Origin: Coralloluteibacterium stylophorae
GTDB lineage: Bacteria > Pseudomonadota > Gammaproteobacteria > Xanthomonadales > Xanthomonadaceae
Assembly (NCBI RefSeq): GCF_018122625.2
Contig: NZ_JAGQFT020000010.1
Coordinates: 1-64,000, forward strand
Reading direction: 5' to 3'
DNA: 64,000 nucleotides
Under the pieces are notes generated by a model. The model had not been told where the DNA came from. It made no database searches and saw only the letters and a list, made by a program, of their open reading frames with translations. A program made the position numbers and the translations under genes. This document shows, in pieces, positions 1 to 64,000 of the stretch (the stretch's first letter is position 1; every line of letters begins with the position of its first letter).

Positions 1-25
1 CCCCGTTCCCCGTTCCCCGTTCCCC
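1..25. repeat. short tandem repeat at window edge
   Basis: Three copies of the heptamer CCCCGTT followed by another CCCC tract. The array may continue to the left of the window. It lies about 130 bases upstream of crtE and no function is visible. Confidence 0.7.
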
Positions 26-149
26 TGCCCCGACAATCACGCCGCGCAGCCCCGCATGACGCTCTCCTAGAGGACAGGGCGCGCGCCACGTATCCGAGGC
101 AAGGACTCCGCACCCGTCGACCACGCACCCGACCGGGGAGACCAGGGAC

Positions 150-1040
150 ATGCCACAACTCGCGTCCGCCGTGGCGCCGACGCCCGCGATCGACCCGCTG
201 CGCGAGCGGCTCGACGCGCGCCTGGGCGAGCTCCTGCCCGCGCCCTGCGACCCGCACGACCGGGTGTGCCTGGCGATGCGCGAGGCCACGCTGGCGCCGG
301 GCAAGCGCATCCGCCCGATCCTGATGGTCCTGGCCGGACGCGAGCTCGGCTGCGACGCGCCGGCCCTCGTCGACCTGGGCTGCGCGGTGGAGATGGTGCA
401 CTCGGCCTCGCTGATCCTCGACGACATGCCCTGCATGGACGGCGCCGCCCTGCGCCGCGGGCGCCCTACGGTGCACCGCCGCTTCGGCGAGGACGTCGCC
501 GTGCTCGCCGCGGTGGCCCTGCTGAGCCAGGCCTTCCGGGTGGTGGCCTCGCTGCCCGACGTGGCGCCGCCGCTGCGCAACCGCCTGGTCGCGAGCCTCG
601 CCGACGTGGTCGGCACCCGCGGCCTGGTGCGCGGGCAGTACCAGGACCTGCACGACGGCCGGGATGCGCGCGGCGCGCAGGACATCAGCCACACCAACGA
701 ACTCAAGACCGGCGTGCTGTTCGCCACCGCGCTCGACATGGCCGGGCTGGTGGCCGGCGCCTCGGTGCGTGCGCGCCAGGCGCTGCGCCGGTTCGCGCTC
801 GAGCTGGGCCAGGCCTTCCAGCTCCACGACGACCTGCAGGACCGCGGCGACAGCACGCGCACCGGCAAGGACACCGGGCGCGACGCGGGCAAGTCGACCC
901 TGCTGGCCCTGCTCGGGCCGGACGAGGTGCGGCGCCGCCTGCGCGCCCACGTCGCCGCCGCCGAGTCGCAGCTCGAGCGCGTGTACGGACCGGACTGCGC
1001 GCTCGGCGCCTACCTCGACCGCCTGTTCGCCGCGGCATGA
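150..1040 (+). CDS. crtE: geranylgeranyl diphosphate synthase
   Basis: This trans-isoprenyl diphosphate synthase (296 aa) condenses IPP with FPP or DMAPP to give GGPP, the C20 precursor of phytoene. The first aspartate-rich motif DDMPCMD is at residues 91-97 and the second, DDLQD, at 227-231. The GKR substrate loop is at 51-53. The start ATG follows a purine-rich GGGGAG stretch. It is the first gene of a six-gene carotenoid operon, and its stop overlaps the start of the isomerase gene (ATGA). The carotenoid context favours CrtE over IspA. GGPP chain length is inferred from context and motif type. Confidence 0.95.
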
Positions 1041-2110
1041 GCCTGCGCAGGGACCCGCTCGTGGACGCCGCGCTGCTGCGCCGCAAGGACGACCACCTGG
1101 ACATCGTGCTCGACGACGAGCGCGCGCGGAGCACGGTCGTCACCGGCTTCTCCGCCTACCGCTTCGAGCACTGCGCGCTGCCCGAGCTCGACCTCGATGC
1201 CATCGACCTCGGCACCCACCTGTTCGGCAGGCCGCTGCGCGCGCCGTTCCTGATCAGCTCGATGACCGGCGGCGCGCTGCGTGCGGCGGGCATCAACCGC
1301 CACCTGGCGGAGGCCGCGCAGGCGCTGGGCATCGCGCTCGCCGTGGGTTCGCAGCGCGTGGCGCTGGAGACCGGGGCCGACCACGGTCTGACCCGCGACC
1401 TGCGCCGGCGCGCGCCCGACGTGCCGCTGCTGTCGAACCTCGGCGCCGCGCAGCTCCTGGCCGGCGGGCCGGACCTGGCCCGCCGTGCGGTGGAGATGAT
1501 CGAGGCCGACGCGCTGATCATCCATCTCAATCCCCTGCAGGAGGCGGTCCAGGCCGGCGGCGACCGCGACTGGCGCGGCGTGCTGCGCGCGATCGAGACC
1601 TTGGCCGCGCGCCTGGCGGTGCCGCTGGTGGTCAAGGAGGTCGGCGCCGGGCTCTCGCCGGGCGTCGCCCGGCGCCTGGTCGAGGCCGGCGTCGCCGTGC
1701 TCGATGTCGCCGGTGCCGGCGGCACGAGCTGGGCGGCGGTGGAGGGCGAACGCGCGCGGCACGCCGACGATCGTGCGGTCGCCATGGCTTTTGCGGGCTG
1801 GGGAATCCCCACCGCGCAGGCGCTGGCCGAGGTGCGCGCGGCGCTGCCCGCGACGCCCCTGATCGCCTCCGGCGGCATCCGCGACGGCATCGACGCGGCC
1901 AAGGCCATCCGCCTGGGCGCCGATCTCGTCGGCCAGGCCGCCTCGGTGCTGACCAGCGCGGTGGCATCCACCGAGGCGGTGGTGGCCCACTTCGAGGTCG
2001 TCGTCCGCCAGCTCCGGATCGCCTGCTTCTGCACCGGCTGCGGCGACCTGCACGCACTGCGCCGCGCGCGCATGACCTGCGCCGCCGCGCCCGCGGTGCC
2101 GGTGGCATGA
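1037..2110 (+). CDS. fni: type 2 isopentenyl-diphosphate delta-isomerase (FMN-dependent)
   Basis: This 357-aa enzyme interconverts IPP and DMAPP and balances the substrates for CrtE. It is the flavin type 2 isomerase, recognised by the family stretches [37 protein letters not shown] and ASGGIRDG in a TIM-barrel protein. The start is the ATG inside the ATGA that overlaps the crtE stop, and the gene ends in another ATGA shared with crtX. An idi gene inside a crt operon is typical of Pantoea-like zeaxanthin glucoside clusters, which suggests the whole operon moved as a unit. Confidence 0.95.
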
Positions 2111-3387
2111 GCCACTTCGGTTTCGTCGCACCGGCCTTCCCGAGCCACTACCGGGCGCTGGAGGCCGTGGCCGCGGTGCTCATCGGGCGCGGCCATCGCG
2201 CGACCTTCTTCGGCCGGCCGGATGCCGCGTCGCTGCTGTCGGATCCCGGCATCGGCTTCGAGCCCGTGGGTGCGGACACGCATCCACCGGGCACGCTCGC
2301 GGCGACGCTGCGGCGCGCGGCCCATCCCGGCGGCCCGCTCGGCCTGCGCCGCGTCATCCAGGACGTGGCCGGCGCCACCGACATGCTGTGCCGCACGCTG
2401 CCGGCGGCGCTCGACCGCACCGGCGTCGACGCCCTGGTCTGCGACCAGATGGAGGCCGCCGGCGGGCTGGTCGCGGAGGCGGCCGGCCTGCCGTGGGTGT
2501 CGGTGGCCTGCGCCCTGCCGGTCAACCGCGAGCCGGGCCTGCCGCTGCCGGTGATGCCCTGGGCCTGGGCCAGCGACGACCAGGCCGCGCGGCTCTACGA
2601 AGGCAGCAGCCGTGTCTACGACCTGCTGATGGGCCCGCACCGGCGGGTGATCGAGCGCCATGCCGCGGGCTTCGGCCTCGCCCCGCGCGGCGCCCTGCAC
2701 GACTGCCTGTCGCCCTATGCGCAGATCAGCCAGACGGTGGCGGCCTTCGACTTTCCGCGGCGCGACCTGCCGGCGCACTTCCACCACGTCGGGCCGCTGC
2801 GGCACGCCGGCGGTGCGGCACCATTGGATCTCGACCTGGCGCCGGGCCGGCCCTTCGTGTTCGCCTCGCTGGGCACGCTGCAGGGCCAGCGCCTGAACGT
2901 CTTCCGCCGCATCGCCACCGCCTGCCGGCGCCGCGGCGCACAGCTGCTGCTCGCCCACTGCGGCGGGCTGACGCCGGCGCAGGCGGATGCGCTGCGCGTG
3001 CCGGACGAGGTCTGGGTGACCGACTTCGCGCCGCAGCAGGCCGCACTCGCCCGCGCCGACGCGGTGGTCTCGCATGCCGGCCTCAACACGGTGATGGATG
3101 CCTTCGTCGCCGGCACCCCGATCCTGGCGATGCCGATCGCCTTCGACCAGCCCGGCGTCGCGGCGCGCGTGGTGCAATCCGGTGCAGGGCTGAAGGCTTC
3201 GCCGCACCTGGCCATGCCGACGCAGATCGCCGCGCGCCTGGGTCGCCTGCTCGACGAGCCGGCCTTCGCCGGCCATGCGCGGCGTCTGGGCGACGCCGTG
3301 CGCGCCGCCGGCGGCGCGCCGCGGGCGGCGGACCTGATCGAAGCCGTCGCCGCGACGGCGCGACCGGTCCTCGCCGACGCCGCCTGA
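2107..3387 (+). CDS. crtX: zeaxanthin glucosyltransferase
   Basis: This GT1-family glycosyltransferase (426 aa) transfers glucose from UDP-glucose to the hydroxyls of zeaxanthin, giving the mono- and diglucoside. The N-terminal acceptor half starts with [13 protein letters not shown]. The C-terminal half carries the nucleotide-sugar region, [19 protein letters not shown] followed by NTVMDAF and PMAFDQ-like residues ([10 protein letters not shown]). It is translationally coupled to both neighbours: ATGA with fni, TGATG with crtY. Its presence predicts that the end product is glycosylated rather than free zeaxanthin. Confidence 0.93.
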
Positions 3388-4555
3388 TGACGCCGGACCA
3401 CGACCTCATCCTGGTGGGCGCGGGCCTGGCCAACGGGCTGATCGCGCTGCGCCTGGCACAGACGCGCCCCGACCTGCGCGTGCTGGTGCTCGAACGCGGC
3501 GATGCGCCCGGCGGCAACCACACCTGGTCGTTCCACGACGGCGACCTGACGCCCGCGCAGCAGCGCTGGATCGAACCGCTGGTGCATCGCCGCTGGCCCG
3601 CCTACGAAGTGCGCTTCCCGCAGCGCCGGCGGCGGCTGGGCAGCGGCTACGCGAGCATTCTCTCCGACGACTTCGGCGCACGGCTGCGGCAGGCGCTGGG
3701 CGCATCGCTGCGCTGCGGCGTCGAGGCGAGCGCGCCCGCGCCGACGCAGGTGGTGCTCGGCGACGGCACGGTGCTGACCGCGGCGGCCGTCGTCGACGGC
3801 CGCGGCGTGCGTGCCAGCCGGCACGTCGCGCTGGGCCACCAGGCCTTCCTCGGGCGCGTGCTGCGCACGGCGGCGCCGCACGGCGTGGAGGTGCCGGTGC
3901 TGATGGACGCCGAGGTGCGCCAGGGCCAGGGCTACCGCTTCGTCTACCTGCTGCCCTTCTCCGCCGACACGCTGCTGGTGGAGGACACCCACTACGTCGA
4001 CGACGGCGGCTTCGACGTCGACGCGCTCGGCGCCCACATCGACGCCTACGCCGAGTCCCACGGCTGGCGCATCGCCCGAGTCCTGCGCGAGGAGCGCGGC
4101 GTGCTGCCGATCACGCTCGCCGGCGACTTCGAGGCGTTCTGGGCCGAAGGCGGCGGCCTGCCGCGTTCCGGGCTGGCCGCGGGGCTGTACCACGCCACCA
4201 CCGGCTACTCGCTGCCGCACGCGGTGCGCCTGGCCGAGCGCATCGCCGCGCTGCCGCGGCTCGACGCCGCGAGCGTGCTCGCCGCCACCCGCGCCGAGGC
4301 CGAGGCCGCCTGGCGGGGCCAGGCCTTCTTCCGCCTGCTCAACCGCATGCTCTTCCTGGCCGGCCGGCCGCAGGACCGCTGGCGCGTCATGCAGCGCTTC
4401 TACGGCCTGCCCGAGGCGCTGATCGCCCGCTTCTACGCGGGTCGCCCGACGCTCGCCGACAAGGCGCGCATCCTCGCCGGCAAGCCGCCGGTGCCGGTCG
4501 GCGAGGCATGGACGGCGATGCGCAGGACCCATCTCGATCCCACAGGAACCCTGCA

Positions 4556-4559
<4 letters not shown>
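3387..4559 (+). CDS. crtY: lycopene beta-cyclase
   Basis: This 390-aa flavoprotein cyclises both ends of lycopene to make beta-carotene. The N-terminus has the Rossmann dinucleotide motif LVGAGLANGLIALRLA. The stretch GGNHTWSFHD is typical of bacterial CrtY. The RMLF/YGLPEALIARFYAG region near the C-terminus also matches the family. The start overlaps the crtX stop by one base (TGATG), and the stop overlaps crtI (ATGA). Confidence 0.95.
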
Positions 4560-6042
<1,483 letters not shown>

Positions 6043-6046
<4 letters not shown>

Positions 6047-6972
6047 GCGAGGCGCTGCTGGCGCACGCCACGCGCTCGATCGAGCTCGGCTCGAAGAGCT
6101 TCGCCACCGCGGCCAGGCTGTTCGACCCGAGCACGCGGCGCAGCGCGGTCCTGCTCTACGCCTGGTGCCGGCACTGCGACGACGTGGTCGACGGCCAGCA
6201 GCACGGCTTCGGCCAGGGCGGGGGCGACCGCGGCGACGGCGCGCGCCGGCTGCAGGCGCTCGTCGATGCCACGCGGCGTGCGTATGCCGGCGAAGCGATG
6301 GCGGACCCGGCCTTCGCCGCGCTGCAGGCGGTCGCCGCCGCGCACACGATCCCCGAGCGCTTCCCGCTGGCGCACCTGGACGGCTTCGCGATGGACGTGC
6401 GCGGCGCGCGCTACCGCACGCTCGACGACACCCTCGCCTACTGCTACCGCGTCGCCGGCGTGGTCGGGTTGATGATGGCGATGGTGATGGGCGCGCGCGA
6501 CGAGGCCACGCTCGACCGCGCCTGCGACCTCGGACTGGCCTTCCAGCTCACCAACATCGCGCGCGACCTCGTCGAGGACGCGGCGATCGGCCGCTGCTAC
6601 CTGCCGGGCGAATGGCTCGACGAGCTGGGCGTTTCCCGGGAGGCGGTCGCCGATCCGCGCCATCGCGAGGCGCTGGCGGTCTTCGCCGCGCGCCTGGTCG
6701 ATGCCGCGGAGCCCTACTACGCCTCGGCGCGCGGCGGCCTGGCGGCACTGCCGCTGCGCTCGGCCTGGGCCATCGCCACCGCGCGCGGCGTGTACCGGCA
6801 GATCGGGGTGAAGGTGAAGGCGCGAGGCGCGCGGGCCTGGGATGCGCGGGTGGCGACCACCAGGGCCGACAAGCTGCGCCTGCTCGCCGTCGCGGCCGGC
6901 ACCGCACTGGCCTCGCGCGCCGGCAGCCGCGACGCGCGTCCGGCGACGCTGTGGCAGCGGCCGCGCGGCTAG
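6043..6972 (+). CDS. crtB: phytoene synthase
   Basis: This 309-aa squalene/phytoene synthase family enzyme joins two GGPP molecules head to head to make phytoene. The first Asp-rich motif DDVVD is at residues 46-50 and the second sits in QLTNIARDLVEDA. The start is a GTG whose last two bases are shared with the crtI stop (GTGA), and no ATG is available nearby. It is the last gene of the plus-strand operon. Its TAG stop lies in the CTAG palindrome that also supplies the stop of the convergent crtZ. Confidence 0.96.
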
Positions 6973-7496
6973 GGCGCCCGCCGGTGCCCCGCATCGTCCG
7001 CCGGGGCCGCAGCGGAACGCCGGATCGGGCCGCCGTGGATCCGGCGCAGCTCGGCCTTCAGCGCCTCCGCCGAGGGCGCCCACAGGAAGCCGAACGACAC
7101 GCAGCCGTCCTTGCCGTCGACCGCGTGGTGCATGCGATGGGCCTGGTACAGGCGCTTCAGGTAACCGCGCCGCGGCACGTAGCGGAACGGCCAGCGGTGG
7201 TGGACCAGGCCGTCGTGGGCGACGAAGTACAGCAGCCCGTAGGCGGTCATGCCGGCGCCGATCCATTCCAGCGGATGCCAGCCGCGCGTGCCGAACCAGA
7301 TCAGCGCGATCGCGATGCCGGCGAACACCACGGCGAAGAGGTCGTTCTTCTCGAAGCGACCACGTCGCGGCGCGTGGTGCGAGCGATGCCAGCCCCAGCC
7401 CCAGCCGTGCATGACGTACTTGTGCGCGGCCCAGGCGACGCCCTCCATCGCCGCCAGCGTGGCCAGGAACACGAGGATGTTGGTCGTCAGGGACAT
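6969..7496 (-). CDS. crtZ: beta-carotene 3-hydroxylase
   Basis: This 175-aa di-iron membrane hydroxylase turns beta-carotene into zeaxanthin via beta-cryptoxanthin. The four His clusters of the family are present (HKYVMH, HRSHH, HDGLVHH, HRMHH), with hydrophobic membrane segments between them. The start was placed at MSLTTNILVF because the upstream extension is Arg/Ala-rich shadow sequence. It is convergent with crtB and the two stop codons overlap in CTAG. Separate transcription of crtZ is the same layout as in Pantoea crt clusters. Confidence 0.95.
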   Translation of the reverse strand: MSLTTNILVFLATLAAMEGVAWAAHKYVMHGWGWGWHRSHHAPRRGRFEKNDLFAVVFAGIAIALIWFGTRGWHPLEWIGAGMTAYGLLYFVAHDGLVHHRWPFRYVPRRGYLKRLYQAHRMHHAVDGKDGCVSFGFLWAPSAEALKAELRRIHGGPIRRSAAAPADDAGHRRAP

Positions 7497-7647
7497 GGCG
7501 GCCCGGCGCTGCGCGAGGCGACGAGGGTAACGCGAACGACCGGAGCGCCCCGTGACCGTCCGCGGCCGCGCGGCACCGCATGGCAGTCTCGCCGTAGCCA
7601 CGTCCCGCGCCCCCCGCCCTGAGCCCGCAGAAGCCGACATCCCCCCC

Positions 7648-8232
7648 ATGCCCGCACCGCCCGCGACCATCCGCGCCGCCCTCGCTGGACAGCACCCGGT
7701 CACCTGGCTCGTCCAGCTCTTCTACCTGGTCGCGATCCCGGTCCAGCTCGCGCTCGGGCAGCCGTGGGAGGCCTTCGCCGCCTTCGCCTCGCTCGGCCTG
7801 GTGCTCATCCCGCTCTCGGTGCGCTGCAACTCGCGGCTGGCGGTGCCGCGCTGGACCGAGATCGGCACCGCGCTGTTCGTCTTCGCCACCACCTTCCTCG
7901 GCGAGCGGCTCGACTTCTACGAGCGCCTGCCCTGGTGGGATGCCGCCGCGCACGCCGCCTCGGCTGCCGCGGTGGCGGCGATGGCGGCGATGGTGATGCG
8001 CCATCGCGCCACGGCCGTGGGCGCGCGGCTCACGCCCGGCATGCTCGCCGCGGTCGCCTTCACCACCGCGGTGTGCATGGGCAGCCTGTGGGAGATCCTG
8101 GAGTTCGCCTTCGACACCTTCTTCGACGCCAACACGCAGAAGGACGGCCACCTCGACACCATGGGCGACATCATCGCCAATACGCTCGGCGCCGCGGTGG
8201 GCGCGTGGCTCGTGCGGCGCGGGACGGCCTGA
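7648..8232 (+). CDS. DUF2238-like integral membrane protein
   Basis: This predicted inner-membrane protein of 194 aa has about five hydrophobic segments. Its motifs WDAAAHAAS, GSLWEILEFAFD and DGHLDTMGDIIANTLGA resemble the YjdF/DUF2238 family, where the conserved E and D residues cluster near the membrane. No enzymatic role is established. The start is the ATG before PAPPATIRAALAG. The preceding residues of the open frame look like non-coding translation. It is divergent from crtZ and convergent with cueR. Confidence 0.7.
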   Translation: MPAPPATIRAALAGQHPVTWLVQLFYLVAIPVQLALGQPWEAFAAFASLGLVLIPLSVRCNSRLAVPRWTEIGTALFVFATTFLGERLDFYERLPWWDAAAHAASAAAVAAMAAMVMRHRATAVGARLTPGMLAAVAFTTAVCMGSLWEILEFAFDTFFDANTQKDGHLDTMGDIIANTLGAAVGAWLVRRGTA

Positions 8233-8246
8233 CCGGCCGCGGCCGC

Positions 8247-8708
8247 TCAGCCGTCGGGACGGGTGTGGCCGCTGAGGTCGTCGAGGATCGGGCAGTCCGG
8301 TCGCGCATCGCCGTGGCAGCGGCGGGCGAGGTCCTGCAGCGTGCGCTGCATGGCCTGCATCTCGGCGATCCGCACACCCAGTTCCTCGGCATGCCGCGTG
8401 GCCAGACGCTTGACCTCGGCGCTGCTGCGCGCATCGTCCGACCACAGCCCAAGCAGCACCTCGATCTGCTTCATCGAAAACCCCAGCGCCCGCGCGCGCC
8501 GGATGAAGCGCAGCCGGTGCAGGTCGCCCTCGCCGTAGAGGCGGTAGCCGGCGGCGGTGCGCGCCGCTGCCGGGATCAGGCCGATGCCTTCGTAGTGCCG
8601 GATCATCTTCGCCGACACGCTGGTGAGCGCGGCCGCCTCGCCGATGGTGTGAAGATCCTGGCCGCCGGCGTCAGCGTCGGCGCACCTGGATCGTGTGGAG
8701 TCAGCCAT
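8247..8708 (-). CDS. cueR: Cu(I)-responsive MerR-family regulator
   Basis: This 153-aa activator senses Cu(I) and switches on copper efflux promoters with long 19-bp-type spacers. The N-terminal MerR helix-turn-helix ([20 protein letters not shown]) starts about residue 20 and is followed by the dimer helix. The copper site CHGDARPDC has Cys131 and Cys139, the same spacing as CueR Cys112/Cys120. An N-terminal tail of about 18 residues is unusual. It lies downstream of copA in the same operon, with an 8-base overlap, so it should be autoregulated. Confidence 0.92.
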
Positions 8709-11151
8709 GCGTCGTCTCCTGCCTCGATGTCGCGCGCTGCGGCCGCCAGCGCGTGAGCAGCAGGGTATTGCCGACCACGCTCAGCGACGAGAACGCCATC
8801 GCCGCGCCGGCCAGCACCGGATCGAGCAGGCCGAACGCAGCGAGCGGGATGCCGACGACGTTGTAGCCGAAGGCCCAGAACAGGTTCTGGTGGATCTTGC
8901 GCGTGGTGCGGCGCGAGACCGCGAGCGCGTCGGCGACCAGCGCCAGCTCCGGACGCATCAGGGTGATGGCCGCGGCGTGCATGGCGACATCGGTACCCGA
9001 GGCCATGGCGATGCCGACATCCGCCGCGGCCAGCGCGGGGGCATCGTTGATGCCGTCGCCGACCATGGCCACCACGCCGTCGCGGCGCAGCGCCCGGATG
9101 GCCTCGACCTTCTGCTCAGGGCGCACCTCGGCGTGTACCGCGTCGATGCCGAGCGCGCCGGCGACGGCGGCCGCGGCACCCGCGTTGTCGCCGGAGACCA
9201 TCACCGTGCGCACGCCGAGCCGGTGCAGGCGCGCGATGGCCGCGCCCGCGCCCGGACGCGGTTCGTCGCGGAAGGCCAGCAGGCCGTGCAGCCGCACCGC
9301 GGCCCCGTCGTGGCCGGCCAGCCAGGACAGCGTGTGGCCCTGCGCCGCGAGTGCGTCGGCGCGCGCCCGCAGCGCGGTGGAGTCGGCGCCCGCCTCGTCC
9401 ATCAGCGCCGCATTGCCGAGCCACACCTGCCGGCCTGCGACGGTCCCGGTGAGACCGCGGCCGGGCACCGCGCGCACGTCCTCGGCAGGCGCGACCGGAG
9501 CGCCCTCGACCGCGCGCAGCACCGCGCGCGCCAGCGGATGCTCGCTGCCCTGCTGCAGGGCGGCGGCCAGCGCCAGCAGCGCGTCGCGGCCGCCCGCGAG
9601 CGGCACCGCCTCGACCAGGCGCGGCTCGCCGGCGGTGAGCGTGCCGGTCTTGTCGAAGGCGACGGTACGGACCCGGTGCGCGAGCTCGAGCGCCTGCGCG
9701 TCCTTGATCAGGATCCCGGCCCGCGCGGCGACGCCGGTCCCCGCCATGATCGCGGTCGGCGTCGCCAGTCCGAGCGCGCAGGGGCAGGCGATGACCAGCA
9801 CCGCGACCGCGTTGAGGATGGCCAGGCTCCAGTCGCCGGTCGCTAGGCCCCAGGCGACGAGCGTGAGCAGCGCCAGGGCGACCACCACCGGCACGAACAC
9901 GGCGCTGACCCGGTCCACGGTCTTCTGGATCGGCGCCTTGCGCGCCTGCGCGTCCTCGACCAGGCGGATGATCCGCGCCAGCGCCGTCTCGCCGCCGACG
10001 GCCGTGGTCTCGACGACGACGGCGCCCTCGCCGTTGACCGCGCCGCCGGTGACGCGGTCGCCGGGGCCGCGCGCGACCGGCAGCGACTCGCCGGTGATCA
10101 GCGATTCGTCGGCGTGGGTGCGGCCTTCGCGCACGGTGCCGTCCACCGGCACGCGCTCGCCCGGGCGCACCACGACGCGATCGCCGACGCGCACCGCGTC
10201 GATCGGAACATCGATGTCGCCGGTGGCGCGGCGCACGCGGGCGGTCGCCGGCTTCAGCGCCTGCAGGCCGCGTATCGCCGCCGTCGTCTGCCGCCTGGCG
10301 CGCGCCTCCAGGAACCGACCCAGCAGGATCAGCGTGACGATCGCGGCGGAGGCCTCGAAGTAGAGGTCCGCCGGCCCGCCGTGCAGCGTGGCCCGCACCA
10401 GGTGGACCACCGACAGCCCATAGCCCGCCGAGGTGCCGAGCGCGACGAGCAGGTCCATGTTGCCGGTGCCCGCGCGCAGCGCCCTGAAGCCGGCACGGTA
10501 GAAGCGCGCGCCGAGCCAGAACTGCACCGGGGTCGCCAGCGCGAACTGGATCCACCCCGGCAGCATCCAGTGCCTGCCGACCAGCATGCTGAGCATGGGC
10601 AGCACCAGCGGCGCGGTGAGGACGGCCGCGATCAGCAGGTGGCGCGCCTCGCGACCGCCGGCGGGCGCCGGTTGCGCGCCGGCGGCATGGCCGCCGGTCG
10701 CGGCAGCCGGCCGCACCGCATAGCCCGCGCCCTCCACGGCGGCGGCCAGCGCCGCCGTGTCGGCAACGCCGAGGACGCGTACGCGGGCCCGCTCGGTCGC
10801 CGGGTTCACCGATGCATCGAGCACGCCGGGCACGCGCCGCAGCGCCCGTTCGACCCGGGCGACGCAGGACGCGCAGGTCATGCCGCCGATCGCGAGCTCC
10901 GCATCGGCGGTGGCGGCCGCATACCCGGCGGCCTCCACCGCCCGTACGAGCTCGGCCGGCGCGGGCAGCGCCGGTCCGCGCACCTCGGCGACGCTGGTGG
11001 CGAGGTTGACCTCGGCCTCGTCCACGCCCGGCAGCCTGCGCAGCGCGCGCTCGACGCGTCCGACGCAGGAGGCGCAGGTCATGCCCTCGACCGGGAACCT
11101 GAGGATGCCGTGCGGCCCGGGGGCCGCTCCGTAGGAAAGGGTGGTGTCCAT
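8701..11151 (-). CDS. copA: Cu(I)-exporting P1B-type ATPase
   Basis: This 816-aa inner-membrane pump exports Cu(I) from the cytoplasm. Two N-terminal heavy-metal-associated domains carry CxxC at Cys26/Cys29 and Cys93/Cys96 (both GMTCASC). The transmembrane metal site CPC is at 456-458. The actuator TGES, the phosphorylated Asp500 in DKTGT, the HP dipeptide (SEHPLA) and GDGINDAP are all present. It is transcribed from a CueR-type promoter directly upstream and is co-transcribed with cueR. CopZ is encoded divergently. Confidence 0.96.
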
Positions 11152-11166
11152 GGCGCCAGCGTGAGG

Positions 11167-11189
11167 CTTGACACGATGGGAAGGTCAAG
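11167..11189 (-). promoter_or_regulatory. CueR-type promoter/operator of copA
   Basis: Read on the minus strand this contains TTGACCTTCCCATCGTGTCA, a -35 element overlapped by a MerR-family dyad. It closely resembles known CueR/HmrR operators. It lies 16 bases before the copA start. The match is to remembered consensus and was not scored. Confidence 0.75.
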
Positions 11190-11212
11190 CGCGTCCGCCG
11201 CCGTCGCCGCCA

Positions 11213-11235
11213 TTGACCTTCCTACGGTGGCAAGG
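11213..11235 (+). promoter_or_regulatory. CueR-type promoter/operator of copZ
   Basis: TTGACCTTCCTACGGTGGCA followed by AGG is a second MerR-type dyad over a -35 box. It lies 36 bases upstream of the copZ start and reads divergently from the copA operator. The two sites are 23 bases apart, so a single CueR regulates both directions. Confidence 0.78.
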
Positions 11236-11271
11236 CCCAGGCTGTCCCCGTCGAGCCCGAAGGAGAACGAG

Positions 11272-11499
11272 ATGCGACTGAACGTGGAAGGCATGACCTG
11301 CGCGCACTGCCAGCGCGCCCTCGAGAGGGCGGTGGCCGCGCTGGGCGGCACCGCGACGGTGGACCTGGCGGCGGGGACGGTGGACGTGGCCGGGGTCGAG
11401 GACGCAGCCGCGCTGCGGCGGGCCATCGAGGACGAGGGATATGCCGTGGTGGACGCGCCCGTCGGCGCGGCGACGGGCGGCTGCTGCGGGTCGCGCTGA
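11272..11499 (+). CDS. copZ: copper chaperone, HMA domain
   Basis: This 75-aa cytoplasmic metallochaperone hands Cu(I) to CopA. The heavy-metal-associated fold carries GMTCAHC at residues 7-13. The C-terminus ends in a second cysteine pair, GCCGSR, which is an uncommon extra metal ligand pair for a CopZ. An AGGAG ribosome binding site lies 6 bases before the ATG. It is expressed from its own CueR promoter, divergent from copA-cueR. Confidence 0.9.
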   Translation: MRLNVEGMTCAHCQRALERAVAALGGTATVDLAAGTVDVAGVEDAAALRRAIEDEGYAVVDAPVGAATGGCCGSR

Positions 11500-11559
11500 C
11501 GACCCGGACGCTGCACGGGCGCGCAGCCGTCCGCCACTGGAGGGGCGCGAGCCGCGTGC

Positions 11560-12123
11560 TCAGGCCGCCGGCGCGGGCGGCGTCCCACTGGCCGCCGCCG
11601 CGCGCCGGAACAGCGCGGCGGCGGCCAGCCACGGCACGACGAATGCGGCCGCCAGGGCGCTCGCCCCGCCCGCGCCCGACGCCAGCGCGAACACCGCGAC
11701 CAGGGCCTGCGCGCCGGCGGTGAGCGCCAGCGCGCGCGCCATGCCTGGCGGGTCGAAGCGCGCGACGACGGCGCCGAGCAGGCCGATCGCGAGCACCGCC
11801 GCGAACAACAGGTTGGCGGGGTCGTCCTCGCTGCCGATGAGGCCGACGGCGAGATTGCTCCAGACCAGGGCGAGCGCAGTGCCGGCGGCGAGGGCCACGC
11901 CGGCCAGGTAGCAGGGCCCGCGCGTGGATCGCAGCGCCAGGTCGATCGCGCCGCAGGCTGCCGCCAGCAGCACGGCGGCGGCGAGGAAATCGCCGGGTCC
12001 CCAGTCCACGTCGTCGCCGGCCTGCATCGCCACCAGCGGCAGCATCAGCGCGCCGGCCGCGCCGCCCCAGAGGGCAAAGCGCGCCCGCCTTCGCCATCGT
12101 GTCCCTGCCGCGATCGCCGCCAT
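11560..12123 (-). CDS. hypothetical multi-pass membrane protein
   Basis: This 187-aa protein is dominated by four to five hydrophobic helices (for example AGALMLPLVAM, FLAAAVLLAAACGAIDLAL, YLAGVALAAGTALALVW, FAAVLAIGLLGAVVA). The start was set at MAAIAAGTRW, where hydrophobic coding character begins. The longer open frame upstream is Arg-rich and does not look translated. No family is recognised and no function is proposed. It lies alone between copZ and the M14 gene. Confidence 0.6.
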   Translation of the reverse strand: MAAIAAGTRWRRRARFALWGGAAGALMLPLVAMQAGDDVDWGPGDFLAAAVLLAAACGAIDLALRSTRGPCYLAGVALAAGTALALVWSNLAVGLIGSEDDPANLLFAAVLAIGLLGAVVARFDPPGMARALALTAGAQALVAVFALASGAGGASALAAAFVVPWLAAAALFRRAAAASGTPPAPAA

Positions 12124-12319
12124 GGTTCGCGCTCCCGAATACGGATGGCACCTGGGGCGGAGCCTAGTCCTGCGGCGTGCGCGTGGCGGTGCCGGTTGTC
12201 GGTGGGTGGGTCGGAAATGGGCCCAGGGCTCGGGGCTCGGAGCCTGTGCCGTCACCCCTGAGCCCGATGCCCTGAGGCTCGAGTCCGATGCCCCGGACCG
12301 TACGCCCTGCGCTCCGGCC

Positions 12320-13246
12320 TCAGCCGTCCGGATGCGCCAGCGCGAAGTCAATCGCCGCGCGCACCGCGGCGACCTGGGCGGCGTTGCACGCGTCCGGCGT
12401 GGTGCGCGGACTGTCGGGGTAGACCTCGGTGGTGGTCACGTAACGGGCTTCGGTGATGCCTGCGCACAGGCCGAGCTGCTGCACCGGATACTCGATGACG
12501 CCGGGGGCGACGATCGGCGAGCCGATGATCTCGCCGCGGGCGTCCGCCGGCGCGATGTGGGTCACCTGCGCCACCGCGGCGACGATGGCCTGCTGGAACG
12601 CCGGCTGCGGCCTGGCGCTATCGCCGACCAGGTAGAAGCCGTCGGGAATCCCGCCGGGCTCGTGCGGCTTGCCGTCGCGCGCGGCCAGCGCGGGACGGAA
12701 CTCGCTCTCGTCGCTGTCGGTGGTCTCGTGCAGGTCGACGTGCACCAGGACCCGCGCGCGCAGCGGCGCGACCAGGCGCATGAGCGCGGCGGACTCGCCC
12801 GCCGGGCTGTCGGCGCGGAAGGAACGGTTGGGATCGACGGCATCCGGGTTCCAGCGGTGGATGCGCTCGTAAGCCCAGGGGCTGACGCAGGGCGCGACGA
12901 GCAGGTTCGCTCTTCCGGCGTAGTCGCCGGCATGCCGTTCGACGAAGCGCAGCGCGCCGTGCACGCCGCTGGTCTCGTAGCCGTGCACGCCGCCGGTGAC
13001 CAGCGCCACGGGCAGCGCCTCGTCCCAGCCGCGGCTGCGGATCGCCAGCAGCGGGTAGTGTTCCGCACCGTAGTCGAGGCGGCCGTACTCGACGACCTCG
13101 CACTGCGCGCGCAGCCGCTCGACCGCCGCGAGCACCTCTTCGGCATAGCTGCGCCGCTGCGTCTGCCGCGCGAGCCATTCCGCCTTCTCCGCCGCGCCCC
13201 AGGGCCGGCCGGGCGTGCCGATGGGATAGGGGGTCGGGCTCGTCAT
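12320..13246 (-). CDS. M14-family metallocarboxypeptidase-like protein
   Basis: This 308-aa zinc hydrolase has the carboxypeptidase A / succinylglutamate desuccinylase fold. The first zinc ligands are in GVHGYE (His88, Glu91) and the third is probably His173 in HVDLHET. The NPDAVDPNRSF segment matches the substrate-binding NPDG..NR region of M14 peptidases. There is no signal peptide, so a cytoplasmic peptidase or amidoacylase is likely. The exact substrate cannot be read from the sequence. Confidence 0.82.
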   Translation of the reverse strand: MTSPTPYPIGTPGRPWGAAEKAEWLARQTQRRSYAEEVLAAVERLRAQCEVVEYGRLDYGAEHYPLLAIRSRGWDEALPVALVTGGVHGYETSGVHGALRFVERHAGDYAGRANLLVAPCVSPWAYERIHRWNPDAVDPNRSFRADSPAGESAALMRLVAPLRARVLVHVDLHETTDSDESEFRPALAARDGKPHEPGGIPDGFYLVGDSARPQPAFQQAIVAAVAQVTHIAPADARGEIIGSPIVAPGVIEYPVQQLGLCAGITEARYVTTTEVYPDSPRTTPDACNAAQVAAVRAAIDFALAHPDG

Positions 13247-13369
13247 CGCGTCCTGCTCCGCAAAAAGGGGCGTGGGACTGTAGCAGCCGGCGCCGGACCG
13301 CCGTCGCGGCGGGGCTGGCTGACGCTCACCCTGACCGCGGAGCCGGTCGAGGGCTGAGCGGCCGCGCCG

Positions 13370-13927
13370 TCACGGCCGCCAGTTCGCGTTGCGCTCCCAG
13401 AACGCGACGCTGCGCCGGTAGGCGGCCCGGTCGAGCAGTACGCCCGAGCCGCCCTCCTCCACGCCCAGCGCATTGCGCAGCATGGTGATCGGCGCCATCG
13501 GGATCTCCTCCGGCGCCATCGTGTACAGGCAGCCGACCACGCCCCAGTCGGCGGCGATCGACGTGCCCTCCTTCGCCAGTTGCTCGCGGCTGTAGAGGAT
13601 CGGGATCAGGTAGCGCGCGACCGGCACCTCCACGCCCTCGAACCAGCGCACCAGCACGGCCAGTTCCTGCGATGAGCGCGCCTCGTAGGCCGAGCGCAGC
13701 AGGTGCCGGTTGGCATCGGTGACCGGCACGGTCAGGCAGCGCGTCGAGGTCCAGTTGCGGTGCACGTGCAGCCGGCAGAACGGCGCGTAGCCGGGCAGCA
13801 CGCGCTCGGGCGCCTCGGCGGCGAGGCGCGCTTCGAAGGCCTCGGGCGTGCAGTCCTGGATGGCGTTGGCGCGGCCGCCCTTCGGAAACAGGCGCGTGCG
13901 CGCGAAGGCGGTGAGGACGATGGACAT
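13370..13927 (-). CDS. DUF3228 family protein
   Basis: This 185-aa soluble protein starts MSIVLTAFARTRLF. It contains CRLHVHRNWTSTRCLTVPVT, VARYLIPILYSREQL and ADWGVVGCLYTMAPEEIPMAPITMLRNAL, the conserved blocks of DUF3228. No biochemical role is known. The start is the first ATG with good coding character. Upstream, toward metF, there is a stretch of about 210 bases with no gene. Confidence 0.75.
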   Translation of the reverse strand: MSIVLTAFARTRLFPKGGRANAIQDCTPEAFEARLAAEAPERVLPGYAPFCRLHVHRNWTSTRCLTVPVTDANRHLLRSAYEARSSQELAVLVRWFEGVEVPVARYLIPILYSREQLAKEGTSIAADWGVVGCLYTMAPEEIPMAPITMLRNALGVEEGGSGVLLDRAAYRRSVAFWERNANWRP

Positions 13928-14143
13928 GGCGCGGACCGATGGGGCGGGCCGCGCACGGTACAGCCCCGTCCCCGGCGCCTGTCCAGCGCGGAGCCGCCCT
14001 CGCCCGCTGGTCGGTTGCGCCGGGTCCCGTGAGCCAGTGGGCACCGTCGCCCCGGACTGGTGGCACCGGGAGGAACCACCGAAGCTCCGGCGCGGGCCCG
14101 AGCCGCGCACCGGCGGAGATGCGCCCAAGCCAACTACACATCC

Positions 14144-14159
14144 ATCGCGATAAAGCGAT
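14144..14159. promoter_or_regulatory. inverted repeat upstream of metF, candidate operator
   Basis: ATCGC and GCGAT are perfect 5-bp arms around the spacer GATAAA. The site lies 35 bases before the metF start, where a methionine or SAM/SAH-responsive repressor would bind. Which regulator uses it is unknown. This is inference from position and symmetry. Confidence 0.4.
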
Positions 14160-14194
14160 ACCATGCGCCGCGACTCCGGCCCGTGCGCGACGCG

Positions 14195-15019
14195 ATGCTC
14201 CCGATCAGCTTCGAGTTCTATCCGCCCAAGACCGAGGACCAGCGTGCGCAGCTCGACCGCACGGCGAAGAAGCTGGCCGTCCACGCGCCGGAATACGTGT
14301 CGTGCACCTTCGGTGCGGGCGGCTCGACGCTGAGCCACACCCCGGAGACGGTGCGCCGGCTCAGGCAGCAGCACGGCCTCGATGCCGCGCCGCACCTGTC
14401 CTGCGTGGGCGGCAGCCGCCAGGAGATCCGCGAGCTGCTCAAGCTCTACCGCGCGATCGGCTGCAGCCGCATCGTCGCGCTGCGCGGCGACCTGCCCTCG
14501 GGCATGGGCCACCCCGGCGACCTGCGCTACGCCTCCGAGCTGGTCGCCTTCATCCGCGAGGAGTTCGGCGACCGCTTCCGCGTCGAGGTCGGCTGCTATC
14601 CCGAAGTGCACCCGCAGGCCGACGATGCGCTGGCGGACCTGCGCCACTTCAAGGCCAAGGTCGACGCCGGCGCCGATGCCGCGATCACCCAGTACTTCTA
14701 CAACGCCGACGCCTACTTCCACTTCGTCGACAGCGCGCGCAGGTCGGGCGTGGACGTGCCGATCGTGCCGGGCGTGATGCCGATCGCGAACTTCAGCCAG
14801 CTGCGCCGCTTCTCCGAGGCCTGCGGCGCGGAGATCCCGCGCTGGATGCACAAGCGCATGCAGGCGCTGGGCGACGATGCAGACGGCGTGCGCGAGTTCG
14901 CCGCCGACCTTGTGGCGACGCTGTGCCGGCGGCTGATCGACGGCGGCGCGCCGGCGCTGCACTTCTACACGCTCAACCTCGCCCGTCCGGTGTCGGCGGT
15001 CCTGGCGCGGCTGAGCTGA
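14195..15019 (+). CDS. metF: methylenetetrahydrofolate reductase
   Basis: This 274-aa flavoenzyme reduces 5,10-methylene-THF to 5-methyl-THF for methionine synthesis. Family motifs are ISFEFYPPK at the N-terminus, SCTFGAGGS, ALRGDLP and AITQYFYN. Its length matches bacterial MetF. The start ATG was placed at MLPISFEFYPPK, since the 45 residues before it in the frame have no family counterpart. A palindrome lies just upstream. Confidence 0.95.
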   Translation: MLPISFEFYPPKTEDQRAQLDRTAKKLAVHAPEYVSCTFGAGGSTLSHTPETVRRLRQQHGLDAAPHLSCVGGSRQEIRELLKLYRAIGCSRIVALRGDLPSGMGHPGDLRYASELVAFIREEFGDRFRVEVGCYPEVHPQADDALADLRHFKAKVDAGADAAITQYFYNADAYFHFVDSARRSGVDVPIVPGVMPIANFSQLRRFSEACGAEIPRWMHKRMQALGDDADGVREFAADLVATLCRRLIDGGAPALHFYTLNLARPVSAVLARLS

Positions 15020-15086
15020 CGCCGTTCATCCGGTTTTCGGTTCGGATCTTGCAGGCTCCGCGCACCCCAAGCGGACCTCCGCCCCG

Positions 15087-15653
15087 ATGCCGCGCCTCCT
15101 GCCGACCGCCGCCGCGTTCCTCCTCGCCGCCCTGGCCACGCAGGCGGCGCCCGCCCGCGCGCAGGCGGCGGTGCATCGCTGCGTCGGCCCGGACGGCACC
15201 TCGATCTACAGCGACCGCGGCTGCGCCGGCTTCGATGCCGCCGAACGGCCCGCGCCCGGCGAGCAGCCTTCGCCGTCGACGCGCGCGGCCCTGCAACGCG
15301 GCTGCGCGCGGCGTCCGCACCAGCTCGCCGCACGCCTGCAGGCGGCGCTGGCCTCGCAGGACGTCAACCGCGTCGCTAGCGTCTACGACTGGGCCGGGAA
15401 GTCGACCTGGGAGGCGCAGGGCATCATGGAACGCCTGCACACGCTCGCCCGCGACGCGGTGACGACGGTGGTGCTGGAGGGCAGCGAGAACGCGGTCGCC
15501 GGGCCGGGCATCGGCGCCGCTGTCGGCGGCGCGAGGGTGCCCGAACGCCCCGAGCGCGTGCGGATCGAGCGCCTGCCGACGCCGGCCAACACCGCCCGCT
15601 ACGTGCACATGGCGCTGATGGAGCGCGCGGGCTGCTGGTGGGTGCACTTCTGA
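15087..15653 (+). CDS. periplasmic DUF4124-type protein
   Basis: This 188-aa protein begins with a typical signal peptide (PRLLPTAAAFLLAALATQAAPARAQA). A short DUF4124-like segment follows, VHRCVGPDGTSIYSDRGCAG, with two Cys that may pair. The rest is helical, with LQAALASQDVNRVASVYDW, and ends CWWVHF. Such proteins are common in Xanthomonadaceae and have no assigned role. It is 67 bases after metF. Confidence 0.65.
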   Translation: MPRLLPTAAAFLLAALATQAAPARAQAAVHRCVGPDGTSIYSDRGCAGFDAAERPAPGEQPSPSTRAALQRGCARRPHQLAARLQAALASQDVNRVASVYDWAGKSTWEAQGIMERLHTLARDAVTTVVLEGSENAVAGPGIGAAVGGARVPERPERVRIERLPTPANTARYVHMALMERAGCWWVHF

Positions 15654-15711
15654 CGCCCGTTCCGGGACGGACGCTACACTCGCCGGCTGCACCCACTTCC
15701 GCGGCGATCCC

Positions 15712-16635
15712 ATGCAGAGCTATCCCGACCACATCTGGCACAACGGCCGCATCAAGCCCTGGGCCGAGGCGACCGTCCACGTCATGGCCCACGGCCTGCA
15801 CTACGGCTCGTCCGTGTTCGAGGGCGTGCGCTGCTACGACACGCCGCGCGGGCCGGTGATCTTCCGCATGTCCGACCACAACCGGCGCCTGCTGCAGTCG
15901 GCGCACATCTACGACATGGCGGTGCCGTACTCGGTGGAGGAGCTCAATGCCGCCAGCCGCGAGGTGCTGCGGGCGAACGGATTGACCTCGGCCTACATCC
16001 GGCCGGTGGCGTTCCGCGGCCTGGGCGGCTTCGGCCTCAGTGCGGATACGCCGGTCGACGTGGCGGTCGCTGCCTGGCACTGGGGCCCCTACCTCGGCGC
16101 CGCAGCGCTGGAATCGGGCATCGACGCCTGCGTCTCCAGCTGGCAGCGCTTCGCGCCCAACACCGTCCCCGCCGGCGCCAAGGCGGGCGGCAACTATCTC
16201 TCGGGGCAGCTGGTGGCGCGCGAGGCGCGGCGGCTCGGCTTCGGTGAAGGCATCGCCCTGGCCTCCACCGGCCTGCTCAGCGAAGGAGCCGGCGAGAACC
16301 TGTTCCTGGTGTTCGGCGACGAGCTGCACACCCCGCCGGCCAGCGCCGCGCTGCTCAACGGCATCACCCGCCACACCATCCGCACGCTGGCCGAGGACGC
16401 CGGCCTGAAGGTGATCGAGCGCGACCTGCCGCGCGAATACCTCTACCTCTGCGACGAGCTGTTCATGTGCGGCACCGCGGCCGAGATCACCCCGATCCGC
16501 AGCGTCGACGGCAAGCCCATCGGCCGCGGCGAGCGCGGTCCGGTGACCAGGCGGATCCAGGACCTGTTCTTCGGCCTGTTCGACGGCCGCACCGAGGACC
16601 GCTGGGGTTGGCTGGAGCCTCTCGGACAGGAGTAG
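15712..16635 (+). CDS. ilvE: branched-chain amino acid aminotransferase
   Basis: This 307-aa fold-type IV PLP enzyme transaminates Leu, Ile and Val with 2-oxoglutarate. The PLP lysine is Lys157 in AGAKAGGNYLSGQ. HGLHYGSSVFEGVR near the N-terminus and CGTAAEITPI near the C-terminus are classic IlvE blocks. A CTACACT hexamer about 40 bases upstream could be a -10 box. It is convergent with the sensor kinase gene. Confidence 0.93.
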   Translation: MQSYPDHIWHNGRIKPWAEATVHVMAHGLHYGSSVFEGVRCYDTPRGPVIFRMSDHNRRLLQSAHIYDMAVPYSVEELNAASREVLRANGLTSAYIRPVAFRGLGGFGLSADTPVDVAVAAWHWGPYLGAAALESGIDACVSSWQRFAPNTVPAGAKAGGNYLSGQLVAREARRLGFGEGIALASTGLLSEGAGENLFLVFGDELHTPPASAALLNGITRHTIRTLAEDAGLKVIERDLPREYLYLCDELFMCGTAAEITPIRSVDGKPIGRGERGPVTRRIQDLFFGLFDGRTEDRWGWLEPLGQE

Positions 16636-16701
16636 TGGACCGGGAGAAACGAGAGTGGAGGAGTGGGATACGAGGGCCGGCGCTGCGCTGCCACCCGCTT
16701 C

Positions 16702-18027
16702 TCACTTCTCCTCACTCGCTCCTCGCCCCTGGAAGCACAGCGTGGCGACCGCGCCCACCTCGCGCGGGGCGATCGAGACCTGCCAGCCGTAGAGGTCGCA
16801 CAGGCGGGTCACGATCGACAGGCCGATGCCGCCGCCCTTGGTGCCGCCCGACGCGCTGCCGCGATAGCCGCGTTCGAACAGGTGTGCGGCATCCTCGGCG
16901 CTGAGGCCGGGACCGGTGTCGGACACGTAGGCGCAGTCGCCGTCCAGGCGCACCCGCACCTCGCCCTCGACGGTGTACTTACAGGCGTTGCCGATCAGGT
17001 TGCCGAGCGCGACCGAGACCACCGCCTCCGGCGCGTTCACCGGCTCGGCCGTGTTGCCCTCCACGATCAGCTCCACGCGCTTGGCGCCCATCTGCGCGCG
17101 GTTGGCGTCGGCGAGCTGGTCGGCGACCCTGCGCACGTCGGTCATGCCGCTGCCGCGCTCGCCGCGGGAGAGCATCAGCAGCGAGGTGATCAGGTGCGTG
17201 CACTGCTGCTCGGCGCGCTCGATCCGCTCCAGGCGCTGGCGCATCTTCGGCGCGAGGTCGGGGCTGGCCATCACCAGCTCGATCGCGCCGCGGATCACCG
17301 CCAGCGGCGTGCGCAGCTCGTGGCTGACGTCGGCGTTGAACTCGCGGTCGCGCACGACCAGCTCGGTGAGGCGGTCGGCGTAGTCGTCGAGCGAGGTGGC
17401 CAGCAGGCCGACCTCGTCGTCGGCGAAGTGCGGCGCGAGCTTCTCCGGCTCGCGCCGCCCGCTGAACGCGCGCACGCGCTGCGCGAGCTCGGCCACCGGA
17501 CTCATCACCCGTCCGGCCGACCACAGGCCGATGAAGCCGGCCAGAAGGGTCAGCAGCACCACCGAGCCGCCGAGCAGGATGATCAGCTGCTGCTGGTCGA
17601 GCGCCTGGCGGGCATAGCTGTAGCGGATGAAGGCGACCATCTCCGGTCCGCGTTCGACGCTCAGCTTGTAGCGCCCCTTGCGGCCCTGCTCGCCGGCCTC
17701 GGTCAGGTCGTAGACGCCGGTCGGCAGGTCGCGCCACTGCGGCGGGATCATCTGGCTGCTGGGGCGCGCGGCGAGCACCCGGATCTGCTGGTCGCTGAGC
17801 TGGTACTCGGCGTCCGGGTCGGGATAGCGCCGCTTGAACTCGAAGAAGCTGCGGGTCTCCTTCTGCAGCCAGTCCTCGACCAGCTCGTTCTCGATCCGCG
17901 CACGCAGCACCAGGGTCGCCGTGGCGAACAGCGCCGTCAGCCCGAAGCCCAGCAGCAGGAAGGAGACGATGATGCGGCTGCGCAGCCGGCGCCGGAAGCG
18001 CCGCGGCGCACGCTTGCCCTCAGCCAT
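16702..18027 (-). CDS. sensor histidine kinase (ColS-like)
   Basis: This 441-aa inner-membrane kinase has a first TM helix at about residues 18-40 and a periplasmic region of roughly 110 residues. A second TM helix lies at about 150-172, followed by a HAMP segment (SAGRVMSPVAELAQRV). The dimerisation domain has His236 in DVSHELRTPLAV, and the ATPase domain has NLIGNACKYT, VSDTGPGLS and GGGIGLSIV. It overlaps the response regulator gene by 8 bases, so the two form one operon. ColS is suggested by overall layout and by the regulator's resemblance to xanthomonad ColR. The signal sensed is not visible. Confidence 0.9.
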   Translation of the reverse strand: MAEGKRAPRRFRRRLRSRIIVSFLLLGFGLTALFATATLVLRARIENELVEDWLQKETRSFFEFKRRYPDPDAEYQLSDQQIRVLAARPSSQMIPPQWRDLPTGVYDLTEAGEQGRKGRYKLSVERGPEMVAFIRYSYARQALDQQQLIILLGGSVVLLTLLAGFIGLWSAGRVMSPVAELAQRVRAFSGRREPEKLAPHFADDEVGLLATSLDDYADRLTELVVRDREFNADVSHELRTPLAVIRGAIELVMASPDLAPKMRQRLERIERAEQQCTHLITSLLMLSRGERGSGMTDVRRVADQLADANRAQMGAKRVELIVEGNTAEPVNAPEAVVSVALGNLIGNACKYTVEGEVRVRLDGDCAYVSDTGPGLSAEDAAHLFERGYRGSASGGTKGGGIGLSIVTRLCDLYGWQVSIAPREVGAVATLCFQGRGASEEK

Positions 18028-18697
18028 CCGGATTGGCGACGCGGTAACCGATACCGTGGCGGGTCTGGATCAGCGGCTTGCCGAACGGCTTGTCGACCGC
18101 GGCGCGCAGGCCGTGGATGTGCACGCGCAGGGAGTCCGAGTCCGGCAGCTCCTCGCCCCAGACCTTGGTCTCCAGCTCCTGCCGGGTGACCACCGCCGGC
18201 GAGGCCTCCATCAGCGCCTGCAGGATCTTCAGCGCGGTGGGATTGAGCTGCAGCAGCTTGCCCTGGCGGCGGACCTCGAGAGTGTCGAGGTTGTACTCGA
18301 GGTCGTCGACGTTCAGCACCCGCGGCTTGGCCGCCTTGCCGCGACGCGCGAGCACGTTGAGCCGGACCTCGACCTCCTGCAGCGCGAACGGCTTGACCAG
18401 GTAGTCGTCGGCGCCGGCGTCGAAGCCGCCCAGCTTGTTGTCGAGCGTGTCGCGCGCGGTGAGCATCAGCACCGGCGTCTGCTTGCGCGCCTCGGCGCGC
18501 AGCTTGCGGCAGACCTCCAGCCCGTCCATGCCCGGCAGGTTGAGGTCGAGGACGATCGCGTCGAACTCGTTGACCACGGCCAGGTGCAGCCCGGTCACCC
18601 CGTCAGCGGCGAAATCGACCGCGTGTCCGCGATCCTCGAGATAGTCGCCCAGATTCGCGGCGATGTCGGTGTTGTCTTCGATGACGAGGATGCGCAT
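18020..18697 (-). CDS. OmpR-family response regulator (ColR-like)
   Basis: This 225-aa response regulator has the receiver phospho-acceptor Asp51 (IVLDLNLPG), the acidic pair ED near residues 7-8 and Lys in LVKPFA. A winged helix follows, ending SLRVHIHGLRAAVDKPFG..IQTRHGIGYRV. It is upstream of and overlaps its cognate kinase gene. The sequence is very like xanthomonad ColR, which controls envelope stress functions. That assignment is from memory and moderately sure. Confidence 0.93.
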   Translation of the reverse strand: MRILVIEDNTDIAANLGDYLEDRGHAVDFAADGVTGLHLAVVNEFDAIVLDLNLPGMDGLEVCRKLRAEARKQTPVLMLTARDTLDNKLGGFDAGADDYLVKPFALQEVEVRLNVLARRGKAAKPRVLNVDDLEYNLDTLEVRRQGKLLQLNPTALKILQALMEASPAVVTRQELETKVWGEELPDSDSLRVHIHGLRAAVDKPFGKPLIQTRHGIGYRVANPDG

Positions 18698-18861
18698 CGC
18701 GCCATTCTTCCACAGCCGGACAGCCGGCGATCATCGGAGGATACCGATGAGCGCCGACTGACCGCGAGGCCCACGGATGCGACACTCGACGAACAGCAAC
18801 CTCGGCGTCGAGCGCAGAACGCTTCGTCGATGCACTGGGCCAGGGCTGCCTTCCGCAGCGG

Positions 18862-19365
18862 CTAGAGGCCCCGCTCTCCCAGGGTGCCTCGTGGCTCGCC
18901 ACGCTTTATGAAGTCGGCCTGCTGATTCGACGCCTCGATCTGCGCCCGTCTGCGTTCGGCGACGGTGTAGCACTCGTTCACCGGCATGCGCGAGCCTACC
19001 TTGTGTTCGCGGCGGCAGACGAGGCGACTGTCCTCCGCCGCCTGCGTGAGGATCGTGTTGACCGCTTCCTGATCGTTGAAGAAGGCGATCTTCTCCGGTT
19101 CGGTCAATTCATGCACGGAGCCTCGCTCTGCGAGCAGCTCGCCCATTCTGTCCAGACGCGACCGCACGTCCCGCAACTGCTCGGTACCGATCTCGGCGTA
19201 GGTCTTGCCACCGCGGATCTCACGTTCGATCCGCTCCTTCTGCGCGGAGAAGGCGGCCGGATCCTCGGCCCGGACGCGAACGCCCTCGTCCTCCGCTGCG
19301 AATGCGATCGCGCCAACGACCGGAAGCGCCAAGGCCACCAGTATCACCTTCAGCATGCTCGCCAT
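18862..19365 (-). CDS. hypothetical secreted protein
   Basis: This 167-aa protein has a signal peptide (MASMLKVILVALALPVVGAIAFA, probable cleavage before AED). A charged helical segment follows, with FSAQKERIEREIRGGKTYAEI and RDVRSRLDRMGELLAERG. Two cysteines lie in the C-terminal half (LVCRRE, ECYTVA). Three ATGs occur in tandem, and the third was chosen because it sits 6 bases after GAGGGG. No domain family is recognised. Confidence 0.6.
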   Translation of the reverse strand: MASMLKVILVALALPVVGAIAFAAEDEGVRVRAEDPAAFSAQKERIEREIRGGKTYAEIGTEQLRDVRSRLDRMGELLAERGSVHELTEPEKIAFFNDQEAVNTILTQAAEDSRLVCRREHKVGSRMPVNECYTVAERRRAQIEASNQQADFIKRGEPRGTLGERGL

Positions 19366-19539
19366 CATCATCCCCTCGAGACCGCCATGGGTCAGGATCA
19401 AAGAAAACCCGGACGACCTGCCGGCCGCCCGGGTAAGAAGTCACTGCCCCGATTACCGTACTCCGCCCGGAGGCGACGAGGTCGCGCGCGCGGGAAATGC
19501 GGTCGGGGCGAGACTAGGCGCGCAGCCATTAAACAACAG

Positions 19540-20490
19540 TTAAGGGGACGGATCGGACCCGTTAAGAACGGGTGAAGCCGACCTGCGGCGCGGCCGGGGC
19601 GCGCCGCGCCGCGTGCCCGGGCAGCCGGCGGCCAGGTAATCGACCACCGCGCCGGCGACGTCCACCCCGGTCGCCGCCTCGATGCCCTCCAGTCCCGGCG
19701 AGGCGTTGACCTCCAGCACCAGCGGCCCGCGCCTGGAACGCAGCATGTCCACGCCCGCCACGCCCAGCCCCAGCACCTGTGCCGCGCGCAGCGCGGTCTC
19801 GACTTCCGCCGCATCCAGCTCGACGGGCTCGGCGCTGCCGCCCCGGTGGAGGTTGGAGCGGAAGTCGCCCGCCGGCGCGCGCCGGCGCATGGCGGCGACC
19901 ACGCGGTCGCCGACCACGAAGCAGCGCAGGTCGCTGCCGTCGGCCTCGGCGATGAACTCCTGCACCAGGAAATTGGCGTACAGGCCGCGCAGGGCCTCGA
20001 TGACCGACTTCGACGAGGAGTTGCGTTCGGTCAGGATGACGCCGGCGCCCTGCGTCCCCTCGGTCAGCTTGATCACGTGCGGCGGCTCGCCGAGCAGCTG
20101 CAGGAGGTCGGCGGTGTCGTCGGGGTTGTCGCCGAACACGGTCAGCGGCAGGTCGATGCCCTGTGCCGCGAGCAGCTGGTGGCAGCGCAGCTTGTCGCGC
20201 GCGCGCAGCACCGCATCCGAGGGATTGGGCGTGTACACGCCCATCAGCTCGAACTGGCGCAGCACGGCAGTGCCATAACGGGTGACCGAGGCGCCGATGC
20301 GCGGCAGCACCGCATCGAAGTCGGCCAGCGGCTTGCCCTTGTAGTTGAGCTGGAAGCGGCCCGGCGCGATGTGCATGTAGCAGCGCAGCGGATCGAGCAC
20401 GCGCACCGTGTGCCCGCGCGCGCGCGCGGCTTCGACCAGCCGCTGGGTCGAGACCAGCTTGGTGTTGCGGGAGAGGATGGCGAGCTTCAT
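19540..20490 (-). CDS. rimK: RimK-type alpha-L-glutamate ligase (ATP-grasp)
   Basis: This 316-aa ATP-grasp ligase adds glutamate residues to a protein C-terminus, classically ribosomal protein S6. It starts [25 protein letters not shown]-grasp blocks visible are [39 protein letters not shown] and [15 protein letters not shown]. The start was set there because it overlaps the upstream gene's stop (ATGA). A tail of about 30 residues rich in Arg and Pro follows the family's normal end. Confidence 0.92.
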
Positions 20491-20933
20491 GCGGGAAGGT
20501 CCGTGGCGGGCAGTGTCCCCGCGGTCCATGACAGCGCCGGGTCCACCGCGAACCGCCCGCCGAGCGCGCTGCGCCCGATCAGCATCGGGAAGCGCATGTT
20601 GTGACGACTGCAGAGGTTGATCTCGATGTCGAGCCGCAGGCCGGCGAGCTGCAGTAGGCCGCGGACGAAGATGCGCTCGGTGCGGTGTCCGCCGGAGTCG
20701 GTGACGATGCGGCGGGTCAGTACGTCGGTCTCGACCTCGGTGGCGCGGCCGCCGGATCCGGCGTCGACGACGAAGCGCACGCGCTCGACGCCATCCACCG
20801 GGAAGGTCTCCAGGGTCTCCACGTGCAGGGCCGAGGAGCGCGCGCCGGTGTCGATCTTGGCGCGGATCGCGGCGATGCCGAACCCGGGCAGCGCCGCCCA
20901 TTCCCGCCAGCCGACGACCCGCCTCTCAGCCAT
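20487..20933 (-). CDS. rimB: RimB-like retropepsin-fold protease (DUF785)
   Basis: This 148-aa protein belongs to the group annotated as ATP-dependent zinc protease, which has a retropepsin-like aspartyl protease fold. The key motif is [15 protein letters not shown], with the DTGA catalytic aspartate. A second block is [12 protein letters not shown]. It is coupled to rimK by ATGA. In this family the partner trims or counteracts RimK-added glutamates, so the pair likely tunes S6 modification. The symbol follows the rimK-linked family. Confidence 0.82.
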
Positions 20934-20972
20934 GCATCTTCCTGTGGTCGCGAGTCGAGGGGCGCGCAGATG

Positions 20973-20997
20973 AAAACGGCGGCCGTGAGGCCGCCGT
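20973..20997 (-). terminator. rho-independent terminator left from tRNA-Gly
   Basis: On the minus strand this is ACGGCGGCC, loop TCAC, GGCCGCCGT, then TTTT. It sits 11 bases beyond the tRNA-Gly 3' sequence on the chromosomal side. It therefore fits as the original terminator of the tRNA gene into which the ICE inserted. Confidence 0.8.
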
Positions 20998-21008
20998 GAT
21001 CCGGGAAC

Positions 21009-21026
21009 TGGAGCGGGTGAAGGGAA
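21009..21026 (-). other. attachment site core (tRNA-Gly 3' 18 bp)
   Basis: On the minus strand this reads TTCCCTTCACCCGCTCCA, the last 18 bases of bacterial tRNA-Gly including CCA. The sequence diverges from tRNA-Gly immediately inside the ICE (to the right), so only the repeat is here and the intact tRNA must be at the other ICE end. ICEclc-type elements are known to use this 18-bp target. It corresponds to attR in ICEclc naming. Confidence 0.88.
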
Positions 21027-21259
21027 CAGCACCCGGTCGCTAACTCGTTTATTACGAACGTTTTTTCCGATCCAGGCGTCACGGAATGGACTCAATTGTG
21101 GACTCAAGTCTTCGGCCTGGTCAACGCAGGCCGTTGCGGGTGATCCAAAGCGAGCCAAGCACATCCATCAACAGCCAGAGCATCGGGTTTCATTCGGAAG
21201 TCTATCTGTCTACTGGCACACCACGCCACAGGTCGCAACGGACAGGCGAGCTGCCGTCC
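21027..21259. other. ICE terminal non-coding segment
   Basis: These 233 bases lie between the att core and the first ICE gene. They contain a CGTTTATTACGAACG imperfect palindrome followed by a T-run at about 21047-21066. No credible gene is seen. In related elements the terminal DNA carries integrase/excisionase binding sites and an outward promoter that becomes active only in the excised circle, but none is identifiable here. Confidence 0.5.
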
Positions 21260-22168
21260 TCAAAGGACTGGCTCTTCATCGACCGGTGCGGCCTCGTCTT
21301 TCACCCGCTCGATGAACCGCTTCATCGGCTCGGAGGGTTCGCCATGGCGGCGCAGCAGGTAGGTAGAGAGCATCGGTGCGGTGCCGGCCAGGGGACGAAT
21401 GGAGATGTCCGGGCGCTGTAGCGTCTGCACCTGCGAGGCGATGGCGAAACCGATGCCGTAGCCCGCGCCGACCAGGGTCAGCATCACGCCCAGGCTGGTC
21501 ACTTCATCGACCAGCTTGAGGGGCGTGCCTGCGTCCTGCAGCAGCGCTTGAATCTGATGGCGGCAGCCCGATCCCGATTCGGGATGGCACAGAACCAGCG
21601 GGAACTTCAAGGCTTCGGCCAGCGGCACCTGCACGTGTGCCAGCAAGGGGTGGCGTGCGGGCACGATCACCGACAGCGGATCGGTCCACACCGGCTCGGC
21701 GACGAGGCCATCATGCACCGCGTTTGACAAGCCAAAGCCGATGTCCAGAAGATCGTTGTGCAGCATCTTGAGTTGCTGCGCGAACGGCAGCTCGAAGACG
21801 CGAATCTCCAGCTCGGGCTCGTCCTCGCGGCTGCGTGCCAGTAAGGTGGCGATGCGGGGCTGCGCCAGGCTGTCGCAGATGGCGATGCGCAGGTGGCCCT
21901 GGTAGCCCTGCGCCGCCGCCTTGGCGCTCTTGACTGCCTGCTCCACGGTGGCCAGCACGCGCCGGCATTCGCCGAGGAACACCTGGCCGGCCCAGGTCAG
22001 CCGCGTCAGGCGTGTGCTGCGGTCGAACAGCTGCACGCCAAGCTGGCTTTCCAGGTCGCGCATCGCACGCGACACAGGCGATTGCTCGATGCCCAGACGC
22101 TCGGCTGCACGGGCCAGATGCAGTTCTTCCGCAACTGCGACGAAGTAACGCAGCAATCTGAAATCCAA
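21260..22168 (-). CDS. LysR-family regulator near the ICE end
   Basis: This 302-aa LysR-type regulator has an N-terminal winged HTH (DFRLLRYFVAVAEELHLARAAERLGIEQSPVSR) and a substrate-binding-like effector domain. The best start is a TTG at 22168, giving MDFRLLRYF, which is the usual LysR beginning. A perfect AGGAGG lies 5 bases before it, whereas a GTG two codons earlier touches the Shine-Dalgarno. ICEclc carries a LysR activator (TciR) near the same end that triggers the transfer cascade. A TciR role here is inference from position. Confidence 0.88.
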   Translation of the reverse strand: MDFRLLRYFVAVAEELHLARAAERLGIEQSPVSRAMRDLESQLGVQLFDRSTRLTRLTWAGQVFLGECRRVLATVEQAVKSAKAAAQGYQGHLRIAICDSLAQPRIATLLARSREDEPELEIRVFELPFAQQLKMLHNDLLDIGFGLSNAVHDGLVAEPVWTDPLSVIVPARHPLLAHVQVPLAEALKFPLVLCHPESGSGCRHQIQALLQDAGTPLKLVDEVTSLGVMLTLVGAGYGIGFAIASQVQTLQRPDISIRPLAGTAPMLSTYLLRRHGEPSEPMKRFIERVKDEAAPVDEEPVL

Positions 22169-22234
22169 GGCCACCTCCTGTTTGTCTTCTTCTGGTTCGG
22201 CCTCTCGGGCGCCAGCATCTCGATCCGCATCCCG

Positions 22235-22767
22235 TCAGCACCTCCTTCGATGGCATCGCTTCGAAGCACTCATGCCTGTCTGGAACAGTCCCGTCGCCGA
22301 CACGCGCGGAACAGGCCGGCGCACACAGCCCGGGCATGGAATGCTGATGGTCAGTGTGCTGCGTCCGCAACGCTGGTAAATCAGCCAGTGTGCCGGGCAC
22401 GCGCGCAGGCGCGCACGCGGGCTGGTGTCCGCGATCGGTGCAGCCGACGACGACACGCCGGCGTCAGGGCGGGCGTGTCGATGCAGTTTCATGGGGGTGT
22501 CTTTCGGCTCACCCCGGTCATGGCCTGGTCGGTCACGAAGCTCAGCTCCAACACCCCAGACTTCTGCGTAGCCGCCATCCCCTGGGCGACGCGCTCGTAG
22601 ATCCACCAGGCGGTCGCCGCGGATGAAGTCCTCGGGCTGCGGGTGACGCGGCGCGGAGGCCTGCAGCCGCTGCGCGAGCTGCTCGTCGCCCATGCGTTCG
22701 TCGTCCAGGACACGCTGCCGTGGGTGGTGACGGACAGGTTCGCCACGTCGGGCTTGATCGGCTTCAC
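22235..22767 (-). pseudogene. frameshifted small-gene remnant(s)
   Basis: Starting at a GTG at 22767, coding-like sequence begins KPIKPDVANLSVTTHGSVSW. It appears to continue in another frame as DDERMGDEQLAQRLQASAP and EDFIRGDRLVD. It then returns to the first frame as IYERVAQGMAATQKSGVLELSF and ends at 22489. A second open frame starts in an ATGA overlap at 22492 (86 codons, Cys-rich, weak coding character). Two compensating shifts suggest a decayed or mis-sequenced gene. No family is recognised. Confidence 0.35.
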
Positions 22768-22993
22768 TCCATTCAGACACAGATGCTAATAAGAATTATT
22801 ATTGATTGTCCGTGGTTTTGTGTGATATGGCAACACCAATGGAATAACCCGGCTTTCAGACGCCGCCTCGTGCCGGCGACTGAAGGCCGGATGGCGGCAA
22901 CTGGAAGCCTCTGTGACCGGCATAGCCACCGGGAAGCACTCATGCGGTTCCCTGCGGCCAGAGGAATGGACTCCACTTTCTGGGGGGAAGTAC
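22768..22993. promoter_or_regulatory. AT-rich divergent promoter region with palindrome
   Basis: This spacer separates the minus-strand genes from the second LysR gene. It holds AATAA-gaa-TTATT at 22789-22801, a symmetric AT-rich site suited to LysR binding, and is much more AT-rich than its surroundings. LysR regulators usually bind divergent promoters like this. No single -35/-10 pair stands out. Confidence 0.45.
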
Positions 22994-23905
22994 ATGAACT
23001 TACGCCATCTTCGCTGTTTCATAGCCGTGGCCGAAGAGTTGCACTTTGGCCGGGCGGCACGGCGGCTGCATGTGGAGCAGTCGCCCCTGTCGCGCACGAT
23101 CCGCCAACTGGAGGCCGACCTGGGCGTGGCGCTGCTAGAGCGCACGCCGCGCGGCGTGCGCCTGACCCCGGCCGGGCAGGTGTTTCTGGAGGAGGCCCGG
23201 CGCGTGCTGCTGACCCTTGAGCAAGCCCAGACCAAGACGCGGGCGGTGGCGGTGGGACACCGGGGCACCCTGCGCATCGCCCTGGCCGGCGGCGTCGGGC
23301 GGACCCGGCTGTCGGCGCTGCTCGCGCTGTGCCGCGAGGAGGCGCCGGAAGTGGGCATCCGGCTGTTCGAGGCGCCGCTGTCGCAGGTGGTGGGCGGCCT
23401 GGGCAACGACCTGTACGACGCGGCCTTTGCGATGGCCGGCGAGATGGCGGCCGGGGTGGTCGCCAGGCCGGTGTGGCAAGATCCACTGGTGGTGGCCATA
23501 CCCGCGCGGCACCCCTTGCTGGCGCACAAGCGGGTACCGCTGGACGAGGTGGTGGGCTACCCGCTGGTGCTGTGTCACCCGCAGGTGTGTGCGGAGTGCA
23601 GCCGGCAATGCGAGCGCCTGCTGCGCCTGGTGGAGACACCGCCGGTCGTGGCCGAGTACGTGACGACCCACTCGTTGATGCTGGCCCTGGTGGCGGCCGG
23701 CTATGGCGTGGGATTTTCCACCGCGGCGCACGCGGTGGCATGCCGGCAGGCGGACGTAATCGTCCGGCCGCTGGATGAAGACTCGGCGGCGCTGACGACC
23801 TACCTGCTACATGCCGAGGGCGCGATGTCGGAGCCACTGCGCCACTTCATCGACCGTGCGCAGCGTGTCGGCCATATGCCGTTGGATACGCAACGGCTCG
23901 CATGA
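22994..23905 (+). CDS. LysR-family regulator
   Basis: This 303-aa LysR-type regulator has an HTH at residues 1-60 (NLRHLRCFIAVAEELHFGRAARRLHVEQSPLSR) followed by an effector domain. It is clearly a relative of the LysR gene at 21260-22168: both share VAEELH, EQSP.SR, VLCHP and the C-terminal TYLL block, so the pair probably arose by duplication. GGGGGGAAG precedes the ATG. The effector domain has several Cys (HPQVCAECSRQCERLL), an unusual cluster that might make it redox- or metal-sensitive. Confidence 0.9.
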   Translation: MNLRHLRCFIAVAEELHFGRAARRLHVEQSPLSRTIRQLEADLGVALLERTPRGVRLTPAGQVFLEEARRVLLTLEQAQTKTRAVAVGHRGTLRIALAGGVGRTRLSALLALCREEAPEVGIRLFEAPLSQVVGGLGNDLYDAAFAMAGEMAAGVVARPVWQDPLVVAIPARHPLLAHKRVPLDEVVGYPLVLCHPQVCAECSRQCERLLRLVETPPVVAEYVTTHSLMLALVAAGYGVGFSTAAHAVACRQADVIVRPLDEDSAALTTYLLHAEGAMSEPLRHFIDRAQRVGHMPLDTQRLA

Positions 23906-24436
23906 GGCTGTTTCAGGTGGGTTGGCCGATTCCATTTTGGTCAGAGCGCCAGACCTGTTTTGTCAAAGCGGGTTTCCATTGACGCGGTGCACCGGCGCGC
24001 CGCACTCAGGCGTTGCTCGCGGTTGCGGTTGGCATCCTGCAATGAAACTCGCATGCCCATCGTGGCGCGTCACAGCGAAGACGCGCGGCGCAACAGTGCT
24101 TGCCGTATGCGCATCGGCTCTGGCGTGTTGGGCTGATCGAGCTTTACTGGGCCTTTTCCCCTGCAAAGACTTTGGCCTGGTTATCCGGGTCAAGCATGGT
24201 GCCCGCGAATGAAGCTGGTGACAGCATGTTTCGCGGCTTGCGAATTGTGAGTGATGGCGCCATGCGCTGCAAGACGCACATCTCGCAACGAAACCGGCGG
24301 CATCGTCGATGCCACGGTCTTCGCCGCTTCGCCACTTGCTCGTTTCGCCCGGAGATTCCTGGACAGCCACGCACGTCGCCTGTACGGCGGGTGCGCGTGC
24401 GTGGACTCGGTGCGATGACGAATGGAGGCGCGCGAT
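23906..24436. other. 531-base intergenic region upstream of BisR-like gene
   Basis: No convincing gene is seen on either strand. The region separates the LysR gene from the regulatory/partition operon. In ICEclc-type elements the activator of the bisR promoter acts in such a spacer. I see no clear operator or terminator. Confidence 0.5.
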
Positions 24437-25198
24437 ATGCCGAAGTCGAGCAGCCTGGCCGATGGCGCCAAGACCTACTACCGCCCGATCGAGGCGGCAA
24501 TCCGCTGGAGCGGATTGCTGCGCTTCGAGCGGCGCATCCTGGCGACCTTGGGACAGCGGCCTCTGCCGGAGGCAACGGAGTTTCCGCGCTGGCCGATGCT
24601 GCGGTTGAACACCGAAAGAATCTTCGATGCGCTGGCTCACGGCGAGATGCCGTATGGCAAGGAGGGCTTGGTGCGGGACACGCAGGGCCTGGCGATGGAC
24701 GATCCGTCGCTGACGGTGCGGCACGTCGATCTGAAAGCCTGGATGGCGCACTACTACCCCGGCGAGAAACCAGCGTTTCTGTTCGATGAGATCGAGCGTG
24801 CGCTTCACCCGGCGATCAGCCTGGACACAGTGGGCGCATTGCTGGCCGAGCGGGAAGCGATCAAGGCGCGGCTGGCGGAACACTTGGGCGTGCATGAGAC
24901 GCTGCGCGCCGAGCACGAGGCGCTGCGGAAAACGCACGCCGCCTGCGCGGCCGACGCGGAGCGTGCGAACACGCCGGGGCCGCGCAGCGAATCGACCTAC
25001 CTGAACATCGTTGGCGGATTACTGACGCTGCTGCTGGGCAAGTCGCCCAGCGGCACGCCGTATTCCAGCTTCCTGACGCAGGAGGCCATCATCAGCGCGA
25101 TGGTGGCGCACCACGGCAACGCGATGGGCATCACCGAGCGCACCCTGCAGGCCAAGTTCGCACTGGCTCGGCGCAATCTGCAGAGCACAACTTCCTGA
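24437..25198 (+). CDS. BisR-like ICE regulator
   Basis: This 253-aa protein sits directly upstream of alpA, the position of bisR in ICEclc. It has an N-terminal half with YYRPIEAAIRWSGLL and FPRWPMLRLNTERIFDAL. A coiled segment (AEREAIKARLAEHLGVHETLRAEHEALRKTH) and a conserved C-terminus (STYLNIVGGLLTLLLG, ISAMVAHHGNAMGITERTLQAKFALAR) follow. The last block looks like a DNA-binding or oligomerisation segment. In ICEclc, BisR is the second tier of the activation cascade. The identity rests on position and remembered similarity, not on a search. Confidence 0.6.
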   Translation: MPKSSSLADGAKTYYRPIEAAIRWSGLLRFERRILATLGQRPLPEATEFPRWPMLRLNTERIFDALAHGEMPYGKEGLVRDTQGLAMDDPSLTVRHVDLKAWMAHYYPGEKPAFLFDEIERALHPAISLDTVGALLAEREAIKARLAEHLGVHETLRAEHEALRKTHAACAADAERANTPGPRSESTYLNIVGGLLTLLLGKSPSGTPYSSFLTQEAIISAMVAHHGNAMGITERTLQAKFALARRNLQSTTS

Positions 25199-25316
25199 GC
25201 GATGCCAGACCGAATCTGCGGTCGCGGAAACCGCATTTGCGGTGTCTTTCTTCAACGCGGCGTTCTTAATTCGAGTCACGCCAATCAGCGCCACTGAGCG
25301 TTAAGGAGTGACCCTC

Positions 25317-25535
25317 ATGTCTTCGCAGACTACCGCCACGGCGGCACCGACTGAGCACCGCATCCTGCGCCGCGCCGAGGTCGAAGCCAAGACCGGCTTC
25401 AAGCGCGCGCACATCTACAGCCTGATGAAGGAAGGCAAGTTCCCCAAGGCGCTGCGCCTGGGCGTGCGCGCGGTGGGCTGGGACTCGGTGGAGATCGAAC
25501 AGTGGATCGCCGATCGCCTCAAAGAACGCGCCTGA
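25317..25535 (+). CDS. alpA: AlpA-family transcriptional regulator
   Basis: This 72-aa excisionase-like winged HTH protein has HRILRRAEVEAKTGFKRAHIYSLMKEGKFPKALRLGVRAVGWDSVEIEQWI, the complete AlpA domain. The ATG at 25317 is preferred over an upstream GTG because TAAGGAG lies 9 bases before it and touches the GTG. It heads the alpA-parA-parB operon and probably autoregulates the region or promotes excision. Confidence 0.92.
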   Translation: MSSQTTATAAPTEHRILRRAEVEAKTGFKRAHIYSLMKEGKFPKALRLGVRAVGWDSVEIEQWIADRLKERA

Positions 25536-25575
25536 CGCTTCTTCTCGGTTCATGCCATTCGACGAGGAGAAGCTC

Positions 25576-26661
25576 ATGCAGGTGGTGTCCATCATTTCGA
25601 CCAAGGGCGGCGTGGGCAAGACCACGACGGCGGCCAACCTGGGCGGCTTCATCGCCGATGCCGGGCTGCGCGTGCTGCTGCTGGACCTGGACGTGCAGCC
25701 CACGCTGTCGAGCTACTTCACGCTGGACGTGCGCGCGCCCGGCGGCATCTACGAGATGTTGGCCTTCAACGAGCGGCGCATCGAGCAACTGGTGTCGCGC
25801 ACCGCGATCGCGGGCCTGGACCTGGTGCTCTCCAACGACGACCGCGGCGAACTGAACACGCTGCTGCTGCACGCACCGGATGGGCGCCTGCGACTGCGCC
25901 ATTTGCTTCCCGTCTTCCGCACGCACTATGACTTGCTGCTGATCGACACCCAGGGCGCGCGCAGCGTGTTGCTGGAGATGGCGGTGCTGGCGTCCGACTT
26001 GGCGCTGTCGCCGGTGACGCCGGAAATCCTCGCGGCGCGCGAGCTGCGCCGCGGCACGCTGCAACTGATCGAGGACATCGCGCCGTATCGGCACCTGGGC
26101 ATCGAGCCGCCGCCGCTGCGCCTGCTCATCAACCGTGTGCATCCGGTGTCGTCGAACGCGCGGTTGGTCCAGCAGGCGCTGCGACAGGTGTTCCTGGAAC
26201 AGGCCGGCGTGCAGGTGCTGGGCACCGACGTGCCGGCCATCGAAGCCTATCCGCGCGCTGCGACACGAGGGTTGCCGGTGCATCGGGTGGAGTACCGGCA
26301 GCCGGCGGGGCGCACGGCGCCCGCGGCGCTGGACACCATGCGCACGCTGGCCGGCGAGCTGTTCCCCGCGTGGCAGGAGCGCTTCGCGCTGGTCACCGGC
26401 CGGGGCGATGCGGGAGGGCCGGCCATGGCGGGCGCGCATGAACTGGCGCGCGGCCGTGAACGGCTGCGCGCGCTGATCGAGTTCGCGCTGGGCGAAGGCT
26501 GGCGCGTGGTGCGCACGTCCGGCGGGCACCTGAAATTCACGAAACCAGGCTGCGCGTCGATCTACACCAGCTCGACTGCGAGCGACTACCGTGCCGACCG
26601 CAATGCCCGCGCGCAGCTTCGCCGCGCCGACCGGCAGGCGCAGGAGAACGGCCGTGGCTGA
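25576..26661 (+). CDS. parA: ParA ATPase with C-terminal Shi/HicA-like tail
   Basis: This 361-aa protein has a Walker-type partition ATPase over the first ~275 residues (VSIISTKGGVGKTTTAANLGG with the deviant Walker A at 10-17, LLIDTQGA, VLLLDLD). The start at 25576 has GAGGAG 8 bases upstream, while the in-frame ATG at 25552 lacks one. The last ~75 residues (MAGAHELARGRERLRALIEF, VVRTSGGHLKFTKPGC, SIYTSSTASDYR) resemble the separate small shi product of ICEclc and have a HicA-like GGHxKF strand. Here both are in one frame without a stop. Confidence 0.9.
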   Translation: MQVVSIISTKGGVGKTTTAANLGGFIADAGLRVLLLDLDVQPTLSSYFTLDVRAPGGIYEMLAFNERRIEQLVSRTAIAGLDLVLSNDDRGELNTLLLHAPDGRLRLRHLLPVFRTHYDLLLIDTQGARSVLLEMAVLASDLALSPVTPEILAARELRRGTLQLIEDIAPYRHLGIEPPPLRLLINRVHPVSSNARLVQQALRQVFLEQAGVQVLGTDVPAIEAYPRAATRGLPVHRVEYRQPAGRTAPAALDTMRTLAGELFPAWQERFALVTGRGDAGGPAMAGAHELARGRERLRALIEFALGEGWRVVRTSGGHLKFTKPGCASIYTSSTASDYRADRNARAQLRRADRQAQENGRG

Positions 26662-28312
26662 GCTGACGCCGCAGGACATGGCTGCCAAGCTGCTGGCCAC
26701 CGGCTTCGAGCGCAGCGGCCCTTCGGCCGCGACCTTGAGCGACCCCATCGCCGACACGCCGATGGTGGTGACGCTGGACCAGTTGCGGCCCTACGACCAC
26801 GACCCCCGCGTGACGCGCAACCCGGCCTATGCGGAGATCAAGGCTTCCATCCGCGAACGCGGGCTGGACGCGCCCCCCGCGATCACGCGCAGGCCGGGCG
26901 AGGCGCACTACATCATTCGCAACGGCGGCAACACGCGGCTGGCGATCCTGCGCGAGTTGTGGAGCGAGACCAAGGATGAACGCTTCTTCCGCATTGCATG
27001 CCTGTTCCGCCCGTGGCCGGCGCGCGGCGAAATCGTGGCGCTGACCGGGCATCTGGCCGAGAACGAGCTGCGCGGCGGGCTGACCTTCATCGAGCGGGCG
27101 TTGGGCATCGAGAAGGCGCGCGAGTTCTACGAGCAGGAAAGCGGCCAGGCGCTGTCGCAGAGCGAACTCGCGCGGCGGCTGACTGCCGACGGCTATCCGG
27201 TGCCGCAGTCACACATCAGCCGCATGAACGATGCGGTGCGCTATCTGCTTCCGGCGATCCCGACGCTGTTGTACGGCGGATTGGGCCGGCATCAGGTGGA
27301 CCGACTCGCGGTGCTGCGCAAGGCGTGCGAGCGCACCTGGGAGCGGCGTGCGCTGGGTCGCACCGTGGCCGTGGAATTCGCCACCTTGTTTCAGGACGTG
27401 CTGACGCAGTTCGACACTCAGCCGGACGACTTCTCGCCGCAGCGGGTGGAGGACGAGCTCGTGGGCCAGATGGCCGAGCTGCTGGAGGCGGACTACGACA
27501 CGCTGGCGCTGGAGATCAACGACAGCGAAAGCCGCCAGCGTGCGCTGTCCAGCGAACCGGCGGCGCCGACGCCCCCGGCAGCGCCTGTCTTGCCTGCTGC
27601 ACCGCCCTCGCCGGTCTCCGCGCCTCGGCAGCCACCCGCCTCGTCTGTGCCGCGCGACACCACGCCGGTCGCGCCTCCGGCGCCAGCAGCAACACCGCCT
27701 GCACCGCCCGGAGCGCCGGAGGAACAGCACGGGCAACGCGACGAGCGTCTGCAAGGGCACATCGTGACACCGGCACCGACCACCGAGCGCCTGCTGTCCA
27801 TCCAACGGATGGTCGCGGACCAGCTCGGCGACAAGCTGCCCGACTTCGAGGCCGACGCGCTGCGTGCGATCCCCGTGCAGGCTGGCGGGCTCTATCCCAT
27901 CTCGGACGTCTGGTACATCGAGCCGGGGCTGGACGCGCCGGATCGCCTGCGCGTGCACATCGCGCAGTTCGCGCGCGAGATCGCCGGGGACGCGGCGGTG
28001 GCCGACCACATCGAGGCCAGCGTCGGCGGCATCGGCTTCGTCTGCGTGGTGCCGGCCGTGGGCCAGGCGAAAGCGCTGCCGGCGTTCGCGCGGGCGGTGC
28101 TCACCCTGCTGCATGCGCTGAGTGCGGCGCCGCCCGCCGCGAACGGATTGGACCGCGCGCGGCTGGCCGACGAGCTGGCGGCGCTGCTCCATGGCCACGG
28201 CGGCTCGGCCACACGCCTGAGCGATGCTGCGCTGGTGAAGCTGTTCCGTCTGCTGCGCCTGGCGCGCCGGCTGCTGGACCTGCAAGCCGGCGAAGCGGGC
28301 CAGGAATCCTGA
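26654..28312 (+). CDS. parB: ParB-family protein (BisD-like)
   Basis: This 552-aa protein has an N-terminal ParB/Srx domain (TLDQLRPYDHDPRVTRNPAY, RNGGNTRLAILREL, GHLAENELRGGLTFIERA) and an HTH (SQSELARRLTADGYPVPQSHISRM). A Pro/Ala-rich linker spans about residues 300-365, and a C-terminal domain follows. The GTG start has AGGAGA 6 bases before it and overlaps parA by 8 bases. In ICEclc the ParB homologue (BisD) works with BisC as the master activator of late promoters. That role is inferred for this copy. Confidence 0.9.
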   Translation: MAELTPQDMAAKLLATGFERSGPSAATLSDPIADTPMVVTLDQLRPYDHDPRVTRNPAYAEIKASIRERGLDAPPAITRRPGEAHYIIRNGGNTRLAILRELWSETKDERFFRIACLFRPWPARGEIVALTGHLAENELRGGLTFIERALGIEKAREFYEQESGQALSQSELARRLTADGYPVPQSHISRMNDAVRYLLPAIPTLLYGGLGRHQVDRLAVLRKACERTWERRALGRTVAVEFATLFQDVLTQFDTQPDDFSPQRVEDELVGQMAELLEADYDTLALEINDSESRQRALSSEPAAPTPPAAPVLPAAPPSPVSAPRQPPASSVPRDTTPVAPPAPAATPPAPPGAPEEQHGQRDERLQGHIVTPAPTTERLLSIQRMVADQLGDKLPDFEADALRAIPVQAGGLYPISDVWYIEPGLDAPDRLRVHIAQFAREIAGDAAVADHIEASVGGIGFVCVVPAVGQAKALPAFARAVLTLLHALSAAPPAANGLDRARLADELAALLHGHGGSATRLSDAALVKLFRLLRLARRLLDLQAGEAGQES

Positions 28313-28329
28313 GCGCAGGAGGCTCTCGC

Positions 28330-28890
28330 ATGTCGGCACCGCACCCGCTCAACCAGGCCGTGATCGCCCAGGCCCTGCATGACCTGCGCAACGGCCAGTT
28401 GCGCCGCTGCAAGGCCATGGGCTTCGGCGAGGAGGAGCTGGATGCGCTGAAGCACCCCGAGCTCGTGAGCATGCTGGTGAATGCCACGGTGTCGTGGTGT
28501 TCGGTGTCGGTGAACCGGGAAGTGTTGAAGCGGCTGCTGAGCCAGGTGCACGACGTGGAGCGGGAGATCGCCACGGTGGACCGCATGCTGCGCCTGGGGG
28601 CGAGCACGGAGATGGTCAGCAAGTTCTACGGCCTCACGCATCAGGAAGTGGCGCTGCGCCGCGACATCCTCGGGCTGCCCAAGCGCAAGGGCCGGCATCC
28701 GGTGCTCGACGAGGCGCAGGACGTGGCCTTGTGGAAGCGCTGGAAGGCCGGCGTCTCCGAGCGCCATATCGCCCTGACCGACGACATGGCGATGCTGGCG
28801 CTGACCATGGATCTGGCCGAGGCCATGACCCTGCCCATGTCGGTGATCTGGTCGGCGATACGGAACTGGATCGACCAGGGGCTGGTGTAG
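28330..28890 (+). CDS. DUF2857 protein (BisC/FlhC-like activator subunit)
   Basis: This 186-aa DUF2857 protein has NQAVIAQALHDLRNGQLRRCKAMGF, MLRLGASTEMVSKFYGLTHQEVALRRDILGLPKRKGRHP and the C-terminal SVIWSAIRNWIDQGLV. The middle block is a helix-turn-helix of FlhC type. It follows parB by 17 bases. I believe this is the equivalent of ICEclc BisC, the partner of BisD in activating integrase and transfer promoters. The equivalence is from memory of that system. Confidence 0.75.
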   Translation: MSAPHPLNQAVIAQALHDLRNGQLRRCKAMGFGEEELDALKHPELVSMLVNATVSWCSVSVNREVLKRLLSQVHDVEREIATVDRMLRLGASTEMVSKFYGLTHQEVALRRDILGLPKRKGRHPVLDEAQDVALWKRWKAGVSERHIALTDDMAMLALTMDLAEAMTLPMSVIWSAIRNWIDQGLV

Positions 28891-28892
28891 CC

Positions 28893-30086
28893 ATGACCAC
28901 GGGCAGCGCATCACGGCGCGATGGCCCGGTTGCGCTGTCGGCGTTGTTCGACGAGGCGCTGCGGCACCTTGAGCCGAAGGAACCGGCGCAGGGCACGGCG
29001 CCGAGCCAGGACGGCTTTCTCTACAGCGGCAACCGCCATGAGAGCGTGCCGCGCCGACTGTTCCTCGACCGACGCCTGACGCCGCTGGAGCGCAACGCCT
29101 GGCAGGTGTTCCGCCTGCAGCTCAACGACGACGGCGTGACCGCCTTTCCCACCTACGACCAATTGCGCCCCTACCTGGCCTCGATGCCGTGCGCGGCGCA
29201 GGCATCGCACGAGACCGTGGCGCGCGCCCTGACGCTGTTGCGGCTGACGCGCTGGCTGAGCCTGGTGCGACGACAGCGCGACCCGAAGACCGGCCGCATC
29301 CAAGGCAACCTCTACGTGCTGCACGACGAACCGCTGTCGCCCTTCGAGGCGATGCAGCTCGATGCCGACTACCTCGGCCTGGTCAGCCAGGCGCTGACCC
29401 ATGCCGCCAAGGCGGTGCAGATCGTGGGCATGAACACGCTCAAGGAGATTGCCGAAGACCCGCTGCTCAGCGGCCGCACATTGCCGACCCGCTTGCAGGT
29501 GCTGGCGCAGCGCATGGCGCTGCATGGCTGGACGACGCCAGGTTATCCACAGGAGGGTGCGGACCACGAATCCGAAGAAGGCCAGGAAGCCCTTCTTCGG
29601 AATGCTGCGCGCCCGTCTTCGGAATCCGAAGCAGGACCGAAACCCGCGCCGGACGGCTCTCTTCGGATTCCGAAGGAGGACCGTACAGTACGTAATGATC
29701 GTATAAATGAAGTACGTACAGTACCGCGCGCGAGGGCCTTGCAGAACCTGCGGCTACCCGAGCGTTTCCTGCGCTTGAAGGACGAGCAGCAGGCCGGCGC
29801 GCTGGTGGCGCTGCAGCAGGTGGACGAGGCGCTGAGGCAGGCCGTTCTCGACGAGTGGGCGGCACGCTGCCACAACAGCGCGGTACGCAACCCGGCCGGC
29901 TACCTGTTTGGCATCATCCAGAAGGCGATCCGCGGGGAGTTCAAGGCCTGGGCCGGAGAAAGTGCATCGGCACCGCCAGCGCCCCCGTCACCTGCGCCCT
30001 CGTCACCGCCGGCATCCCGTGCGGCTGACCCCGAGGTCGCACGTGCCTACCTGGCTCAGCTCCGAGAAGCCTTGCGTGATCGCTGA
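28893..30086 (+). CDS. STY4528-family ICE replication protein
   Basis: This 397-aa protein matches the STY4528 pathogenicity-island replication family. The N-terminal conserved part includes HESVPRRLFLDRRLTPLERNAWQVF, a winged HTH (FPTYDQLRPYLASMPCAAQASHETVARALTLLRLTRW) and NLYVLHDEPLSPFEAMQLDADYL. Residues about 215-285 form a charged linker encoded by DNA full of inverted repeats and an AT-rich tract. The C-terminus RNPAGYLFGIIQKAIRGEFKAWA is also conserved. It starts 2 bases after DUF2857. Confidence 0.85.
   Translation: MTTGSASRRDGPVALSALFDEALRHLEPKEPAQGTAPSQDGFLYSGNRHESVPRRLFLDRRLTPLERNAWQVFRLQLNDDGVTAFPTYDQLRPYLASMPCAAQASHETVARALTLLRLTRWLSLVRRQRDPKTGRIQGNLYVLHDEPLSPFEAMQLDADYLGLVSQALTHAAKAVQIVGMNTLKEIAEDPLLSGRTLPTRLQVLAQRMALHGWTTPGYPQEGADHESEEGQEALLRNAARPSSESEAGPKPAPDGSLRIPKEDRTVRNDRINEVRTVPRARALQNLRLPERFLRLKDEQQAGALVALQQVDEALRQAVLDEWAARCHNSAVRNPAGYLFGIIQKAIRGEFKAWAGESASAPPAPPSPAPSSPPASRAADPEVARAYLAQLREALRDR
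29543..29724. other. candidate replication origin inside the replication gene
   Basis: The segment holds a perfect DnaA box TTATCCACA (29543-29551). It also holds a 10-bp inverted repeat CCGAAGAAGG/CCTTCTTCGG (29572-29600) and two CTTCGGA-n-TCCGAAG palindromes (29617-29631, 29661-29675). Two GTACAGTAC copies (29683-29691, 29716-29724) flank a 24-base AT-rich tract. Such density of symmetric sites next to a DnaA box is origin-like, but function is inference. Confidence 0.5.
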
Positions 30087-30092
30087 TGTTGA

Positions 30093-30109
30093 CTATCCCC
30101 AGGGGATAG
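30093..30109. repeat. 17-bp palindrome, copy 1
   Basis: CTATCCCCAGGGGATAG, 8-bp arms around a single A, located 124 bases before the HEPN/OST-HTH gene. Identical copies lie at 31128 and 33047. It is a likely binding site for an ICE regulator such as the ParB/BisD-type protein. Confidence 0.7.
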
Positions 30110-30216
30110 ATGGAACAGACATCTTTCCGCCGCGCTCGATTGTCGCCCGCCGAATGACAGGCGAAACTGTCGCCTGTGAATCAGACGAGGACAGCCACGC
30201 ACGAGCCCGGCCGACG

Positions 30217-31077
30217 ATGGACACGACGACTTCCCCCGCCACAAACGCACTGCAACCACTACAGCAAGACGTTCAGCGCTTGCTGGGCAGATGCCTGTTG
30301 CGCCTTCAACAATACGAGCGCCTCATGAAAGCCATCGTGGCCCACCACGAGATTTCAGGCCCGGCGCATTCGCTGGAGGCCATTCGCGCAGCGCGGATTG
30401 AAGATGCCGCGACCAAGACCCTGGGCACGTTGGTCGGACAACTGTTTGGTTCGTATGTCGTCACCGATGGAAATGGCGGCGAGGAACGCGACGACGATCT
30501 TCCCGGCGACGTGATTTCCTTTCGCACGCGCGTGCAACTGAGCCTGTCTGCGCAGGACTACGCCAACACCCAGGCCGACCTCAAAGACCTGGTATCGCTG
30601 CGCAACACCCTGGTGCACCACTTCATCGATCAGCACGATCTATGGACCGTGGACGGGTGCCGCGTTGCACAGGACGAACTCGGTTCCGCCTACACGCGCA
30701 TCGATCAACACTTCGAGCAGCTGCGCGGCTGGGCCGAGCACATGGATCAGGCGCGGCGCCTGGCAGCGGAGTTCGTCCAGTCGGATGTGTTCCACGACCT
30801 GGTGGTCAATGGCATCGCGCCGGACGGCACGGTGGACTGGCCGGCCGCCGGCATCGTCCGCGCGCTGCGCGAGGCCGCCGCGCAGTTGGCCGTCGAGGGC
30901 TGGACACCCATCGCCGCCGCTGGCCGCTGGATCGCGGACCGGCATCCCGAGCAACTTCCAGCCAAGTACGGCTGCAGCAGTTGGCGGCAGGTGGTGCACG
31001 AGTGCCGCCTGTTCGAGCTTCGCTACCGTGAGGTGGAGGGGCAACGGGCCGCTTGGTACAGACCTCGCGAGGCGTAG
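30217..31077 (+). CDS. HEPN-like and OST-HTH/LOTUS domain protein
   Basis: This 286-aa protein ends with an OST-HTH/LOTUS domain at about 205-280 (LREAAAQLAVEGWTPIAAAGR, LPAKYGCSSWRQVVHECRLFELR), a fold that binds RNA. The helical N-terminal part contains SLRNTLVHHF with Arg129-Asn130 and His134, matching the R-N-x3-H motif of HEPN ribonucleases. An alternative start at 30154 exists. No Shine-Dalgarno decides between them. It might target phage or host RNA. This is inferred only. Confidence 0.65.
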   Translation: MDTTTSPATNALQPLQQDVQRLLGRCLLRLQQYERLMKAIVAHHEISGPAHSLEAIRAARIEDAATKTLGTLVGQLFGSYVVTDGNGGEERDDDLPGDVISFRTRVQLSLSAQDYANTQADLKDLVSLRNTLVHHFIDQHDLWTVDGCRVAQDELGSAYTRIDQHFEQLRGWAEHMDQARRLAAEFVQSDVFHDLVVNGIAPDGTVDWPAAGIVRALREAAAQLAVEGWTPIAAAGRWIADRHPEQLPAKYGCSSWRQVVHECRLFELRYREVEGQRAAWYRPREA

Positions 31078-31127
31078 CCCCGCAACGCGGTCTCACCTCC
31101 GCGCGAGCCGCGAACAAGTCCGCCGAG

Positions 31128-31144
31128 CTATCCCCAGGGGATAG
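31128..31144. repeat. 17-bp palindrome, copy 2
   Basis: Identical to the copy at 30093, with one further matched base pair outside (GC). It is 121 bases before the PFL_4669 gene. A separate perfect 9-bp inverted repeat AACAAACCG/CGGTTTGTT follows at 31170-31202, so this spacer is a compact regulatory region. Confidence 0.7.
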
Positions 31145-31265
31145 CCGGCACACACAGCCTTCCGTGCAGAACAAACCGGGCGCGCATGGGCTGCGGTTTG
31201 TTGACTGACAGCCTTCCGGCCGATGCCGATGCTGGCGACTCGCCCCTTCACCGCGAGTCGCTCCC

Positions 31266-32054
31266 ATGGCCAACGAACGCACAGAACCCCTGCAACTGAA
31301 TCTCGGATCGCTGCGCAGCGCGATGTCGCTGACGCTGCACACGCACCACGCTTCGCGCATCTGGCACGGCCGCGCGCCGACCGAGGGGCGCCCCGGCATC
31401 ATCGGACTCAACGGCTATATCGGCGCCATGAACAAGATGAAGCGCGGCGCCGAGCAGGACGACCCGTACTCGGACTGGTGGATGTTGCGGATCGAGGACA
31501 AGCTCGCCGACACCAGGACCCGTCTGCAGACCCTGCGCGAACAGGTGGATCAGGCCTTGGCCGACGTGCCAGCGGCGCTGTCGCTGGGCGAGAACATGAA
31601 CGTGCAGCCGGTGAAGCTGCCGCTGTTCGTCAATGCTCAGCTCGGTTTCATGGCGGTGTACCTGCTGGCCGACTACGACGACCTGGCACGCAAACTCATC
31701 CTGGCGCACCACACGGCGCTGATCGACCGCAGCACCTTGGAGCGCTGGCTCAATGATGGCGCGCACGCGCTGCGCAGCCTGTTCTCGCTGGCCCAGCAGT
31801 ACCGCTACTCGGGCACGACGCGCGACGACTTCGCGGCGAAGAACGCCGCGGCGCGAGCGGCGCTGGAGAAGTTCGGCGAGCTGCCGCAGGACGTGCTGGA
31901 AGGCACGCGCCGCTCGCGCTTCGCGCCACCGATCGCGCGGCGGACGACCAAGCCCGGCACGCCGCCTGCTGCGCCCGCCATCGAGCCCGATGCGCCGGCT
32001 CACACGGATGGCGCAGCCGATGGTGCGGCGGGCGATGAGGGTACTGACGCATGA
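31266..32054 (+). CDS. PFL_4669-family ICE protein (TIGR03761)
   Basis: This 262-aa protein has the family blocks SAMSLTLHTHHASRIWHGR, PGIIGLNGYIGAMNKMKRGAEQDDPYSDWWMLRIEDKL and FVNAQLGFMAVYLLADYDDLARKLILAHHTALI. The C-terminal ~45 residues are Pro/Ala-rich and variable. Function is unknown but the gene is a marker of this ICE class. It is coupled to the DUF3158 gene by ATGA and reads from the palindrome-containing promoter region. Confidence 0.88.
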   Translation: MANERTEPLQLNLGSLRSAMSLTLHTHHASRIWHGRAPTEGRPGIIGLNGYIGAMNKMKRGAEQDDPYSDWWMLRIEDKLADTRTRLQTLREQVDQALADVPAALSLGENMNVQPVKLPLFVNAQLGFMAVYLLADYDDLARKLILAHHTALIDRSTLERWLNDGAHALRSLFSLAQQYRYSGTTRDDFAAKNAAARAALEKFGELPQDVLEGTRRSRFAPPIARRTTKPGTPPAAPAIEPDAPAHTDGAADGAAGDEGTDA

Positions 32055-32599
32055 CGGCATCGCCCCCCATCAGCCACTCCACGCGCTTCGTGGCGCTGGA
32101 ACAGGCGGACTTCCAGCGGCTGGAACACGCAGGCTACCTAAAAGGCCTTTTACAGCCTTTTAAGGGTAAGGGGAGTCTGGAGACCTGGGCCAGCCAGTGC
32201 GCGGCGCTGCGCGACGACGTGATTGGCCTGGCGCAGCGGCGCGTGCTGCCCCAGGCGCGCGCCTACCCCTTCAGCCTGCTCCACGTGCAACTGGCCCAGC
32301 AGGCCACTGGCGCAGGGACGACCTTCCTGCGCTGGCGCAACCTCGACCGTTCCTCCATGGGCGTGGCGTTGTGGGAGGCCCTGCTGGCCAACCCCGCGAC
32401 GCCGGCCTCGCTGATCGACGAGCTGTACGCGATGGAACTGCAGCGCATCGTGCTGAACATGCAGATCAGCCTGACCCACAGCATCGCTCGCCAAGCCCTG
32501 GAATGCGCCAGCAAGGCCGCCCAGGCCGAAGCGGCTTACCTGCGACGTGTCCACGGGCATACCGCGGCCGTTCCACCCACCACCAAGGAGTCACCATGA
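32051..32599 (+). CDS. DUF3158 protein (possible InrR)
   Basis: This 182-aa protein starts TASPPISHSTRFVALEQADFQRLEHAGYLKGLLQPFKGKGSLETWA and includes YPFSLLHVQLAQQATGAGTTFLRWRN, matching DUF3158. In ICEclc the gene directly upstream of ssb is inrR, a regulator needed for full integrase expression and similar in size, so this may be its counterpart. Near the N-terminus the codons for YLKGLLQPF form AAAAGGCCTTTT, an AT-rich palindrome. It overlaps both neighbours by ATGA. Confidence 0.75.
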   Translation: MTASPPISHSTRFVALEQADFQRLEHAGYLKGLLQPFKGKGSLETWASQCAALRDDVIGLAQRRVLPQARAYPFSLLHVQLAQQATGAGTTFLRWRNLDRSSMGVALWEALLANPATPASLIDELYAMELQRIVLNMQISLTHSIARQALECASKAAQAEAAYLRRVHGHTAAVPPTTKESP

Positions 32600-32979
32600 G
32601 CACGCACTTCGTCGGCGAGGGCAACATCGGTTCTGCGCCGGACTACCGCGAATTCCCGAACGGCAACGACGAGCCGCGCCGGCTGCTTCGCCTGAACGTC
32701 TATTTCGACAACCCGATCCCGAAGAAGGACGGCGAGTACGAAGATCGCGGCGGCTTCTGGGCGCCGGTGGAGCTGTGGCACCGCGACGCCGATCACTGGA
32801 AGACGCTGTATCAGAAGGGTATGCGGGTGCTGGTCGAGGGCCGCACCGTGCGCGACGAATGGGAGGACGCCGACGAGAACGAGCGCGTCACGTTCAAGGT
32901 CGAGGCCCGGCGCGTGGGCATCCTGCCGTACCGCATCGAGTCGGTGGCGCTCAGCGCCAAGCCGGCCGGCGGACAGTAG
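32596..32979 (+). CDS. ssb: ICE single-stranded DNA-binding protein
   Basis: This 127-aa OB-fold protein is a compact SSB of the ICE type (STHFVGEGNIGSAPDYREF, RLLRLNVYFDNPIPKK, GFWAPVELWHRDADHWKTLYQKGMRVLVEGR). It lacks the acidic C-terminal tip of chromosomal SSB. It protects ssDNA during conjugative transfer and replication. AAGGAG lies 7 bases before the ATG. It is coupled to DUF3158. Confidence 0.93.
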   Translation: MSTHFVGEGNIGSAPDYREFPNGNDEPRRLLRLNVYFDNPIPKKDGEYEDRGGFWAPVELWHRDADHWKTLYQKGMRVLVEGRTVRDEWEDADENERVTFKVEARRVGILPYRIESVALSAKPAGGQ

Positions 32980-33046
32980 TTCGCCCATCGCCGCTCCCCC
33001 GAGGGCGGCTGTAGCAACCGTCATACGCCCGCGATGCACCAGCGAG

Positions 33047-33063
33047 CTATCCCCAGGGGATAG
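33047..33063. repeat. 17-bp palindrome, copy 3
   Basis: Same sequence as at 30093 and 31128. Here the symmetry extends three more base pairs on each side (GAG..CTC), making the most perfect copy. It lies 210 bases upstream of topB. Confidence 0.7.
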
Positions 33064-33273
33064 CTCCAAGGTCGTCCACAGAGTTCCAGCCGCCCTCCCG
33101 TAACGACGCTTTTGCTGTGCCAGCTCCTGCGGTCTATGCGCACCGCTGCGGCAACGGACCGCCTGCCGATCACAAAGCGGTGTCTGCGCCAATCGGCTTC
33201 CTTGCTGCCGGCATCTCCTGGCCCCGCCAAGCTGACGCCCATCCGATGAACCGCACATTTCCAAGGAGGCTTC

Positions 33274-35289
33274 ATGCGCGTGTTCCTGTGCGAGAAGCCG
33301 TCCCAGGGCAAGGACATCGCCCGTGTGCTGGGTGCCGGTCAACGCGGCAACGGCTGCTACAGCGGCGCGGGTGTCGTCGTGACCTGGTGCATCGGTCATC
33401 TGGTGGAGGCGGTTCCGCCCGAAGGCTACGGCGAACAATACAAGCGCTGGGCCATCGAGCAACTGCCCATTCTTCCTGAGCGTTGGCGTGTCGAGCCCAA
33501 GGCGGCGACCGCGGCGCAATTCAAGGTCGTGCAGCAGCTCGTCGCCAAGGCGGGCGAGCTGGTGATAGCGACCGACTCCGACCGCGAGGGCGAGATGATC
33601 GCCCGCGAGATCATCGACCTGTGCGGCTACCACGGGCCGATTCAGCGCCTGTGGCTGTCGGCGCTCAACGATGCGTCGATCCGCAAGGCGCTGGGTGCGC
33701 TCAAGCCGTCCGCCGAGACGCTGCCGCTGTACTACTCGGCCCTGGCCCGCTCGCGTGCCGACTGGCTGATCGGCATGAACCTGAGCCGGCTGTTTACGCT
33801 TCTAGGTCGGCAGGCCGGCTACACCGGCGTGCTGTCGGTGGGGCGCGTGCAGACGCCGACGCTGAAGTTGGTGGTGGATCGTGATCGCGAGATCGCGCGC
33901 TTCGTCTCTGTGCCGTATTGGGCCGTGGACGTGCTGCTATCCCATGCCGGCCGGTCCTTCACCGCGAGCTGGATACCGCCCGAAGGCAGCACCGATGCAG
34001 CGGGTCGCTGCCTTCAGCAGCCGGTGGCGCAGCAGGCTGCGGATTGCATTCGCGCCGCACGCGATGCGCAGGTCGTGTCGGTGGACACCGAGCGCGTGCG
34101 CGAGGCACCGCCGCTGCCGTTCGACCTGGGCACGCTGCAGGAGGTGTGCTCCAAGCAGTTGGGCCTCGACGTGCAGGAGACGCTGGACATCGCGCAGGCG
34201 CTGTACGAGACGCACAAGGCGACGACCTATCCGCGCAGCGACTCGGGATACCTGCCCGAAAGCATGCTCGCGGAAGTGCCGGCGGTGCTCGATGCACTGC
34301 TCGCCACCGATCCCAGCCTGCGGCCCTTGATCGGCCAGCTCGACCGCAACCAGCGTTCGCGCGCCTGGAACGACGGCAAGGTGACGGCTCACCACGGCAT
34401 CATCCCGACGCTGGAGCCCGCCAACCTGTCGGCCATGAACGAGAAGGAACTGGCCGTCTACCGGCTGATCCGCGCCCATTACCTCGCGCAGTTCCTCCCG
34501 CACCATGAGTTCGACCGGACGGTGGCGCAGTTCTCGTGCGGCAGTCAGTCGCTGGCGGCCGTGGGCAAGCAGATCGCCGTCACCGGCTGGCGCGAGGTGC
34601 TGGCGACGCCGGGGCCGGACGATGCCGATGGCGAGGATGCGCAGCGCAGCCAGGTGCTGCCGGCGCTGCATGCGGGCCTGTCCTGCCCGGTCGGGAAGGT
34701 GGATCTCAAGGCGCTGAAGACGCTGCCGCCCAAGCCCTACACGCAGGGCGAGCTGATCAAGGCCATGAAGACCGTCGCCAAGTTCGTGACCGACCCGCGG
34801 CTGAAACAGAAGCTGCGAGATACCACCGGCATCGGCACCGAGGCGACACGCGCCAACATCATCAACGGTCTGATCGGTCGCGGCTACCTGGTCAAGAAAG
34901 GCCGCGCCGTCCGCGCTTCCGACGCGGCATTCACGCTCATCGACGCGGTGCCCTCGGCCATCGCCGACCCCGGCACCACGGCGGTGTGGGAGCAGGCGCT
35001 CGACATGATCGAGGCCGGCCAGATGGCGTTGGACACCTTCATCGAGAAGCAGTCCGTGTGGGTCGGTCAGCTCGTGCAGCAGTACCGCGGCGCGACGCTC
35101 TCGCTCAAGCTGCCGCCGACGCCGGCCTGCCCACAGTGCGGCGCACCGATGCAGCAGCGCACGGGCAAGAGCGGCGCGTTCTGGTCCTGCTCGCGCTACC
35201 CGGACTGCAAGGGCACGTTGCCGATCGAGTCCCCGACGGGCCGGCGCAGCGCACCGCGCAAGCGGCGCGCTGCCTCCAAGGCGTCCTGA
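33274..35289 (+). CDS. topB: DNA topoisomerase III, ICE-encoded
   Basis: This 671-aa type IA topoisomerase starts with the Toprim domain (MRVFLCEKPSQGKDIARVLG, ATDSDREGEMIARE). The catalytic tyrosine is Tyr319 in KATTYPRSDSGYLP. A C-terminal zinc ribbon has Cys619, Cys622, Cys639 and Cys645, and the tail is basic. It decatenates DNA and is a constant gene of this ICE class. AAGGAGG lies 3-9 bases before the ATG. The gene probably has its own promoter in the spacer behind ssb. Confidence 0.96.
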   Translation: MRVFLCEKPSQGKDIARVLGAGQRGNGCYSGAGVVVTWCIGHLVEAVPPEGYGEQYKRWAIEQLPILPERWRVEPKAATAAQFKVVQQLVAKAGELVIATDSDREGEMIAREIIDLCGYHGPIQRLWLSALNDASIRKALGALKPSAETLPLYYSALARSRADWLIGMNLSRLFTLLGRQAGYTGVLSVGRVQTPTLKLVVDRDREIARFVSVPYWAVDVLLSHAGRSFTASWIPPEGSTDAAGRCLQQPVAQQAADCIRAARDAQVVSVDTERVREAPPLPFDLGTLQEVCSKQLGLDVQETLDIAQALYETHKATTYPRSDSGYLPESMLAEVPAVLDALLATDPSLRPLIGQLDRNQRSRAWNDGKVTAHHGIIPTLEPANLSAMNEKELAVYRLIRAHYLAQFLPHHEFDRTVAQFSCGSQSLAAVGKQIAVTGWREVLATPGPDDADGEDAQRSQVLPALHAGLSCPVGKVDLKALKTLPPKPYTQGELIKAMKTVAKFVTDPRLKQKLRDTTGIGTEATRANIINGLIGRGYLVKKGRAVRASDAAFTLIDAVPSAIADPGTTAVWEQALDMIEAGQMALDTFIEKQSVWVGQLVQQYRGATLSLKLPPTPACPQCGAPMQQRTGKSGAFWSCSRYPDCKGTLPIESPTGRRSAPRKRRAASKAS

Positions 35290-36068
35290 TCCTCGCTTCC
35301 CCCTGCCGCGCCGGCCACTTCACTGGCGGCGAGGCAAACGTCCCGCACCGCGCGGGACTCCAAAGCGCGCGTCTCCTTCTGCAACGGTGTGCGCGCCCCG
35401 TCTGCCCGCCATCGGGCGACGGGGCGAGAAGGTCATTGCTCCACGAATCGCGCCCGCCGCCATTCCCTTGATCGGTGTGCCTTGCCTCGGTCATGAGGGG
35501 CTTCCTGACGCCTTGCCGCCGCGCGAGCCGTGAGGAGGCCCCTTGGGCCGAGGGTATTCCGTGCCGGTGCCCGCCGGCGGAACAACGGGCTCCCTTTGTG
35601 TGTGGATGCACGCCAGAGGTTTCCGGCCCCAGCCACGAAACGGGCCGGGTGCGATTGCTGACGCAGCGAACGGCTTTGACGACGGCCCGCGCTGACGCAG
35701 CCCACAGGTGGTTTTCCTTCCTCTCCAGCCGAAGGCCCGCGTGGCCTTCGGCGCCCTGGTCCTTGCCTTGTCCCGTGACGCGGGCCTGCCCTAAAGCGGA
35801 CCGTCCGCGATTCGGTTTTCCCTGCGACGGCAGCCATGCTTCGCGCCCATCCTCACGCCATGCGTTGCTGACAGTCGTCAGCGGCATGCCCTGGCAGTCC
35901 CGGTCTTCAAGACTGCAACGCGGTTCGCCGCGTTGACCGATCCAGTCCGCTTCGCATCGCCCACCGCGGACGCTCGCCGGCCTGGCGACGATGCACTTTT
36001 CTCAACCACCCGAGGGGAACTCCATCCTCTACGGGATGCGTGCTCCTCGACCCACCAAGGAGCACGGC
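35290..36068. other. 779-base non-coding region after topB
   Basis: No believable gene is seen on either strand. The long minus-strand open frame here is Arg/Gly-rich, with no Shine-Dalgarno and no domain. The region holds several short inverted repeats (for example CCCGCACCGCGCGGGA around 35342) and ends with the first copy of a structured repeat. It could contain an origin of transfer or a non-coding RNA, but nothing decides this. Confidence 0.5.
35860..35940 (+). ncRNA. structured intergenic repeat, copy 1
   Basis: The first of three similar ~80-base elements. Hairpins are GCTGAC-AGTC-GTCAGC, TGCC-CT-GGCA, GTCTT-C-AAGAC and AACGCGG-TTCG-CCGCGTT (UUCG tetraloop). It ends 128 bases before the gene at 36069. 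Stems are kept between copies with at least one compensating change, which suggests an RNA structure. Confidence 0.5.
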
Positions 36069-36305
36069 ATGTCTGAACCTTCCGCATCTTCCTCTGCAAC
36101 CGCAGTACGCAGTGGTGCGCTGGCGCTGGCCTGGACCGGCAAGCGTCTGCCGCTACAGGTGCTGCGCAGCGCGGCCGGCCACTACATCGGCACGCAAGAC
36201 GACGAAGGCCCGGTATCGCGGGAGTCCGTCGAGTATTTCCCGACCCACCTCGCAGCACAGCGTGCCCTGGATACCCATGCCTGGACACAGCGCGCTCACC
36301 CCTGA
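36069..36305 (+). CDS. small ICE hypothetical protein
   Basis: This 78-aa protein contains GALALAWTGKRLPLQVLRSAAGHYIGTQDDEGPVSRESVEYF, with a basic N-terminal half and no TM segment. An AAGGAG lies 5 bases before the ATG. It is the first gene after the structured repeat at 35860 and is followed by another small ICE gene 25 bases on. No function is known. Confidence 0.65.
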   Translation: MSEPSASSSATAVRSGALALAWTGKRLPLQVLRSAAGHYIGTQDDEGPVSRESVEYFPTHLAAQRALDTHAWTQRAHP

Positions 36306-36330
36306 TTCCCACCCTTCAAGGAGTTCTCTC

Positions 36331-36723
36331 ATGAATCTGTCTTTACCCGAAGACGTGCTCGATCAGATGGCGCTGGAACAGGCGCACTTCGACGCTGCAC
36401 CGCAAGCCTTCTTCGAGGCCTGGAAGCGCGGCGCGCAGATCGCCGGCCACGAGTGGTTCGGCGACGGCACACGCGAAGGTCTGCAGCGTGCCACGACCAA
36501 GTGGGACCTGCGGCCCAACATGCTGATGCTCAACGACGCCCTGGGTGTGCTGAGCAGCGGTCAACGCATGTTCCTGTCCGCGATGGTGAGCTTCTACAAC
36601 TCCCGCGAGGGCGGCGCGATGCTCAAGCGTTGCGGCTTCGAGGGGTTGTCCGACTTCGGCGGCCTCGATCTGGAACGGCGCCAGGTCATCGCCGACCTCA
36701 CGCTGCACTACAACGGCTGGTGA
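36331..36723 (+). CDS. ICE hypothetical protein
   Basis: This 130-aa helical soluble protein has EQAHFDAAPQAFFEAWKRGAQIAGHEWFGDGTREGLQRATTKWD followed by MLMLNDALGVLSSGQRMFLSAMVSFYN and GLSDFGGLDLERRQVIADLTLHYNGW. AAGGAG lies 7 bases before the ATG. It is a conserved companion in this part of ICEs, with no known function. A terminator-like hairpin follows. Confidence 0.68.
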   Translation: MNLSLPEDVLDQMALEQAHFDAAPQAFFEAWKRGAQIAGHEWFGDGTREGLQRATTKWDLRPNMLMLNDALGVLSSGQRMFLSAMVSFYNSREGGAMLKRCGFEGLSDFGGLDLERRQVIADLTLHYNGW

Positions 36724-36763
36724 GCCGCGCCTGGCAACCCACCGTTCTTTCATCCCACCCCAC

Positions 36764-36808
36764 GAGGGACATGCGTCCCCGTTCGGGGCCATGTCCCTCC
36801 TTCTTTTC
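36764..36808 (+). terminator. hairpin with U-tract after 36331-36723 gene
   Basis: GAGGGACATG and CATGTCCCTC are perfect 10-bp arms that enclose an inner CCCC-GTTC-GGGG stem. CTTCTTTTC follows. It could terminate or attenuate read-through into the gene at 36974. Confidence 0.65.
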
Positions 36809-36973
36809 GCAGGAGCGGCCATGTCCCGAATCACCATCTTCCACTGACCTGCACCGCCCGCCACCAGGGCGGCCCGACGCCGCGGCCTGCTGACTGGCTG
36901 CCACTTCATCCACTCGCTGGGGTTCAATCCCCGGCAGGGGATTGCCTCGGCCATCCTCTGCTGGAGGAATCCT

Positions 36974-37690
36974 ATGTCCCATTTCAAAAACCCCTTCGTC
37001 CGCGGCTACGATGGCCTGTCCGTGCAACGGCTGCTGGCGATTTCCTACGACGACGACTGCCCGCTGAGCTATCTGCCGCTGCACATCTCGCAGTCGCACC
37101 TGCCGGACAGCCAGGTCGAGCGCCATGCCTGCGTCTTCTGCGACGACTTCGCGCTGATCACCGAGGGCCAGAACGTGCCGCCCGAGCTGGACGCGCAGTG
37201 CCCCAGCCACGGCATCGCCCGAAACCTCGTCTACGCCGTCATGGCCGAAGAAGCCGGCCAGCCGCTGCACGTCGGCGATACCTACTCCGAGGAAGCCGCG
37301 CGCGAGGTGGTACGCCGCCTGCGCTTCGAGACCGGGTTCTACAGCCGTGCCTGGGAAATCAGTTCGGCGCACATCACCGAGGAGGCCGGTCGCTTCCTCG
37401 CCGAACTGGCGGACATCGCCACGCCGAGCGGTTTTCTGTTCGTGGCCTTCCGCATTCCCTACAGCCCGGCGGTCGGCATGAAGCTGATCGCCACGCCCTG
37501 GACGGATGCGAACCTGCAGCATGTCGAGAGCATCACCGCCGAAGAGCTGCGGCAGGAGCACCGGGCCAAGGGCATGCCGGAGTCCCTCGTGGAAGTGTTG
37601 CACCTGGCTGCGCTCGCCGACGTGCGGCTGCTGATCTTCGATGCCGACGCGCCCGTGCTGGACGGACTGACGCTCTACGACGACGAGTAA
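36974..37690 (+). CDS. ICE hypothetical protein, Cys-containing
   Basis: This 238-aa protein starts SHFKNPFVRGYDGLSVQRLLAISYDDDCPLSYLPLHISQSHLP. It has a Cys/His pattern (RHACVFCDDFALI, DAQCPSHGIARNLVYAVMAEEAG) that could bind metal, and a mixed alpha/beta C-terminus. Upstream, a second hairpin CAATCCCC-GGC-AGGGGATTG (36926-36944) precedes the ATG and GGAGG. A strong terminator follows. No function is recognised. Confidence 0.65.
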   Translation: MSHFKNPFVRGYDGLSVQRLLAISYDDDCPLSYLPLHISQSHLPDSQVERHACVFCDDFALITEGQNVPPELDAQCPSHGIARNLVYAVMAEEAGQPLHVGDTYSEEAAREVVRRLRFETGFYSRAWEISSAHITEEAGRFLAELADIATPSGFLFVAFRIPYSPAVGMKLIATPWTDANLQHVESITAEELRQEHRAKGMPESLVEVLHLAALADVRLLIFDADAPVLDGLTLYDDE

Positions 37691-37704
37691 CCCGCAACCC
37701 ATTC

Positions 37705-37733
37705 GAGCCCCCACGTCGGGGCTCTTCTTTTTT
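37705..37733 (+). terminator. rho-independent terminator
   Basis: GAGCCCC-CACGTC-GGGGCTC followed by TTCTTTTTT. It is the clearest intrinsic terminator of the ICE core, so the 36 kb genes end here. Confidence 0.85.
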
Positions 37734-37804
37734 CGCGGAACGCGGTGCCGGCGCATTGCCGATTCCCGGCGGACGGCCGCCGCCATGTGTCGCACGCTGG
37801 CCGC

Positions 37805-37880
37805 ATGTTCGCTGGCGTTGCCGGCAGCATGCCCAGGCAGTCGAGACCTTCAAGACTGCGGCGCGGTTCGCCGTGCTGGT
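37805..37880 (+). ncRNA. structured intergenic repeat, copy 2
   Basis: Shares GCATGCCCAGGCAG and TTCAAGACTGCGGCGCGGTT with the other copies. The first stem is GCTGGC-GTT-GCCGGC, where an A-T pair of the other copies is replaced by G-C and one pair is a wobble. It ends 101 bases before the gene at 37982. Confidence 0.5.
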
Positions 37881-37981
37881 TGTTTCGTTCCCCGGGCGCA
37901 CTCGCGTCCATCCACCTCACCCTCAAGGGACGGACCTCCCTTGCGGGCGGGAGTCCCTTGGTTGCCACAAGGAGTCTCCCG

Positions 37982-38779
37982 ATGGATACCCAAGCCATCC
38001 GTGCACAGATGCCAACGCTGGTTGTCGGTCATGTGCCTACCAACGTCCGTTCGTTCAAGTTCAACATCTTCGACGGCCAGCCCAAGGTTTCGACGCTGGG
38101 CTTTCACATCGACCCGAAGCCTTTCGAGGGCAAGGTCATCGCCACCACCGACGAGGCCATCGTCGTCAAGACGGGACGAGCCGAGTTCGCGGTGCTCGAT
38201 CGCACGCTCGTGACCGAAGTGCCCGACGAGGGCGCCAAGGTGCAGGTCGAACCCTATGTCAGACGCCGCTTCGACGGTCAGCGGGCGGACACGCCCGAGG
38301 AGCAGACCGAGTTCACCGCCGACGGCCAGCCCTACACGGTGAAGCGGTTGGTGCTCGGGTCCGCACCGGCGAAGCTGCCGATTCCCAAGCCCCGCTGCCC
38401 CGAGCTGCAGGAACTGGTCGACCAACTGGAGCAGTTGCCCGCTCCCGACGGTTTCCGGCGCGTCACCCACATGCTGGTGGATGCCGGCGCGCGGGACATC
38501 ACCTGGGTCGATCCGCTGCCCGCCGACATCATCCGCACGCCGCCGGCCATCGGCTTCACCGTCGCCACGACGAAGTTCCAGGGTCGCGTCACCGTGCTGT
38601 ATGAGCGTGGCCTCGACCTCTACGCGGTGGAGCTGCGCCGCGACGGCGAGCTGGTCGAACGGGTCGATGAGGTGTTCTTCGACACCCTCGGCGAGACGCT
38701 GGAACGGCTGATCGACGACGGGAGTTGGCGGCGCATCCGCGTGCAGTGCCTGTCGTGTCGTAAGGCTATCCGGCACTGA
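37982..38779 (+). CDS. ICE hypothetical protein
   Basis: This 265-aa protein has a beta-rich N-terminal half (VRSFKFNIFDGQPKVSTLGFHIDPKPFEGKVIATTDEAIVVKT, FAVLDRTLVTEV) and a helical linker (CPELQELVDQLEQLPAPDGF). The C-terminal half (GFTVATTKFQGRVTVLYERGLDLYAVELRRDGE) ends in a CLSCRKAIRH Cys pair. AAGGAG precedes the ATG. It is conserved in ICEs of this class and uncharacterised. Confidence 0.68.
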   Translation: MDTQAIRAQMPTLVVGHVPTNVRSFKFNIFDGQPKVSTLGFHIDPKPFEGKVIATTDEAIVVKTGRAEFAVLDRTLVTEVPDEGAKVQVEPYVRRRFDGQRADTPEEQTEFTADGQPYTVKRLVLGSAPAKLPIPKPRCPELQELVDQLEQLPAPDGFRRVTHMLVDAGARDITWVDPLPADIIRTPPAIGFTVATTKFQGRVTVLYERGLDLYAVELRRDGELVERVDEVFFDTLGETLERLIDDGSWRRIRVQCLSCRKAIRH

Positions 38780-38790
38780 TCTCACAGCAG

Positions 38791-38822
38791 CTTCCCGCCC
38801 TCGCGGCGGGAAGCCTCTTTTC
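38791..38822 (+). terminator. hairpin terminator/attenuator before DUF3085
   Basis: CTTCCCGCC-CTCGC-GGCGGGAAG followed by CCTCTTTTC. It lies between two ICE genes only 65 bases apart, so it may attenuate rather than end transcription. Confidence 0.7.
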
Positions 38823-38844
38823 CTGCCCCCTGGAGATCACACCC

Positions 38845-39210
38845 ATGACTGTTCGATTCAAAGGCACGGAGCTGCGGCCCGTGCTCGCCGAAGCGGTGGC
38901 GAATCAATGCCGCGTCATCCTGGTCAAGGATCAGGGCGTGTACTTCCTGGCCGAGTGCGGCGAGCGCCGACCCGATGGTCGCCAGAAGACCATCGCCTAT
39001 GCCGCCGGTTGCAACCCGGATGTCGATGCCTTCGACGACTGGTGGGAACTGGCGCGTGCCGAGTTCGGTGGCGACGACTTCGGCGAGTTCTTCGATCCGC
39101 AGGAGGGCGTGTTTGCGCGCATCCTGCGCAGCGAGGACGACCTCGACGTGTCCGCCACCGCGACACACCTGTCGCTGCAGGCGGTTCCTCCCACGCCCAG
39201 CGGTAACTGA
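38845..39210 (+). CDS. DUF3085 protein
   Basis: This 121-aa protein with TVRFKGTELRPVLAEAVANQCRVILVKDQGVYFLAECGE, KTIAYAAGCNPDVDAFDDWWELARAEFGGDDFGEFFD is a textbook DUF3085 member. The family is restricted to ICEs and plasmids and its role is unknown. TGGAG lies 9 bases before the ATG. It is flanked on both sides by terminator-like hairpins. Confidence 0.85.
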   Translation: MTVRFKGTELRPVLAEAVANQCRVILVKDQGVYFLAECGERRPDGRQKTIAYAAGCNPDVDAFDDWWELARAEFGGDDFGEFFDPQEGVFARILRSEDDLDVSATATHLSLQAVPPTPSGN

Positions 39211-39554
39211 CCGCCCATCCCTGGCCCCCGCTCCGGGGGCCTCTTTCTTCTCGGCAATGCGGACAGCCGCGAGTGCCGATTGCCGCTCGCCTGCGCGCCG
39301 TCCCGGCGCCACGCTTCCGGCCATGTTCCGCTGACGTCCGTCAGCGACATGCCCAGGCAGCCACGATCTTCAAGGCTGCGACGCGGTTCCGACCGCGTTG
39401 ATCACCCGAGTTCGCACCGGCATCCATGCGCGAACGGCCATCGGTTCTCGATGGCGATGCCACCAAGCTGTTCCATCAACCCACGCGGGGGTTCCACACC
39501 TTCCCCGCCTTGGGTCGGGTGTGTCTCCGCCTCATTGTTCCCAGGAGATTCACC
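39211..39554. other. 344-base intergenic region with hairpin
   Basis: Contains a terminator-like hairpin GGCCCCCG-CTC-CGGGGGCC plus TCTTTCTTCTC at 39223-39252. The third structured repeat (39323-39400) follows, then a leader of about 150 bases before the DUF3577 gene. No gene is seen. Confidence 0.6.
39323..39400 (+). ncRNA. structured intergenic repeat, copy 3
   Basis: Hairpins GCTGAC-GTCC-GTCAGC, TGCC-CA-GGCA and ACGCGG-TTCCGA-CCGCGT correspond to those of copy 1 with changed loops. It ends 154 bases before the DUF3577 gene. Shared core: GACATGCCCAGGCAG and ATCTTCAAGGCTGCGACGCG. Confidence 0.5.
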
Positions 39555-40106
39555 ATGACCACTTCCAACGAAAAGTCCTACTTCGATCTGCACATCACCG
39601 GCCTCGGGTACCTCAATCGCATCCGCGAAGTGAAGCCCAAGAAAGGCGATGCGTTCCTGGCCTGCGACATCGCGGCTCTGAACGGTCCCAGCGATGACGT
39701 CTCGTATGTGCGTTTCGACACGCGCGTATCGGGATCGGAAGCGCAGCACCTGGTGCGCCGCTGCATTCAGGCGGTCGACGCCGAGAAGAAGGTGATGATC
39801 GGCTTCCGCATGGGCGACCTGTGGACCGACACCTTCACCTACTCCAAGGGCAAGCGTGCCGGCGAGCAGGGTGTGAGCCTCAAGGCCCGCCTGCTGTTCG
39901 TCAGTTGGATCAAGGTCGACGGCAAGCTCGTCTACAAGGCCGAGCCCAAGCCGACCGAGACCGACGAGCGGGACCCGGAAGTCCCTGTGACGTCCGACGC
40001 GCCCGCTGCGCAGCAAGCCTCGGCACCGGAGCCTTCCGAGCCCGTCGCCGATGCTGCCGACGACGCAGCCGATGCCCCCGCATTGGCCGTTGCCGAGTCG
40101 TTCTGA
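39555..40106 (+). CDS. DUF3577 / STY4534-family ICE replication protein
   Basis: This 183-aa protein has YFDLHITGLGYLNRIREVKPKKGDAFLACDIAALNG, VSYVRFDTRVSGSEAQHLVRRC and KVMIGFRMGDLWTDTFTYSKGKRAGEQGVSLKARLLFVSWIKVDG. The beta-rich body resembles an OB-fold ssDNA binder, with an acidic Ala/Pro-rich tail (PEPSEPVADAADDAADAPA) like that of SSB proteins. AGGAG lies 8 bases before the ATG. It probably acts with ICE DNA during transfer replication. Confidence 0.85.
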   Translation: MTTSNEKSYFDLHITGLGYLNRIREVKPKKGDAFLACDIAALNGPSDDVSYVRFDTRVSGSEAQHLVRRCIQAVDAEKKVMIGFRMGDLWTDTFTYSKGKRAGEQGVSLKARLLFVSWIKVDGKLVYKAEPKPTETDERDPEVPVTSDAPAAQQASAPEPSEPVADAADDAADAPALAVAESF

Positions 40107-40110
40107 TCCG

Positions 40111-40145
40111 CAAGGCCCCATCCCCGGGGCCTTGTCTTCTCTTCG
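40111..40145 (+). terminator. hairpin between DUF3577 and DUF3275
   Basis: CAAGGCCCC-ATCCCC-GGGGCCTTG, perfect 9-bp stem, followed by TCTTCTCTTC. It lies 28 bases before the next start, inside what should be one transcript, and fits the serial hairpin pattern of this region. Confidence 0.6.
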
Positions 40146-40161
40146 TCAGCAGGAGACCTTC

Positions 40162-40773
40162 ATGATCACCATCCCCGGCCAACTGGCCATCAAGACCATC
40201 CACGGCAGGAACGGCGACTTCAACGTCGGCCGCCTGGCGACCTCGATCGGCGAGTTCGTCGTGAAGAACGCCGAACTCGATCAGTACCGCGAGGGCAAGT
40301 ACGACGGTGATTTCGTCATCGTCGAGATTCGCCCCTCCACGTACAACGCCAACGGCCGCATGGTCATCGAGATCCGCGCCCATCTGGGCGGGATGACACT
40401 GTCCAACATCGACGCCCTGAGCCGCGACGAAGCCCGCCGGCTGAGTCCGCAGGAAGTCGATCCGGTCGACGAGGAGGCGCAGGCGCCCGTGCCGGCAACG
40501 CCCCCGGCCAAGCCGAAGGCGAAGCCGCGCAGTCCGCGTGATCCCCTGGTCGATACCACGCCGTTCGGCAGCGAACCGGCTCCCGTGTCCGCTGCGGCCT
40601 CGGCCGAGGCAGACGACGCGGCGCTGTTCGGTGCCTTGTGGCCCCTGGGCGAGACCGTGAAGCTCGATGCGACCGTGGATCGTCGTGTGCTGCGTCAGCA
40701 GCGCGACCGTCTCGACAAGCTGGGCTACGAGTTCGCTCCGTTGTCCCAGGACTGGCACCTCAAAGCTGCCTGA
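40162..40773 (+). CDS. DUF3275 protein
   Basis: This 203-aa protein has ITIPGQLAIKTIHGRNGDFNVGRLATSIGEFVVKNAELDQYREGKYDGDFVIVEIRPSTY and a C-terminal AALFGALWPLGETVKLDATVDRRVLRQQRDRLDKLGYEFAPLSQDWHL, joined by a Pro/Lys-rich linker. This is the DUF3275 layout. It is found only in ICEs, in the same gene order as here. AGGAG precedes the ATG. Function is unknown. Confidence 0.85.
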   Translation: MITIPGQLAIKTIHGRNGDFNVGRLATSIGEFVVKNAELDQYREGKYDGDFVIVEIRPSTYNANGRMVIEIRAHLGGMTLSNIDALSRDEARRLSPQEVDPVDEEAQAPVPATPPAKPKAKPRSPRDPLVDTTPFGSEPAPVSAAASAEADDAALFGALWPLGETVKLDATVDRRVLRQQRDRLDKLGYEFAPLSQDWHLKAA

Positions 40774-40862
40774 TCCATCCGCCGCCTTACGCGGCATTCC
40801 GCCACCCGCCGGGGTTCTCCCCCGACGGGGAGGGCTCCGGCCTTTGCTTCAAGGAGACCCTC

Positions 40863-41228
40863 ATGGGCTGGACCTTCGTTCGTCAGACGCGCGATCAGTT
40901 GATCCGCGAGCTGCTCGCTCCGCAAGCGTCCAAACGCGCTTGCTGCGAAGTCATCGACCACACGCTGGACGGCGACGTTCTGTGGACCGTGGTTCGCATC
41001 ACCGCCAGGCAGGCGGGCGTCATGGGCCTCGCGGCCGGTGAGTCCGTCTGCTACATCGGCTGCCATCTGCTGGAAAGCTCGGGCGGCGATTGGGGCTACA
41101 AGTCCCTCGATGAGTCCGTGCATCCGTACTACTACTCGTGCCCGCTGCGCTATCTCGACATGGCGCCGGTGCAAAGCCCCAAGTGGCGCGAGCGGGTTCA
41201 CCGCTTCCACGCGGGGCGCGCTGTCTAG
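40863..41228 (+). CDS. small ICE protein (DUF6927-like)
   Basis: This 121-aa protein has MGWTFVRQTRDQLIRELLAPQASKRACCEVIDHTLDGDVLWTVVRI and SVCYIGCHLLESSGGDWGYKSLDESVHPYYYSCPLRYLDMAP. Five Cys and the YYYSCP motif could form a metal or disulfide site. AAGGAG precedes the start. The DUF number is remembered and not certain. It is conserved in this ICE class without known function. Confidence 0.68.
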   Translation: MGWTFVRQTRDQLIRELLAPQASKRACCEVIDHTLDGDVLWTVVRITARQAGVMGLAAGESVCYIGCHLLESSGGDWGYKSLDESVHPYYYSCPLRYLDMAPVQSPKWRERVHRFHAGRAV

Positions 41229-41313
41229 CGGCACGCATCTTCCTTCCACCCAACCGGGGCGAGCATGGCCCCGCGGGCTGTGGTTGCTCCTTCATTTTCA
41301 AGAGGACATCACC

Positions 41314-41964
41314 ATGCCTGCACCTTCTTCCGCGAAACCGCTGTACCGCATCGACGAATGCCCCGACCTCATGGCCGACGGTTGCGTCGGTGACGAGCAG
41401 GGCAATCTCGTCTTTCTCTCGATCTGGGCGCGCGACACCGCCGTTCAGGAGTTCCTCGCCCGCCTGACCCTCGGCCGGGATGAACAGGGACTGGATCAGT
41501 TCCACGTCATCACCGAGCAGGGCGCATCCATCCCGGTCTTCGTCGGCAATGTCGAGAACCTGGAAAAGCGCATCACCCGCGCCTATCGGCGAACGCTGTT
41601 CGGTTCGCTGACGAATGTGTGGCTGTTCGATCGTCGCTGCGTGAAGCCAGACAAGGCCAACGCCAGCGCGCTGGCGCTTCTGCCCAGGGATTCCGCTCAC
41701 CGGCTCGACCGGCTGTGGACGCTGGTGCAGGACACCTGCCCGCTGCCACTGCTCGACCACTGGCGCGACACCGTGCTGGAGCTGTTGCAGACACGGCGGA
41801 TGCTGACCGGTCTTCCCTTGGCCCTCGGGCCGCTGGAAGGCCATCGGCTGGCCCTCGATGTCCCGGCGCTGACGAAGGCGTTGGGCGAGCTGATCCGCAA
41901 CGGCACCCTCGGCGCCACGCAGTACGAACTGGCCGCGAACGCACCGCTTCGGCGTGTGGCGTGA
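41314..41964 (+). CDS. ICE hypothetical protein
   Basis: This 216-aa soluble protein has YRIDECPDLMADGCVGDEQGNLVFLSIWARDTAVQEFLARLTLGRDEQGLDQFHVI and VENLEKRITRAYRRTLFGSLTNVWLFDRRCVKPDKANASALAL. It is predicted alpha/beta with a basic middle. AGAGG lies 11 bases before the ATG. Nothing identifies its function. Its position between DUF3275 and the DNA methyltransferase is the usual one. Confidence 0.68.
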   Translation: MPAPSSAKPLYRIDECPDLMADGCVGDEQGNLVFLSIWARDTAVQEFLARLTLGRDEQGLDQFHVITEQGASIPVFVGNVENLEKRITRAYRRTLFGSLTNVWLFDRRCVKPDKANASALALLPRDSAHRLDRLWTLVQDTCPLPLLDHWRDTVLELLQTRRMLTGLPLALGPLEGHRLALDVPALTKALGELIRNGTLGATQYELAANAPLRRVA

Positions 41965-42029
41965 GCCATCCCCACGGGCATGCGCGCCGCGCGTGCCCGC
42001 CTTCCCTCATCCATCATCAGGAGAAATCC

Positions 42030-43139
42030 ATGGCACTCATGTTTCCGCGCCTGGCGCGCAACTTCATTCGTAACGGCTACTTCCCCACCGACGAGCCGAC
42101 GCTGGAGCGGGCCTTGTCCGCACTGGCGCCGTCTCCCGGCTCCATGTCCATCCTCGATCCCTGCGCCGGCGAAGGCGTGGCGATTGCCGAAGCCGCCCAC
42201 GCCCTCGGGCGCGAGCAGGTCCAGGCCTTCGCCGTCGAGTACGACGCTGAGCGTGCCCGCCACGCACGGCAACTGGTCGATCGCTGCATCCACGGTGACC
42301 TGATGGACACACTGATCTCGCGCCAGTCCTTCGGGCTGCTGTGGCTGAACCCGCCGTATGGCGACCTGAGCAAGGACGTGAACGGCAACATCGGCTATCA
42401 GGGCCAGGGCCGTGCGCGGCTGGAAAAGCTCTTCTATCAGCGCGCGCTGCCGCTGCTGCAGTACGACGGCGTGCTGATCTTCATCGTGCCGTCCTACGTG
42501 CTCGACCCCGAGCTGGTCGGATGGCTGACGCGCCACTTCGCCGACCTACGCATCTACCGTGCGGTGGAAACGCAGTTCAAGCAGGTGGTGATCTTCGGCC
42601 GCAGGATTCGTCAGCGCGACCAGGCGTCGGAGTCGGTCAAGGCCGTGCGTGGTCTGCTGCTGCAGATCGGACAGGGCGACGCCGAAGCCGAGGAGCTGCC
42701 GCTCGAATGGCCGTTCCTGCCGTACACCGTCCCTGCCAGCCCGGCCGAGCCGGAGCACTTCTATCGCGTGACGATGGAGCCCGAGCAGTTCGCCGATGAA
42801 GTCGGCCGGCTGCAAGGTCTCTGGCCGGCGCTCGATACGCACCTGGGCGTCGCGCAGCAATCGCTGCGTCCGCCCGCGCGGGCCTTGTCGCACTGGCATC
42901 TCGCCTTGGCCTTGGCCGCAGGCGCGATCTCTGGCGTAGTGAAGTCCAAGAGCGGGCGCGTGCTCGTCGTCAAAGGTGATACCCACAAGGAGAAGACCCT
43001 CCAGACGGAATACACCGAACGCGACGACGGCTCCGTGGCCGAGACGCGCATCCTCACCGACAAGTTCGTGCCGGTCATTCGTGCATGGGACTTGACGCTG
43101 GGCTCGCCTACGTGGGGCGAAGTGCTGACCATCCGCTGA
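42030..43139 (+). CDS. ICE class I DNA methyltransferase (DUF6094-like)
   Basis: This 369-aa putative DNA methyltransferase has the SAM-binding motif SILDPCAGEGVAIAEAAHALG near residue 40 and the catalytic NPPY at 107-110 (LLWLNPPYGDLSKD), typical of N6-adenine or N4-cytosine enzymes. A C-terminal half of about 190 residues follows with no recognised domain. AGGAG lies 8 bases before the ATG. It may modify ICE DNA to evade restriction on entry into a new host. No companion nuclease is nearby, so it looks like an orphan. Confidence 0.82.
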   Translation: MALMFPRLARNFIRNGYFPTDEPTLERALSALAPSPGSMSILDPCAGEGVAIAEAAHALGREQVQAFAVEYDAERARHARQLVDRCIHGDLMDTLISRQSFGLLWLNPPYGDLSKDVNGNIGYQGQGRARLEKLFYQRALPLLQYDGVLIFIVPSYVLDPELVGWLTRHFADLRIYRAVETQFKQVVIFGRRIRQRDQASESVKAVRGLLLQIGQGDAEAEELPLEWPFLPYTVPASPAEPEHFYRVTMEPEQFADEVGRLQGLWPALDTHLGVAQQSLRPPARALSHWHLALALAAGAISGVVKSKSGRVLVVKGDTHKEKTLQTEYTERDDGSVAETRILTDKFVPVIRAWDLTLGSPTWGEVLTIR

Positions 43140-43240
43140 TCGCTGTTCCCTGACGGTTCGCCGTCGCTTTCATCCACCCACCGGGGTCACGTTGCCCCGA
43201 TGGGGTGCCGTGGCCCCTTCTTCCAGAAGGAGAAACCACC

Positions 43241-43546
43241 ATGGCACTCGCAGTCCTCAACCTCGCGTCACAAGCACGCTTTTCGCCAGGGCAGGTGGTC
43301 ATGACCGCCGGCGTCGACGAGCTGGTCCGACAGGGCCGGCTCAACCCCTCGCCGTACCTGCGCCGCCATCTTCATGGCGATTGGGGCGACCTGGACGACA
43401 GCGATCGACGGCAGAACGACGCCGCGCTGAAGTCCGGTGAGGATCGTCTGTTCTCGTCCTACCAGGTCACGCGCGACCTGAAGCTCTGGATCATCACCGA
43501 ATGGGATCGCAGCGTCACCACACTGCTGTTGCCCAGCGAATACTGA
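43241..43546 (+). CDS. small ICE hypothetical protein
   Basis: This 101-aa protein has NLASQARFSPGQVVMTAGVDELVRQGRLNPSPYLRRHLHGDWGDLDDSDRRQNDAALKSGEDRLFSSY and ends WDRSVTTLLLPSEY. The same short protein is common on plasmids and ICEs. AAGGAG precedes the ATG. No function is known. It lies between the methyltransferase and helicase genes. Confidence 0.7.
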   Translation: MALAVLNLASQARFSPGQVVMTAGVDELVRQGRLNPSPYLRRHLHGDWGDLDDSDRRQNDAALKSGEDRLFSSYQVTRDLKLWIITEWDRSVTTLLLPSEY

Positions 43547-43645
43547 TCCGCATCCAGCGGCCTCGCGCCGCTTCTTTCTTCCCGCCCAGGGGCATGTCAC
43601 CGCCCCGTGGGGGAGGTGCATGCCCCATTGCTTTGGAGCATCACC

Positions 43646-45919
43646 ATGTCCCTCGATCTCGAAACCGTTCCCGAAACCGCTGTGCAGGGCGACCTGCTCG
43701 AAGCGGCCGCTTCACCCCTCACGCTCAGCCTGCAGGACTTCGTGTCCGAGTTCGGCGACGAGCTGCTCGACTCGCTCAACCGCGCCAATCCGCCGGTCTA
43801 CACCGGCCAGGTGCGGGGGCATCGGCAACTGATCCTCGCCACGCTCAAGCGCAAGCTGTTCCCGGCGCAAGCCGATGTGGTCCACGCTGTCACCGAGCTG
43901 TTGGTCGATCGCGGCGAACGCGCCGCGATCGTCAATGGCGAGATGGGCTGCGGCAAGACGACGGTGGGTATTGCCACCGCCGCCGTGCTCAACGCCGAAG
44001 GCTACCGCCGCACCCTGGTGCTCTCGCCACCCCACTTGGTCTACAAGTGGCGGCGCGAAATCCAGGAGACGGTGGCCGGTGCCAAGGTCTGGGTGCTCAA
44101 TGGCCCGGACACGCTGGTCAAGCTGCTGAAACTGCGCGAGCAGTTGGGCGTGCCGGCCCAGGGCCAGGAGTTCTTCGTCCTGGGCCGCGTGCGGATGCGG
44201 ATGGGGTTCCACTGGAAGCCTGTCTTCGTTCGGCGGCGCACGCCTCACGGCGACGTGGGGGCCTGCCCGGATTGCGGGCATGTCATCACCGACCTCGACG
44301 GCGAGCCGATCAACCCGGTCGAACTCGAAGCCGAAGAGTCCCACCGCAAGTGCAGCCACTGCCGTGCACCGCTGTGGTCCTTGATCCGTCCCAGAGGCCT
44401 GTCCGCCAGCGACCAGTCCTCGACCGTGCTCAAGGCACTGAAGCGTATTCCAACCATCGGGGAAGTCACCGCGCAGAAGCTGATGCAGAAGTTCGGTGAC
44501 GCCTTCCTCGCGTCGATGCTCGGGGACAACATCCACGAGTTCATCAACCTGATGGATGACCGCGGCGAGTTGGTCTTCTCGGATCGGCAAGCCCACCGGA
44601 TGGAACGCGCGATGGCCAACATGGAGTTCGGCTTCGGCGAGGGCGGCTACCAGCCGTCCGAGTTCATCAAGAGGCAGCTTCCCCAAGGCACGTTCGACCT
44701 GCTCATCGCCGACGAGGCGCACGAGTACAAGAACGGCGGCTCCGCTCAGGGCCAGGCCATGGGGGTGTTGGCGGCCAAGGCGCGCAAGACGCTGCTGCTC
44801 ACCGGCACACTGATGGGCGGCTACGGCGACGACCTGTTCCACCTGCTGTTCCGAGCCCTGCCGGGGCGGATGATCGAAGACGGCTACCGGCCCACGAAGA
44901 GCGGCAGCATGACGTCGGCCGCGATGGCGTTCATGCGCGATCACGGCGTGCTCAAGGACATCTATTCCGAGAGCACCGGCACGGCGCACAAGACGGCCAA
45001 GGGCACCAAGGTATCGGTGCGAACGGTCAAGGCGCCGGGGTTCGGTCCCAAGGGCGTGCTGCGTTGCGTCCTGCCGTTCACAGTCTTCCTCAAGCTGAAG
45101 GACATCGGTGGCAACGTGCTGCCGCCCTACGACGAGGAGTTCCGCGAAGTCGCGATGGACACGGCGCAAGCCGCGGCCTACCGCGATCTGGCAGGTCGGC
45201 TGACCCAGGAGCTGAAGCAGGCCCTGGCGAAGCGCGACACGACGCTGCTCGGTGTAGTCCTCAACGTGCTGCTGGCCTGGCCGGACTGCTGCTTCCGGTC
45301 GGAGACAGTGGTGCATCCGCGCACGCGCAACACCTTGGCGTTCGTTCCGGCTCAGTTCAACGAGCTGGAGGTGATGCCCAAGGAGCGCGAGCTGATCGAG
45401 ATCTGCAAGCAAGAGAAGGCAGAAGGTCGCAAGACCCTGGTCTATTCGGTCTACACCGGCACGCGCGACACCACGTCGCATTTGAAGGTGCTGCTGGAGC
45501 AGGAAGGCTTCAAGGTGGCGGTGCTGCGCGCGAGCGTGGATGCCTCCCGCCGTGAGGACTGGATCGCCGAGCAGTTGGACCGTGGCATCGACGTGCTCAT
45601 CACCAATCCCGAGCTGGTGAAAACCGGCCTGGATCTGCTGGAGTTCCCGACCATCGTGTTCCTCCAGTCCGGCTACAACGTGTATTCGTTGCAGCAGGCT
45701 GCCCGGCGCTCCTGGCGCATCGGCCAGAAGCAGCCGGTGCGCGTGATCTACCTCGGCTACGCCAACTCCTCGCAGATGACCTGCCTGGGGCTGATGGCCC
45801 GGAAGATCATGGTGTCGCAGAGCACGTCGGGCGACGTGCCCGAGTCGGGCCTGGATGTTCTGAACCAGGATGGCGATTCCGTCGAGGTCGCCCTGGCCCG
45901 GCAGCTTGTCACGGCCTGA
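43646..45919 (+). CDS. ICE SNF2-like DEAH helicase with zinc finger
   Basis: This 757-aa superfamily 2 helicase has Walker A GEMGCGKTT at 98-106, DEAH at 356-359 (LLIADEAHEY), motif III TGTLMGG and a C-terminal helicase half ending QQAARRSWRIGQKQPVRVIYLG, the SNF2-type motif VI. An inserted four-Cys zinc site (Cys207, Cys210, Cys236, Cys239) and an HhH-like segment (LKRIPTIGEVTAQKLMQKFGDAF) lie between the motor motifs. It is standard in this ICE class and probably acts in DNA processing. A double terminator follows. Confidence 0.88.
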   Translation: MSLDLETVPETAVQGDLLEAAASPLTLSLQDFVSEFGDELLDSLNRANPPVYTGQVRGHRQLILATLKRKLFPAQADVVHAVTELLVDRGERAAIVNGEMGCGKTTVGIATAAVLNAEGYRRTLVLSPPHLVYKWRREIQETVAGAKVWVLNGPDTLVKLLKLREQLGVPAQGQEFFVLGRVRMRMGFHWKPVFVRRRTPHGDVGACPDCGHVITDLDGEPINPVELEAEESHRKCSHCRAPLWSLIRPRGLSASDQSSTVLKALKRIPTIGEVTAQKLMQKFGDAFLASMLGDNIHEFINLMDDRGELVFSDRQAHRMERAMANMEFGFGEGGYQPSEFIKRQLPQGTFDLLIADEAHEYKNGGSAQGQAMGVLAAKARKTLLLTGTLMGGYGDDLFHLLFRALPGRMIEDGYRPTKSGSMTSAAMAFMRDHGVLKDIYSESTGTAHKTAKGTKVSVRTVKAPGFGPKGVLRCVLPFTVFLKLKDIGGNVLPPYDEEFREVAMDTAQAAAYRDLAGRLTQELKQALAKRDTTLLGVVLNVLLAWPDCCFRSETVVHPRTRNTLAFVPAQFNELEVMPKERELIEICKQEKAEGRKTLVYSVYTGTRDTTSHLKVLLEQEGFKVAVLRASVDASRREDWIAEQLDRGIDVLITNPELVKTGLDLLEFPTIVFLQSGYNVYSLQQAARRSWRIGQKQPVRVIYLGYANSSQMTCLGLMARKIMVSQSTSGDVPESGLDVLNQDGDSVEVALARQLVTA

Positions 45920-45932
45920 TCCATGTACCCAT

Positions 45933-45990
45933 GCCGGCGGCCCCTCGGGGTCGCCGGCTTCTTTCCATGGCCCTTCGGGGCCGTTTTTCT
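45933..45990 (+). terminator. tandem terminators after the helicase gene
   Basis: The first hairpin is GCCGGCG..CGCCGGC (45933-45958). The second is GGCCC-TTCG-GGGCC followed by GTTTTT (45969-45988). They close the replication/accessory block before the conjugation block. Confidence 0.8.
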
Positions 45991-46116
45991 TGGGCGTATG
46001 ACAGTTCATGGCGCCGCCCGCCATGTATTCGGGCGGGCGTCAGTGCGTTTTGTTTGCTGCCCGCAGGCCAAGCGGCGGCGATGGTGAGCGCTCCGTGTTC
46101 CAGGGAAGCGCCCTCC

Positions 46117-46686
46117 ATGCAACCATCCATCCGCGCTGTTCACCGCCTGGCCCTCGTCGCTGGCTTGCTGGCCGGCAGCCTCTTGGCCGCCGGCTGCGCC
46201 ACGACCGCCGCACCGTCTGCGTCAGCGGTGCCGGCCGCATCGCCAACCGCCGTCGCGCCGGAGCCGGGTTTCGTTCCGGTGGCCCGCTACGGACGCTACA
46301 CCCTGGTCGAGCTGGTGCCGGAACCTGCGCAGCGGGATCTCTTGCAGCAGGCGGTGGAGGTCTCGATTCCGCCCATGCTCGATGCCAGCGTGGGCGATGC
46401 CATGCGCCATGTGCTCCTGCGCTCCGGCTACCGGCTCTGCGATGCGGCCGAGGCCGCATCGCTCTACGCGCTGCCGCTGCCCGCCGCACACCTGCGCCTG
46501 GGCCCGCTGATGCTGCGCGATGCCTTGCTGACCCTTGCCGGCCCCGCCTGGGAGCTGTCGGTCGATGACTTGACCCGCCAGGTCTGCTTCAGCCGGCGCG
46601 GTGCTCCCACCTTCCTTTCCGCCAACCCGCCCGGCACCGCCACGCCCGTGCCGGACGCCGACCGGCCCGAGGAGATGCAGCCATGA
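46117..46686 (+). CDS. pilL: PilL-type lipoprotein of the ICE conjugation apparatus
   Basis: This 189-aa lipoprotein has a signal peptide ending in the lipobox LLAAGC (Cys27). The mature part, GRYTLVELVPEPAQRDLLQQAVEVSIPPMLDASVGDAMRHVLLRSGYRLCD and LRLGPLMLRDALLTLAGPAWEL, matches the PFGI-1 class PilL (TIGR03748) with its secretin-type N-domain. It is the first gene of the conjugation operon and overlaps the next gene by ATGA. Confidence 0.85.
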   Translation: MQPSIRAVHRLALVAGLLAGSLLAAGCATTAAPSASAVPAASPTAVAPEPGFVPVARYGRYTLVELVPEPAQRDLLQQAVEVSIPPMLDASVGDAMRHVLLRSGYRLCDAAEAASLYALPLPAAHLRLGPLMLRDALLTLAGPAWELSVDDLTRQVCFSRRGAPTFLSANPPGTATPVPDADRPEEMQP

Positions 46687-47330
46687 CCTTTCCCCAAGCG
46701 CCATCCGAGCGCAATTCCTGCACGCGCTGGCTCAAGATCGCCGCGGCCTTCTGGCTGCTGCTCATCAGTGCCGTGGCACTCATCAACAGCGTCGGCCTGT
46801 CGCGGCTCGCCGAACGGACCCAGAGCACCGCACAGGATGCGCAGGTCAATGCGCTGGTCCTGCGCGTGGCCGATCTCGAACAACAGGCCGATGCGGACAA
46901 GCGCCGGCCGGCGCCGATCAGCCAGGCCGAATTCGCCACCGCGCGGCAGGCGCTGGACGAGCGGATGACGCGCCTCGAAGAGGCCGACGAGGCGAGGGCC
47001 TTTGCCGTCGACCTGCAGACGCTGCAGACGCGCGTGAACGGAATCGATACCCGCCTGGAGAAGACCCGGCAGGTGGCATCCGCCGCTCGCCCGCGCGCTC
47101 CGGTTGCGACGAAGCCCAAGGTGCCGGAGCCGCCATTCCGGGTGCTCGGCGTGGAGCTACGGGGAGGCGAGCGCTTTCTGTCGATCACCTCCACCGCTGC
47201 GGCCTCGCTCGCGGGCGCCCGGCTGCTGCGCGAGGGCGATGCCGAGGGCGGTTGGCAACTGCAATCCATCGAGGCGCAGGCGGGCGTATTCCAGGTAAAT
47301 GGCCAGACGCAGCGCGTTGCGGTGCCGTAG
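46683..47330 (+). CDS. ICE inner-membrane coiled-coil protein
   Basis: This 215-aa protein has a single N-terminal TM helix (WLKIAAAFWLLLISAVALINSVGL). A predicted coiled coil follows (residues about 45-130, with LRVADLEQQADADK and RMTRLEEADEARAFAVDLQTLQTRVNGIDTRLEKT). A small beta-rich C-terminal domain (FRVLGVELRGGERFLSITS) completes it. The topology is like PilN/PilO or VirB10-type bitopic proteins. It is coupled to pilL, and the specific family is not identified. Confidence 0.7.
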   Translation: MTFPQAPSERNSCTRWLKIAAAFWLLLISAVALINSVGLSRLAERTQSTAQDAQVNALVLRVADLEQQADADKRRPAPISQAEFATARQALDERMTRLEEADEARAFAVDLQTLQTRVNGIDTRLEKTRQVASAARPRAPVATKPKVPEPPFRVLGVELRGGERFLSITSTAAASLAGARLLREGDAEGGWQLQSIEAQAGVFQVNGQTQRVAVP

Positions 47331-47339
47331 GAGGTCGCC

Positions 47340-48059
47340 ATGATCCTGCGGTCGTCGCTCGCTGCCGTCGTTCTGTTCGCCGCTTTCGGCGCATCCGCCC
47401 AGCCGGCCCCGGTGACGAACTCGCGCATGGTGCCCGCCCAGGTGCAGCCGGGCACTGATGCCGCGCTCGACGAGAGGCAGGCGCGGGAGTGGGGGCTTCA
47501 GCCCGAGGAGTGGGCGCGTTACCGGCAGCTGATGCAGGGGCCGCTCGGGGTCTATTCGCCCCAGCTCGATCCGCTCACGGCGCTGGGCATCGAGGCCCGC
47601 AGCGAGGAGGAGCGCAGGCGCTACGCGGAGTTGCAGGTGCAGGCCGAGGCCCGGCGCGTCGGCAAGGCGCTGGCCTACCAGCGCGCCTACGACGCGGCGT
47701 GGCAGCGCCTGTTTCCCGGCCAGCCGCGCGTGAGCCTGCCCGGCGCCAAGGCGCAGGGTGCCGGCAACACCGGCTCCGGGCGCCTGGCGGTCTTCGTCAA
47801 GGCCGACTGCGCACCGTGCGCGCAGCGCGTGCAGCAGTTGCAGGCGGCCGGCACGGCCTTCGATCTCTACATGGTCGGCAGCCGTCAGGACGACGCGCGC
47901 ATCCGGCAGTGGGCCACCCAGGCGGGCATCGACCCGGCCAGGGTGCGCGCTCGCACCATCACGCTCAACCACGATGCGGGGCGCTGGCTGTCGCTCGGCC
48001 TCCCCGGCGATCTGCCGGCCGTGGTGCGCGAGGTGAACGGCCAATGGCAGCGGCAATAG
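47340..48059 (+). CDS. TIGR03759-family ICE protein
   Basis: This 239-aa periplasmic protein has a signal peptide (MILRSSLAAVVLFAAFGASA). LDERQAREWGLQPEEWARYRQLMQGPLGVYSP follows, then LDPLTALGIEARSEEERRRYAEL, matching TIGR03759. The C-terminal part has a thioredoxin-like look, LAVFVKADCAPCAQRVQQLQAAG with a CAPC active-site motif, so it may act in disulfide chemistry of the mating apparatus. GGAGG precedes the ATG. Confidence 0.85.
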   Translation: MILRSSLAAVVLFAAFGASAQPAPVTNSRMVPAQVQPGTDAALDERQAREWGLQPEEWARYRQLMQGPLGVYSPQLDPLTALGIEARSEEERRRYAELQVQAEARRVGKALAYQRAYDAAWQRLFPGQPRVSLPGAKAQGAGNTGSGRLAVFVKADCAPCAQRVQQLQAAGTAFDLYMVGSRQDDARIRQWATQAGIDPARVRARTITLNHDAGRWLSLGLPGDLPAVVREVNGQWQRQ

Positions 48060-48664
48060 GTACTCCGGGCCGGGAGCGTCGGCCATCCCGCGTCGCCATC
48101 CGCTGTACCGGCGCCGTGCTGCTGCTCGCCACCGGCGGCTGGGCGTTGGCCGCCCTGGCGCGGGAAGTGCCGCCGCCGGCCTATCAACTGGCGGCGCATC
48201 GTGCAGACGTGCCGGCGGCGGTGCTGTACGCGGTGGCCTTGCAGGAGAGCGGCGCCATGCTGCGCGGGCGCCTGATCCCCTGGCCGTGGTCGCTCAACGT
48301 CGCCGGCACGCCGCAGCGCTATGCCACCCGCGCCGAGGCCTGCGCGGGGCTGCACCGTGCGCTCGCCCACACGCCGGCCAATCGCATCGACGCCGGTCTC
48401 GGCCAGGTCAATCTCGGCTACCACGCGCATCGCTACACGCAGCCCTGCGAGCTGCTGGACCCGTACCGCAATCTCGCCGTCGCCGCGGAAATCCTGCGCG
48501 AACAGCACACGCCGGGCGAGGACTGGCTGCTTGCCATCGGCCGCTACCACCGGCCCGCCGGCGGGGCACCCGCAGCGCGCTACCGGCGCAGTGTGCATCG
48601 GCACCTGACCCGCGTGATCGACCCCGGCGTTCCCGTTCCAACCCTCCAGGCCACCACGCCATGA
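48044..48664 (+). CDS. lytic transglycosylase of the conjugation system
   Basis: This 206-aa VirB1-like SLT-domain protein has the catalytic Glu68 in YAVALQESG, and GLGQVNLGYHAHRY later. An N-terminal TM/signal segment (AVLLLATGGWALAALA) exports it to cut peptidoglycan for pilus assembly. The ATG at 48044 overlaps the TIGR03759 gene by 16 bases and follows AGGTG. Its stop overlaps the next gene by ATGA. Confidence 0.87.
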   Translation: MAAAIGTPGRERRPSRVAIRCTGAVLLLATGGWALAALAREVPPPAYQLAAHRADVPAAVLYAVALQESGAMLRGRLIPWPWSLNVAGTPQRYATRAEACAGLHRALAHTPANRIDAGLGQVNLGYHAHRYTQPCELLDPYRNLAVAAEILREQHTPGEDWLLAIGRYHRPAGGAPAARYRRSVHRHLTRVIDPGVPVPTLQATTP

Positions 48665-49194
48665 ACCACACCGTCCTCATCGCCGCCATCGGGCTGCTGT
48701 CCACGACCACCGTCTTCGCCCAGACCGTCTCCGCGCCGCTGATCGTCGTCGAAGACCGCGGCGGCGACTCCGCGCTGCCGTACTACCAGTCGCTGAATCC
48801 TCAGCCGGATCAGGCCACGCCGCCGGCCCCGATGCCAGCCCTTCGCGCGGGCAACGCGGCCGACGCCGAAGCCGCCATGCTGCCGGTGCGCTCGACGCAA
48901 CTGTCGCCGGGCGAGGTGCAGCGCCGCGTCATCCGGGCGCCGGGCCTGACGGCGCTGTTCCTGATCGGCGACGACGAGCGTTCGCGCGCCTGGCTGCGGC
49001 AGCGGCAGGCGGCGCTGCGAGAGCTGCAGGCCGTGGGCCTGGTGGTCAACGTGGAGTCGATGGCCGCGCTGACGGCGCTGCGTAGGCTGGCGCCCGGCCT
49101 GATCCTGTCGCCGGCCTCCGGCGACGACCTGGCCCAGCGCCTGGGCCTGCGCCACTACCCGGTGCTCATCACGTCCACCGGCATCGAGCAGTAG
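48661..49194 (+). CDS. TIGR03765-family ICE protein
   Basis: This 177-aa exported protein has a signal peptide (NHTVLIAAIGLLSTTTVFAQ). Then come APLIVVEDRGGDSALPYYQSLN, MLPVRSTQLSPGEV, APGLTALFLIGDDERSRAWL and LGLRHYPVLITSTGIEQ, the blocks of TIGR03765 (PFL_4695). It is a conserved, uncharacterised component upstream of traD in these ICEs. Coupled to the transglycosylase gene. Confidence 0.87.
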   Translation: MNHTVLIAAIGLLSTTTVFAQTVSAPLIVVEDRGGDSALPYYQSLNPQPDQATPPAPMPALRAGNAADAEAAMLPVRSTQLSPGEVQRRVIRAPGLTALFLIGDDERSRAWLRQRQAALRELQAVGLVVNVESMAALTALRRLAPGLILSPASGDDLAQRLGLRHYPVLITSTGIEQ

Positions 49195-49202
49195 GTGCGC
49201 AA

Positions 49203-51359
49203 ATGGCCCAACCGCATGCGGTCGAGGTGCTGCTGCGGCCAGCGGTGGAGCTTCATACCGTGGCGGTCTGCACCGGCGCCGCGATTCTGTGCCTGGTGGC
49301 ACCGTGGTCGCTCGCGCTGAATCCGCTGCTCGGCCTGGGCTCGGCGCTGGCCTTCCTGACCTTCGGCGCGATTCGCCTGCGCGATGCCTGGGCGATCCTG
49401 CGCTATCGCCGCAACATCCGCCGCCTGCCGCGCTACGTGATGACCAGCCGCGACGTGCCGGTGAGTCAGCAACGGCTGTTCGTCGGCCGGGGCTTTCGCT
49501 GGGAGCAGCGGCACACACACCGGCTGATGCAGACCTACCGGCCGGAGTTCCGCCGCTATGTCGAGCCGACGGCGATCTACCGGGCCGCCCGGCGGCTGGA
49601 GGAGCGGCTTGAGTTCGCGCCGTTTCCCGTCTCGACGCTGGCGCGCGCGCTGGCCTGGGACAGCCCGCTCAACCCGGCGCGGCCGCTGCCGCCGGTCGGC
49701 GGACTGCCGCGCCTGCATGGCATCGAGCCGGCCGAGGTCGATGTCACGCTGCCGCTGGGCGAGCGCGTCGGCCACACCCTGGTGCTGGGCACCACGCGCG
49801 TGGGCAAGACGCGGCTGGCCGAGCTGTTCATCACGCAAGACATCCGCCGCAAGGTCCGCGGCGAGCACGAGGTGGTGATCGTCTTCGATCCCAAGGGCGA
49901 TGCGGACCTGTTGAAGCGCATGTACGTCGAGGCCAAGCGTGCCGGGCGCGAAGGCGAGTTCTACGTCTTCCATCTGGGCTGGCCGGACATCTCGGCGCGC
50001 TACAACGCTGTGGGCCGGTTCGGGCGGATCTCCGAGGTGGCCACGCGCATCGCCGGACAGCTCTCGGGCGAAGGCAACAGCGCCGCGTTCCGCGAGTTCG
50101 CCTGGCGCTTCGTCAACATCATCGCGCGCGCCCTGGTCGAGCTGGGGCAGCGGCCGGACTACCTGCTGATCCAGCGCCACGTCATCAACATCGACGCGCT
50201 GTTCATCGAGTACGCCCAGCACTACTTCGCCAAGAACGAGCCGAAGGCTTGGGAGGTCATCGTCCAGCTCGAAGGCAAGCTGAACGACAAGAACATCCCG
50301 CGCAACATGATCGGGCGCGAGAAGCGCGTGGTGGCCCTCGAACAGTACCTGTCCCAAGTGCGCATCTATGACCCGGTGCTCGATGGCCTGCGCAGCGCCG
50401 TGCGCTACGACCGGACGTACTTCGACAAGATCGTCGCTTCGCTGCTGCCGCTGCTGGAGAAGCTCACCACCGGCAAGATCGCGCAACTGCTCGCACCGAA
50501 CTATTCCGACCTGTCCGACCCGCGGCCGATCTTCGACTGGATGCAGGTCATCCGCAAACGCGCGGTGGTCTACGTGGGGCTGGATGCGCTGTCCGACGCC
50601 GAAGTCGCGGCGGCGGTGGGCAACTCGATGTTCAGCGATCTGGTCTCGGTCGCCGGCCACATCTACAAGTTCGGCATCGACGACGGGCTGCCCGGCGCAG
50701 CGGTGGGCGCCAAGATTCCAATCAACGTCCACGCCGACGAATTCAACGAACTCATGGGCGACGAGTTCATTCCGATGGTCAACAAGGGCGGCGGTGCCGG
50801 CGTGCAGGTGACGGCCTACACGCAGACCTTGAGCGACATCGAGGCGCGCATCGGCAACCGCGCCAAGGCCGGCCAGGTGGTCGGCAACTTCAACAACCTG
50901 TTCATGCTGCGCGTGCGCGAGACCGCCACCGCCGAACTGCTGACGCGACAACTGCCCAAGGTCGAGGTGTACGCCACCGCACTGATGAGCGGCGCCACCG
51001 ACAGCTCCGACCCGCACGGCAATACCGCGTTCACGTCCAACACCCAGGACCGCATCAGCAGCAACAGCGTGCCGTTGATCGAGCCCGCGCATGTGGTGGC
51101 GCTGCCCAAGGGTCAGTGCTTCGCGCTGACCGAGGGCGGCAACATTTGGAAAGTCCGCATGCCGCTGCCGGCACCCGACCCCGACGAAGCCATGCCGAAG
51201 GATCTGCAGGAGCTGGCCGGCTACATGCGGCAGCACTACGTCGAGGCAGGAGACTGGTGGGAGAACCAAGGCATCCCCGGCCTGCAGGACAAGGCGCTGC
51301 CCGACGACCTGCTGGACGACTTCAAGCAGATGGCCGCGGCCGAAGAGGCCGAAGCATGA
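49203..51359 (+). CDS. traD: conjugative coupling protein TraD (SXT/TOL subfamily)
   Basis: This 718-aa VirD4-type ATPase links the relaxosome to the secretion channel at the inner membrane. Two TM helices lie in the first 65 residues (TVAVCTGAAILCLVAPW, LLGLGSALAFLTFGAI). Walker A GTTRVGKT is at 196-203 and the Walker B-like VVIVFDPKGD follows. HADEFNELMGDEF and the C-terminal QVTAYTQTLSDIEARIG match TIGR03743. Coupled to the TIGR03747 gene by ATGA. Confidence 0.95.
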   Translation: MAQPHAVEVLLRPAVELHTVAVCTGAAILCLVAPWSLALNPLLGLGSALAFLTFGAIRLRDAWAILRYRRNIRRLPRYVMTSRDVPVSQQRLFVGRGFRWEQRHTHRLMQTYRPEFRRYVEPTAIYRAARRLEERLEFAPFPVSTLARALAWDSPLNPARPLPPVGGLPRLHGIEPAEVDVTLPLGERVGHTLVLGTTRVGKTRLAELFITQDIRRKVRGEHEVVIVFDPKGDADLLKRMYVEAKRAGREGEFYVFHLGWPDISARYNAVGRFGRISEVATRIAGQLSGEGNSAAFREFAWRFVNIIARALVELGQRPDYLLIQRHVINIDALFIEYAQHYFAKNEPKAWEVIVQLEGKLNDKNIPRNMIGREKRVVALEQYLSQVRIYDPVLDGLRSAVRYDRTYFDKIVASLLPLLEKLTTGKIAQLLAPNYSDLSDPRPIFDWMQVIRKRAVVYVGLDALSDAEVAAAVGNSMFSDLVSVAGHIYKFGIDDGLPGAAVGAKIPINVHADEFNELMGDEFIPMVNKGGGAGVQVTAYTQTLSDIEARIGNRAKAGQVVGNFNNLFMLRVRETATAELLTRQLPKVEVYATALMSGATDSSDPHGNTAFTSNTQDRISSNSVPLIEPAHVVALPKGQCFALTEGGNIWKVRMPLPAPDPDEAMPKDLQELAGYMRQHYVEAGDWWENQGIPGLQDKALPDDLLDDFKQMAAAEEAEA

Positions 51360-52105
51360 GCGATCCGGCCGTCGCGGCCCAGCGCCAGCAGCAACGACAG
51401 CAAGGCCTGATCGCCGGCCTGGTCACGCTGCCGTTCCGCTTGTTCGGCGTGCTGTGCGGCGCGCTGCTGCTGTGCATCCTGATCGAATGCGTCGGCATGC
51501 ACTTCTTCTGGCCCGAGCAGGGCTGGCGCCACGCGCAGGGCATGCTGCACTACGAGCTGGATCAGCTCTCCACGCATTTCACCCGCAGCGCGCTGGTGCA
51601 GGAGCCGGGGCGCACCGCGCACCGGCTGGTCGAGCAGGGCTACGACTGGCTGTTCGTGAAGAGCGGTCTGCTGGACTGGATACGCGACGCCTCGGCGCAG
51701 GCCAGCGCCGGCAGCCATCGCCCGACCAAGGATTTCCGCCACTACATCGGCTTGGTCTACGTGAACGTGGAGAGCTACCTCATCGCGGCGGCCTACACGA
51801 CGCTGGTCTTCCTCGTGCGGCTGCTGGTGCTGTGCCTGACCCTGCCGCTGTTCCTGATGGCCGCCTTCGTCGGCCTCGTGGACGGGTTGGTGCGCCGGGA
51901 CATCCGCCGCTTCGGCGCGGGACGCGAGTCGGGGTTCATCTATCACCGCGCCAGGGCCAGCCTGATCCCGCTGGCCGTGCTGCCGTGGGTGACTTACCTG
52001 GCACTGCCGGTCAGCGTGAACCCGCTGCTGATCCTGCTGCCCAGCGCCGCACTGCTCGGCGTGGCGGTGTGCATTGCGGCGGCGACGTTCAAGAAGTACC
52101 TGTAG
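51356..52105 (+). CDS. TIGR03747-family ICE membrane protein
   Basis: This 249-aa inner-membrane protein has four TM segments (LFGVLCGALLLCILIECV, SYLIAAAYTTLVFLVRLLVLCLTLPLFLMAAFVGLV, SLIPLAVLPWVTYLALPV, LLILLPSAALLGVAVCIAAA). FRHYIGLVYVNVESYLI and VRRDIRRFGAGRESGFIYHRAR are TIGR03747 hallmarks. In related ICEs the RAQPRD and TIGR03758/03745 genes follow at once. Here the cargo island starts instead. Confidence 0.9.
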   Translation: MSDPAVAAQRQQQRQQGLIAGLVTLPFRLFGVLCGALLLCILIECVGMHFFWPEQGWRHAQGMLHYELDQLSTHFTRSALVQEPGRTAHRLVEQGYDWLFVKSGLLDWIRDASAQASAGSHRPTKDFRHYIGLVYVNVESYLIAAAYTTLVFLVRLLVLCLTLPLFLMAAFVGLVDGLVRRDIRRFGAGRESGFIYHRARASLIPLAVLPWVTYLALPVSVNPLLILLPSAALLGVAVCIAAATFKKYL

Positions 52106-52120
52106 ATCACTCCGGCTGTA

Positions 52121-52135
52121 GCAATTTAAAATTGC
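52121..52135. repeat. AT-rich palindrome at the ICE core/cargo junction
   Basis: GCAATTT-A-AAATTGC, 7-bp perfect arms, lies 15 bases after the TIGR03747 stop, just where base composition drops. It could be a terminator stem, a regulator site for the TIR operon or part of the insertion junction. Confidence 0.45.
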
Positions 52136-52212
52136 GGGGTTGCTTGCCTTCTTCGTTCAGACAGGCTCGCGCTTCGACAATCACGGTTGCTGCTGGAATC
52201 ACAAGGAAGAGC

Positions 52213-53355
52213 ATGACCGCCCTCTATCAACTTGCAGTGCTTGGTTCGCCAACCGATGCCCAGATTTCTGAGGTTGAAGAAGTCGTCGGAACTGCCGTAG
52301 GCATGTTCAACTTGCGACTAGGGCATGAAGTTGGATGGGAGGTGCGCCCGGAAGCGTTTAACCCCGACCAACAGCGCTCATCCGCTGCGGTATTTTTCGG
52401 AGGCGAGAATCCACCCCTTGCCAATGTGGCGAAGTTGCTGGAACGAGGCATCCCGTTACTGCCGATAGCGTCCGACGTCAATCGAGTTAGCGAAGAGATC
52501 CCTGAATTACTGCGACCTCTCAACTGCTTAGCCTATACGGCCAACGGACCACAGCGTGTCGCGACCGCTTTACTTGAGTGTGCGGGATTACTACCTCGCC
52601 AGCGTCGAGTATTTGTAAGCTACCGCCGCGGCGAAGCCCGTGATGCAGCCTTACAACTCTTCGATGCCTTGTCCGCTCGGCTATTCGATGTGTTTCTCGA
52701 TACACATGGGATTCCACCTGCGGAAGATTTTCAGACGATGCTGTGGCATCGCCTTTGCGATTCCGACGTTCTTGTCATGCTTGACACACCAGGCTACTTT
52801 GAAAGCCGATGGACAAGCGCAGAGTTCGGACGCGCTCTGGCGAAAGGCATTAGCGTCTTACGGGTTGGCTGGCCAGACTGCACGCCATCTGCGCGAACAG
52901 CCACCGCCAGTCGCGCAGAATTGTTGCCCGAAGAAGTGGATGCGGCCACAGGACGCCTCGCAGACAGCGCTGTGGAGCGAATCTGTCTACAGCTCGAAGA
53001 AGTTCGCAGCCAAAGCCATGCGGTCCGTTCCGTCAATCTAGTGAGCAATTTGCGCAACGCTATTCAAACGATTGGCGGCCAACTTGTCGGCGTTGGACCG
53101 AACAAGGCGGTCTATATCCGACTACCGGATGGCCGGAATGTCGTCGTCTACCCAACAGTTGGTGTCCCCACGTCGACCACGTTGCATGACGCATCCACCA
53201 ATTCGCCAGATCAATCGGTTGCCGTCGTTTACGATCATGTTGGCTTGCATCCCCGATGGCTGGGGCATTTGGACTGGCTGGGCCAGCATATCCACTCTGC
53301 GCGGTGGGTCAAAGCCAGCGAGGCTGGGTGGCAATTTGCGGACTGGGAGGTCTGA
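52213..53355 (+). CDS. TIR-domain defence protein
   Basis: This 380-aa protein has an N-terminal Rossmann-like domain (residues 1-125, AAVFFGGENPPLANVAKLLERGIPLLPIA). A TIR domain follows at about 131-225 (RVFVSYRRGEARDAALQLFDAL, FLDTHGIPPAEDFQ, SRWTSAEFGRAL). Trp200 and Glu204 form the W-x3-E pattern, with Glu204 the probable NAD+-cleaving residue. The C-terminal ~120 residues are unassigned. AAGGAAGA precedes the ATG. First gene of a TIR-SLOG-TIR operon. Lower GC than the ICE core, so it is acquired cargo. Confidence 0.85.
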   Translation: MTALYQLAVLGSPTDAQISEVEEVVGTAVGMFNLRLGHEVGWEVRPEAFNPDQQRSSAAVFFGGENPPLANVAKLLERGIPLLPIASDVNRVSEEIPELLRPLNCLAYTANGPQRVATALLECAGLLPRQRRVFVSYRRGEARDAALQLFDALSARLFDVFLDTHGIPPAEDFQTMLWHRLCDSDVLVMLDTPGYFESRWTSAEFGRALAKGISVLRVGWPDCTPSARTATASRAELLPEEVDAATGRLADSAVERICLQLEEVRSQSHAVRSVNLVSNLRNAIQTIGGQLVGVGPNKAVYIRLPDGRNVVVYPTVGVPTSTTLHDASTNSPDQSVAVVYDHVGLHPRWLGHLDWLGQHIHSARWVKASEAGWQFADWEV

Positions 53356-53358
53356 ATC

Positions 53359-53946
53359 GTGAGCGCAATCTTCCTTTCAGCCAGTGTCCCACTTGTCGGC
53401 CGCGGCTCGTATCACGAGACCGCCAATCCATTCCTCATCCAGTGCGCTGTGAGGGAACTGGTCATAGCCGTCATCCGTCAGCACAAGATTGTGTGGGGAG
53501 GCCATCCCGCTATTACGCCCATGATCTGGAGCATTTGTGAGGATTTGGGTGTCGATTATTCTGGGTCCGTGGTTCTGTATCAGAGCACGTTCTTCAAGGA
53601 CCGTTACCCGGAAGAAAACGACCGTTTTCACAATGTAGTCTTCACCAACGCAGTTGCCGGCGACAGGGATGCGAGCCTGCTGCTAATGCGGGAAGAAATG
53701 CTGTCGCGCGACGATCTCGTTGCCGCTGTTTTCATCGGCGGCATGGAAGGAGTGGAAGCCGAGCATGAACTCTTCAGGCAATTCCACCCCGCCGCCAAAG
53801 TTCTGCCCGTGCCATCGCCAGGCGGGGCAGCCCTGAACTTGGCCAAAGATCAAGGTTATTTCACCGACGTGGATCTTGGTGATATTGACTTTGCGCAACT
53901 CTTTCACACGCACCTCGCATTGAACATTCAAGGCGCAGCGAGCTGA
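53359..53946 (+). CDS. SLOG-like nucleotide-binding protein
   Basis: This 195-aa Rossmann-type protein starts SAIFLSASVP and has IVWGGHPAITPMIWSICEDLG, FTNAVAGDRDASLLLMREEML, AAVFIGGMEGVEAEHELF and LPVPSPGGAALNL. The glycine-rich loops and GGMEGVExE are typical of SLOG (SMF/LOG-like) domains that bind NAD-derived or nucleotide signals. GTG start, 3 bases after the TIR gene stop. In Thoeris the SLOG domain of ThsA senses the TIR-made cADPR isomer. Here it would be a free-standing sensor. The family call is by motif reading. Confidence 0.6.
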   Translation: MSAIFLSASVPLVGRGSYHETANPFLIQCAVRELVIAVIRQHKIVWGGHPAITPMIWSICEDLGVDYSGSVVLYQSTFFKDRYPEENDRFHNVVFTNAVAGDRDASLLLMREEMLSRDDLVAAVFIGGMEGVEAEHELFRQFHPAAKVLPVPSPGGAALNLAKDQGYFTDVDLGDIDFAQLFHTHLALNIQGAAS

Positions 53947-53987
53947 ATCTCCTCTGCCGATTCACACGAGCCAACGAAGGATTCGCC

Positions 53988-54473
53988 ATGCCACGGAAAG
54001 TCTTCTATAGCTTCCACTATCAACGCGACAGTTGGCGCGCTTCCAAGATACGGAATATCGGTGTTGTTGAGGGCAACCAGCCCGCAAGCGATAACAAATG
54101 GGAAGAAGTGAAGCGAGGTGGCGAGGCCGCAATCAAGCGATGGATTGACGATCAACTGCAAGGACGGACGTGCGCAATTGTTCTGGTCGGCGCCGAAACG
54201 GCGAATCGCCCCTGGATTCGATATGAAATTGAGCAGTCATGGAATAGTGGCAAGGGACTCTTGGGAATACGAGTCCATAAGCTGCTGGACCATAACCAGC
54301 AACCATCAGTTGCCGGGGCCAATCCGTTTGACGCATTTACCTTGAACGACGGTAGAAAGCTATCCACCGTCGTCCGCATGTACGATCCACCGGGGGCCAC
54401 CAGCAGCGCGGCCTATAACCACATCAGTGACAACCTATCGGGCTGGATTGAAGCGGCGATCGCTGCTCGCTAA
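53988..54473 (+). CDS. ThsB-like TIR protein (DUF1863)
   Basis: This 161-aa single-domain protein has RKVFYSFHYQRDSWRASKIRNIG, DNKWEEVKRGGEAAIKRWIDDQLQGRTCAIVLVGAETANRPWIRYEIEQSW and LLGIRVHKL, the classic ThsB/DUF1863 TIR-like fold. Trp76 and Glu80 give the W-x3-E pattern. In Thoeris such proteins detect infection and make the signal molecule from NAD+. ACGAAGGA precedes the ATG. Last gene of the operon, convergent with the UDG-like gene 16 bases away. Confidence 0.85.
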   Translation: MPRKVFYSFHYQRDSWRASKIRNIGVVEGNQPASDNKWEEVKRGGEAAIKRWIDDQLQGRTCAIVLVGAETANRPWIRYEIEQSWNSGKGLLGIRVHKLLDHNQQPSVAGANPFDAFTLNDGRKLSTVVRMYDPPGATSSAAYNHISDNLSGWIEAAIAAR

Positions 54474-54489
54474 GCAGCCCAGCCTCTCG

Positions 54490-55152
54490 TCAAAACAGCG
54501 ACCCAGTGCTCATGGGGTGCCCATATAGTTCCGAGATTTGCTTCTGGAACTGGGTCTGTCCTCCGTAGCTAGGATGCCTCACGCAAATCACGGGTACGGA
54601 ATCCGTGATGCGATGAGCCGCAGCGGCGGCATCGTTACCGATGGCGACGATACGCGAGGGGCGTAGCAAGACAATGAGCTGTTGGAGAAGTTCTTCGCCG
54701 GCTCGCCTCTCACGCGCGTTGTGCTGCCGGTTGGTGAAAGGATCTCCTGATTCATGCGGATGCAGAGGGAAAACGTTCCAGAGAAAGATGCGAGCATCAA
54801 TATGTTCCAGCATGCCCCATATGACCGCGGCGGTTCGTTCGGCCACAGCACTGCCTATCGTCGGCCGCTCGGCGACCTGGTCGAGATTCCAACGCCTAGC
54901 GTGCTGGCTTATGTGAACGTCGTCGGTCAGGGCTAACCCAGTGCGGCGTCCTCCGCGGTATCCGAGGTCTCGTCCGATCCATATCGCGTCTACGGGTTCC
55001 TCGGTTGCACGACGCAACATGGCGGACAGTGCAGCGGCACGGCGACGTGGTGCGTCGCGTCTATCATGAACTTCACAACAATCCGAATACGGATTGAAGC
55101 AGTCTTCGAACTGCAGCGAAGCAACTGCATCAACGAACGGGTGGATCTTCAT
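54490..55152 (-). CDS. uracil-DNA-glycosylase-superfamily protein
   Basis: This 220-aa protein has WIGRDLGYRGGRRTGLALTDD, RIFLWNVFPLHPHESGD, LLRPSRIVAIGNDAA and CVRHPSYGGQTQF. The N-x-x-P-L and the C-terminal HPS motif are those of UDG-superfamily enzymes. It may excise modified or uracil bases from invading DNA. It is the last gene of the long minus-strand defence operon and starts in an ATGA overlap with mazG. Confidence 0.75.
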   Translation of the reverse strand: MKIHPFVDAVASLQFEDCFNPYSDCCEVHDRRDAPRRRAAALSAMLRRATEEPVDAIWIGRDLGYRGGRRTGLALTDDVHISQHARRWNLDQVAERPTIGSAVAERTAAVIWGMLEHIDARIFLWNVFPLHPHESGDPFTNRQHNARERRAGEELLQQLIVLLRPSRIVAIGNDAAAAAHRITDSVPVICVRHPSYGGQTQFQKQISELYGHPMSTGSLF

Positions 55153-56285
55153 TTTTCAGACTCAAGTGGCATGTATTTGATGGTGCGTTGTTCTCGGTTT
55201 CCAATGATCCAGCCACCTTGATTTGCCTTGAGCTGGCGAAAGACAGCATAGCCATCCAGGATTGCCTTTTCCCAGAGCTTTAGCGGACATTTCTCCACTT
55301 CGTAACCACTCACGAACTCACCAATGGTCTTGAGAAACCCAAGTGAGACCTTTTCCTGGTTCTCGAAGAAATTCAGCTCCTTGGCCCTGGAGAAAATCCA
55401 CGCTGAAAGCCCTTCCTCCACGACGATGGCCCGACCACTGTCCTGCTCTTCATCGTATTTCGGATTGCTCTTTCGCTTGTGCTTGATCAATGCCCGCATC
55501 ACAGGCGACCAGTGCAGGATTGCGGCATAAGCAAAGTGGAAGACATCATGGAACCGGTAGCCATCGCGATCGGCAATGTTGTCCGTCAGAGGGTCTCCGA
55601 TGAATACACCCTTCCATTGGAGATAACTCTTGCCGCTGCCTCGCTGATTGACCCGGATTTTGAAATCCCTGGGCAGTTGTTCCTCAATTCCAAACTCACT
55701 GTCGAAATCAAGGCCAGCCAGGTCTTCTGCCTGCGGCTCCAAGAATGCGCCGCGAGCTTTCCGGAGATTTCCGCGAGCCACCTCCGAAAACGCAAGCTCG
55801 GCCGCGTGGATTGCATCCAGATAGGCCCGTGCGAAAGCAATCAAGTCTGCACGTGCAGGCGTGCTTCCCAGTAGGGCCGCCGCTGACTGCCCCAAACGCA
55901 CCAAGGTGGCATCCAACGAAGCAGTCACGGCGACGGGCACAGCGATATAGGCTAACGCACCTTCGGTGATGTCACTTGCAGCGCCCACATTCTTAAAGTT
56001 TCCGTGGTTCGCAGCTTCCGCGAAGATCTCTTCAAGAGGAATCTGCAGGCGCCTGCAGATTGCGGCCAAATACCAGAGGGTGTCGCCAAACTCCTCTTCT
56101 GCTGCCTTCTTGAAACCAGGGTAAGCCGTTCTCTCTCGAACATTTTTCTTGGCCGTAGCCATTATTCCGCCGACTTCTCCGTATAGACCTTGGAGGACAG
56201 GGTTGAAGTCATTCGGGTTGAGTACGTCTGTGGCTGCAATTTCCGCAGCGTAATCCGAGAGCAAGAGGGAGCCTTCCTTTTTCAT
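55149..56285 (-). CDS. MazG-like nucleotide pyrophosphohydrolase with extra C-terminal domain
   Basis: This 378-aa protein has an N-terminal MazG fold (GLYGEVGGIMATAKKNVRERTAYPGFKKAAEEEFGDTLWYLAAICRRL, with Glu37, Glu63-65 and Asp68 as the metal site). A helical middle and a conserved C-terminal domain at about 200-378 follow (FHDVFHFAYAAILHWSPVMRALIKHKRKSN, RAIVVEEGLSAWIFSRAKELNFF). MazG proteins hydrolyse (d)NTPs or alarmones, so it may deplete nucleotides or remove modified dNTPs. Overlaps the UDG-like gene. Confidence 0.8.
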   Translation of the reverse strand: MKKEGSLLLSDYAAEIAATDVLNPNDFNPVLQGLYGEVGGIMATAKKNVRERTAYPGFKKAAEEEFGDTLWYLAAICRRLQIPLEEIFAEAANHGNFKNVGAASDITEGALAYIAVPVAVTASLDATLVRLGQSAAALLGSTPARADLIAFARAYLDAIHAAELAFSEVARGNLRKARGAFLEPQAEDLAGLDFDSEFGIEEQLPRDFKIRVNQRGSGKSYLQWKGVFIGDPLTDNIADRDGYRFHDVFHFAYAAILHWSPVMRALIKHKRKSNPKYDEEQDSGRAIVVEEGLSAWIFSRAKELNFFENQEKVSLGFLKTIGEFVSGYEVEKCPLKLWEKAILDGYAVFRQLKANQGGWIIGNREQRTIKYMPLESEK

Positions 56286-56288
56286 CGG

Positions 56289-56915
56289 TCACCTACGAAG
56301 AGTCAGCCATTCGAATGGAGCGCCCTGATAACCGCTCACGTTAAAGCTGCGAATCCATTGCTCAAGGTTCGCAATCAGTTGCGCATCGTCAAAGGTGGTT
56401 AGGCCTCTTCCTGTTTTGCATAGAGGCCGATCTTGCTGGTCCTTCAGTTCCTCGGGAAACTCCGGACCCTCTCCCCCGAAATACACAAAATCATTACTGA
56501 TCAGAACCCTATTGACGCCCGTATCACGGGCGACATGGTCCGGGTTGAGCGTGCCATTGAGGCGGGAGTGAAATGAGTCTCGCTGCTGCCAGGCAGCTCC
56601 AGGCACGGCCCTGAAGTAGATGTTGTCTCCGCAACTTTGCTTCCGACTTCCATTGCGGTACGGCTTCTTGTATTCAAACCGTGGATCTGCGCCGTATTCG
56701 TCAAATGTCATCGCCTCGGTAACGCGCATCGCGTACACGAGACGCCCGCCACGTCGGACAGTTCTATCATTGCTGCCACTGCCGACCACCCAATCACCGA
56801 TGTCAGCGGATCGGCGGATATTGGGTTTGCAGGTCGCAAGCGTGCAGTAGCCATAGAAAGGATTGGGTGCGAAACCACTGTCGTATCGCACCACATAGGA
56901 GTGAATGCGAGCCAT
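56289..56915 (-). CDS. Nmad2-type nucleotide-modification-associated protein
   Basis: This 208-aa protein has ARIHSYVVRYDSGFAPNPFYGYCTLATCKPNIRRSADIGDWVVGSGS, RLVYAMRVTEAMTFDEYG and NRVLISNDFVYFGGEGPEFP, fitting the Nmad2 domain. That domain was defined by its link to DNA-base modification and conflict systems. Its chemistry is unknown. Its start shares one base with the stop of the upstream TIR-like gene (TGATG), and mazG follows 3 bases later. Confidence 0.72.
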   Translation of the reverse strand: MARIHSYVVRYDSGFAPNPFYGYCTLATCKPNIRRSADIGDWVVGSGSNDRTVRRGGRLVYAMRVTEAMTFDEYGADPRFEYKKPYRNGSRKQSCGDNIYFRAVPGAAWQQRDSFHSRLNGTLNPDHVARDTGVNRVLISNDFVYFGGEGPEFPEELKDQQDRPLCKTGRGLTTFDDAQLIANLEQWIRSFNVSGYQGAPFEWLTLRR

Positions 56916-57382
56916 CAGCAGGGATGCCGCATGAGTGGAACCGGGTCGCAGGCGCCGCCGTCAGGCTTTTCCCACGAGTCCTTCCCATTGATCGCGTCAA
57001 TGATTGCATCGCCGTTCCACCCAACCAAGGCGTCGGCATACTCTTTCAGGGCATCCGGGAGGTCGCATTCCTTCTCACCATGCTCCCAAACACCAACAAT
57101 GCGCTTGCCCTGTTTGGCCGCATACTCAATTTCCCAGTTCACCCAGTCGCTGTTCTTGGTCTGGGGGGAGACGTAGCAAATGAACACTCCGGCCCAGTTG
57201 ATCGCAGGGGCAAGGATCTGCGTCTTTATGTAGTGCTCATCGGAAGCATTGTTGAACTTTCCTGTATGGATGGAGGAATCCCTGATTTCCATCCCATTTG
57301 GAGCCAACAGATCCTTGAGCTTTTGGAGCCCGTGATCGTCCTTATGGACATGGCTGATAAACACATTCCTTTTCTCTGTCAC
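56915..57382 (-). CDS. second ThsB-like TIR protein
   Basis: This 155-aa single-domain TIR-like protein has RNVFISHVHKDDHGLQKLKDLL, IKTQILAPAINWAGVFICYVSPQTKNSDWVNWEIEYAAKQGKRIVGVW and DALVGWNGDAIIDAI. Trp80 and Glu84 repeat the W-x3-E pattern of the other two TIR proteins in this island. Its start is inside the ATGA that ends res, so its translation is tied to the restriction subunit. Confidence 0.82.
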   Translation of the reverse strand: MTEKRNVFISHVHKDDHGLQKLKDLLAPNGMEIRDSSIHTGKFNNASDEHYIKTQILAPAINWAGVFICYVSPQTKNSDWVNWEIEYAAKQGKRIVGVWEHGEKECDLPDALKEYADALVGWNGDAIIDAINGKDSWEKPDGGACDPVPLMRHPC

Positions 57383-60300
57383 CTGTCACCTCCAAGGTTT
57401 TCATATGATCTGAAGATCGCAGCCGATTCAGCCAAAAGGTCGATGACAGAACGCTCGACCACGTAGCGTGCCGGATTCTCGCCAACCGCCAGCGCCTCAA
57501 AATGCGCCTCGCCACAGGCGATTTTTGCGCGCTCCTTGTTGCGCAGGTCGTCAGTGAACAGGCTGCCCTTGGTCTCCACCACGAAGTAAAGACGCTGCGC
57601 GCCGTCTTCCTCCACCAGCACGGCCCAGTCGGGGTTGTAGCTGCCCAGTGGCGTGGGCACCTTGAACCAGCCGGGCAGCTTGGCGTAGAGCTTAATGGCG
57701 TCGTTCTTCTCAAGCGCATCGGCAAAGTCGCGCTCGGTTGTCGAGTCATAGACCACGTGCTCGTAGATGGACTTTTCAGTGTCCATCAGCATGTCCTTGA
57801 GATAGCCGGTCAGCTCCTCCTGATCGAACAGTTCCTGGGCATAGAAATGTTCGTCGCCCAGCTTTTGGTACTTGATGCCATCCACCAGCGCCAGGCGCTT
57901 GCAGCGGTTGATGGTCTCGGCGGTCAGCTCGATGAACTGCTGCGGGTTGCGCTTGAAGTCGTCCAGCCGCCCGCTGCCGCTCAGGATGGTGGCGATGCTC
58001 CGGCGGGTGAGTTGGGTGCGATCCTGGAGGTCGGTGAGCAGGTCCGGCAGCTCGACGTCCGTCTCGTCCAGGACGACAGTTGCCGCGCCCGCTTTCTCCG
58101 TGGCCTCCACCCCTGCCTTGCCGATGGCGATGTCGGCCTTGCGCCATTGCAGCCGGGCCTTGGGGATGGCCGGGGCTTGTCGAAGCGAATCGATGCAGTT
58201 CTGGATCAGCTTGTCATTATCGAACTGCACCCGATAGGTCGTCTTGTGCTTGATGCGATCCCACAGCTCCTTGAACTCGGGGCTGAGATAGACGCCCTTG
58301 CGCACGGCAACCTGCTTGCGCTCGTCGGCGTTCTTGATTTCCAGACGGCCCGACACCTTGCGCAGCACCTCGGCGATTTGACTGCGCTGCGCGTCGAACT
58401 CCGCAGGTAGCGCCAGGGTTCCATCCTTTAACGCCGTCTTCAGCGAGTCCTGCACCTTGCCCTTGGCGTCGATGTGTCCCGCAGCCTTCAAGTGCTCCCA
58501 TAGCACCTTCGACTGTTCGACACCCAGGGGCACGGTTTGGCCATCGGCCGCCGTCACGGCGATAGCAGCGAACTGGTGTTGCTCGACGATGCCAAAGCGG
58601 ATGCCGGTGTCGGCCTCTATCTCCTTCTGCAGGTTCTCGGCGAACTGCTCGTAGTTCTCGGTGGCGATCACGGTCAGGGTGTTGACCTCGAAGCCCCGCA
58701 CACGCTCACCGTGCTGATTCACGCACAAACGCAATCCGCGGCCGATGGTCTGACGACGTTCGCGCTCGGTCTGAATGTCGCGCAGGGTGCAAATCTGGAA
58801 GACGTTGGGGTTGTCCCAGCCTTCCTTCAGGGCCGAATGGGAGAAAATGAACTTGAGCGATGTGTCGAAGGACAGCAGCTTTTCCTTCTCCTTCATGATC
58901 AGGTTGTAGGCGCGCTCGGCATTCTCGCGGTTGCCCGCATTGTTCTCTGCGGTATCTGTCCAGCCACCTTTCTTGTCGATGGAGAAGTAGCCGTTGTGTA
59001 CTTCCTCTGCAGCGGAGTCCAGGTCGATCTCGGCGAAGAGGCTCTGGTAGGCCGGCAGCTTGGCGGCACGCCGATACTCCTTTTCAAAGATGCGGGCGTA
59101 GTCACCTTTGACCGTATTGCCGTCCGCGTCGTACTGGCGGTACCTGTCCACCGCATCGATGAAAAAAAGCGATAGAACCTTGATACCCAGCGGCCGCAGG
59201 CGCTTTTCCTTGTCCAGATGCTCGCGAATCGTGCGACGGATCATTTCGCGTTGCACGGCCAGCGCATCCACGTCACCGTGGGCTTGGCCCGGCTTCAAGA
59301 AAACTTCTCCACCGGGGTAACGCAGCTCCATGAACTCGTCGCCCCTGGCCGTGTTGATCTCGCCGACGCGAAAATCGGCATAGATCGGACGCTTGGCAAG
59401 CTGCTCCAGGTCGTCACCATCGGATACGACGAGCTCCTGCCGCTTCACACCGCTGGCGGTGGCCACATCCAGTTCGACCCTGGCACTGATGGTCCCGCGC
59501 TTGTTGGCCACCGATATCAACCGCACGAAGGGTTTGTTGTGCGCATCCTCCACCGTCGCCGAGGCCACCTCGATCTGTTTGACCAGTTTTCGCTCGTAGG
59601 CATCGACTGCGTCGAGGCGAAATACCATGTGGTGCTTGTCCACATGGGTCGCGGAATATCGCAGGGTGCAGAGTGGATTCATCGCATCCAGAGCCTCTTT
59701 GCCGCGCCCCTCGAGGCCACCATCCACACTCTGGGGTTCGTCCACGATGACGATGGGCCGGGTCGCCTTGATCAGGTCGATGGGCTTCTCTCCGCCGGTC
59801 TTCTCGCTGTCCTTGTAGAGGTTGTTGACGTCCTTCTTGTTGATGGCGCCCACTGTCACCACCATGACTTGGATGTTCGAGCTGGTGGCAAAGTTGCGCA
59901 CCTGCCCGAGCTTGTTGGAGTCGTAGAGGAAGTAGTCGAAGGGCACCCCGGCGTAGAGTCCCTTGAAGTGGTCTTCGGTGATCTGCAGGGTCTTGTAGAC
60001 GCCTTCCTTGATCGCGACCGACGGCACCACGATGACGAACTTGGTGAAGCCGTAGCGCTTGTTCAGCTCGAAGATCGTGCGCAGGTAGACGTAGGTCTTG
60101 CCGGTGCCGGTTTCCATTTCCACGGTGAAGTCGCCGGAAGTCAGCGCGCCGGAGGGCGGCAGGCCACCACGCAACTGGATGTCCGCCAGATTCCTGAGAA
60201 GCTCGTCGTCAAGCAGGGTCAGTCGGTTGCCAACGCCCAGATCCGACTCGGCCATGCCCAGCGTCATTTGCTCAGGCTGGGTCCCGGGAAACAGGTCCGA

Positions 60301-60432
60301 TCCCACCGGCATCGGCGCCTTCATCGTCACCGTGAACTCGGTGCGGCACACCTCCTGGCCACGGAACAGGTCGCACACGGCCGCAATGGCCTGCATCTGG
60401 TAGTCGAGGTTGGGCTCGAAGTGAAGTTTCAT
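57379..60432 (-). CDS. res: type III restriction enzyme Res subunit
   Basis: This 1017-aa SF2 helicase-endonuclease has Walker A METGTGKT at 106-113, the DExx box DEPQ at 231-234 and motif VI QTIGRGLRL from 561. A C-terminal PD-(D/E)XK nuclease has Asp935 (NPDWAVL) and Glu953/Lys955 (VETKG). The start is the ATG before KLHFEPNLDYQMQAI, with AGGGAGGT 6 bases upstream. With Mod it cleaves DNA lacking methylation after ATP-driven translocation or switching. Its stop is coupled to a TIR-like gene. Confidence 0.92.
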   Translation of the reverse strand: MKLHFEPNLDYQMQAIAAVCDLFRGQEVCRTEFTVTMKAPMPVGSDLFPGTQPEQMTLGMAESDLGVGNRLTLLDDELLRNLADIQLRGGLPPSGALTSGDFTVEMETGTGKTYVYLRTIFELNKRYGFTKFVIVVPSVAIKEGVYKTLQITEDHFKGLYAGVPFDYFLYDSNKLGQVRNFATSSNIQVMVVTVGAINKKDVNNLYKDSEKTGGEKPIDLIKATRPIVIVDEPQSVDGGLEGRGKEALDAMNPLCTLRYSATHVDKHHMVFRLDAVDAYERKLVKQIEVASATVEDAHNKPFVRLISVANKRGTISARVELDVATASGVKRQELVVSDGDDLEQLAKRPIYADFRVGEINTARGDEFMELRYPGGEVFLKPGQAHGDVDALAVQREMIRRTIREHLDKEKRLRPLGIKVLSLFFIDAVDRYRQYDADGNTVKGDYARIFEKEYRRAAKLPAYQSLFAEIDLDSAAEEVHNGYFSIDKKGGWTDTAENNAGNRENAERAYNLIMKEKEKLLSFDTSLKFIFSHSALKEGWDNPNVFQICTLRDIQTERERRQTIGRGLRLCVNQHGERVRGFEVNTLTVIATENYEQFAENLQKEIEADTGIRFGIVEQHQFAAIAVTAADGQTVPLGVEQSKVLWEHLKAAGHIDAKGKVQDSLKTALKDGTLALPAEFDAQRSQIAEVLRKVSGRLEIKNADERKQVAVRKGVYLSPEFKELWDRIKHKTTYRVQFDNDKLIQNCIDSLRQAPAIPKARLQWRKADIAIGKAGVEATEKAGAATVVLDETDVELPDLLTDLQDRTQLTRRSIATILSGSGRLDDFKRNPQQFIELTAETINRCKRLALVDGIKYQKLGDEHFYAQELFDQEELTGYLKDMLMDTEKSIYEHVVYDSTTERDFADALEKNDAIKLYAKLPGWFKVPTPLGSYNPDWAVLVEEDGAQRLYFVVETKGSLFTDDLRNKERAKIACGEAHFEALAVGENPARYVVERSVIDLLAESAAIFRSYENLGGDR

Positions 60433-60578
60433 GGCGTACCTCCCTGTACGCCACCCTGCGGGCAGCCTTCGGCTGTGCAAAACGGCTGTCCTGCCGTTTT
60501 GTCATGCGTACCTCCCTGTACGCCACCCTGCGGGCGCACTGGCGCGCGTGCAAATTCCCTATCCTGATAATTTGTCAT
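60429..60578 (-). CDS. 49-aa mini-ORF between mod and res
   Basis: The small open frame encodes MTNYQDREFARAPVRPQGGV and ends PQGGVQGGTP. The peptide motif PQGGVQGGT occurs twice because the DNA is a tandem repeat. It starts 11 bases after mod and its TGA overlaps the res start codon (ATGA), exactly as a translational-coupling leader would. Whether the peptide itself acts is unknown. Confidence 0.45.
   Translation of the reverse strand: MTNYQDREFARAPVRPQGGVQGGTHDKTAGQPFCTAEGCPQGGVQGGTP
60433..60578 (-). repeat. two tandem 73-base start-codon/Shine-Dalgarno units
   Basis: Units 60506-60578 and 60433-60505 (minus strand) both begin ATGACAAA, share TTTGCAC, and end with the same 29-base block containing CAGGGAGGTACGC. 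Each unit therefore carries an ATG and ends with a strong Shine-Dalgarno for the ATG that follows. Since 73 is not a multiple of three, copy-number change would shift frame. Confidence 0.85.
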
Positions 60579-60588
60579 AGCGGCACCA

Positions 60589-62508
60589 TCACAGACTGCG
60601 CACGTTCTGGATGCCGTGCTGCTCCAGAATGGCGGCGAGGTTGGTCTTGGCGACATCGTTTTCAAAGGCGCTGTCGCGGAACACGCAGGTCGTGTCACCG
60701 GCGGGCGCCAGTTCCTTGTGCCAGTCGATGATGCCTTGGGCCAGCGGCTCCACCTGCTTAGCCGTAATCCGCTCGGCAAGGCAGGCCATCAGCACGCCGC
60801 CACCCACGGAATGCACCTCACGGCTCGCGATGGTGCGCTGCTCGATGGGCACGCACAGGTCGAGGCCGAGCTTGAGCAACAGCTCAAATAGCAAGTCGGC
60901 CTCCGAGCGACCTTCGAGCAAATGATCTTGGTGGTCGAACAACGAGGCTTCCAGATCCGCCGGGTTGGGGTTCCAGGCGCGGATATTGGAGTGGTCCAGC
61001 TTGAAGACGCGGAAGCCGATATCGCCGGTAAACAGCGGGTTGTCGGCTTTGATCTTGGTTGCGGCGCGGCGCAGGCGTTCTTTGGTGAGTTCGGCGATGT
61101 TGCGGGGCTTGCCGAGTTGATCGCAGAACTCGGCGGCGGCCTTCTGCTCTTTGGTTTCGGGGTCAAGCGGCTCGGGAAGCTGGACCAGCACATATGAGCG
61201 CTGCCCGCCATCGACGGCATTCTGAGCCATCACGGAGTGCCCACTGGTACCCGAGCCTGCAAAGAAGTCGAGGACGATTGCGTCCGATCCGCTACCTATC
61301 GCTGCAATGGTTTTAAGAAGTTTCGTCGGCTTCGGGTTGCTGAAGTATTCGCCACCCATCAAATCTCGAACTTCGGTGCTGCCGGTCCGGGTGCGCCCGA
61401 ACCGCTCATCAACCAGTAGCGAGCGCGGCTTTCCGCCGGGTTTCTCGTAATTCTTGGTGTATACATGTCCGTCCTTGAAAACAAGCGAATCCATATTGTT
61501 CTTGACCTTGTCCTTTGACCAACGCCAGATGGCATTGGGTCGCGTTTGATCACGGTGCTCCAACTTGTAAATCGTTCCATCAGGTCCAACAAGGTCGTAG
61601 TCCATCGAGCTGGAATACTGCAAATTTTGCTTATCAAGGCGCTCCAGCGAGTAGCGACCGTGTTCGTCCTCGTTGTTGTATGTCGTGGTTGCAACTGCAT
61701 CAGGGTCAAGGCCGACGATGTTGTCAGTCCTCTCGCGCGAGAAACAAACGACATATTCATGATCGACGGCCACTTCACCGCTGTCGTTCGCACCACCAGA
61801 CTTGCTTTTCCAGATGAATGACGCAATGTGGTTTTCTTCACCAAAGACTTCGCTACAGGCCTTGATCAGATTGTCGATTTCTTTATCGTCGATCGAAATG
61901 AAGATCACGCCATCTTTGCGAAGAAGATTTCGCGCCAGCTTCAAGCGCGGATACATCATATTGAGCCAGTCCGTGTGAAAGCGCCCCGACGCTTCGGTGT
62001 TCGAACTGATCTTGCGCCCGCCCTCCACCTGCCCGGTCAGTTCCAAATAGTTCTTGATGTTGTCCTGGAAGTTGTCCGGGTACACAAAGTCCTTGCCGGT
62101 GTTATAGGGCGGGTCGATATAGATGAGCTTGACCTTGCCGACATAGCTTTTTTGCAGCAGCTTGAGCACTTCGAGGTTGTCGCCCTCGATCATCAGGTTC
62201 TGAGTGGTGTCCCAATCCACGCTCTCGTCCGGACAGGGGCGCAGAGTGCCGGTACTCGGTGTCAGCGCCAATTGCCGGGCGCGGCGCTTGCCGTGCCAGT
62301 TGAGTCCGTATTTCTCGTCGGCATCGGTGACGGTCTGGTCACCCACCAGCGCCTTGAGCACATCCACATTCACCGCCGTGCCGTTCGGGCCTTCAGTAAT
62401 GAGCTCCGGGAATAGGGCCTTGAGCTGGTCGATGTTGCCCGCCACCAGATCGGTGGACTGGGCCAGGTGGCTTGCGGCGTCGATGATCTGCATCTGCTTC
62501 TCCATCAT
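60589..62508 (-). CDS. mod: type III adenine methyltransferase Mod
   Basis: This 639-aa beta-class N6-adenine methyltransferase has motif IV DPPYNTG at 132-138 and the SAM motif DFFAGSGTS from 414. The intervening ~280 residues include the variable target-recognition region (about 220-370). It methylates one strand of an asymmetric site and confers specificity on Res. The ATG at 62508 (MMEKQM) was chosen. The ATG at 62496 has a better Shine-Dalgarno and is possible. Confidence 0.92.
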   Translation of the reverse strand: MMEKQMQIIDAASHLAQSTDLVAGNIDQLKALFPELITEGPNGTAVNVDVLKALVGDQTVTDADEKYGLNWHGKRRARQLALTPSTGTLRPCPDESVDWDTTQNLMIEGDNLEVLKLLQKSYVGKVKLIYIDPPYNTGKDFVYPDNFQDNIKNYLELTGQVEGGRKISSNTEASGRFHTDWLNMMYPRLKLARNLLRKDGVIFISIDDKEIDNLIKACSEVFGEENHIASFIWKSKSGGANDSGEVAVDHEYVVCFSRERTDNIVGLDPDAVATTTYNNEDEHGRYSLERLDKQNLQYSSSMDYDLVGPDGTIYKLEHRDQTRPNAIWRWSKDKVKNNMDSLVFKDGHVYTKNYEKPGGKPRSLLVDERFGRTRTGSTEVRDLMGGEYFSNPKPTKLLKTIAAIGSGSDAIVLDFFAGSGTSGHSVMAQNAVDGGQRSYVLVQLPEPLDPETKEQKAAAEFCDQLGKPRNIAELTKERLRRAATKIKADNPLFTGDIGFRVFKLDHSNIRAWNPNPADLEASLFDHQDHLLEGRSEADLLFELLLKLGLDLCVPIEQRTIASREVHSVGGGVLMACLAERITAKQVEPLAQGIIDWHKELAPAGDTTCVFRDSAFENDVAKTNLAAILEQHGIQNVRSL

Positions 62509-62519
62509 TTGTTCGATCT

Positions 62520-63323
62520 TCAAAGCTGTTCGCGTGCTGCAGCCAGTTGGACCAGCACGCGCTTGAGCGCGAGGTTCAGTTCCACCTGCCGCGCCAGTTG
62601 TTTTTCTTTGGCCGCCAGCGTGCGCAAACGGGTCGCCTCGGTTTCCAACCGCGCGCATTCCTGCAGAGCATGGCGACGGATTGCGGCCTGCTCGGGGCCG
62701 TCGGCCGCTTTGAACATCCCGGTCAGCTTCGCCGCCAACAGCGCCTGCGCGCTATCCATCCACCCCTGATACAAGGCGAAAAGTGAGGATCGTGGCTGGC
62801 GAGTCAAGGCGATGGCCTGAACAAATGCGTTCAACGCGTCGAGAGACGGCGCGTCCTCGGGCAACGACATGGACACCATGTCGCTATCCAGCACCACTTT
62901 GCTCGCTTCGTTCTGTGCCCAGCGCTTATGTGCCAAAGAGAGCGTCATGCTCTGTCCGGAGTACAGCAGCAACAGCACCGGATAGGGGACCGCACGGTGC
63001 ACCAGTTCGGCGAGGCGGGCGGCGTTCGCTGGCCTGATTTTGTCTTGCGCGGGCTGGCTTCGCAGCGTCACAGCAAGCACCGCGACCTCTAGATACTCGC
63101 GCAACTCGTCGCGGTAGTCAGGCACGCCGACGGTGTTCGGCTTGAGCGCCGCGACCCACTGTATCTCCTCGACGGTATTGGCGATCAGTCGCTTGTCGGC
63201 AGCCGTGGGGGCTCCGTTCTCCAGCAGCAGCTTCTTCGGCACGCGCTGATCGACTCGGCAGCCGTCGGGCAGACCAAGCGAGGCGATGAATCCTGGTACG
63301 TCCAGCAGCATGGTTCGCGTCAC
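62520..63323 (-). CDS. DUF4391 protein of the restriction operon
   Basis: This 267-aa protein has LPDGCRVDQRVPKKLLLENGAPTAADKRLIANTVEEIQWVAALKPNTVGV and YLEVAVLAVTLRSQP, the DUF4391 pattern, and a coiled C-terminus (RLETEATRLRTLAAKEKQLARQVELNLALKRVL). DUF4391 genes commonly sit before mod in type III-like systems, and their function is unknown. It is coupled to the S8 gene upstream by ATGA and ends 11 bases before mod. Confidence 0.78.
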   Translation of the reverse strand: MTRTMLLDVPGFIASLGLPDGCRVDQRVPKKLLLENGAPTAADKRLIANTVEEIQWVAALKPNTVGVPDYRDELREYLEVAVLAVTLRSQPAQDKIRPANAARLAELVHRAVPYPVLLLLYSGQSMTLSLAHKRWAQNEASKVVLDSDMVSMSLPEDAPSLDALNAFVQAIALTRQPRSSLFALYQGWMDSAQALLAAKLTGMFKAADGPEQAAIRRHALQECARLETEATRLRTLAAKEKQLARQVELNLALKRVLVQLAAAREQL

Positions 63324-64000
63324 ACCCTCGCACGAGCACGCGCCTGGACGCGGGCTTCAAGCACGGCGCGGACATGGGCGTAGAGCTGGGCATTCGCCTG
63401 CTCGCGGTCGGCGAGCACCGCAGCGAGCGCATAGGGTTCTTCGCCATCGCGGCCGTTCGACCATGGGCTGTCCTGGCGAGTCACCACCACGAAGACCTTG
63501 TTGCCGTTCGTAAGCGCCTGTTTGAATCTCCAGCGAGAAACCTGCAACGTGCCGTTCTTGCGTGCGTCGTTGGACAGCCAGCGACCGTTGCTGCGCTCTC
63601 CCATGCCTTGCTCACGGTTCCGACGGAAAGCCTGTGTCACCTCGTCCAGGCCACTTGCTGTAACTACGGAGAACCACAGCTTGCTCATGCGGTAGTCCAG
63701 CCGCGTGGTACGGACGGCTGGACTGTGCGCCAGGGCAACCGTTATCTCCCGCGTACGGCGGCCGCCCGCCCAGAAGCTGTCAGGCAGCGGCAGCTCGAAA
63801 AAATGGTGTTGGTCGTTGCCGATGCGCTCTTCGGTCAGCAAGGTGACGGTGTGGTCCAACGACCGAAAGAGGGCAGCATCCTCTACACACCCATAGCCGA
63901 TCAGACGCAGCAGCTTGTCGCGCCCTTCACCGTTGCCGTCGGGGTTGAGCAAGCTCTCGCAGGCTTGCGGCCAGCCGGCATGCGCGCCGATCAACGCACG
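63320..64000 (-). CDS. C-terminal part of a subtilisin-like (S8) defence protein, cut by window edge
   Basis: About 226 C-terminal residues are present and the frame is open to the window end. The visible start, RALIGAHAGWPQACES, looks like the last helix of a subtilase domain. KLLRLIGYGCVEDAALFRSLDHTVTLL, FFELPLPDSFW and REITVALAHSPAVRTTRLDY follow, as in the C-terminal jelly-roll of phage-defence S8 peptidases (IetS type). The catalytic Asp/His/Ser would lie outside the window. It overlaps DUF4391 by ATGA. Confidence 0.6.
   Translation of the reverse strand, partial: RALIGAHAGWPQACESLLNPDGNGEGRDKLLRLIGYGCVEDAALFRSLDHTVTLLTEERIGNDQHHFFELPLPDSFWAGGRRTREITVALAHSPAVRTTRLDYRMSKLWFSVVTASGLDEVTQAFRRNREQGMGERSNGRWLSNDARKNGTLQVSRWRFKQALTNGNKVFVVVTRQDSPWSNGRDGEEPYALAAVLADREQANAQLYAHVRAVLEARVQARARARV

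What the first reader, a model, noticed from the sequence alone, without database searches (positions are those of the whole stretch)
54490..64000. One long overlapped operon fusing S8-DUF4391-Mod-Res with TIR-Nmad2-MazG-UDG
Nearly all junctions on the minus strand overlap or nearly touch: S8/DUF4391 ATGA, DUF4391/mod 11 bases, mini-ORF/res ATGA, res/TIR ATGA, TIR/Nmad2 TGATG, Nmad2/mazG 3 bases, mazG/UDG ATGA. Type III restriction, an IetS-like protease, an NAD+-cleaving TIR candidate, a nucleotide-modification-associated protein, a nucleotide pyrophosphohydrolase and a base-excision enzyme would thus be made together. The separate families are known in phage conflict. I know of no described system with this combination. 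A model: Mod/Res handles unmodified DNA, while Nmad2/MazG/UDG act on phages with modified bases and the TIR protein provides abortive suicide.
Basis: partly seen in the sequence, partly recalled or inferred. Interest (0 to 1): 0.9.

Follow-up and report, generated by a model that had tools for sequence, protein, structure and literature searches.

The report
TIR–Nmad2–MazG–UDG cassette behind restriction genes
What looked like one giant operon is three separate, probably anti-virus, gene cassettes stacked in a mobile element; the interesting one is a widespread, untested seven-gene cassette that appears to link detection of chemically modified viral DNA to an immune alarm signal.

Summary
The tightly packed minus-strand genes are real. 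The reading of them as one S8–DUF4391–Mod–Res–TIR–Nmad2–MazG–UDG system is not. Three modules are stacked in the cargo slot of an ICE: IetA–IetS, inserted in SNF2–DUF4391–Mod–Res, followed by a self-contained 5.2-kb module (52,114–57,419). It recurs at 83–95% DNA identity in other bacteria without res. Of the 80 loci most like the window's Nmad2, 74 have TIR1–Nmad2, 47 the contiguous four genes and one (Accumulibacter) has res upstream. In that locus and here, the last 13 Res residues are encoded by what elsewhere is the cassette's non-coding leader, so the res/TIR1 overlap is a fusion scar. Nmad2 models as an EVE/ASCH/YTH-like fold (weak individual hits). The base-enzyme slot holds UDG or a 5-hmdU-DNA-kinase relative, rarely both; some kinase loci add thymidylate-synthase-, TMP-kinase- or dCTP-deaminase-like genes. 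Best model: defence that recognises modified (probably thymine/uracil-type) phage bases or nucleotides and raises an NAD+-derived TIR/SLOG alarm. Anatomy is well supported; function is inferred. Parts were predicted as defence domains before, none validated.

The parts
52114..57419 (.). Whole self-contained module (unit of DNA homology shared with other genera)
   Evidence: blastn 88-95% identity over this interval in L020, L023, L024, L025; 52225-57381 in L011/L026; a same-order genome, G1034, at 83%
52213..53355 (+). TIR2: 380-aa protein with TIR_2 domain; ThsB-type model PDLC00434; putative catalytic Glu conserved
53359..53946 (+). SLOG cluster 3 protein (LD_cluster3), putative nucleotide sensor/processor; GGMxGxxxE motif invariant
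   Evidence: PF18180 E=2.6e-79; conservation
53988..54473 (+). TIR3: ThsB-type TIR (PDLC00433)
54490..55152 (-). UDG-superfamily glycosylase; conserved GRDLGYRGGRRTG, WNVFPLHP and RHPSYGG motifs
   Evidence: PF03167 E=1.8e-7; alignments; weak SMUG1 and family-4 UDG hits
55149..56285 (-). MazG-type NTP pyrophosphohydrolase domain (E37, E65, D68) plus MazG_C
   Evidence: PF18722 E=8.9e-83; hmmsearch to MazG 2q73 E=2.4e-5 and DCTPP1 5e-4; model and Foldseek
56289..56915 (-). Nmad2; predicted remote EVE/ASCH/YTH (PUA-like) fold, putative modified-base reader
   Evidence: PF18753 E=4.4e-75; AF2 pLDDT 94.5; Foldseek PDB and BFVD
56915..57382 (-). TIR1: ThsB-type TIR (PDLC00418 over its full 155 aa); WE84 conserved
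57379..57419 (-). Fusion scar: cassette leader and RBS reused as the last 13 Res codons plus stop
   Evidence: homology to stand-alone leaders ends at 57419 in L020-L024 and L049; same scar in L025; unrelated C-termini in free Res
57379..60432 (-). Type III restriction Res (separate module)
   Evidence: PF19778, PF04851, PDLC03647
60589..62508 (-). Type III Mod methyltransferase (separate module)
   Evidence: PF01555, PDLC03634
62520..63323 (-). DUF4391 protein (separate module)
   Evidence: PF14335 E=3.2e-73
63320..64000 (-). 3' part of IetS S8 protease; full gene C10:63320-65650, then IetA and the SNF2 helicase
   Evidence: PDLC02198 1203 bits on the full protein; IetA PDLC02196; SNF2 C3a139/DrmD-like

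Best explanation
Shown: the interval is a stack of three separately mobile cassettes in the cargo slot of an SXT/TOL/clc-type ICE: IetAS, inside SNF2-DUF4391-Mod-Res, followed by a self-contained seven-gene module (TIR1-Nmad2-MazG-UDG convergent with TIR2-SLOG-TIR3). The res/TIR1 overlap is a recombination scar. Inferred: the seven-gene module is an anti-phage system in which Nmad2 (an EVE/ASCH-like reader) and UDG recognise and excise a modified base in phage DNA, most likely a 5-substituted uracil/thymine, and the MazG protein destroys the matching modified dNTP or prepares the signal. TIR1 converts detection into an NAD+-derived nucleotide or NAD+ loss. The TIR2-SLOG pair (with TIR3) receives or amplifies that signal and arrests the cell, as in Thoeris. 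In other genomes a SLOG-patatin, a patatin or a SIR2-SLOG ThsA near the cassette may act as an extra effector. In this genome the four-gene arm has lost most of its usual upstream region and probably depends on read-through from res.
For: Module as a unit: DNA homology 52114-57419 in Cupriavidus, Vreelandella, Halomonas, Accumulibacter and Tistrella and 83% in a same-order genome. Core: TIR1-Nmad2 in 74/80 loci, contiguous TIR1-Nmad2-MazG-UDG in 47/80, Res in 1/80. TIR+SLOG pair within 10 kb in 43/80 loci, in all three orientations, whereas LD_cluster3 occurs in only 1 of 368 other sampled genomes of the class. Pairwise-identity correlations r=0.79-0.94 among TIR1/Nmad2/MazG/UDG, 0.98 for TIR2/SLOG, 0.28-0.51 between them, i.e. 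two cohesive, exchangeable modules. Base chemistry: UDG and an HMUDK_hel protein nearly exclusive (2 loci with both; Fisher p=1e-7); thymidylate-synthase-, TMP-kinase- and dCTP-deaminase-like genes in related loci. Nmad2 fold. Active-site residues conserved; dN/dS 0.03-0.10 for six genes versus a same-order copy (SLOG synonymous sites saturated). Precedent: Brig1, Brig3-BapA and Brig2 (modified thymine) in PMC11078745 and PMC13160076.
Against: No experiment shows defence. No Foldseek hit for Nmad2 reaches E<0.001 (best 0.07 PDB, 0.003 BFVD). UDG substrate unknown; it shows no significant PDB relative. The MazG first motif is ExxG rather than ExxE. No SIR2-STALD ThsA and no SLOG-patatin found in this genome, so the effector is unclear. 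8 of 44 loci with at least 20 kb held have the cassette without any detected TIR/SLOG/patatin partner. The 80 loci are the best matches to the window's Nmad2 and not a random sample; many are MAG contigs cut short.
Confidence: 0.5

Rival explanations
1. One reading: Res/Mod and TIR-Nmad2-MazG-UDG form one integrated system made from one operon.
For: Physical GTGA overlap; the composite exists in two genera, with 88.7% identity continuous through the junction; Res under purifying selection (dN/dS 0.07).
Against: res beside the cassette in 1 of 80 loci; both halves recur alone; the junction is a scar that replaced the Res C-terminus.
Confidence: 0.06
2. Ordinary multi-ThsB Thoeris: the three TIRs serve a ThsA, and Nmad2, MazG and UDG are passengers.
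For: All three TIRs match PADLOC ThsB models; SIR2-STALD ThsA next to the cassette in L012, L039, L042, L043.
Against: STALD above cut-off in only 5 of 34 cassette genomes or records tested and absent from this genome; Nmad2 follows TIR1 in 74/80 loci, not as a passenger.
Confidence: 0.15
3. Nucleotide-pool alarm: MazG/MazG_C and Nmad2 sense modified dNTPs made by the phage, and UDG only cleans up misincorporated bases; TIR1 is triggered by the free nucleotide, in the manner of Kongming (named from memory).
For: MazG/DCTPP1-type domain; dCTP-deaminase-, TMP-kinase- and TS-like partners.
Against: An EVE/ASCH-like Nmad2 and strictly conserved UDG motifs point to DNA; no ligand known.
Confidence: 0.17
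4. Not defence: a DNA-repair or base-modification cassette (for example self-marking of an element's DNA by a thymine derivative) that rides with TIR islands.
For: Thymidylate-synthase-like and HMUDK-like 'writer' genes in some loci; a phage contig with Nmad2 next to TS- and deaminase-like genes.
Against: No writer in the UDG lineage, to which the window belongs; constant TIR1 linkage; location on ICEs, plasmids, satellites and beside other defence genes.
Confidence: 0.12

Closest known systems
Thoeris (ThsB TIR + ThsA SIR2-SLOG or TM-macro)
   Same: ThsB-type TIRs with conserved catalytic Glu, often several per locus; SLOG-domain partner; mobile defence-island setting.
   Different: No ThsA in this genome; SLOG is a stand-alone cluster 3 protein; TIR1 is bound to Nmad2-MazG-UDG/HMUDK, which is not part of described Thoeris.
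Brig1/Brig2/Brig3(-BapA) DNA-glycosylase defence
   Same: UDG-superfamily enzyme in a defence island; operonic helper enzyme; modified phage bases as target (Brig2: modified thymine).
   Different: Usually with MazG_C and TIR1-Nmad2 here; no PDB sequence match; substrate unknown; predicted alarm arm.
MazG / MazG-C / NMAD / UDG predicted defence domains (DefensePredictor, Science 2026; Burroughs 2015 cited there)
   Same: The same domain types predicted as defensive; none validated.
   Different: The main text of that paper does not mention TIR, SLOG or the UDG/HMUDK alternation; Burroughs 2015 and Iyer 2013 could not be read (not held), so earlier description of part of this association is possible.
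EVE/ASCH/YTH PUA-like readers (e.g. VcaM4I)
   Same: Predicted fold of Nmad2; VcaM4I (6yex) is among the Foldseek hits.
   Different: Nmad2 has long insertions and its own invariant core (DxGFAPNPF...C...ATCKP); no significant single match.
Type III RM with SNF2-DUF4391, and IetAS
   Different: Independent modules, not part of the TIR cassette.

Membership tests
Thoeris | ThsB-type TIR protein | tested here: met
   PF08937 for TIR1 and TIR3; PDLC00418, PDLC00434, PDLC00433
Thoeris | ThsA effector (SIR2-SLOG) | tested here: not met
   No STALD in own genome; the same search finds it in W02, G381, G386, G388, G389
Thoeris | ThsA of TM-macro type | not tested
   No such gene recognised beside the module; the genome was not searched for it
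Thoeris | TIR produces an NAD+-derived signal | not testable with these tools
   Only conservation of the catalytic Glu
Brig-type glycosylase defence | UDG-superfamily domain and motifs | tested here: met
   PF03167 over cut-off; motifs conserved in 44 sequences
Brig-type glycosylase defence | Sequence relationship to Brig1/2/3 | not tested
   Brig sequences not held; no significant PDB match
Brig-type glycosylase defence | Excises a modified phage base | not testable with these tools
   Needs biochemistry
MazG NTP pyrophosphohydrolase | All-alpha domain with ExxE...ExxD | tested here: inconclusive
   Profile hits to MazG and DCTPP1; E37, E65, D68 invariant but the second Glu of motif 1 is Gly
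EVE/ASCH/YTH (PUA-like) reader | PUA-like fold | tested here: inconclusive
   Most of the top PDB hits are EVE, ASCH or YTH; best E 0.069, TM up to about 0.48; BFVD likewise ASCH/EVE
One Res+TIR operon (reader) | Recurrent linkage of Res with the TIR block | tested here: not met
   1 of 80 loci
IetAS | Paired IetA AAA ATPase and IetS S8 protease | tested here: met
   PDLC02196 345 bits, PDLC02198 1203 bits; below the NCBIfam equivalog cut-offs

The most novel reading that the evidence does not exclude
A broad family of immune systems in which a fixed TIR1-Nmad2 core (alarm enzyme plus modified-base reader) is combined with exchangeable enzymes of modified-thymine metabolism (UDG eraser, or 5-hmdU-DNA kinase with thymidylate-synthase-, TMP-kinase- or dCTP-deaminase-like partners) and exchangeable TIR-SLOG relays. 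NAD+-based immune signalling would thereby be gated by the chemistry of DNA bases.
Probability: 0.4. Interest if true: 0.85.

Novelty: new variant of a known kind. Interest (0 to 1): 0.66.

Why it matters
It separates a misleading giant operon into its modules and exposes a widely distributed, experimentally untested system: 450 Nmad2 relatives in one scan of about 85,000 species genomes, 74 of the 80 closest with TIR1. If the model holds, TIR/NAD+ immunity would have a base-modification-sensing branch, making testable how bacteria answer phages that hide behind hypermodified thymine or uracil. The res fusion scar also shows how overlapping operons in defence islands can arise by one recombination, a warning against inferring function from ATGA-type overlaps.

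Tried and rejected
Phage records with Nmad2 by tblastn: none. E. coli genomes: no close DNA match to the window region and none to the satellite version L106. Solved structures by single sequence: nothing for Nmad2 and nothing significant for UDG or MazG. MazG_C fold search: no credible match for the C-terminal domain. NCBIfam: no equivalog for UDG, MazG, Nmad2 or TIR1. The key predictive papers (NAR 2013 gkt573, NAR 2015 gkv1267) are not held. Sigma-70 scans gave no more than shuffled sequence and were not used. Considered and rejected: the cassette as a res-dependent unit; Nmad2/MazG/UDG as chance passengers of Thoeris.
Full report
OBSERVATION. Two overlaps are GTGA rather than ATGA. The same-strand run continues beyond the window through IetA to an SNF2 helicase at C10:69901. 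The flanks are genes of an integrating conjugative element: TraD 49203-51359 and TIGR03747 51356-52105 on the left, TIGR03746, 3749, 3752 and TraC on the right. The whole block is therefore ICE cargo.

A MISSED ARM. On the plus strand, converging on UDG with a 16-nt gap, lie TIR2 (52213-53355), a SLOG cluster 3 protein (53359-53946) and TIR3 (53988-54473). All three TIRs match different PADLOC ThsB models.

THE REAL UNIT. blastn of the contig against loci from other genera gives one shared block, 52114-57419: 95% in Cupriavidus KF708 (52193-57419), 92% in Vreelandella and Halomonas, 90% in Tistrella plasmid pTM3 (52225-57381), 89% in Accumulibacter; a same-order genome, G1034, has it at 83%. 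In several stand-alone copies, upstream of TIR1 there is a tyrosine integrase and/or a RelE/HTH pair, not res. Against a same-order copy, dN/dS is 0.03-0.10 for six of the seven genes; synonymous sites of SLOG were saturated.

RES IS INCIDENTAL. Of the 80 loci most similar to the window's Nmad2 (450 relatives found in about 85,000 species genomes), 74 have TIR1-Nmad2, 47 have contiguous TIR1-Nmad2-MazG-UDG, and one (L025, Accumulibacter) has Res. The Mod/Res operon with DUF4391 and SNF2 recurs without the TIR block (G1001). In L025 and here the last 13 residues of Res (TIFKPCENFGGDR and AIFRSYENLGGDR) are encoded by DNA that in stand-alone cassettes is the non-coding leader and ribosome-binding site of TIR1; free Res proteins end differently. 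One recombination therefore most likely joined res to the cassette, created the overlapping stop and removed most of the usual upstream region. L025 lacks IetA-IetS between SNF2 and DUF4391, so IetAS appears to be a further insertion here.

WHAT DOES RECUR. A TIR+SLOG pair lies within 10 kb of the cassette in 43/80 loci (TIR2+LD_cluster3 in 19, a different TIR+LD_cluster2 pair in 24, never both), co-directional, divergent or convergent. LD_cluster3 was found in only 1 of 368 other genomes sampled from the class. Pairwise-identity correlations are 0.79-0.94 within TIR1/Nmad2/MazG/UDG, 0.98 for TIR2/SLOG, 0.28-0.51 between TIR1, Nmad2, MazG or UDG and the TIR2/SLOG pair, and 0.41-0.73 with TIR3: two cohesive, mutually exchangeable modules. 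Additional neighbours are a SLOG-patatin (9 loci), another patatin (7), and SIR2-STALD ThsA in a few. STALD exceeds the cut-off in 5 of 34 cassette genomes or records and not in this genome. A TIR2-SLOG-SLOG-patatin-TIR island without Nmad2 exists in G272, so that arm can stand alone too.

BASE CHEMISTRY. UDG is present in 52 loci and an HMUDK_hel protein (Pfam: 5-hmdU DNA kinase, helical domain) in 18, with only 2 having both (Fisher p=1e-7; lineage effects not removed). Kinase-type loci include thymidylate-synthase-like (L143, L098, L080, L094), TMP-kinase-like and dCTP-deaminase-like genes. A phage contig carries Nmad2 next to TS-like and deaminase-like genes; the latter call is by eye. MazG's first 90 residues match MazG and DCTPP1 pyrophosphatases, with E37, E65 and D68 invariant. 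Nmad2 was modelled at pLDDT 94.5; most of its top PDB neighbours are EVE, ASCH or YTH domains, with none significant alone (best E 0.069), and the viral library independently gives ASCH/EVE proteins. I read this as a remote PUA-like modified-base reader, not as proof.

MECHANISM (inferred). Nmad2 and UDG act on a modified phage base; MazG acts on the matching nucleotide; TIR1 raises an NAD+-derived alarm; TIR2-SLOG (with TIR3) relays it. Precedents are Brig1, Brig2 (modified thymine) and Brig3-BapA (PMC11078745, PMC13160076) and Thoeris (PMC11204291). Rough likelihoods: separate modules 0.97; anti-phage role 0.75; modified base or nucleotide as trigger 0.55; the full scheme 0.3-0.4.

NOVELTY. 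DefensePredictor (PMC13092281) lists MazG, MazG-C, NMAD and UDG among predicted, unvalidated defence domains and cites Burroughs 2015, which I could not read. The TIR1-Nmad2 core, its alternation of UDG with HMUDK, and its linkage to exchangeable TIR-SLOG pairs were not found in any paper I could search or read. I file it as a new variant of a known kind.

Noticed in passing
window 57379-57419; L025:9497-9537: Gene-fusion scar: non-coding cassette leader turned into the Res C-terminus and stop codon.
   Followed up: yes
window 60429-60578: Mini-ORF between mod and res contains two copies of an about 30-nt direct repeat (GCCCGCAGGGTGGCGTACAGGGAGGTACGC type), seen by eye.
   Followed up: no
L143:8753-12404: Sinorhizobium chiapasense TIR1-Nmad2 locus with thymidylate-synthase-like, TylF-type O-methyltransferase and HMUDK_hel genes: a possible bacterial thymine-modification pathway.
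   Followed up: partly
L104:7528-10573: Phage contig (tail-like genes) with TS-like, deaminase-like and Nmad2 genes side by side just before a polymerase/exonuclease-like gene.
   Followed up: partly
L101:9499-12589: TIR1-Nmad2 followed by an HMUDK_hel-like and a radical-SAM-like gene (annotation by eye).
   Followed up: no
L106:7718-10594; L102:1140-4007: MazG-UDG-Nmad2 set in a satellite-like contig (primase and integrase) and in an inovirus-like prophage (Zot), each with a small unclassified gene beside Nmad2, in the usual TIR position.
   Followed up: partly
L015-L018: MazG-UDG pairs on Bradyrhizobium, Burkholderia and Sphingomonas plasmids beside a conserved HTH - ImmA/I42 - C1 peptidase - hypothetical cluster, without TIR1 or Nmad2.
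   Followed up: no
L141:1889-7947: SLOG-patatin, TIR2, SLOG and several further TIR genes without Nmad2/MazG/UDG: a stand-alone TIR-SLOG-patatin island.
   Followed up: partly
L094:818-2866: Natural fusion of the alternative TIR with SLOG cluster 2 in one 682-aa protein.
   Followed up: yes

Follow-up and report, generated by a model that had tools for sequence, protein, structure and literature searches.

Between the methyltransferase and nuclease genes of a type III restriction-modification system in Coralloluteibacterium stylophorae lie two tandem 73-nt units, and the question they raise is whether such a repeat, placed immediately ahead of a nuclease gene, acts as a switch or has another role in the translation of that gene. 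An earlier note on the 64,000-nt stretch of DNA that was analysed (hereafter, the window) proposed that gain or loss of a unit shifts the frame coupling res to mod and so changes the dosage of Res relative to Mod, as a safety or phase-variation device. The features of the locus, all on the minus strand, are the following.

60589..62658, minus strand: mod, N6_N4 methylase of the type III restriction-modification system (open reading frame; PF01555, E = 2e-32; stop codon TGA at 60591-60589)
60506..60578, minus strand: unit 1 of the element, 73 nt (covariance model R1, E = 9.6e-19; sequence; empty-site comparison)
60433..60505, minus strand: unit 2 of the element, 73 nt (R1, E = 5.7e-23; sequence)
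60429..60578, minus strand: 49-codon mini-ORF starting in unit 1 (terminated by the TGA at 60431-60429, which forms ATGA with the res start codon)
60478..60501, minus strand: hairpin 1 of unit 2, CAAAACGGC AGGACA GCCGTTTTG (predicted folds; covariation)
60463..60475, minus strand: hairpin 2 of unit 2, CAGCC GAA GGCTG (predicted folds; covariation)
60433..60452, minus strand: hairpin 3 of unit 2, GGCGTAC AGGGAG GTACGCC, with the Shine-Dalgarno in the loop (predicted folds; covariation)
60439..60445, minus strand: Shine-Dalgarno AGGGAGG of unit 2, 6 nt upstream of the res ATG (sequence)
60506..60524, minus strand: third hairpin of unit 1, which likewise contains an AGGGAGG, at 60517-60511 (sequence; predicted fold)
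57379..60432, minus strand: res, type III restriction nuclease (PF19778, PF04851, PF00270; the start matches that of the relatives)

Read in the direction of transcription, 10 nt separate the mod TGA from unit 1, after which come unit 2 and the res ATG (60432-60430), and unit 1 begins at the position equivalent to the res start of relatives. The anatomy described in the earlier note was confirmed throughout: two tandem units (60578-60506 and 60505-60433) with an ATG and a Shine-Dalgarno each, both starting with ATGACAAA and both carrying AGGGAGG, and hence the GGGAGG of that note, shortly before the following ATG; a frame that runs from unit 1 into the res ATG; and a second unit that feeds the res start. 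By Tandem Repeats Finder score (183), the array ranks first among the 52 rows in the window (runner-up, 66), and GCGTACAGGGAGGTACGC occurs exactly twice, against 0.05 occurrences expected from shuffles. The last 30 nt (3') of the two units are essentially identical, and the first 43 nt match at just 25 positions in an ungapped comparison, so that the units are not simple copies of each other and do not represent a fresh duplication; their hairpin stems are altered on both sides. The RNA of the array folds better than shuffled sequence (z = −3.2), and in the predicted fold the pairing of hairpin 3 of unit 2 can extend into the res AUG. Given that 73 is 1 mod 3, arrays of one, two and three such units have lengths of 1, 2 and 0 mod 3, respectively. 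These two units are the sole copies of the element in the C. stylophorae genome, and a search of plasmid and phage records with a 261-nt query yielded no similar DNA. The surroundings include, beside the type III system, a series of defence-like genes at 53988-57382, among them two for ThsB-like TIR proteins, as well as Nmad2, MazG_C and UDG-family genes, and a DUF4391 gene is present at 62520-63323.

Comparison with relatives of Res provides the empty site. Matches to the Res protein were found in 23 of the 297 genomes of the family, and 21 junctions were viewed besides that of the window (L044, which has a C-terminal fragment of Res only, is not among them). At the mod-res junctions of the two closest relatives, with Res proteins 77-78% identical, there is no unit; one of them, L025, has its res ATG 10 nt past the mod stop, which is the spacing of the ATG of unit 1 in the window. 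In L042 (G013), a distant Res relative, the upstream gene and res are separated by a single 74-nt unit, which is in frame alone. Among the 21 junctions, no closely related one with a different number of units was found, the genus of the window being represented by this one genome, and covariance model R1 detected no element in six Res relatives.

Both units belong to a family of three-hairpin elements with strong covariation. In the alignment of 33 seed elements (A1), RNAalifold identified 15 consensus pairs in three hairpins, 10 of which are changed on both sides, while GACAAA, CAGGA, TGCAC and, in the third loop, GGA are near-invariant against the varying stems; the length of the element is mostly 71-77 nt. 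Model R1 detected the element in 165 of the 297 family genomes (E = 1e-3), in 42 of 54 genera, and, across the class, in 101 of 274 genomes (E = 1e-5); copy numbers per genome are lower bounds, at most 16 to 18 candidates having been scored in each. When a degenerate pattern with one mismatch allowed was applied to 368 other bacterial genomes, two further ones matched, along with ten viral contigs, two of these by chance and the rest with the whole element, mostly between genes; additional pattern scans yielded more loci. Excluded from the set were L054 and L057, as chance matches in coding sequence, and L067, L069, L072-L074, L081, L083-L086 and L092, which lack the downstream hairpins. In Mariprofundus ferrooxydans PV-1, two copies (L071 and L087) occupy two adjacent boundaries of one probable prophage, the DNA of which is also present in viral contigs L091 and L093. 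A duplication specific to the mod-res junction is ruled out by the presence of the unit at unrelated genes. A known Rfam RNA is likewise ruled out: Rfam gave no match to the element for the window, for L058 or, at the gathering level, for 14 loci, and the matches obtained were tRNA, rRNA and chance snoRNA only. A search of the open-access literature found no earlier description of an element of this kind in proteobacteria.

When the positions of 136 arrays were classified (the best-scoring loci, not a random sample, with only sense-strand neighbours considered), 40 were located at gene boundaries, had xTGA on either side and were followed by a long frame, and 96 lay elsewhere; 11 of the 175 rows had been omitted, namely 5 duplicate contigs (L065, L091 twice, L093 twice) and 6 weak or partial matches. 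Comparison of filled and empty sites places the insertion after GA, which is part of ATGA at gene boundaries, and the right end of boundary copies is (A/G)TGA; thus, the right end supplies a start codon. Among the 96 non-boundary arrays, 43 start at TCGA, typically in sequence resembling the T arm of tRNA (GGTTCGA..ATCCC), and 27 start at GAGA, typically within another repeat. Coupling is therefore not the sole setting of the element. The TCGA copies, for example those of L104, L120, L123, L135, L137, L290 and many more, are found in the context GGTTCGA, element, ATCCC...CTCTCCGCCA, which is similar to a tRNA T arm with the acceptor end, and are often near tRNA or 5S genes; another set of copies, in L105, L108, L109, L115, L118, L121, L122, L139 and L162, is nested after GGGAGA in a repeat of the form CCTTCTCCC..GGGAGA..GGATGAGGG. 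The dispersal of the copies, together with the empty sites, suggests that the element is mobile.

At gene boundaries, a simple frame rule was observed, whereby the mini-ORF that begins with the ATG or GTG at the left end terminates precisely at the following start, as ATGA or GTGA. This was the case in 35 of the 40 boundary arrays; two more, L112 and L119, form relays of 71-nt units, each ending on the ATGA of the following unit. The frame is broken in two of the 40 (L058 and L106, both single 73-nt units), and L126, with a TTG start, was not scored for frame. With the ftsL-ftsI loci set aside, 23 of 28 boundary arrays are in frame, compared to 37 of 95 non-boundary single units with a length of 2 mod 3 (Fisher p = 5e-5), and among boundary single units only, 19 of 21 are in frame (p = 1e-5); these p values are too small because the same phage boundary recurs in related contigs (L050, L056, L059, L064). 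In L163, two units of 70 nt (140 nt in total) are singly out of frame and jointly in frame, and the same holds for the 73 + 73 = 146 nt of the window. L163 and L119 apparently represent one boundary, with 70 + 70 nt in the former and relays of 71 + 71 nt in the latter, as if two one-base losses had compensated each other. In L100 (G042:C14), seven tandem units, six of 69 nt and one of 71 nt, precede one gene; at what appears to be the homologous boundary in L147, there are two units.

The case for coupling, and against a frame switch, is strongest at the ftsL-ftsI boundary of genus g18, where the frame is constant. FtsI was matched in all 35 genomes of this genus and the ftsL junction was resolved in 34 (that of L215/G667 lies at a contig edge). 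The inserts are of 16 different lengths, from 56 to 359 nt, corresponding, as judged by length, to one unit in 14 genomes, two in 8, three in 10, four in 1 and five in 1. All 34 arrays are 2 mod 3 in length and free of stops, even those that are shortened or altered (56, 59, 83 and 86 nt). GGAGG is retained in 29 of 34 last units compared to 10 of 35 interior units, although the units of related species are not independent. Of the 46 ftsL-ftsI loci in other genera, 37 were resolved: 36 of these have no insert, the two genes overlapping as ATGA or GTGA, and the remaining one (L236) has two units. L236 was also the only one of the 46 in which R1 found a match. The g18 array is thus identified by comparison as an insertion, in which the number of units changes and the coupling frame is held. 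These observations divide the prediction of the earlier note. The arithmetic of a frame shift upon unit gain or loss holds for 73 + 73, and unit number does vary among relatives at ftsL-ftsI; arrays at that boundary nevertheless keep 2 mod 3 at every number, and at mod-res no close junction offers another unit number for comparison.

Taken together, these findings make it likely that the window contains two adjacent copies of an apparently mobile three-hairpin element which, inserted at the ATGA of res, keep res coupled to mod. Membership in the family, the insertion site, the frame and the hairpins can all be read from the aligned sequences; the path of the ribosome from mod through the mini-ORF to res is what we infer from them. 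An insertion into the ATGA at which res begins would have left the old start at the left end of the element, as the start of the mini-ORF, and the right end would contribute the Shine-Dalgarno, in a hairpin loop, together with a new ATG(A). Ribosomes leaving mod would initiate at the old site, translate the 49-codon mini-ORF across both units, unfold hairpin 3, terminate at the TGA within the res ATGA and reinitiate on res. The insert would thus leave the coupling of res to mod intact. The predicted fold has the Shine-Dalgarno loop itself unpaired but the res AUG mostly paired (0.57-0.76), so that the chief effect of coupling would be to release the start codon. That the units are coupled to the translation of res, as claimed in the earlier note, is well supported by the anatomy of the junction and by comparison with other loci.

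Several other readings were weighed against this one. The third hairpin could make the element a CsrA/RsmA-type cassette, its ANGGA hexaloop overlapping the Shine-Dalgarno such that insertion puts the downstream gene under Csr control. The loop and its flanks resemble the CsrA/RsmE binding consensus, which makes this a candidate site by resemblance, and the GGA of the loop is retained despite variation of the stem, also outside gene boundaries, where a Shine-Dalgarno role is impossible. A transposition protein may, however, equally read the conserved loop, and we regard Csr control as unlikely.

The element might also be a passive, REP-like insert, the site being merely tolerated and res being translated from the ribosome site of unit 2 without coupling. 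The strong AGGGAGG at good spacing is compatible with this reading, as is the position of the majority of the classified copies outside gene boundaries, and, since the predicted fold leaves the Shine-Dalgarno loop open, ribosome loading might not require coupling. However, indifference to frame is very unlikely at ftsL-ftsI, where arrays of 16 lengths are all 2 mod 3, and unlikely generally, which leaves passive insertion with a small probability.

The switch envisaged in the earlier note, in which slippage adds or drops units and the change of frame alters Res relative to Mod, appears very improbable. Two 73-nt units are in frame, whereas a single unit would lose the frame and three would result in fusion to res, and unit number does vary at other boundaries. 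Phase variation is nonetheless disfavoured, and a coupling-preserving mobile element favoured, because wherever unit number varies the frame is held (34 of 34). Moreover, the units of the window differ at 18 of the first 43 positions, which makes them poor substrates for frequent slippage, and the same cassette lies upstream of non-toxic genes. A device specific to res is thus unsupported, the element also preceding ftsI, phage genes and many others. That the mini-ORF encodes a functional small peptide is hardly credible: the frame is open in 34 of 34 resolved ftsL-ftsI arrays, but the residues are dictated by a DNA motif that is kept also in non-boundary copies, the sequences diverge widely among loci, and, among 16 distinct last units of g18, single-base codon differences show only a weak excess of silent ones in frame (silent to changing, 179:298, against 118:309 and 117:330 in the shifted frames).

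A coupling-preserving mobile element of this kind would carry the MIRU principle, in which a mobile repeat restores the start codon that it has interrupted, beyond mycobacteria to an element that is very common in Gammaproteobacteria and phages, and would add conserved RNA structure to it. The ftsL-ftsI arrays would be a natural, frame-constrained set with which to measure how strict the cellular requirement for translational coupling is, and the locus cautions that tandem repeats ahead of a toxic gene need not mean a switch. A broader proposal, to which we give little credence in its entirety, is that of a large and so far undescribed family of structured mobile elements in Gammaproteobacteria and their phages, each bringing along a ribosome site and a start codon, inserting after GA, repairing the interrupted gene and multiplying in place under frame constraint even in a cell-division operon, in which the ANGGA loop adds control by a host RNA-binding protein, e.g. 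CsrA.

Among known systems, REP/RAYT sequences are, like the present element, short palindromic repeats dispersed in bacterial genomes, and their ends often provide the stop codon of flanking ORFs (PMC3733652). The present element differs in its three hairpins and in the frame-keeping mini-ORF between genes, and no GTAG-type tag at the foot of the hairpin is seen in alignment A1, which starts with GACAAA. An origin from REP/RAYT was rejected, no Y1 transposase being found beside units; at the 18 Y1 transposase loci surveyed in 12 genomes, with short flanks of up to 1.5 kb, there was no convincing R1 match (best E = 0.038). Rickettsia palindromic elements, described in PMC10969869 as selfish palindromes with an ORF compatible with the host reading frame, differ in being about 150 bp long and fused in frame inside genes, with no new start codon between genes. 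Termination-reinitiation at ATGA overlaps, the ribosomal mechanism proposed here, is treated in PMC12548453 (see also PMC6728339); elsewhere it is a property of gene pairs, whereas here it would be carried by a dispersed element.

The closest likeness is to the mycobacterial MIRU, which, as described in a review (PMC12548453), is apparently mobile, inserts at start codons and carries an ORF that is coupled, at a spacing of −4 nt, to the gene targeted. Between senX3 and regX3, tandem MIRU units of 77 and 53 bp differ between strains (PMC4213456), and since both lengths are 2 mod 3, the units named there follow the same length rule as the present element. The present element shares with MIRUs its dispersal as a short repeat, here across a family, a class and phages; insertion at a start codon or DTGA overlap (40 boundary arrays, the empty site being seen for both mod-res and ftsL-ftsI); an ORF with a 4-nt overlap with the adjacent gene (exact in 35 of 40); and tandem copies of variable number, about 1-5 at ftsL-ftsI and 7 in L100. 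The differences are that it has three covarying hairpins with the Shine-Dalgarno in a hairpin loop, whereas MIRUs reportedly (Supply 1997) have no obvious dyad symmetry, and that it occurs in another phylum, in hosts that include phages, and is common outside gene boundaries too. On the features described, we therefore file the element as a structured gammaproteobacterial and phage variant of this kind, MIRU-like and not a MIRU.
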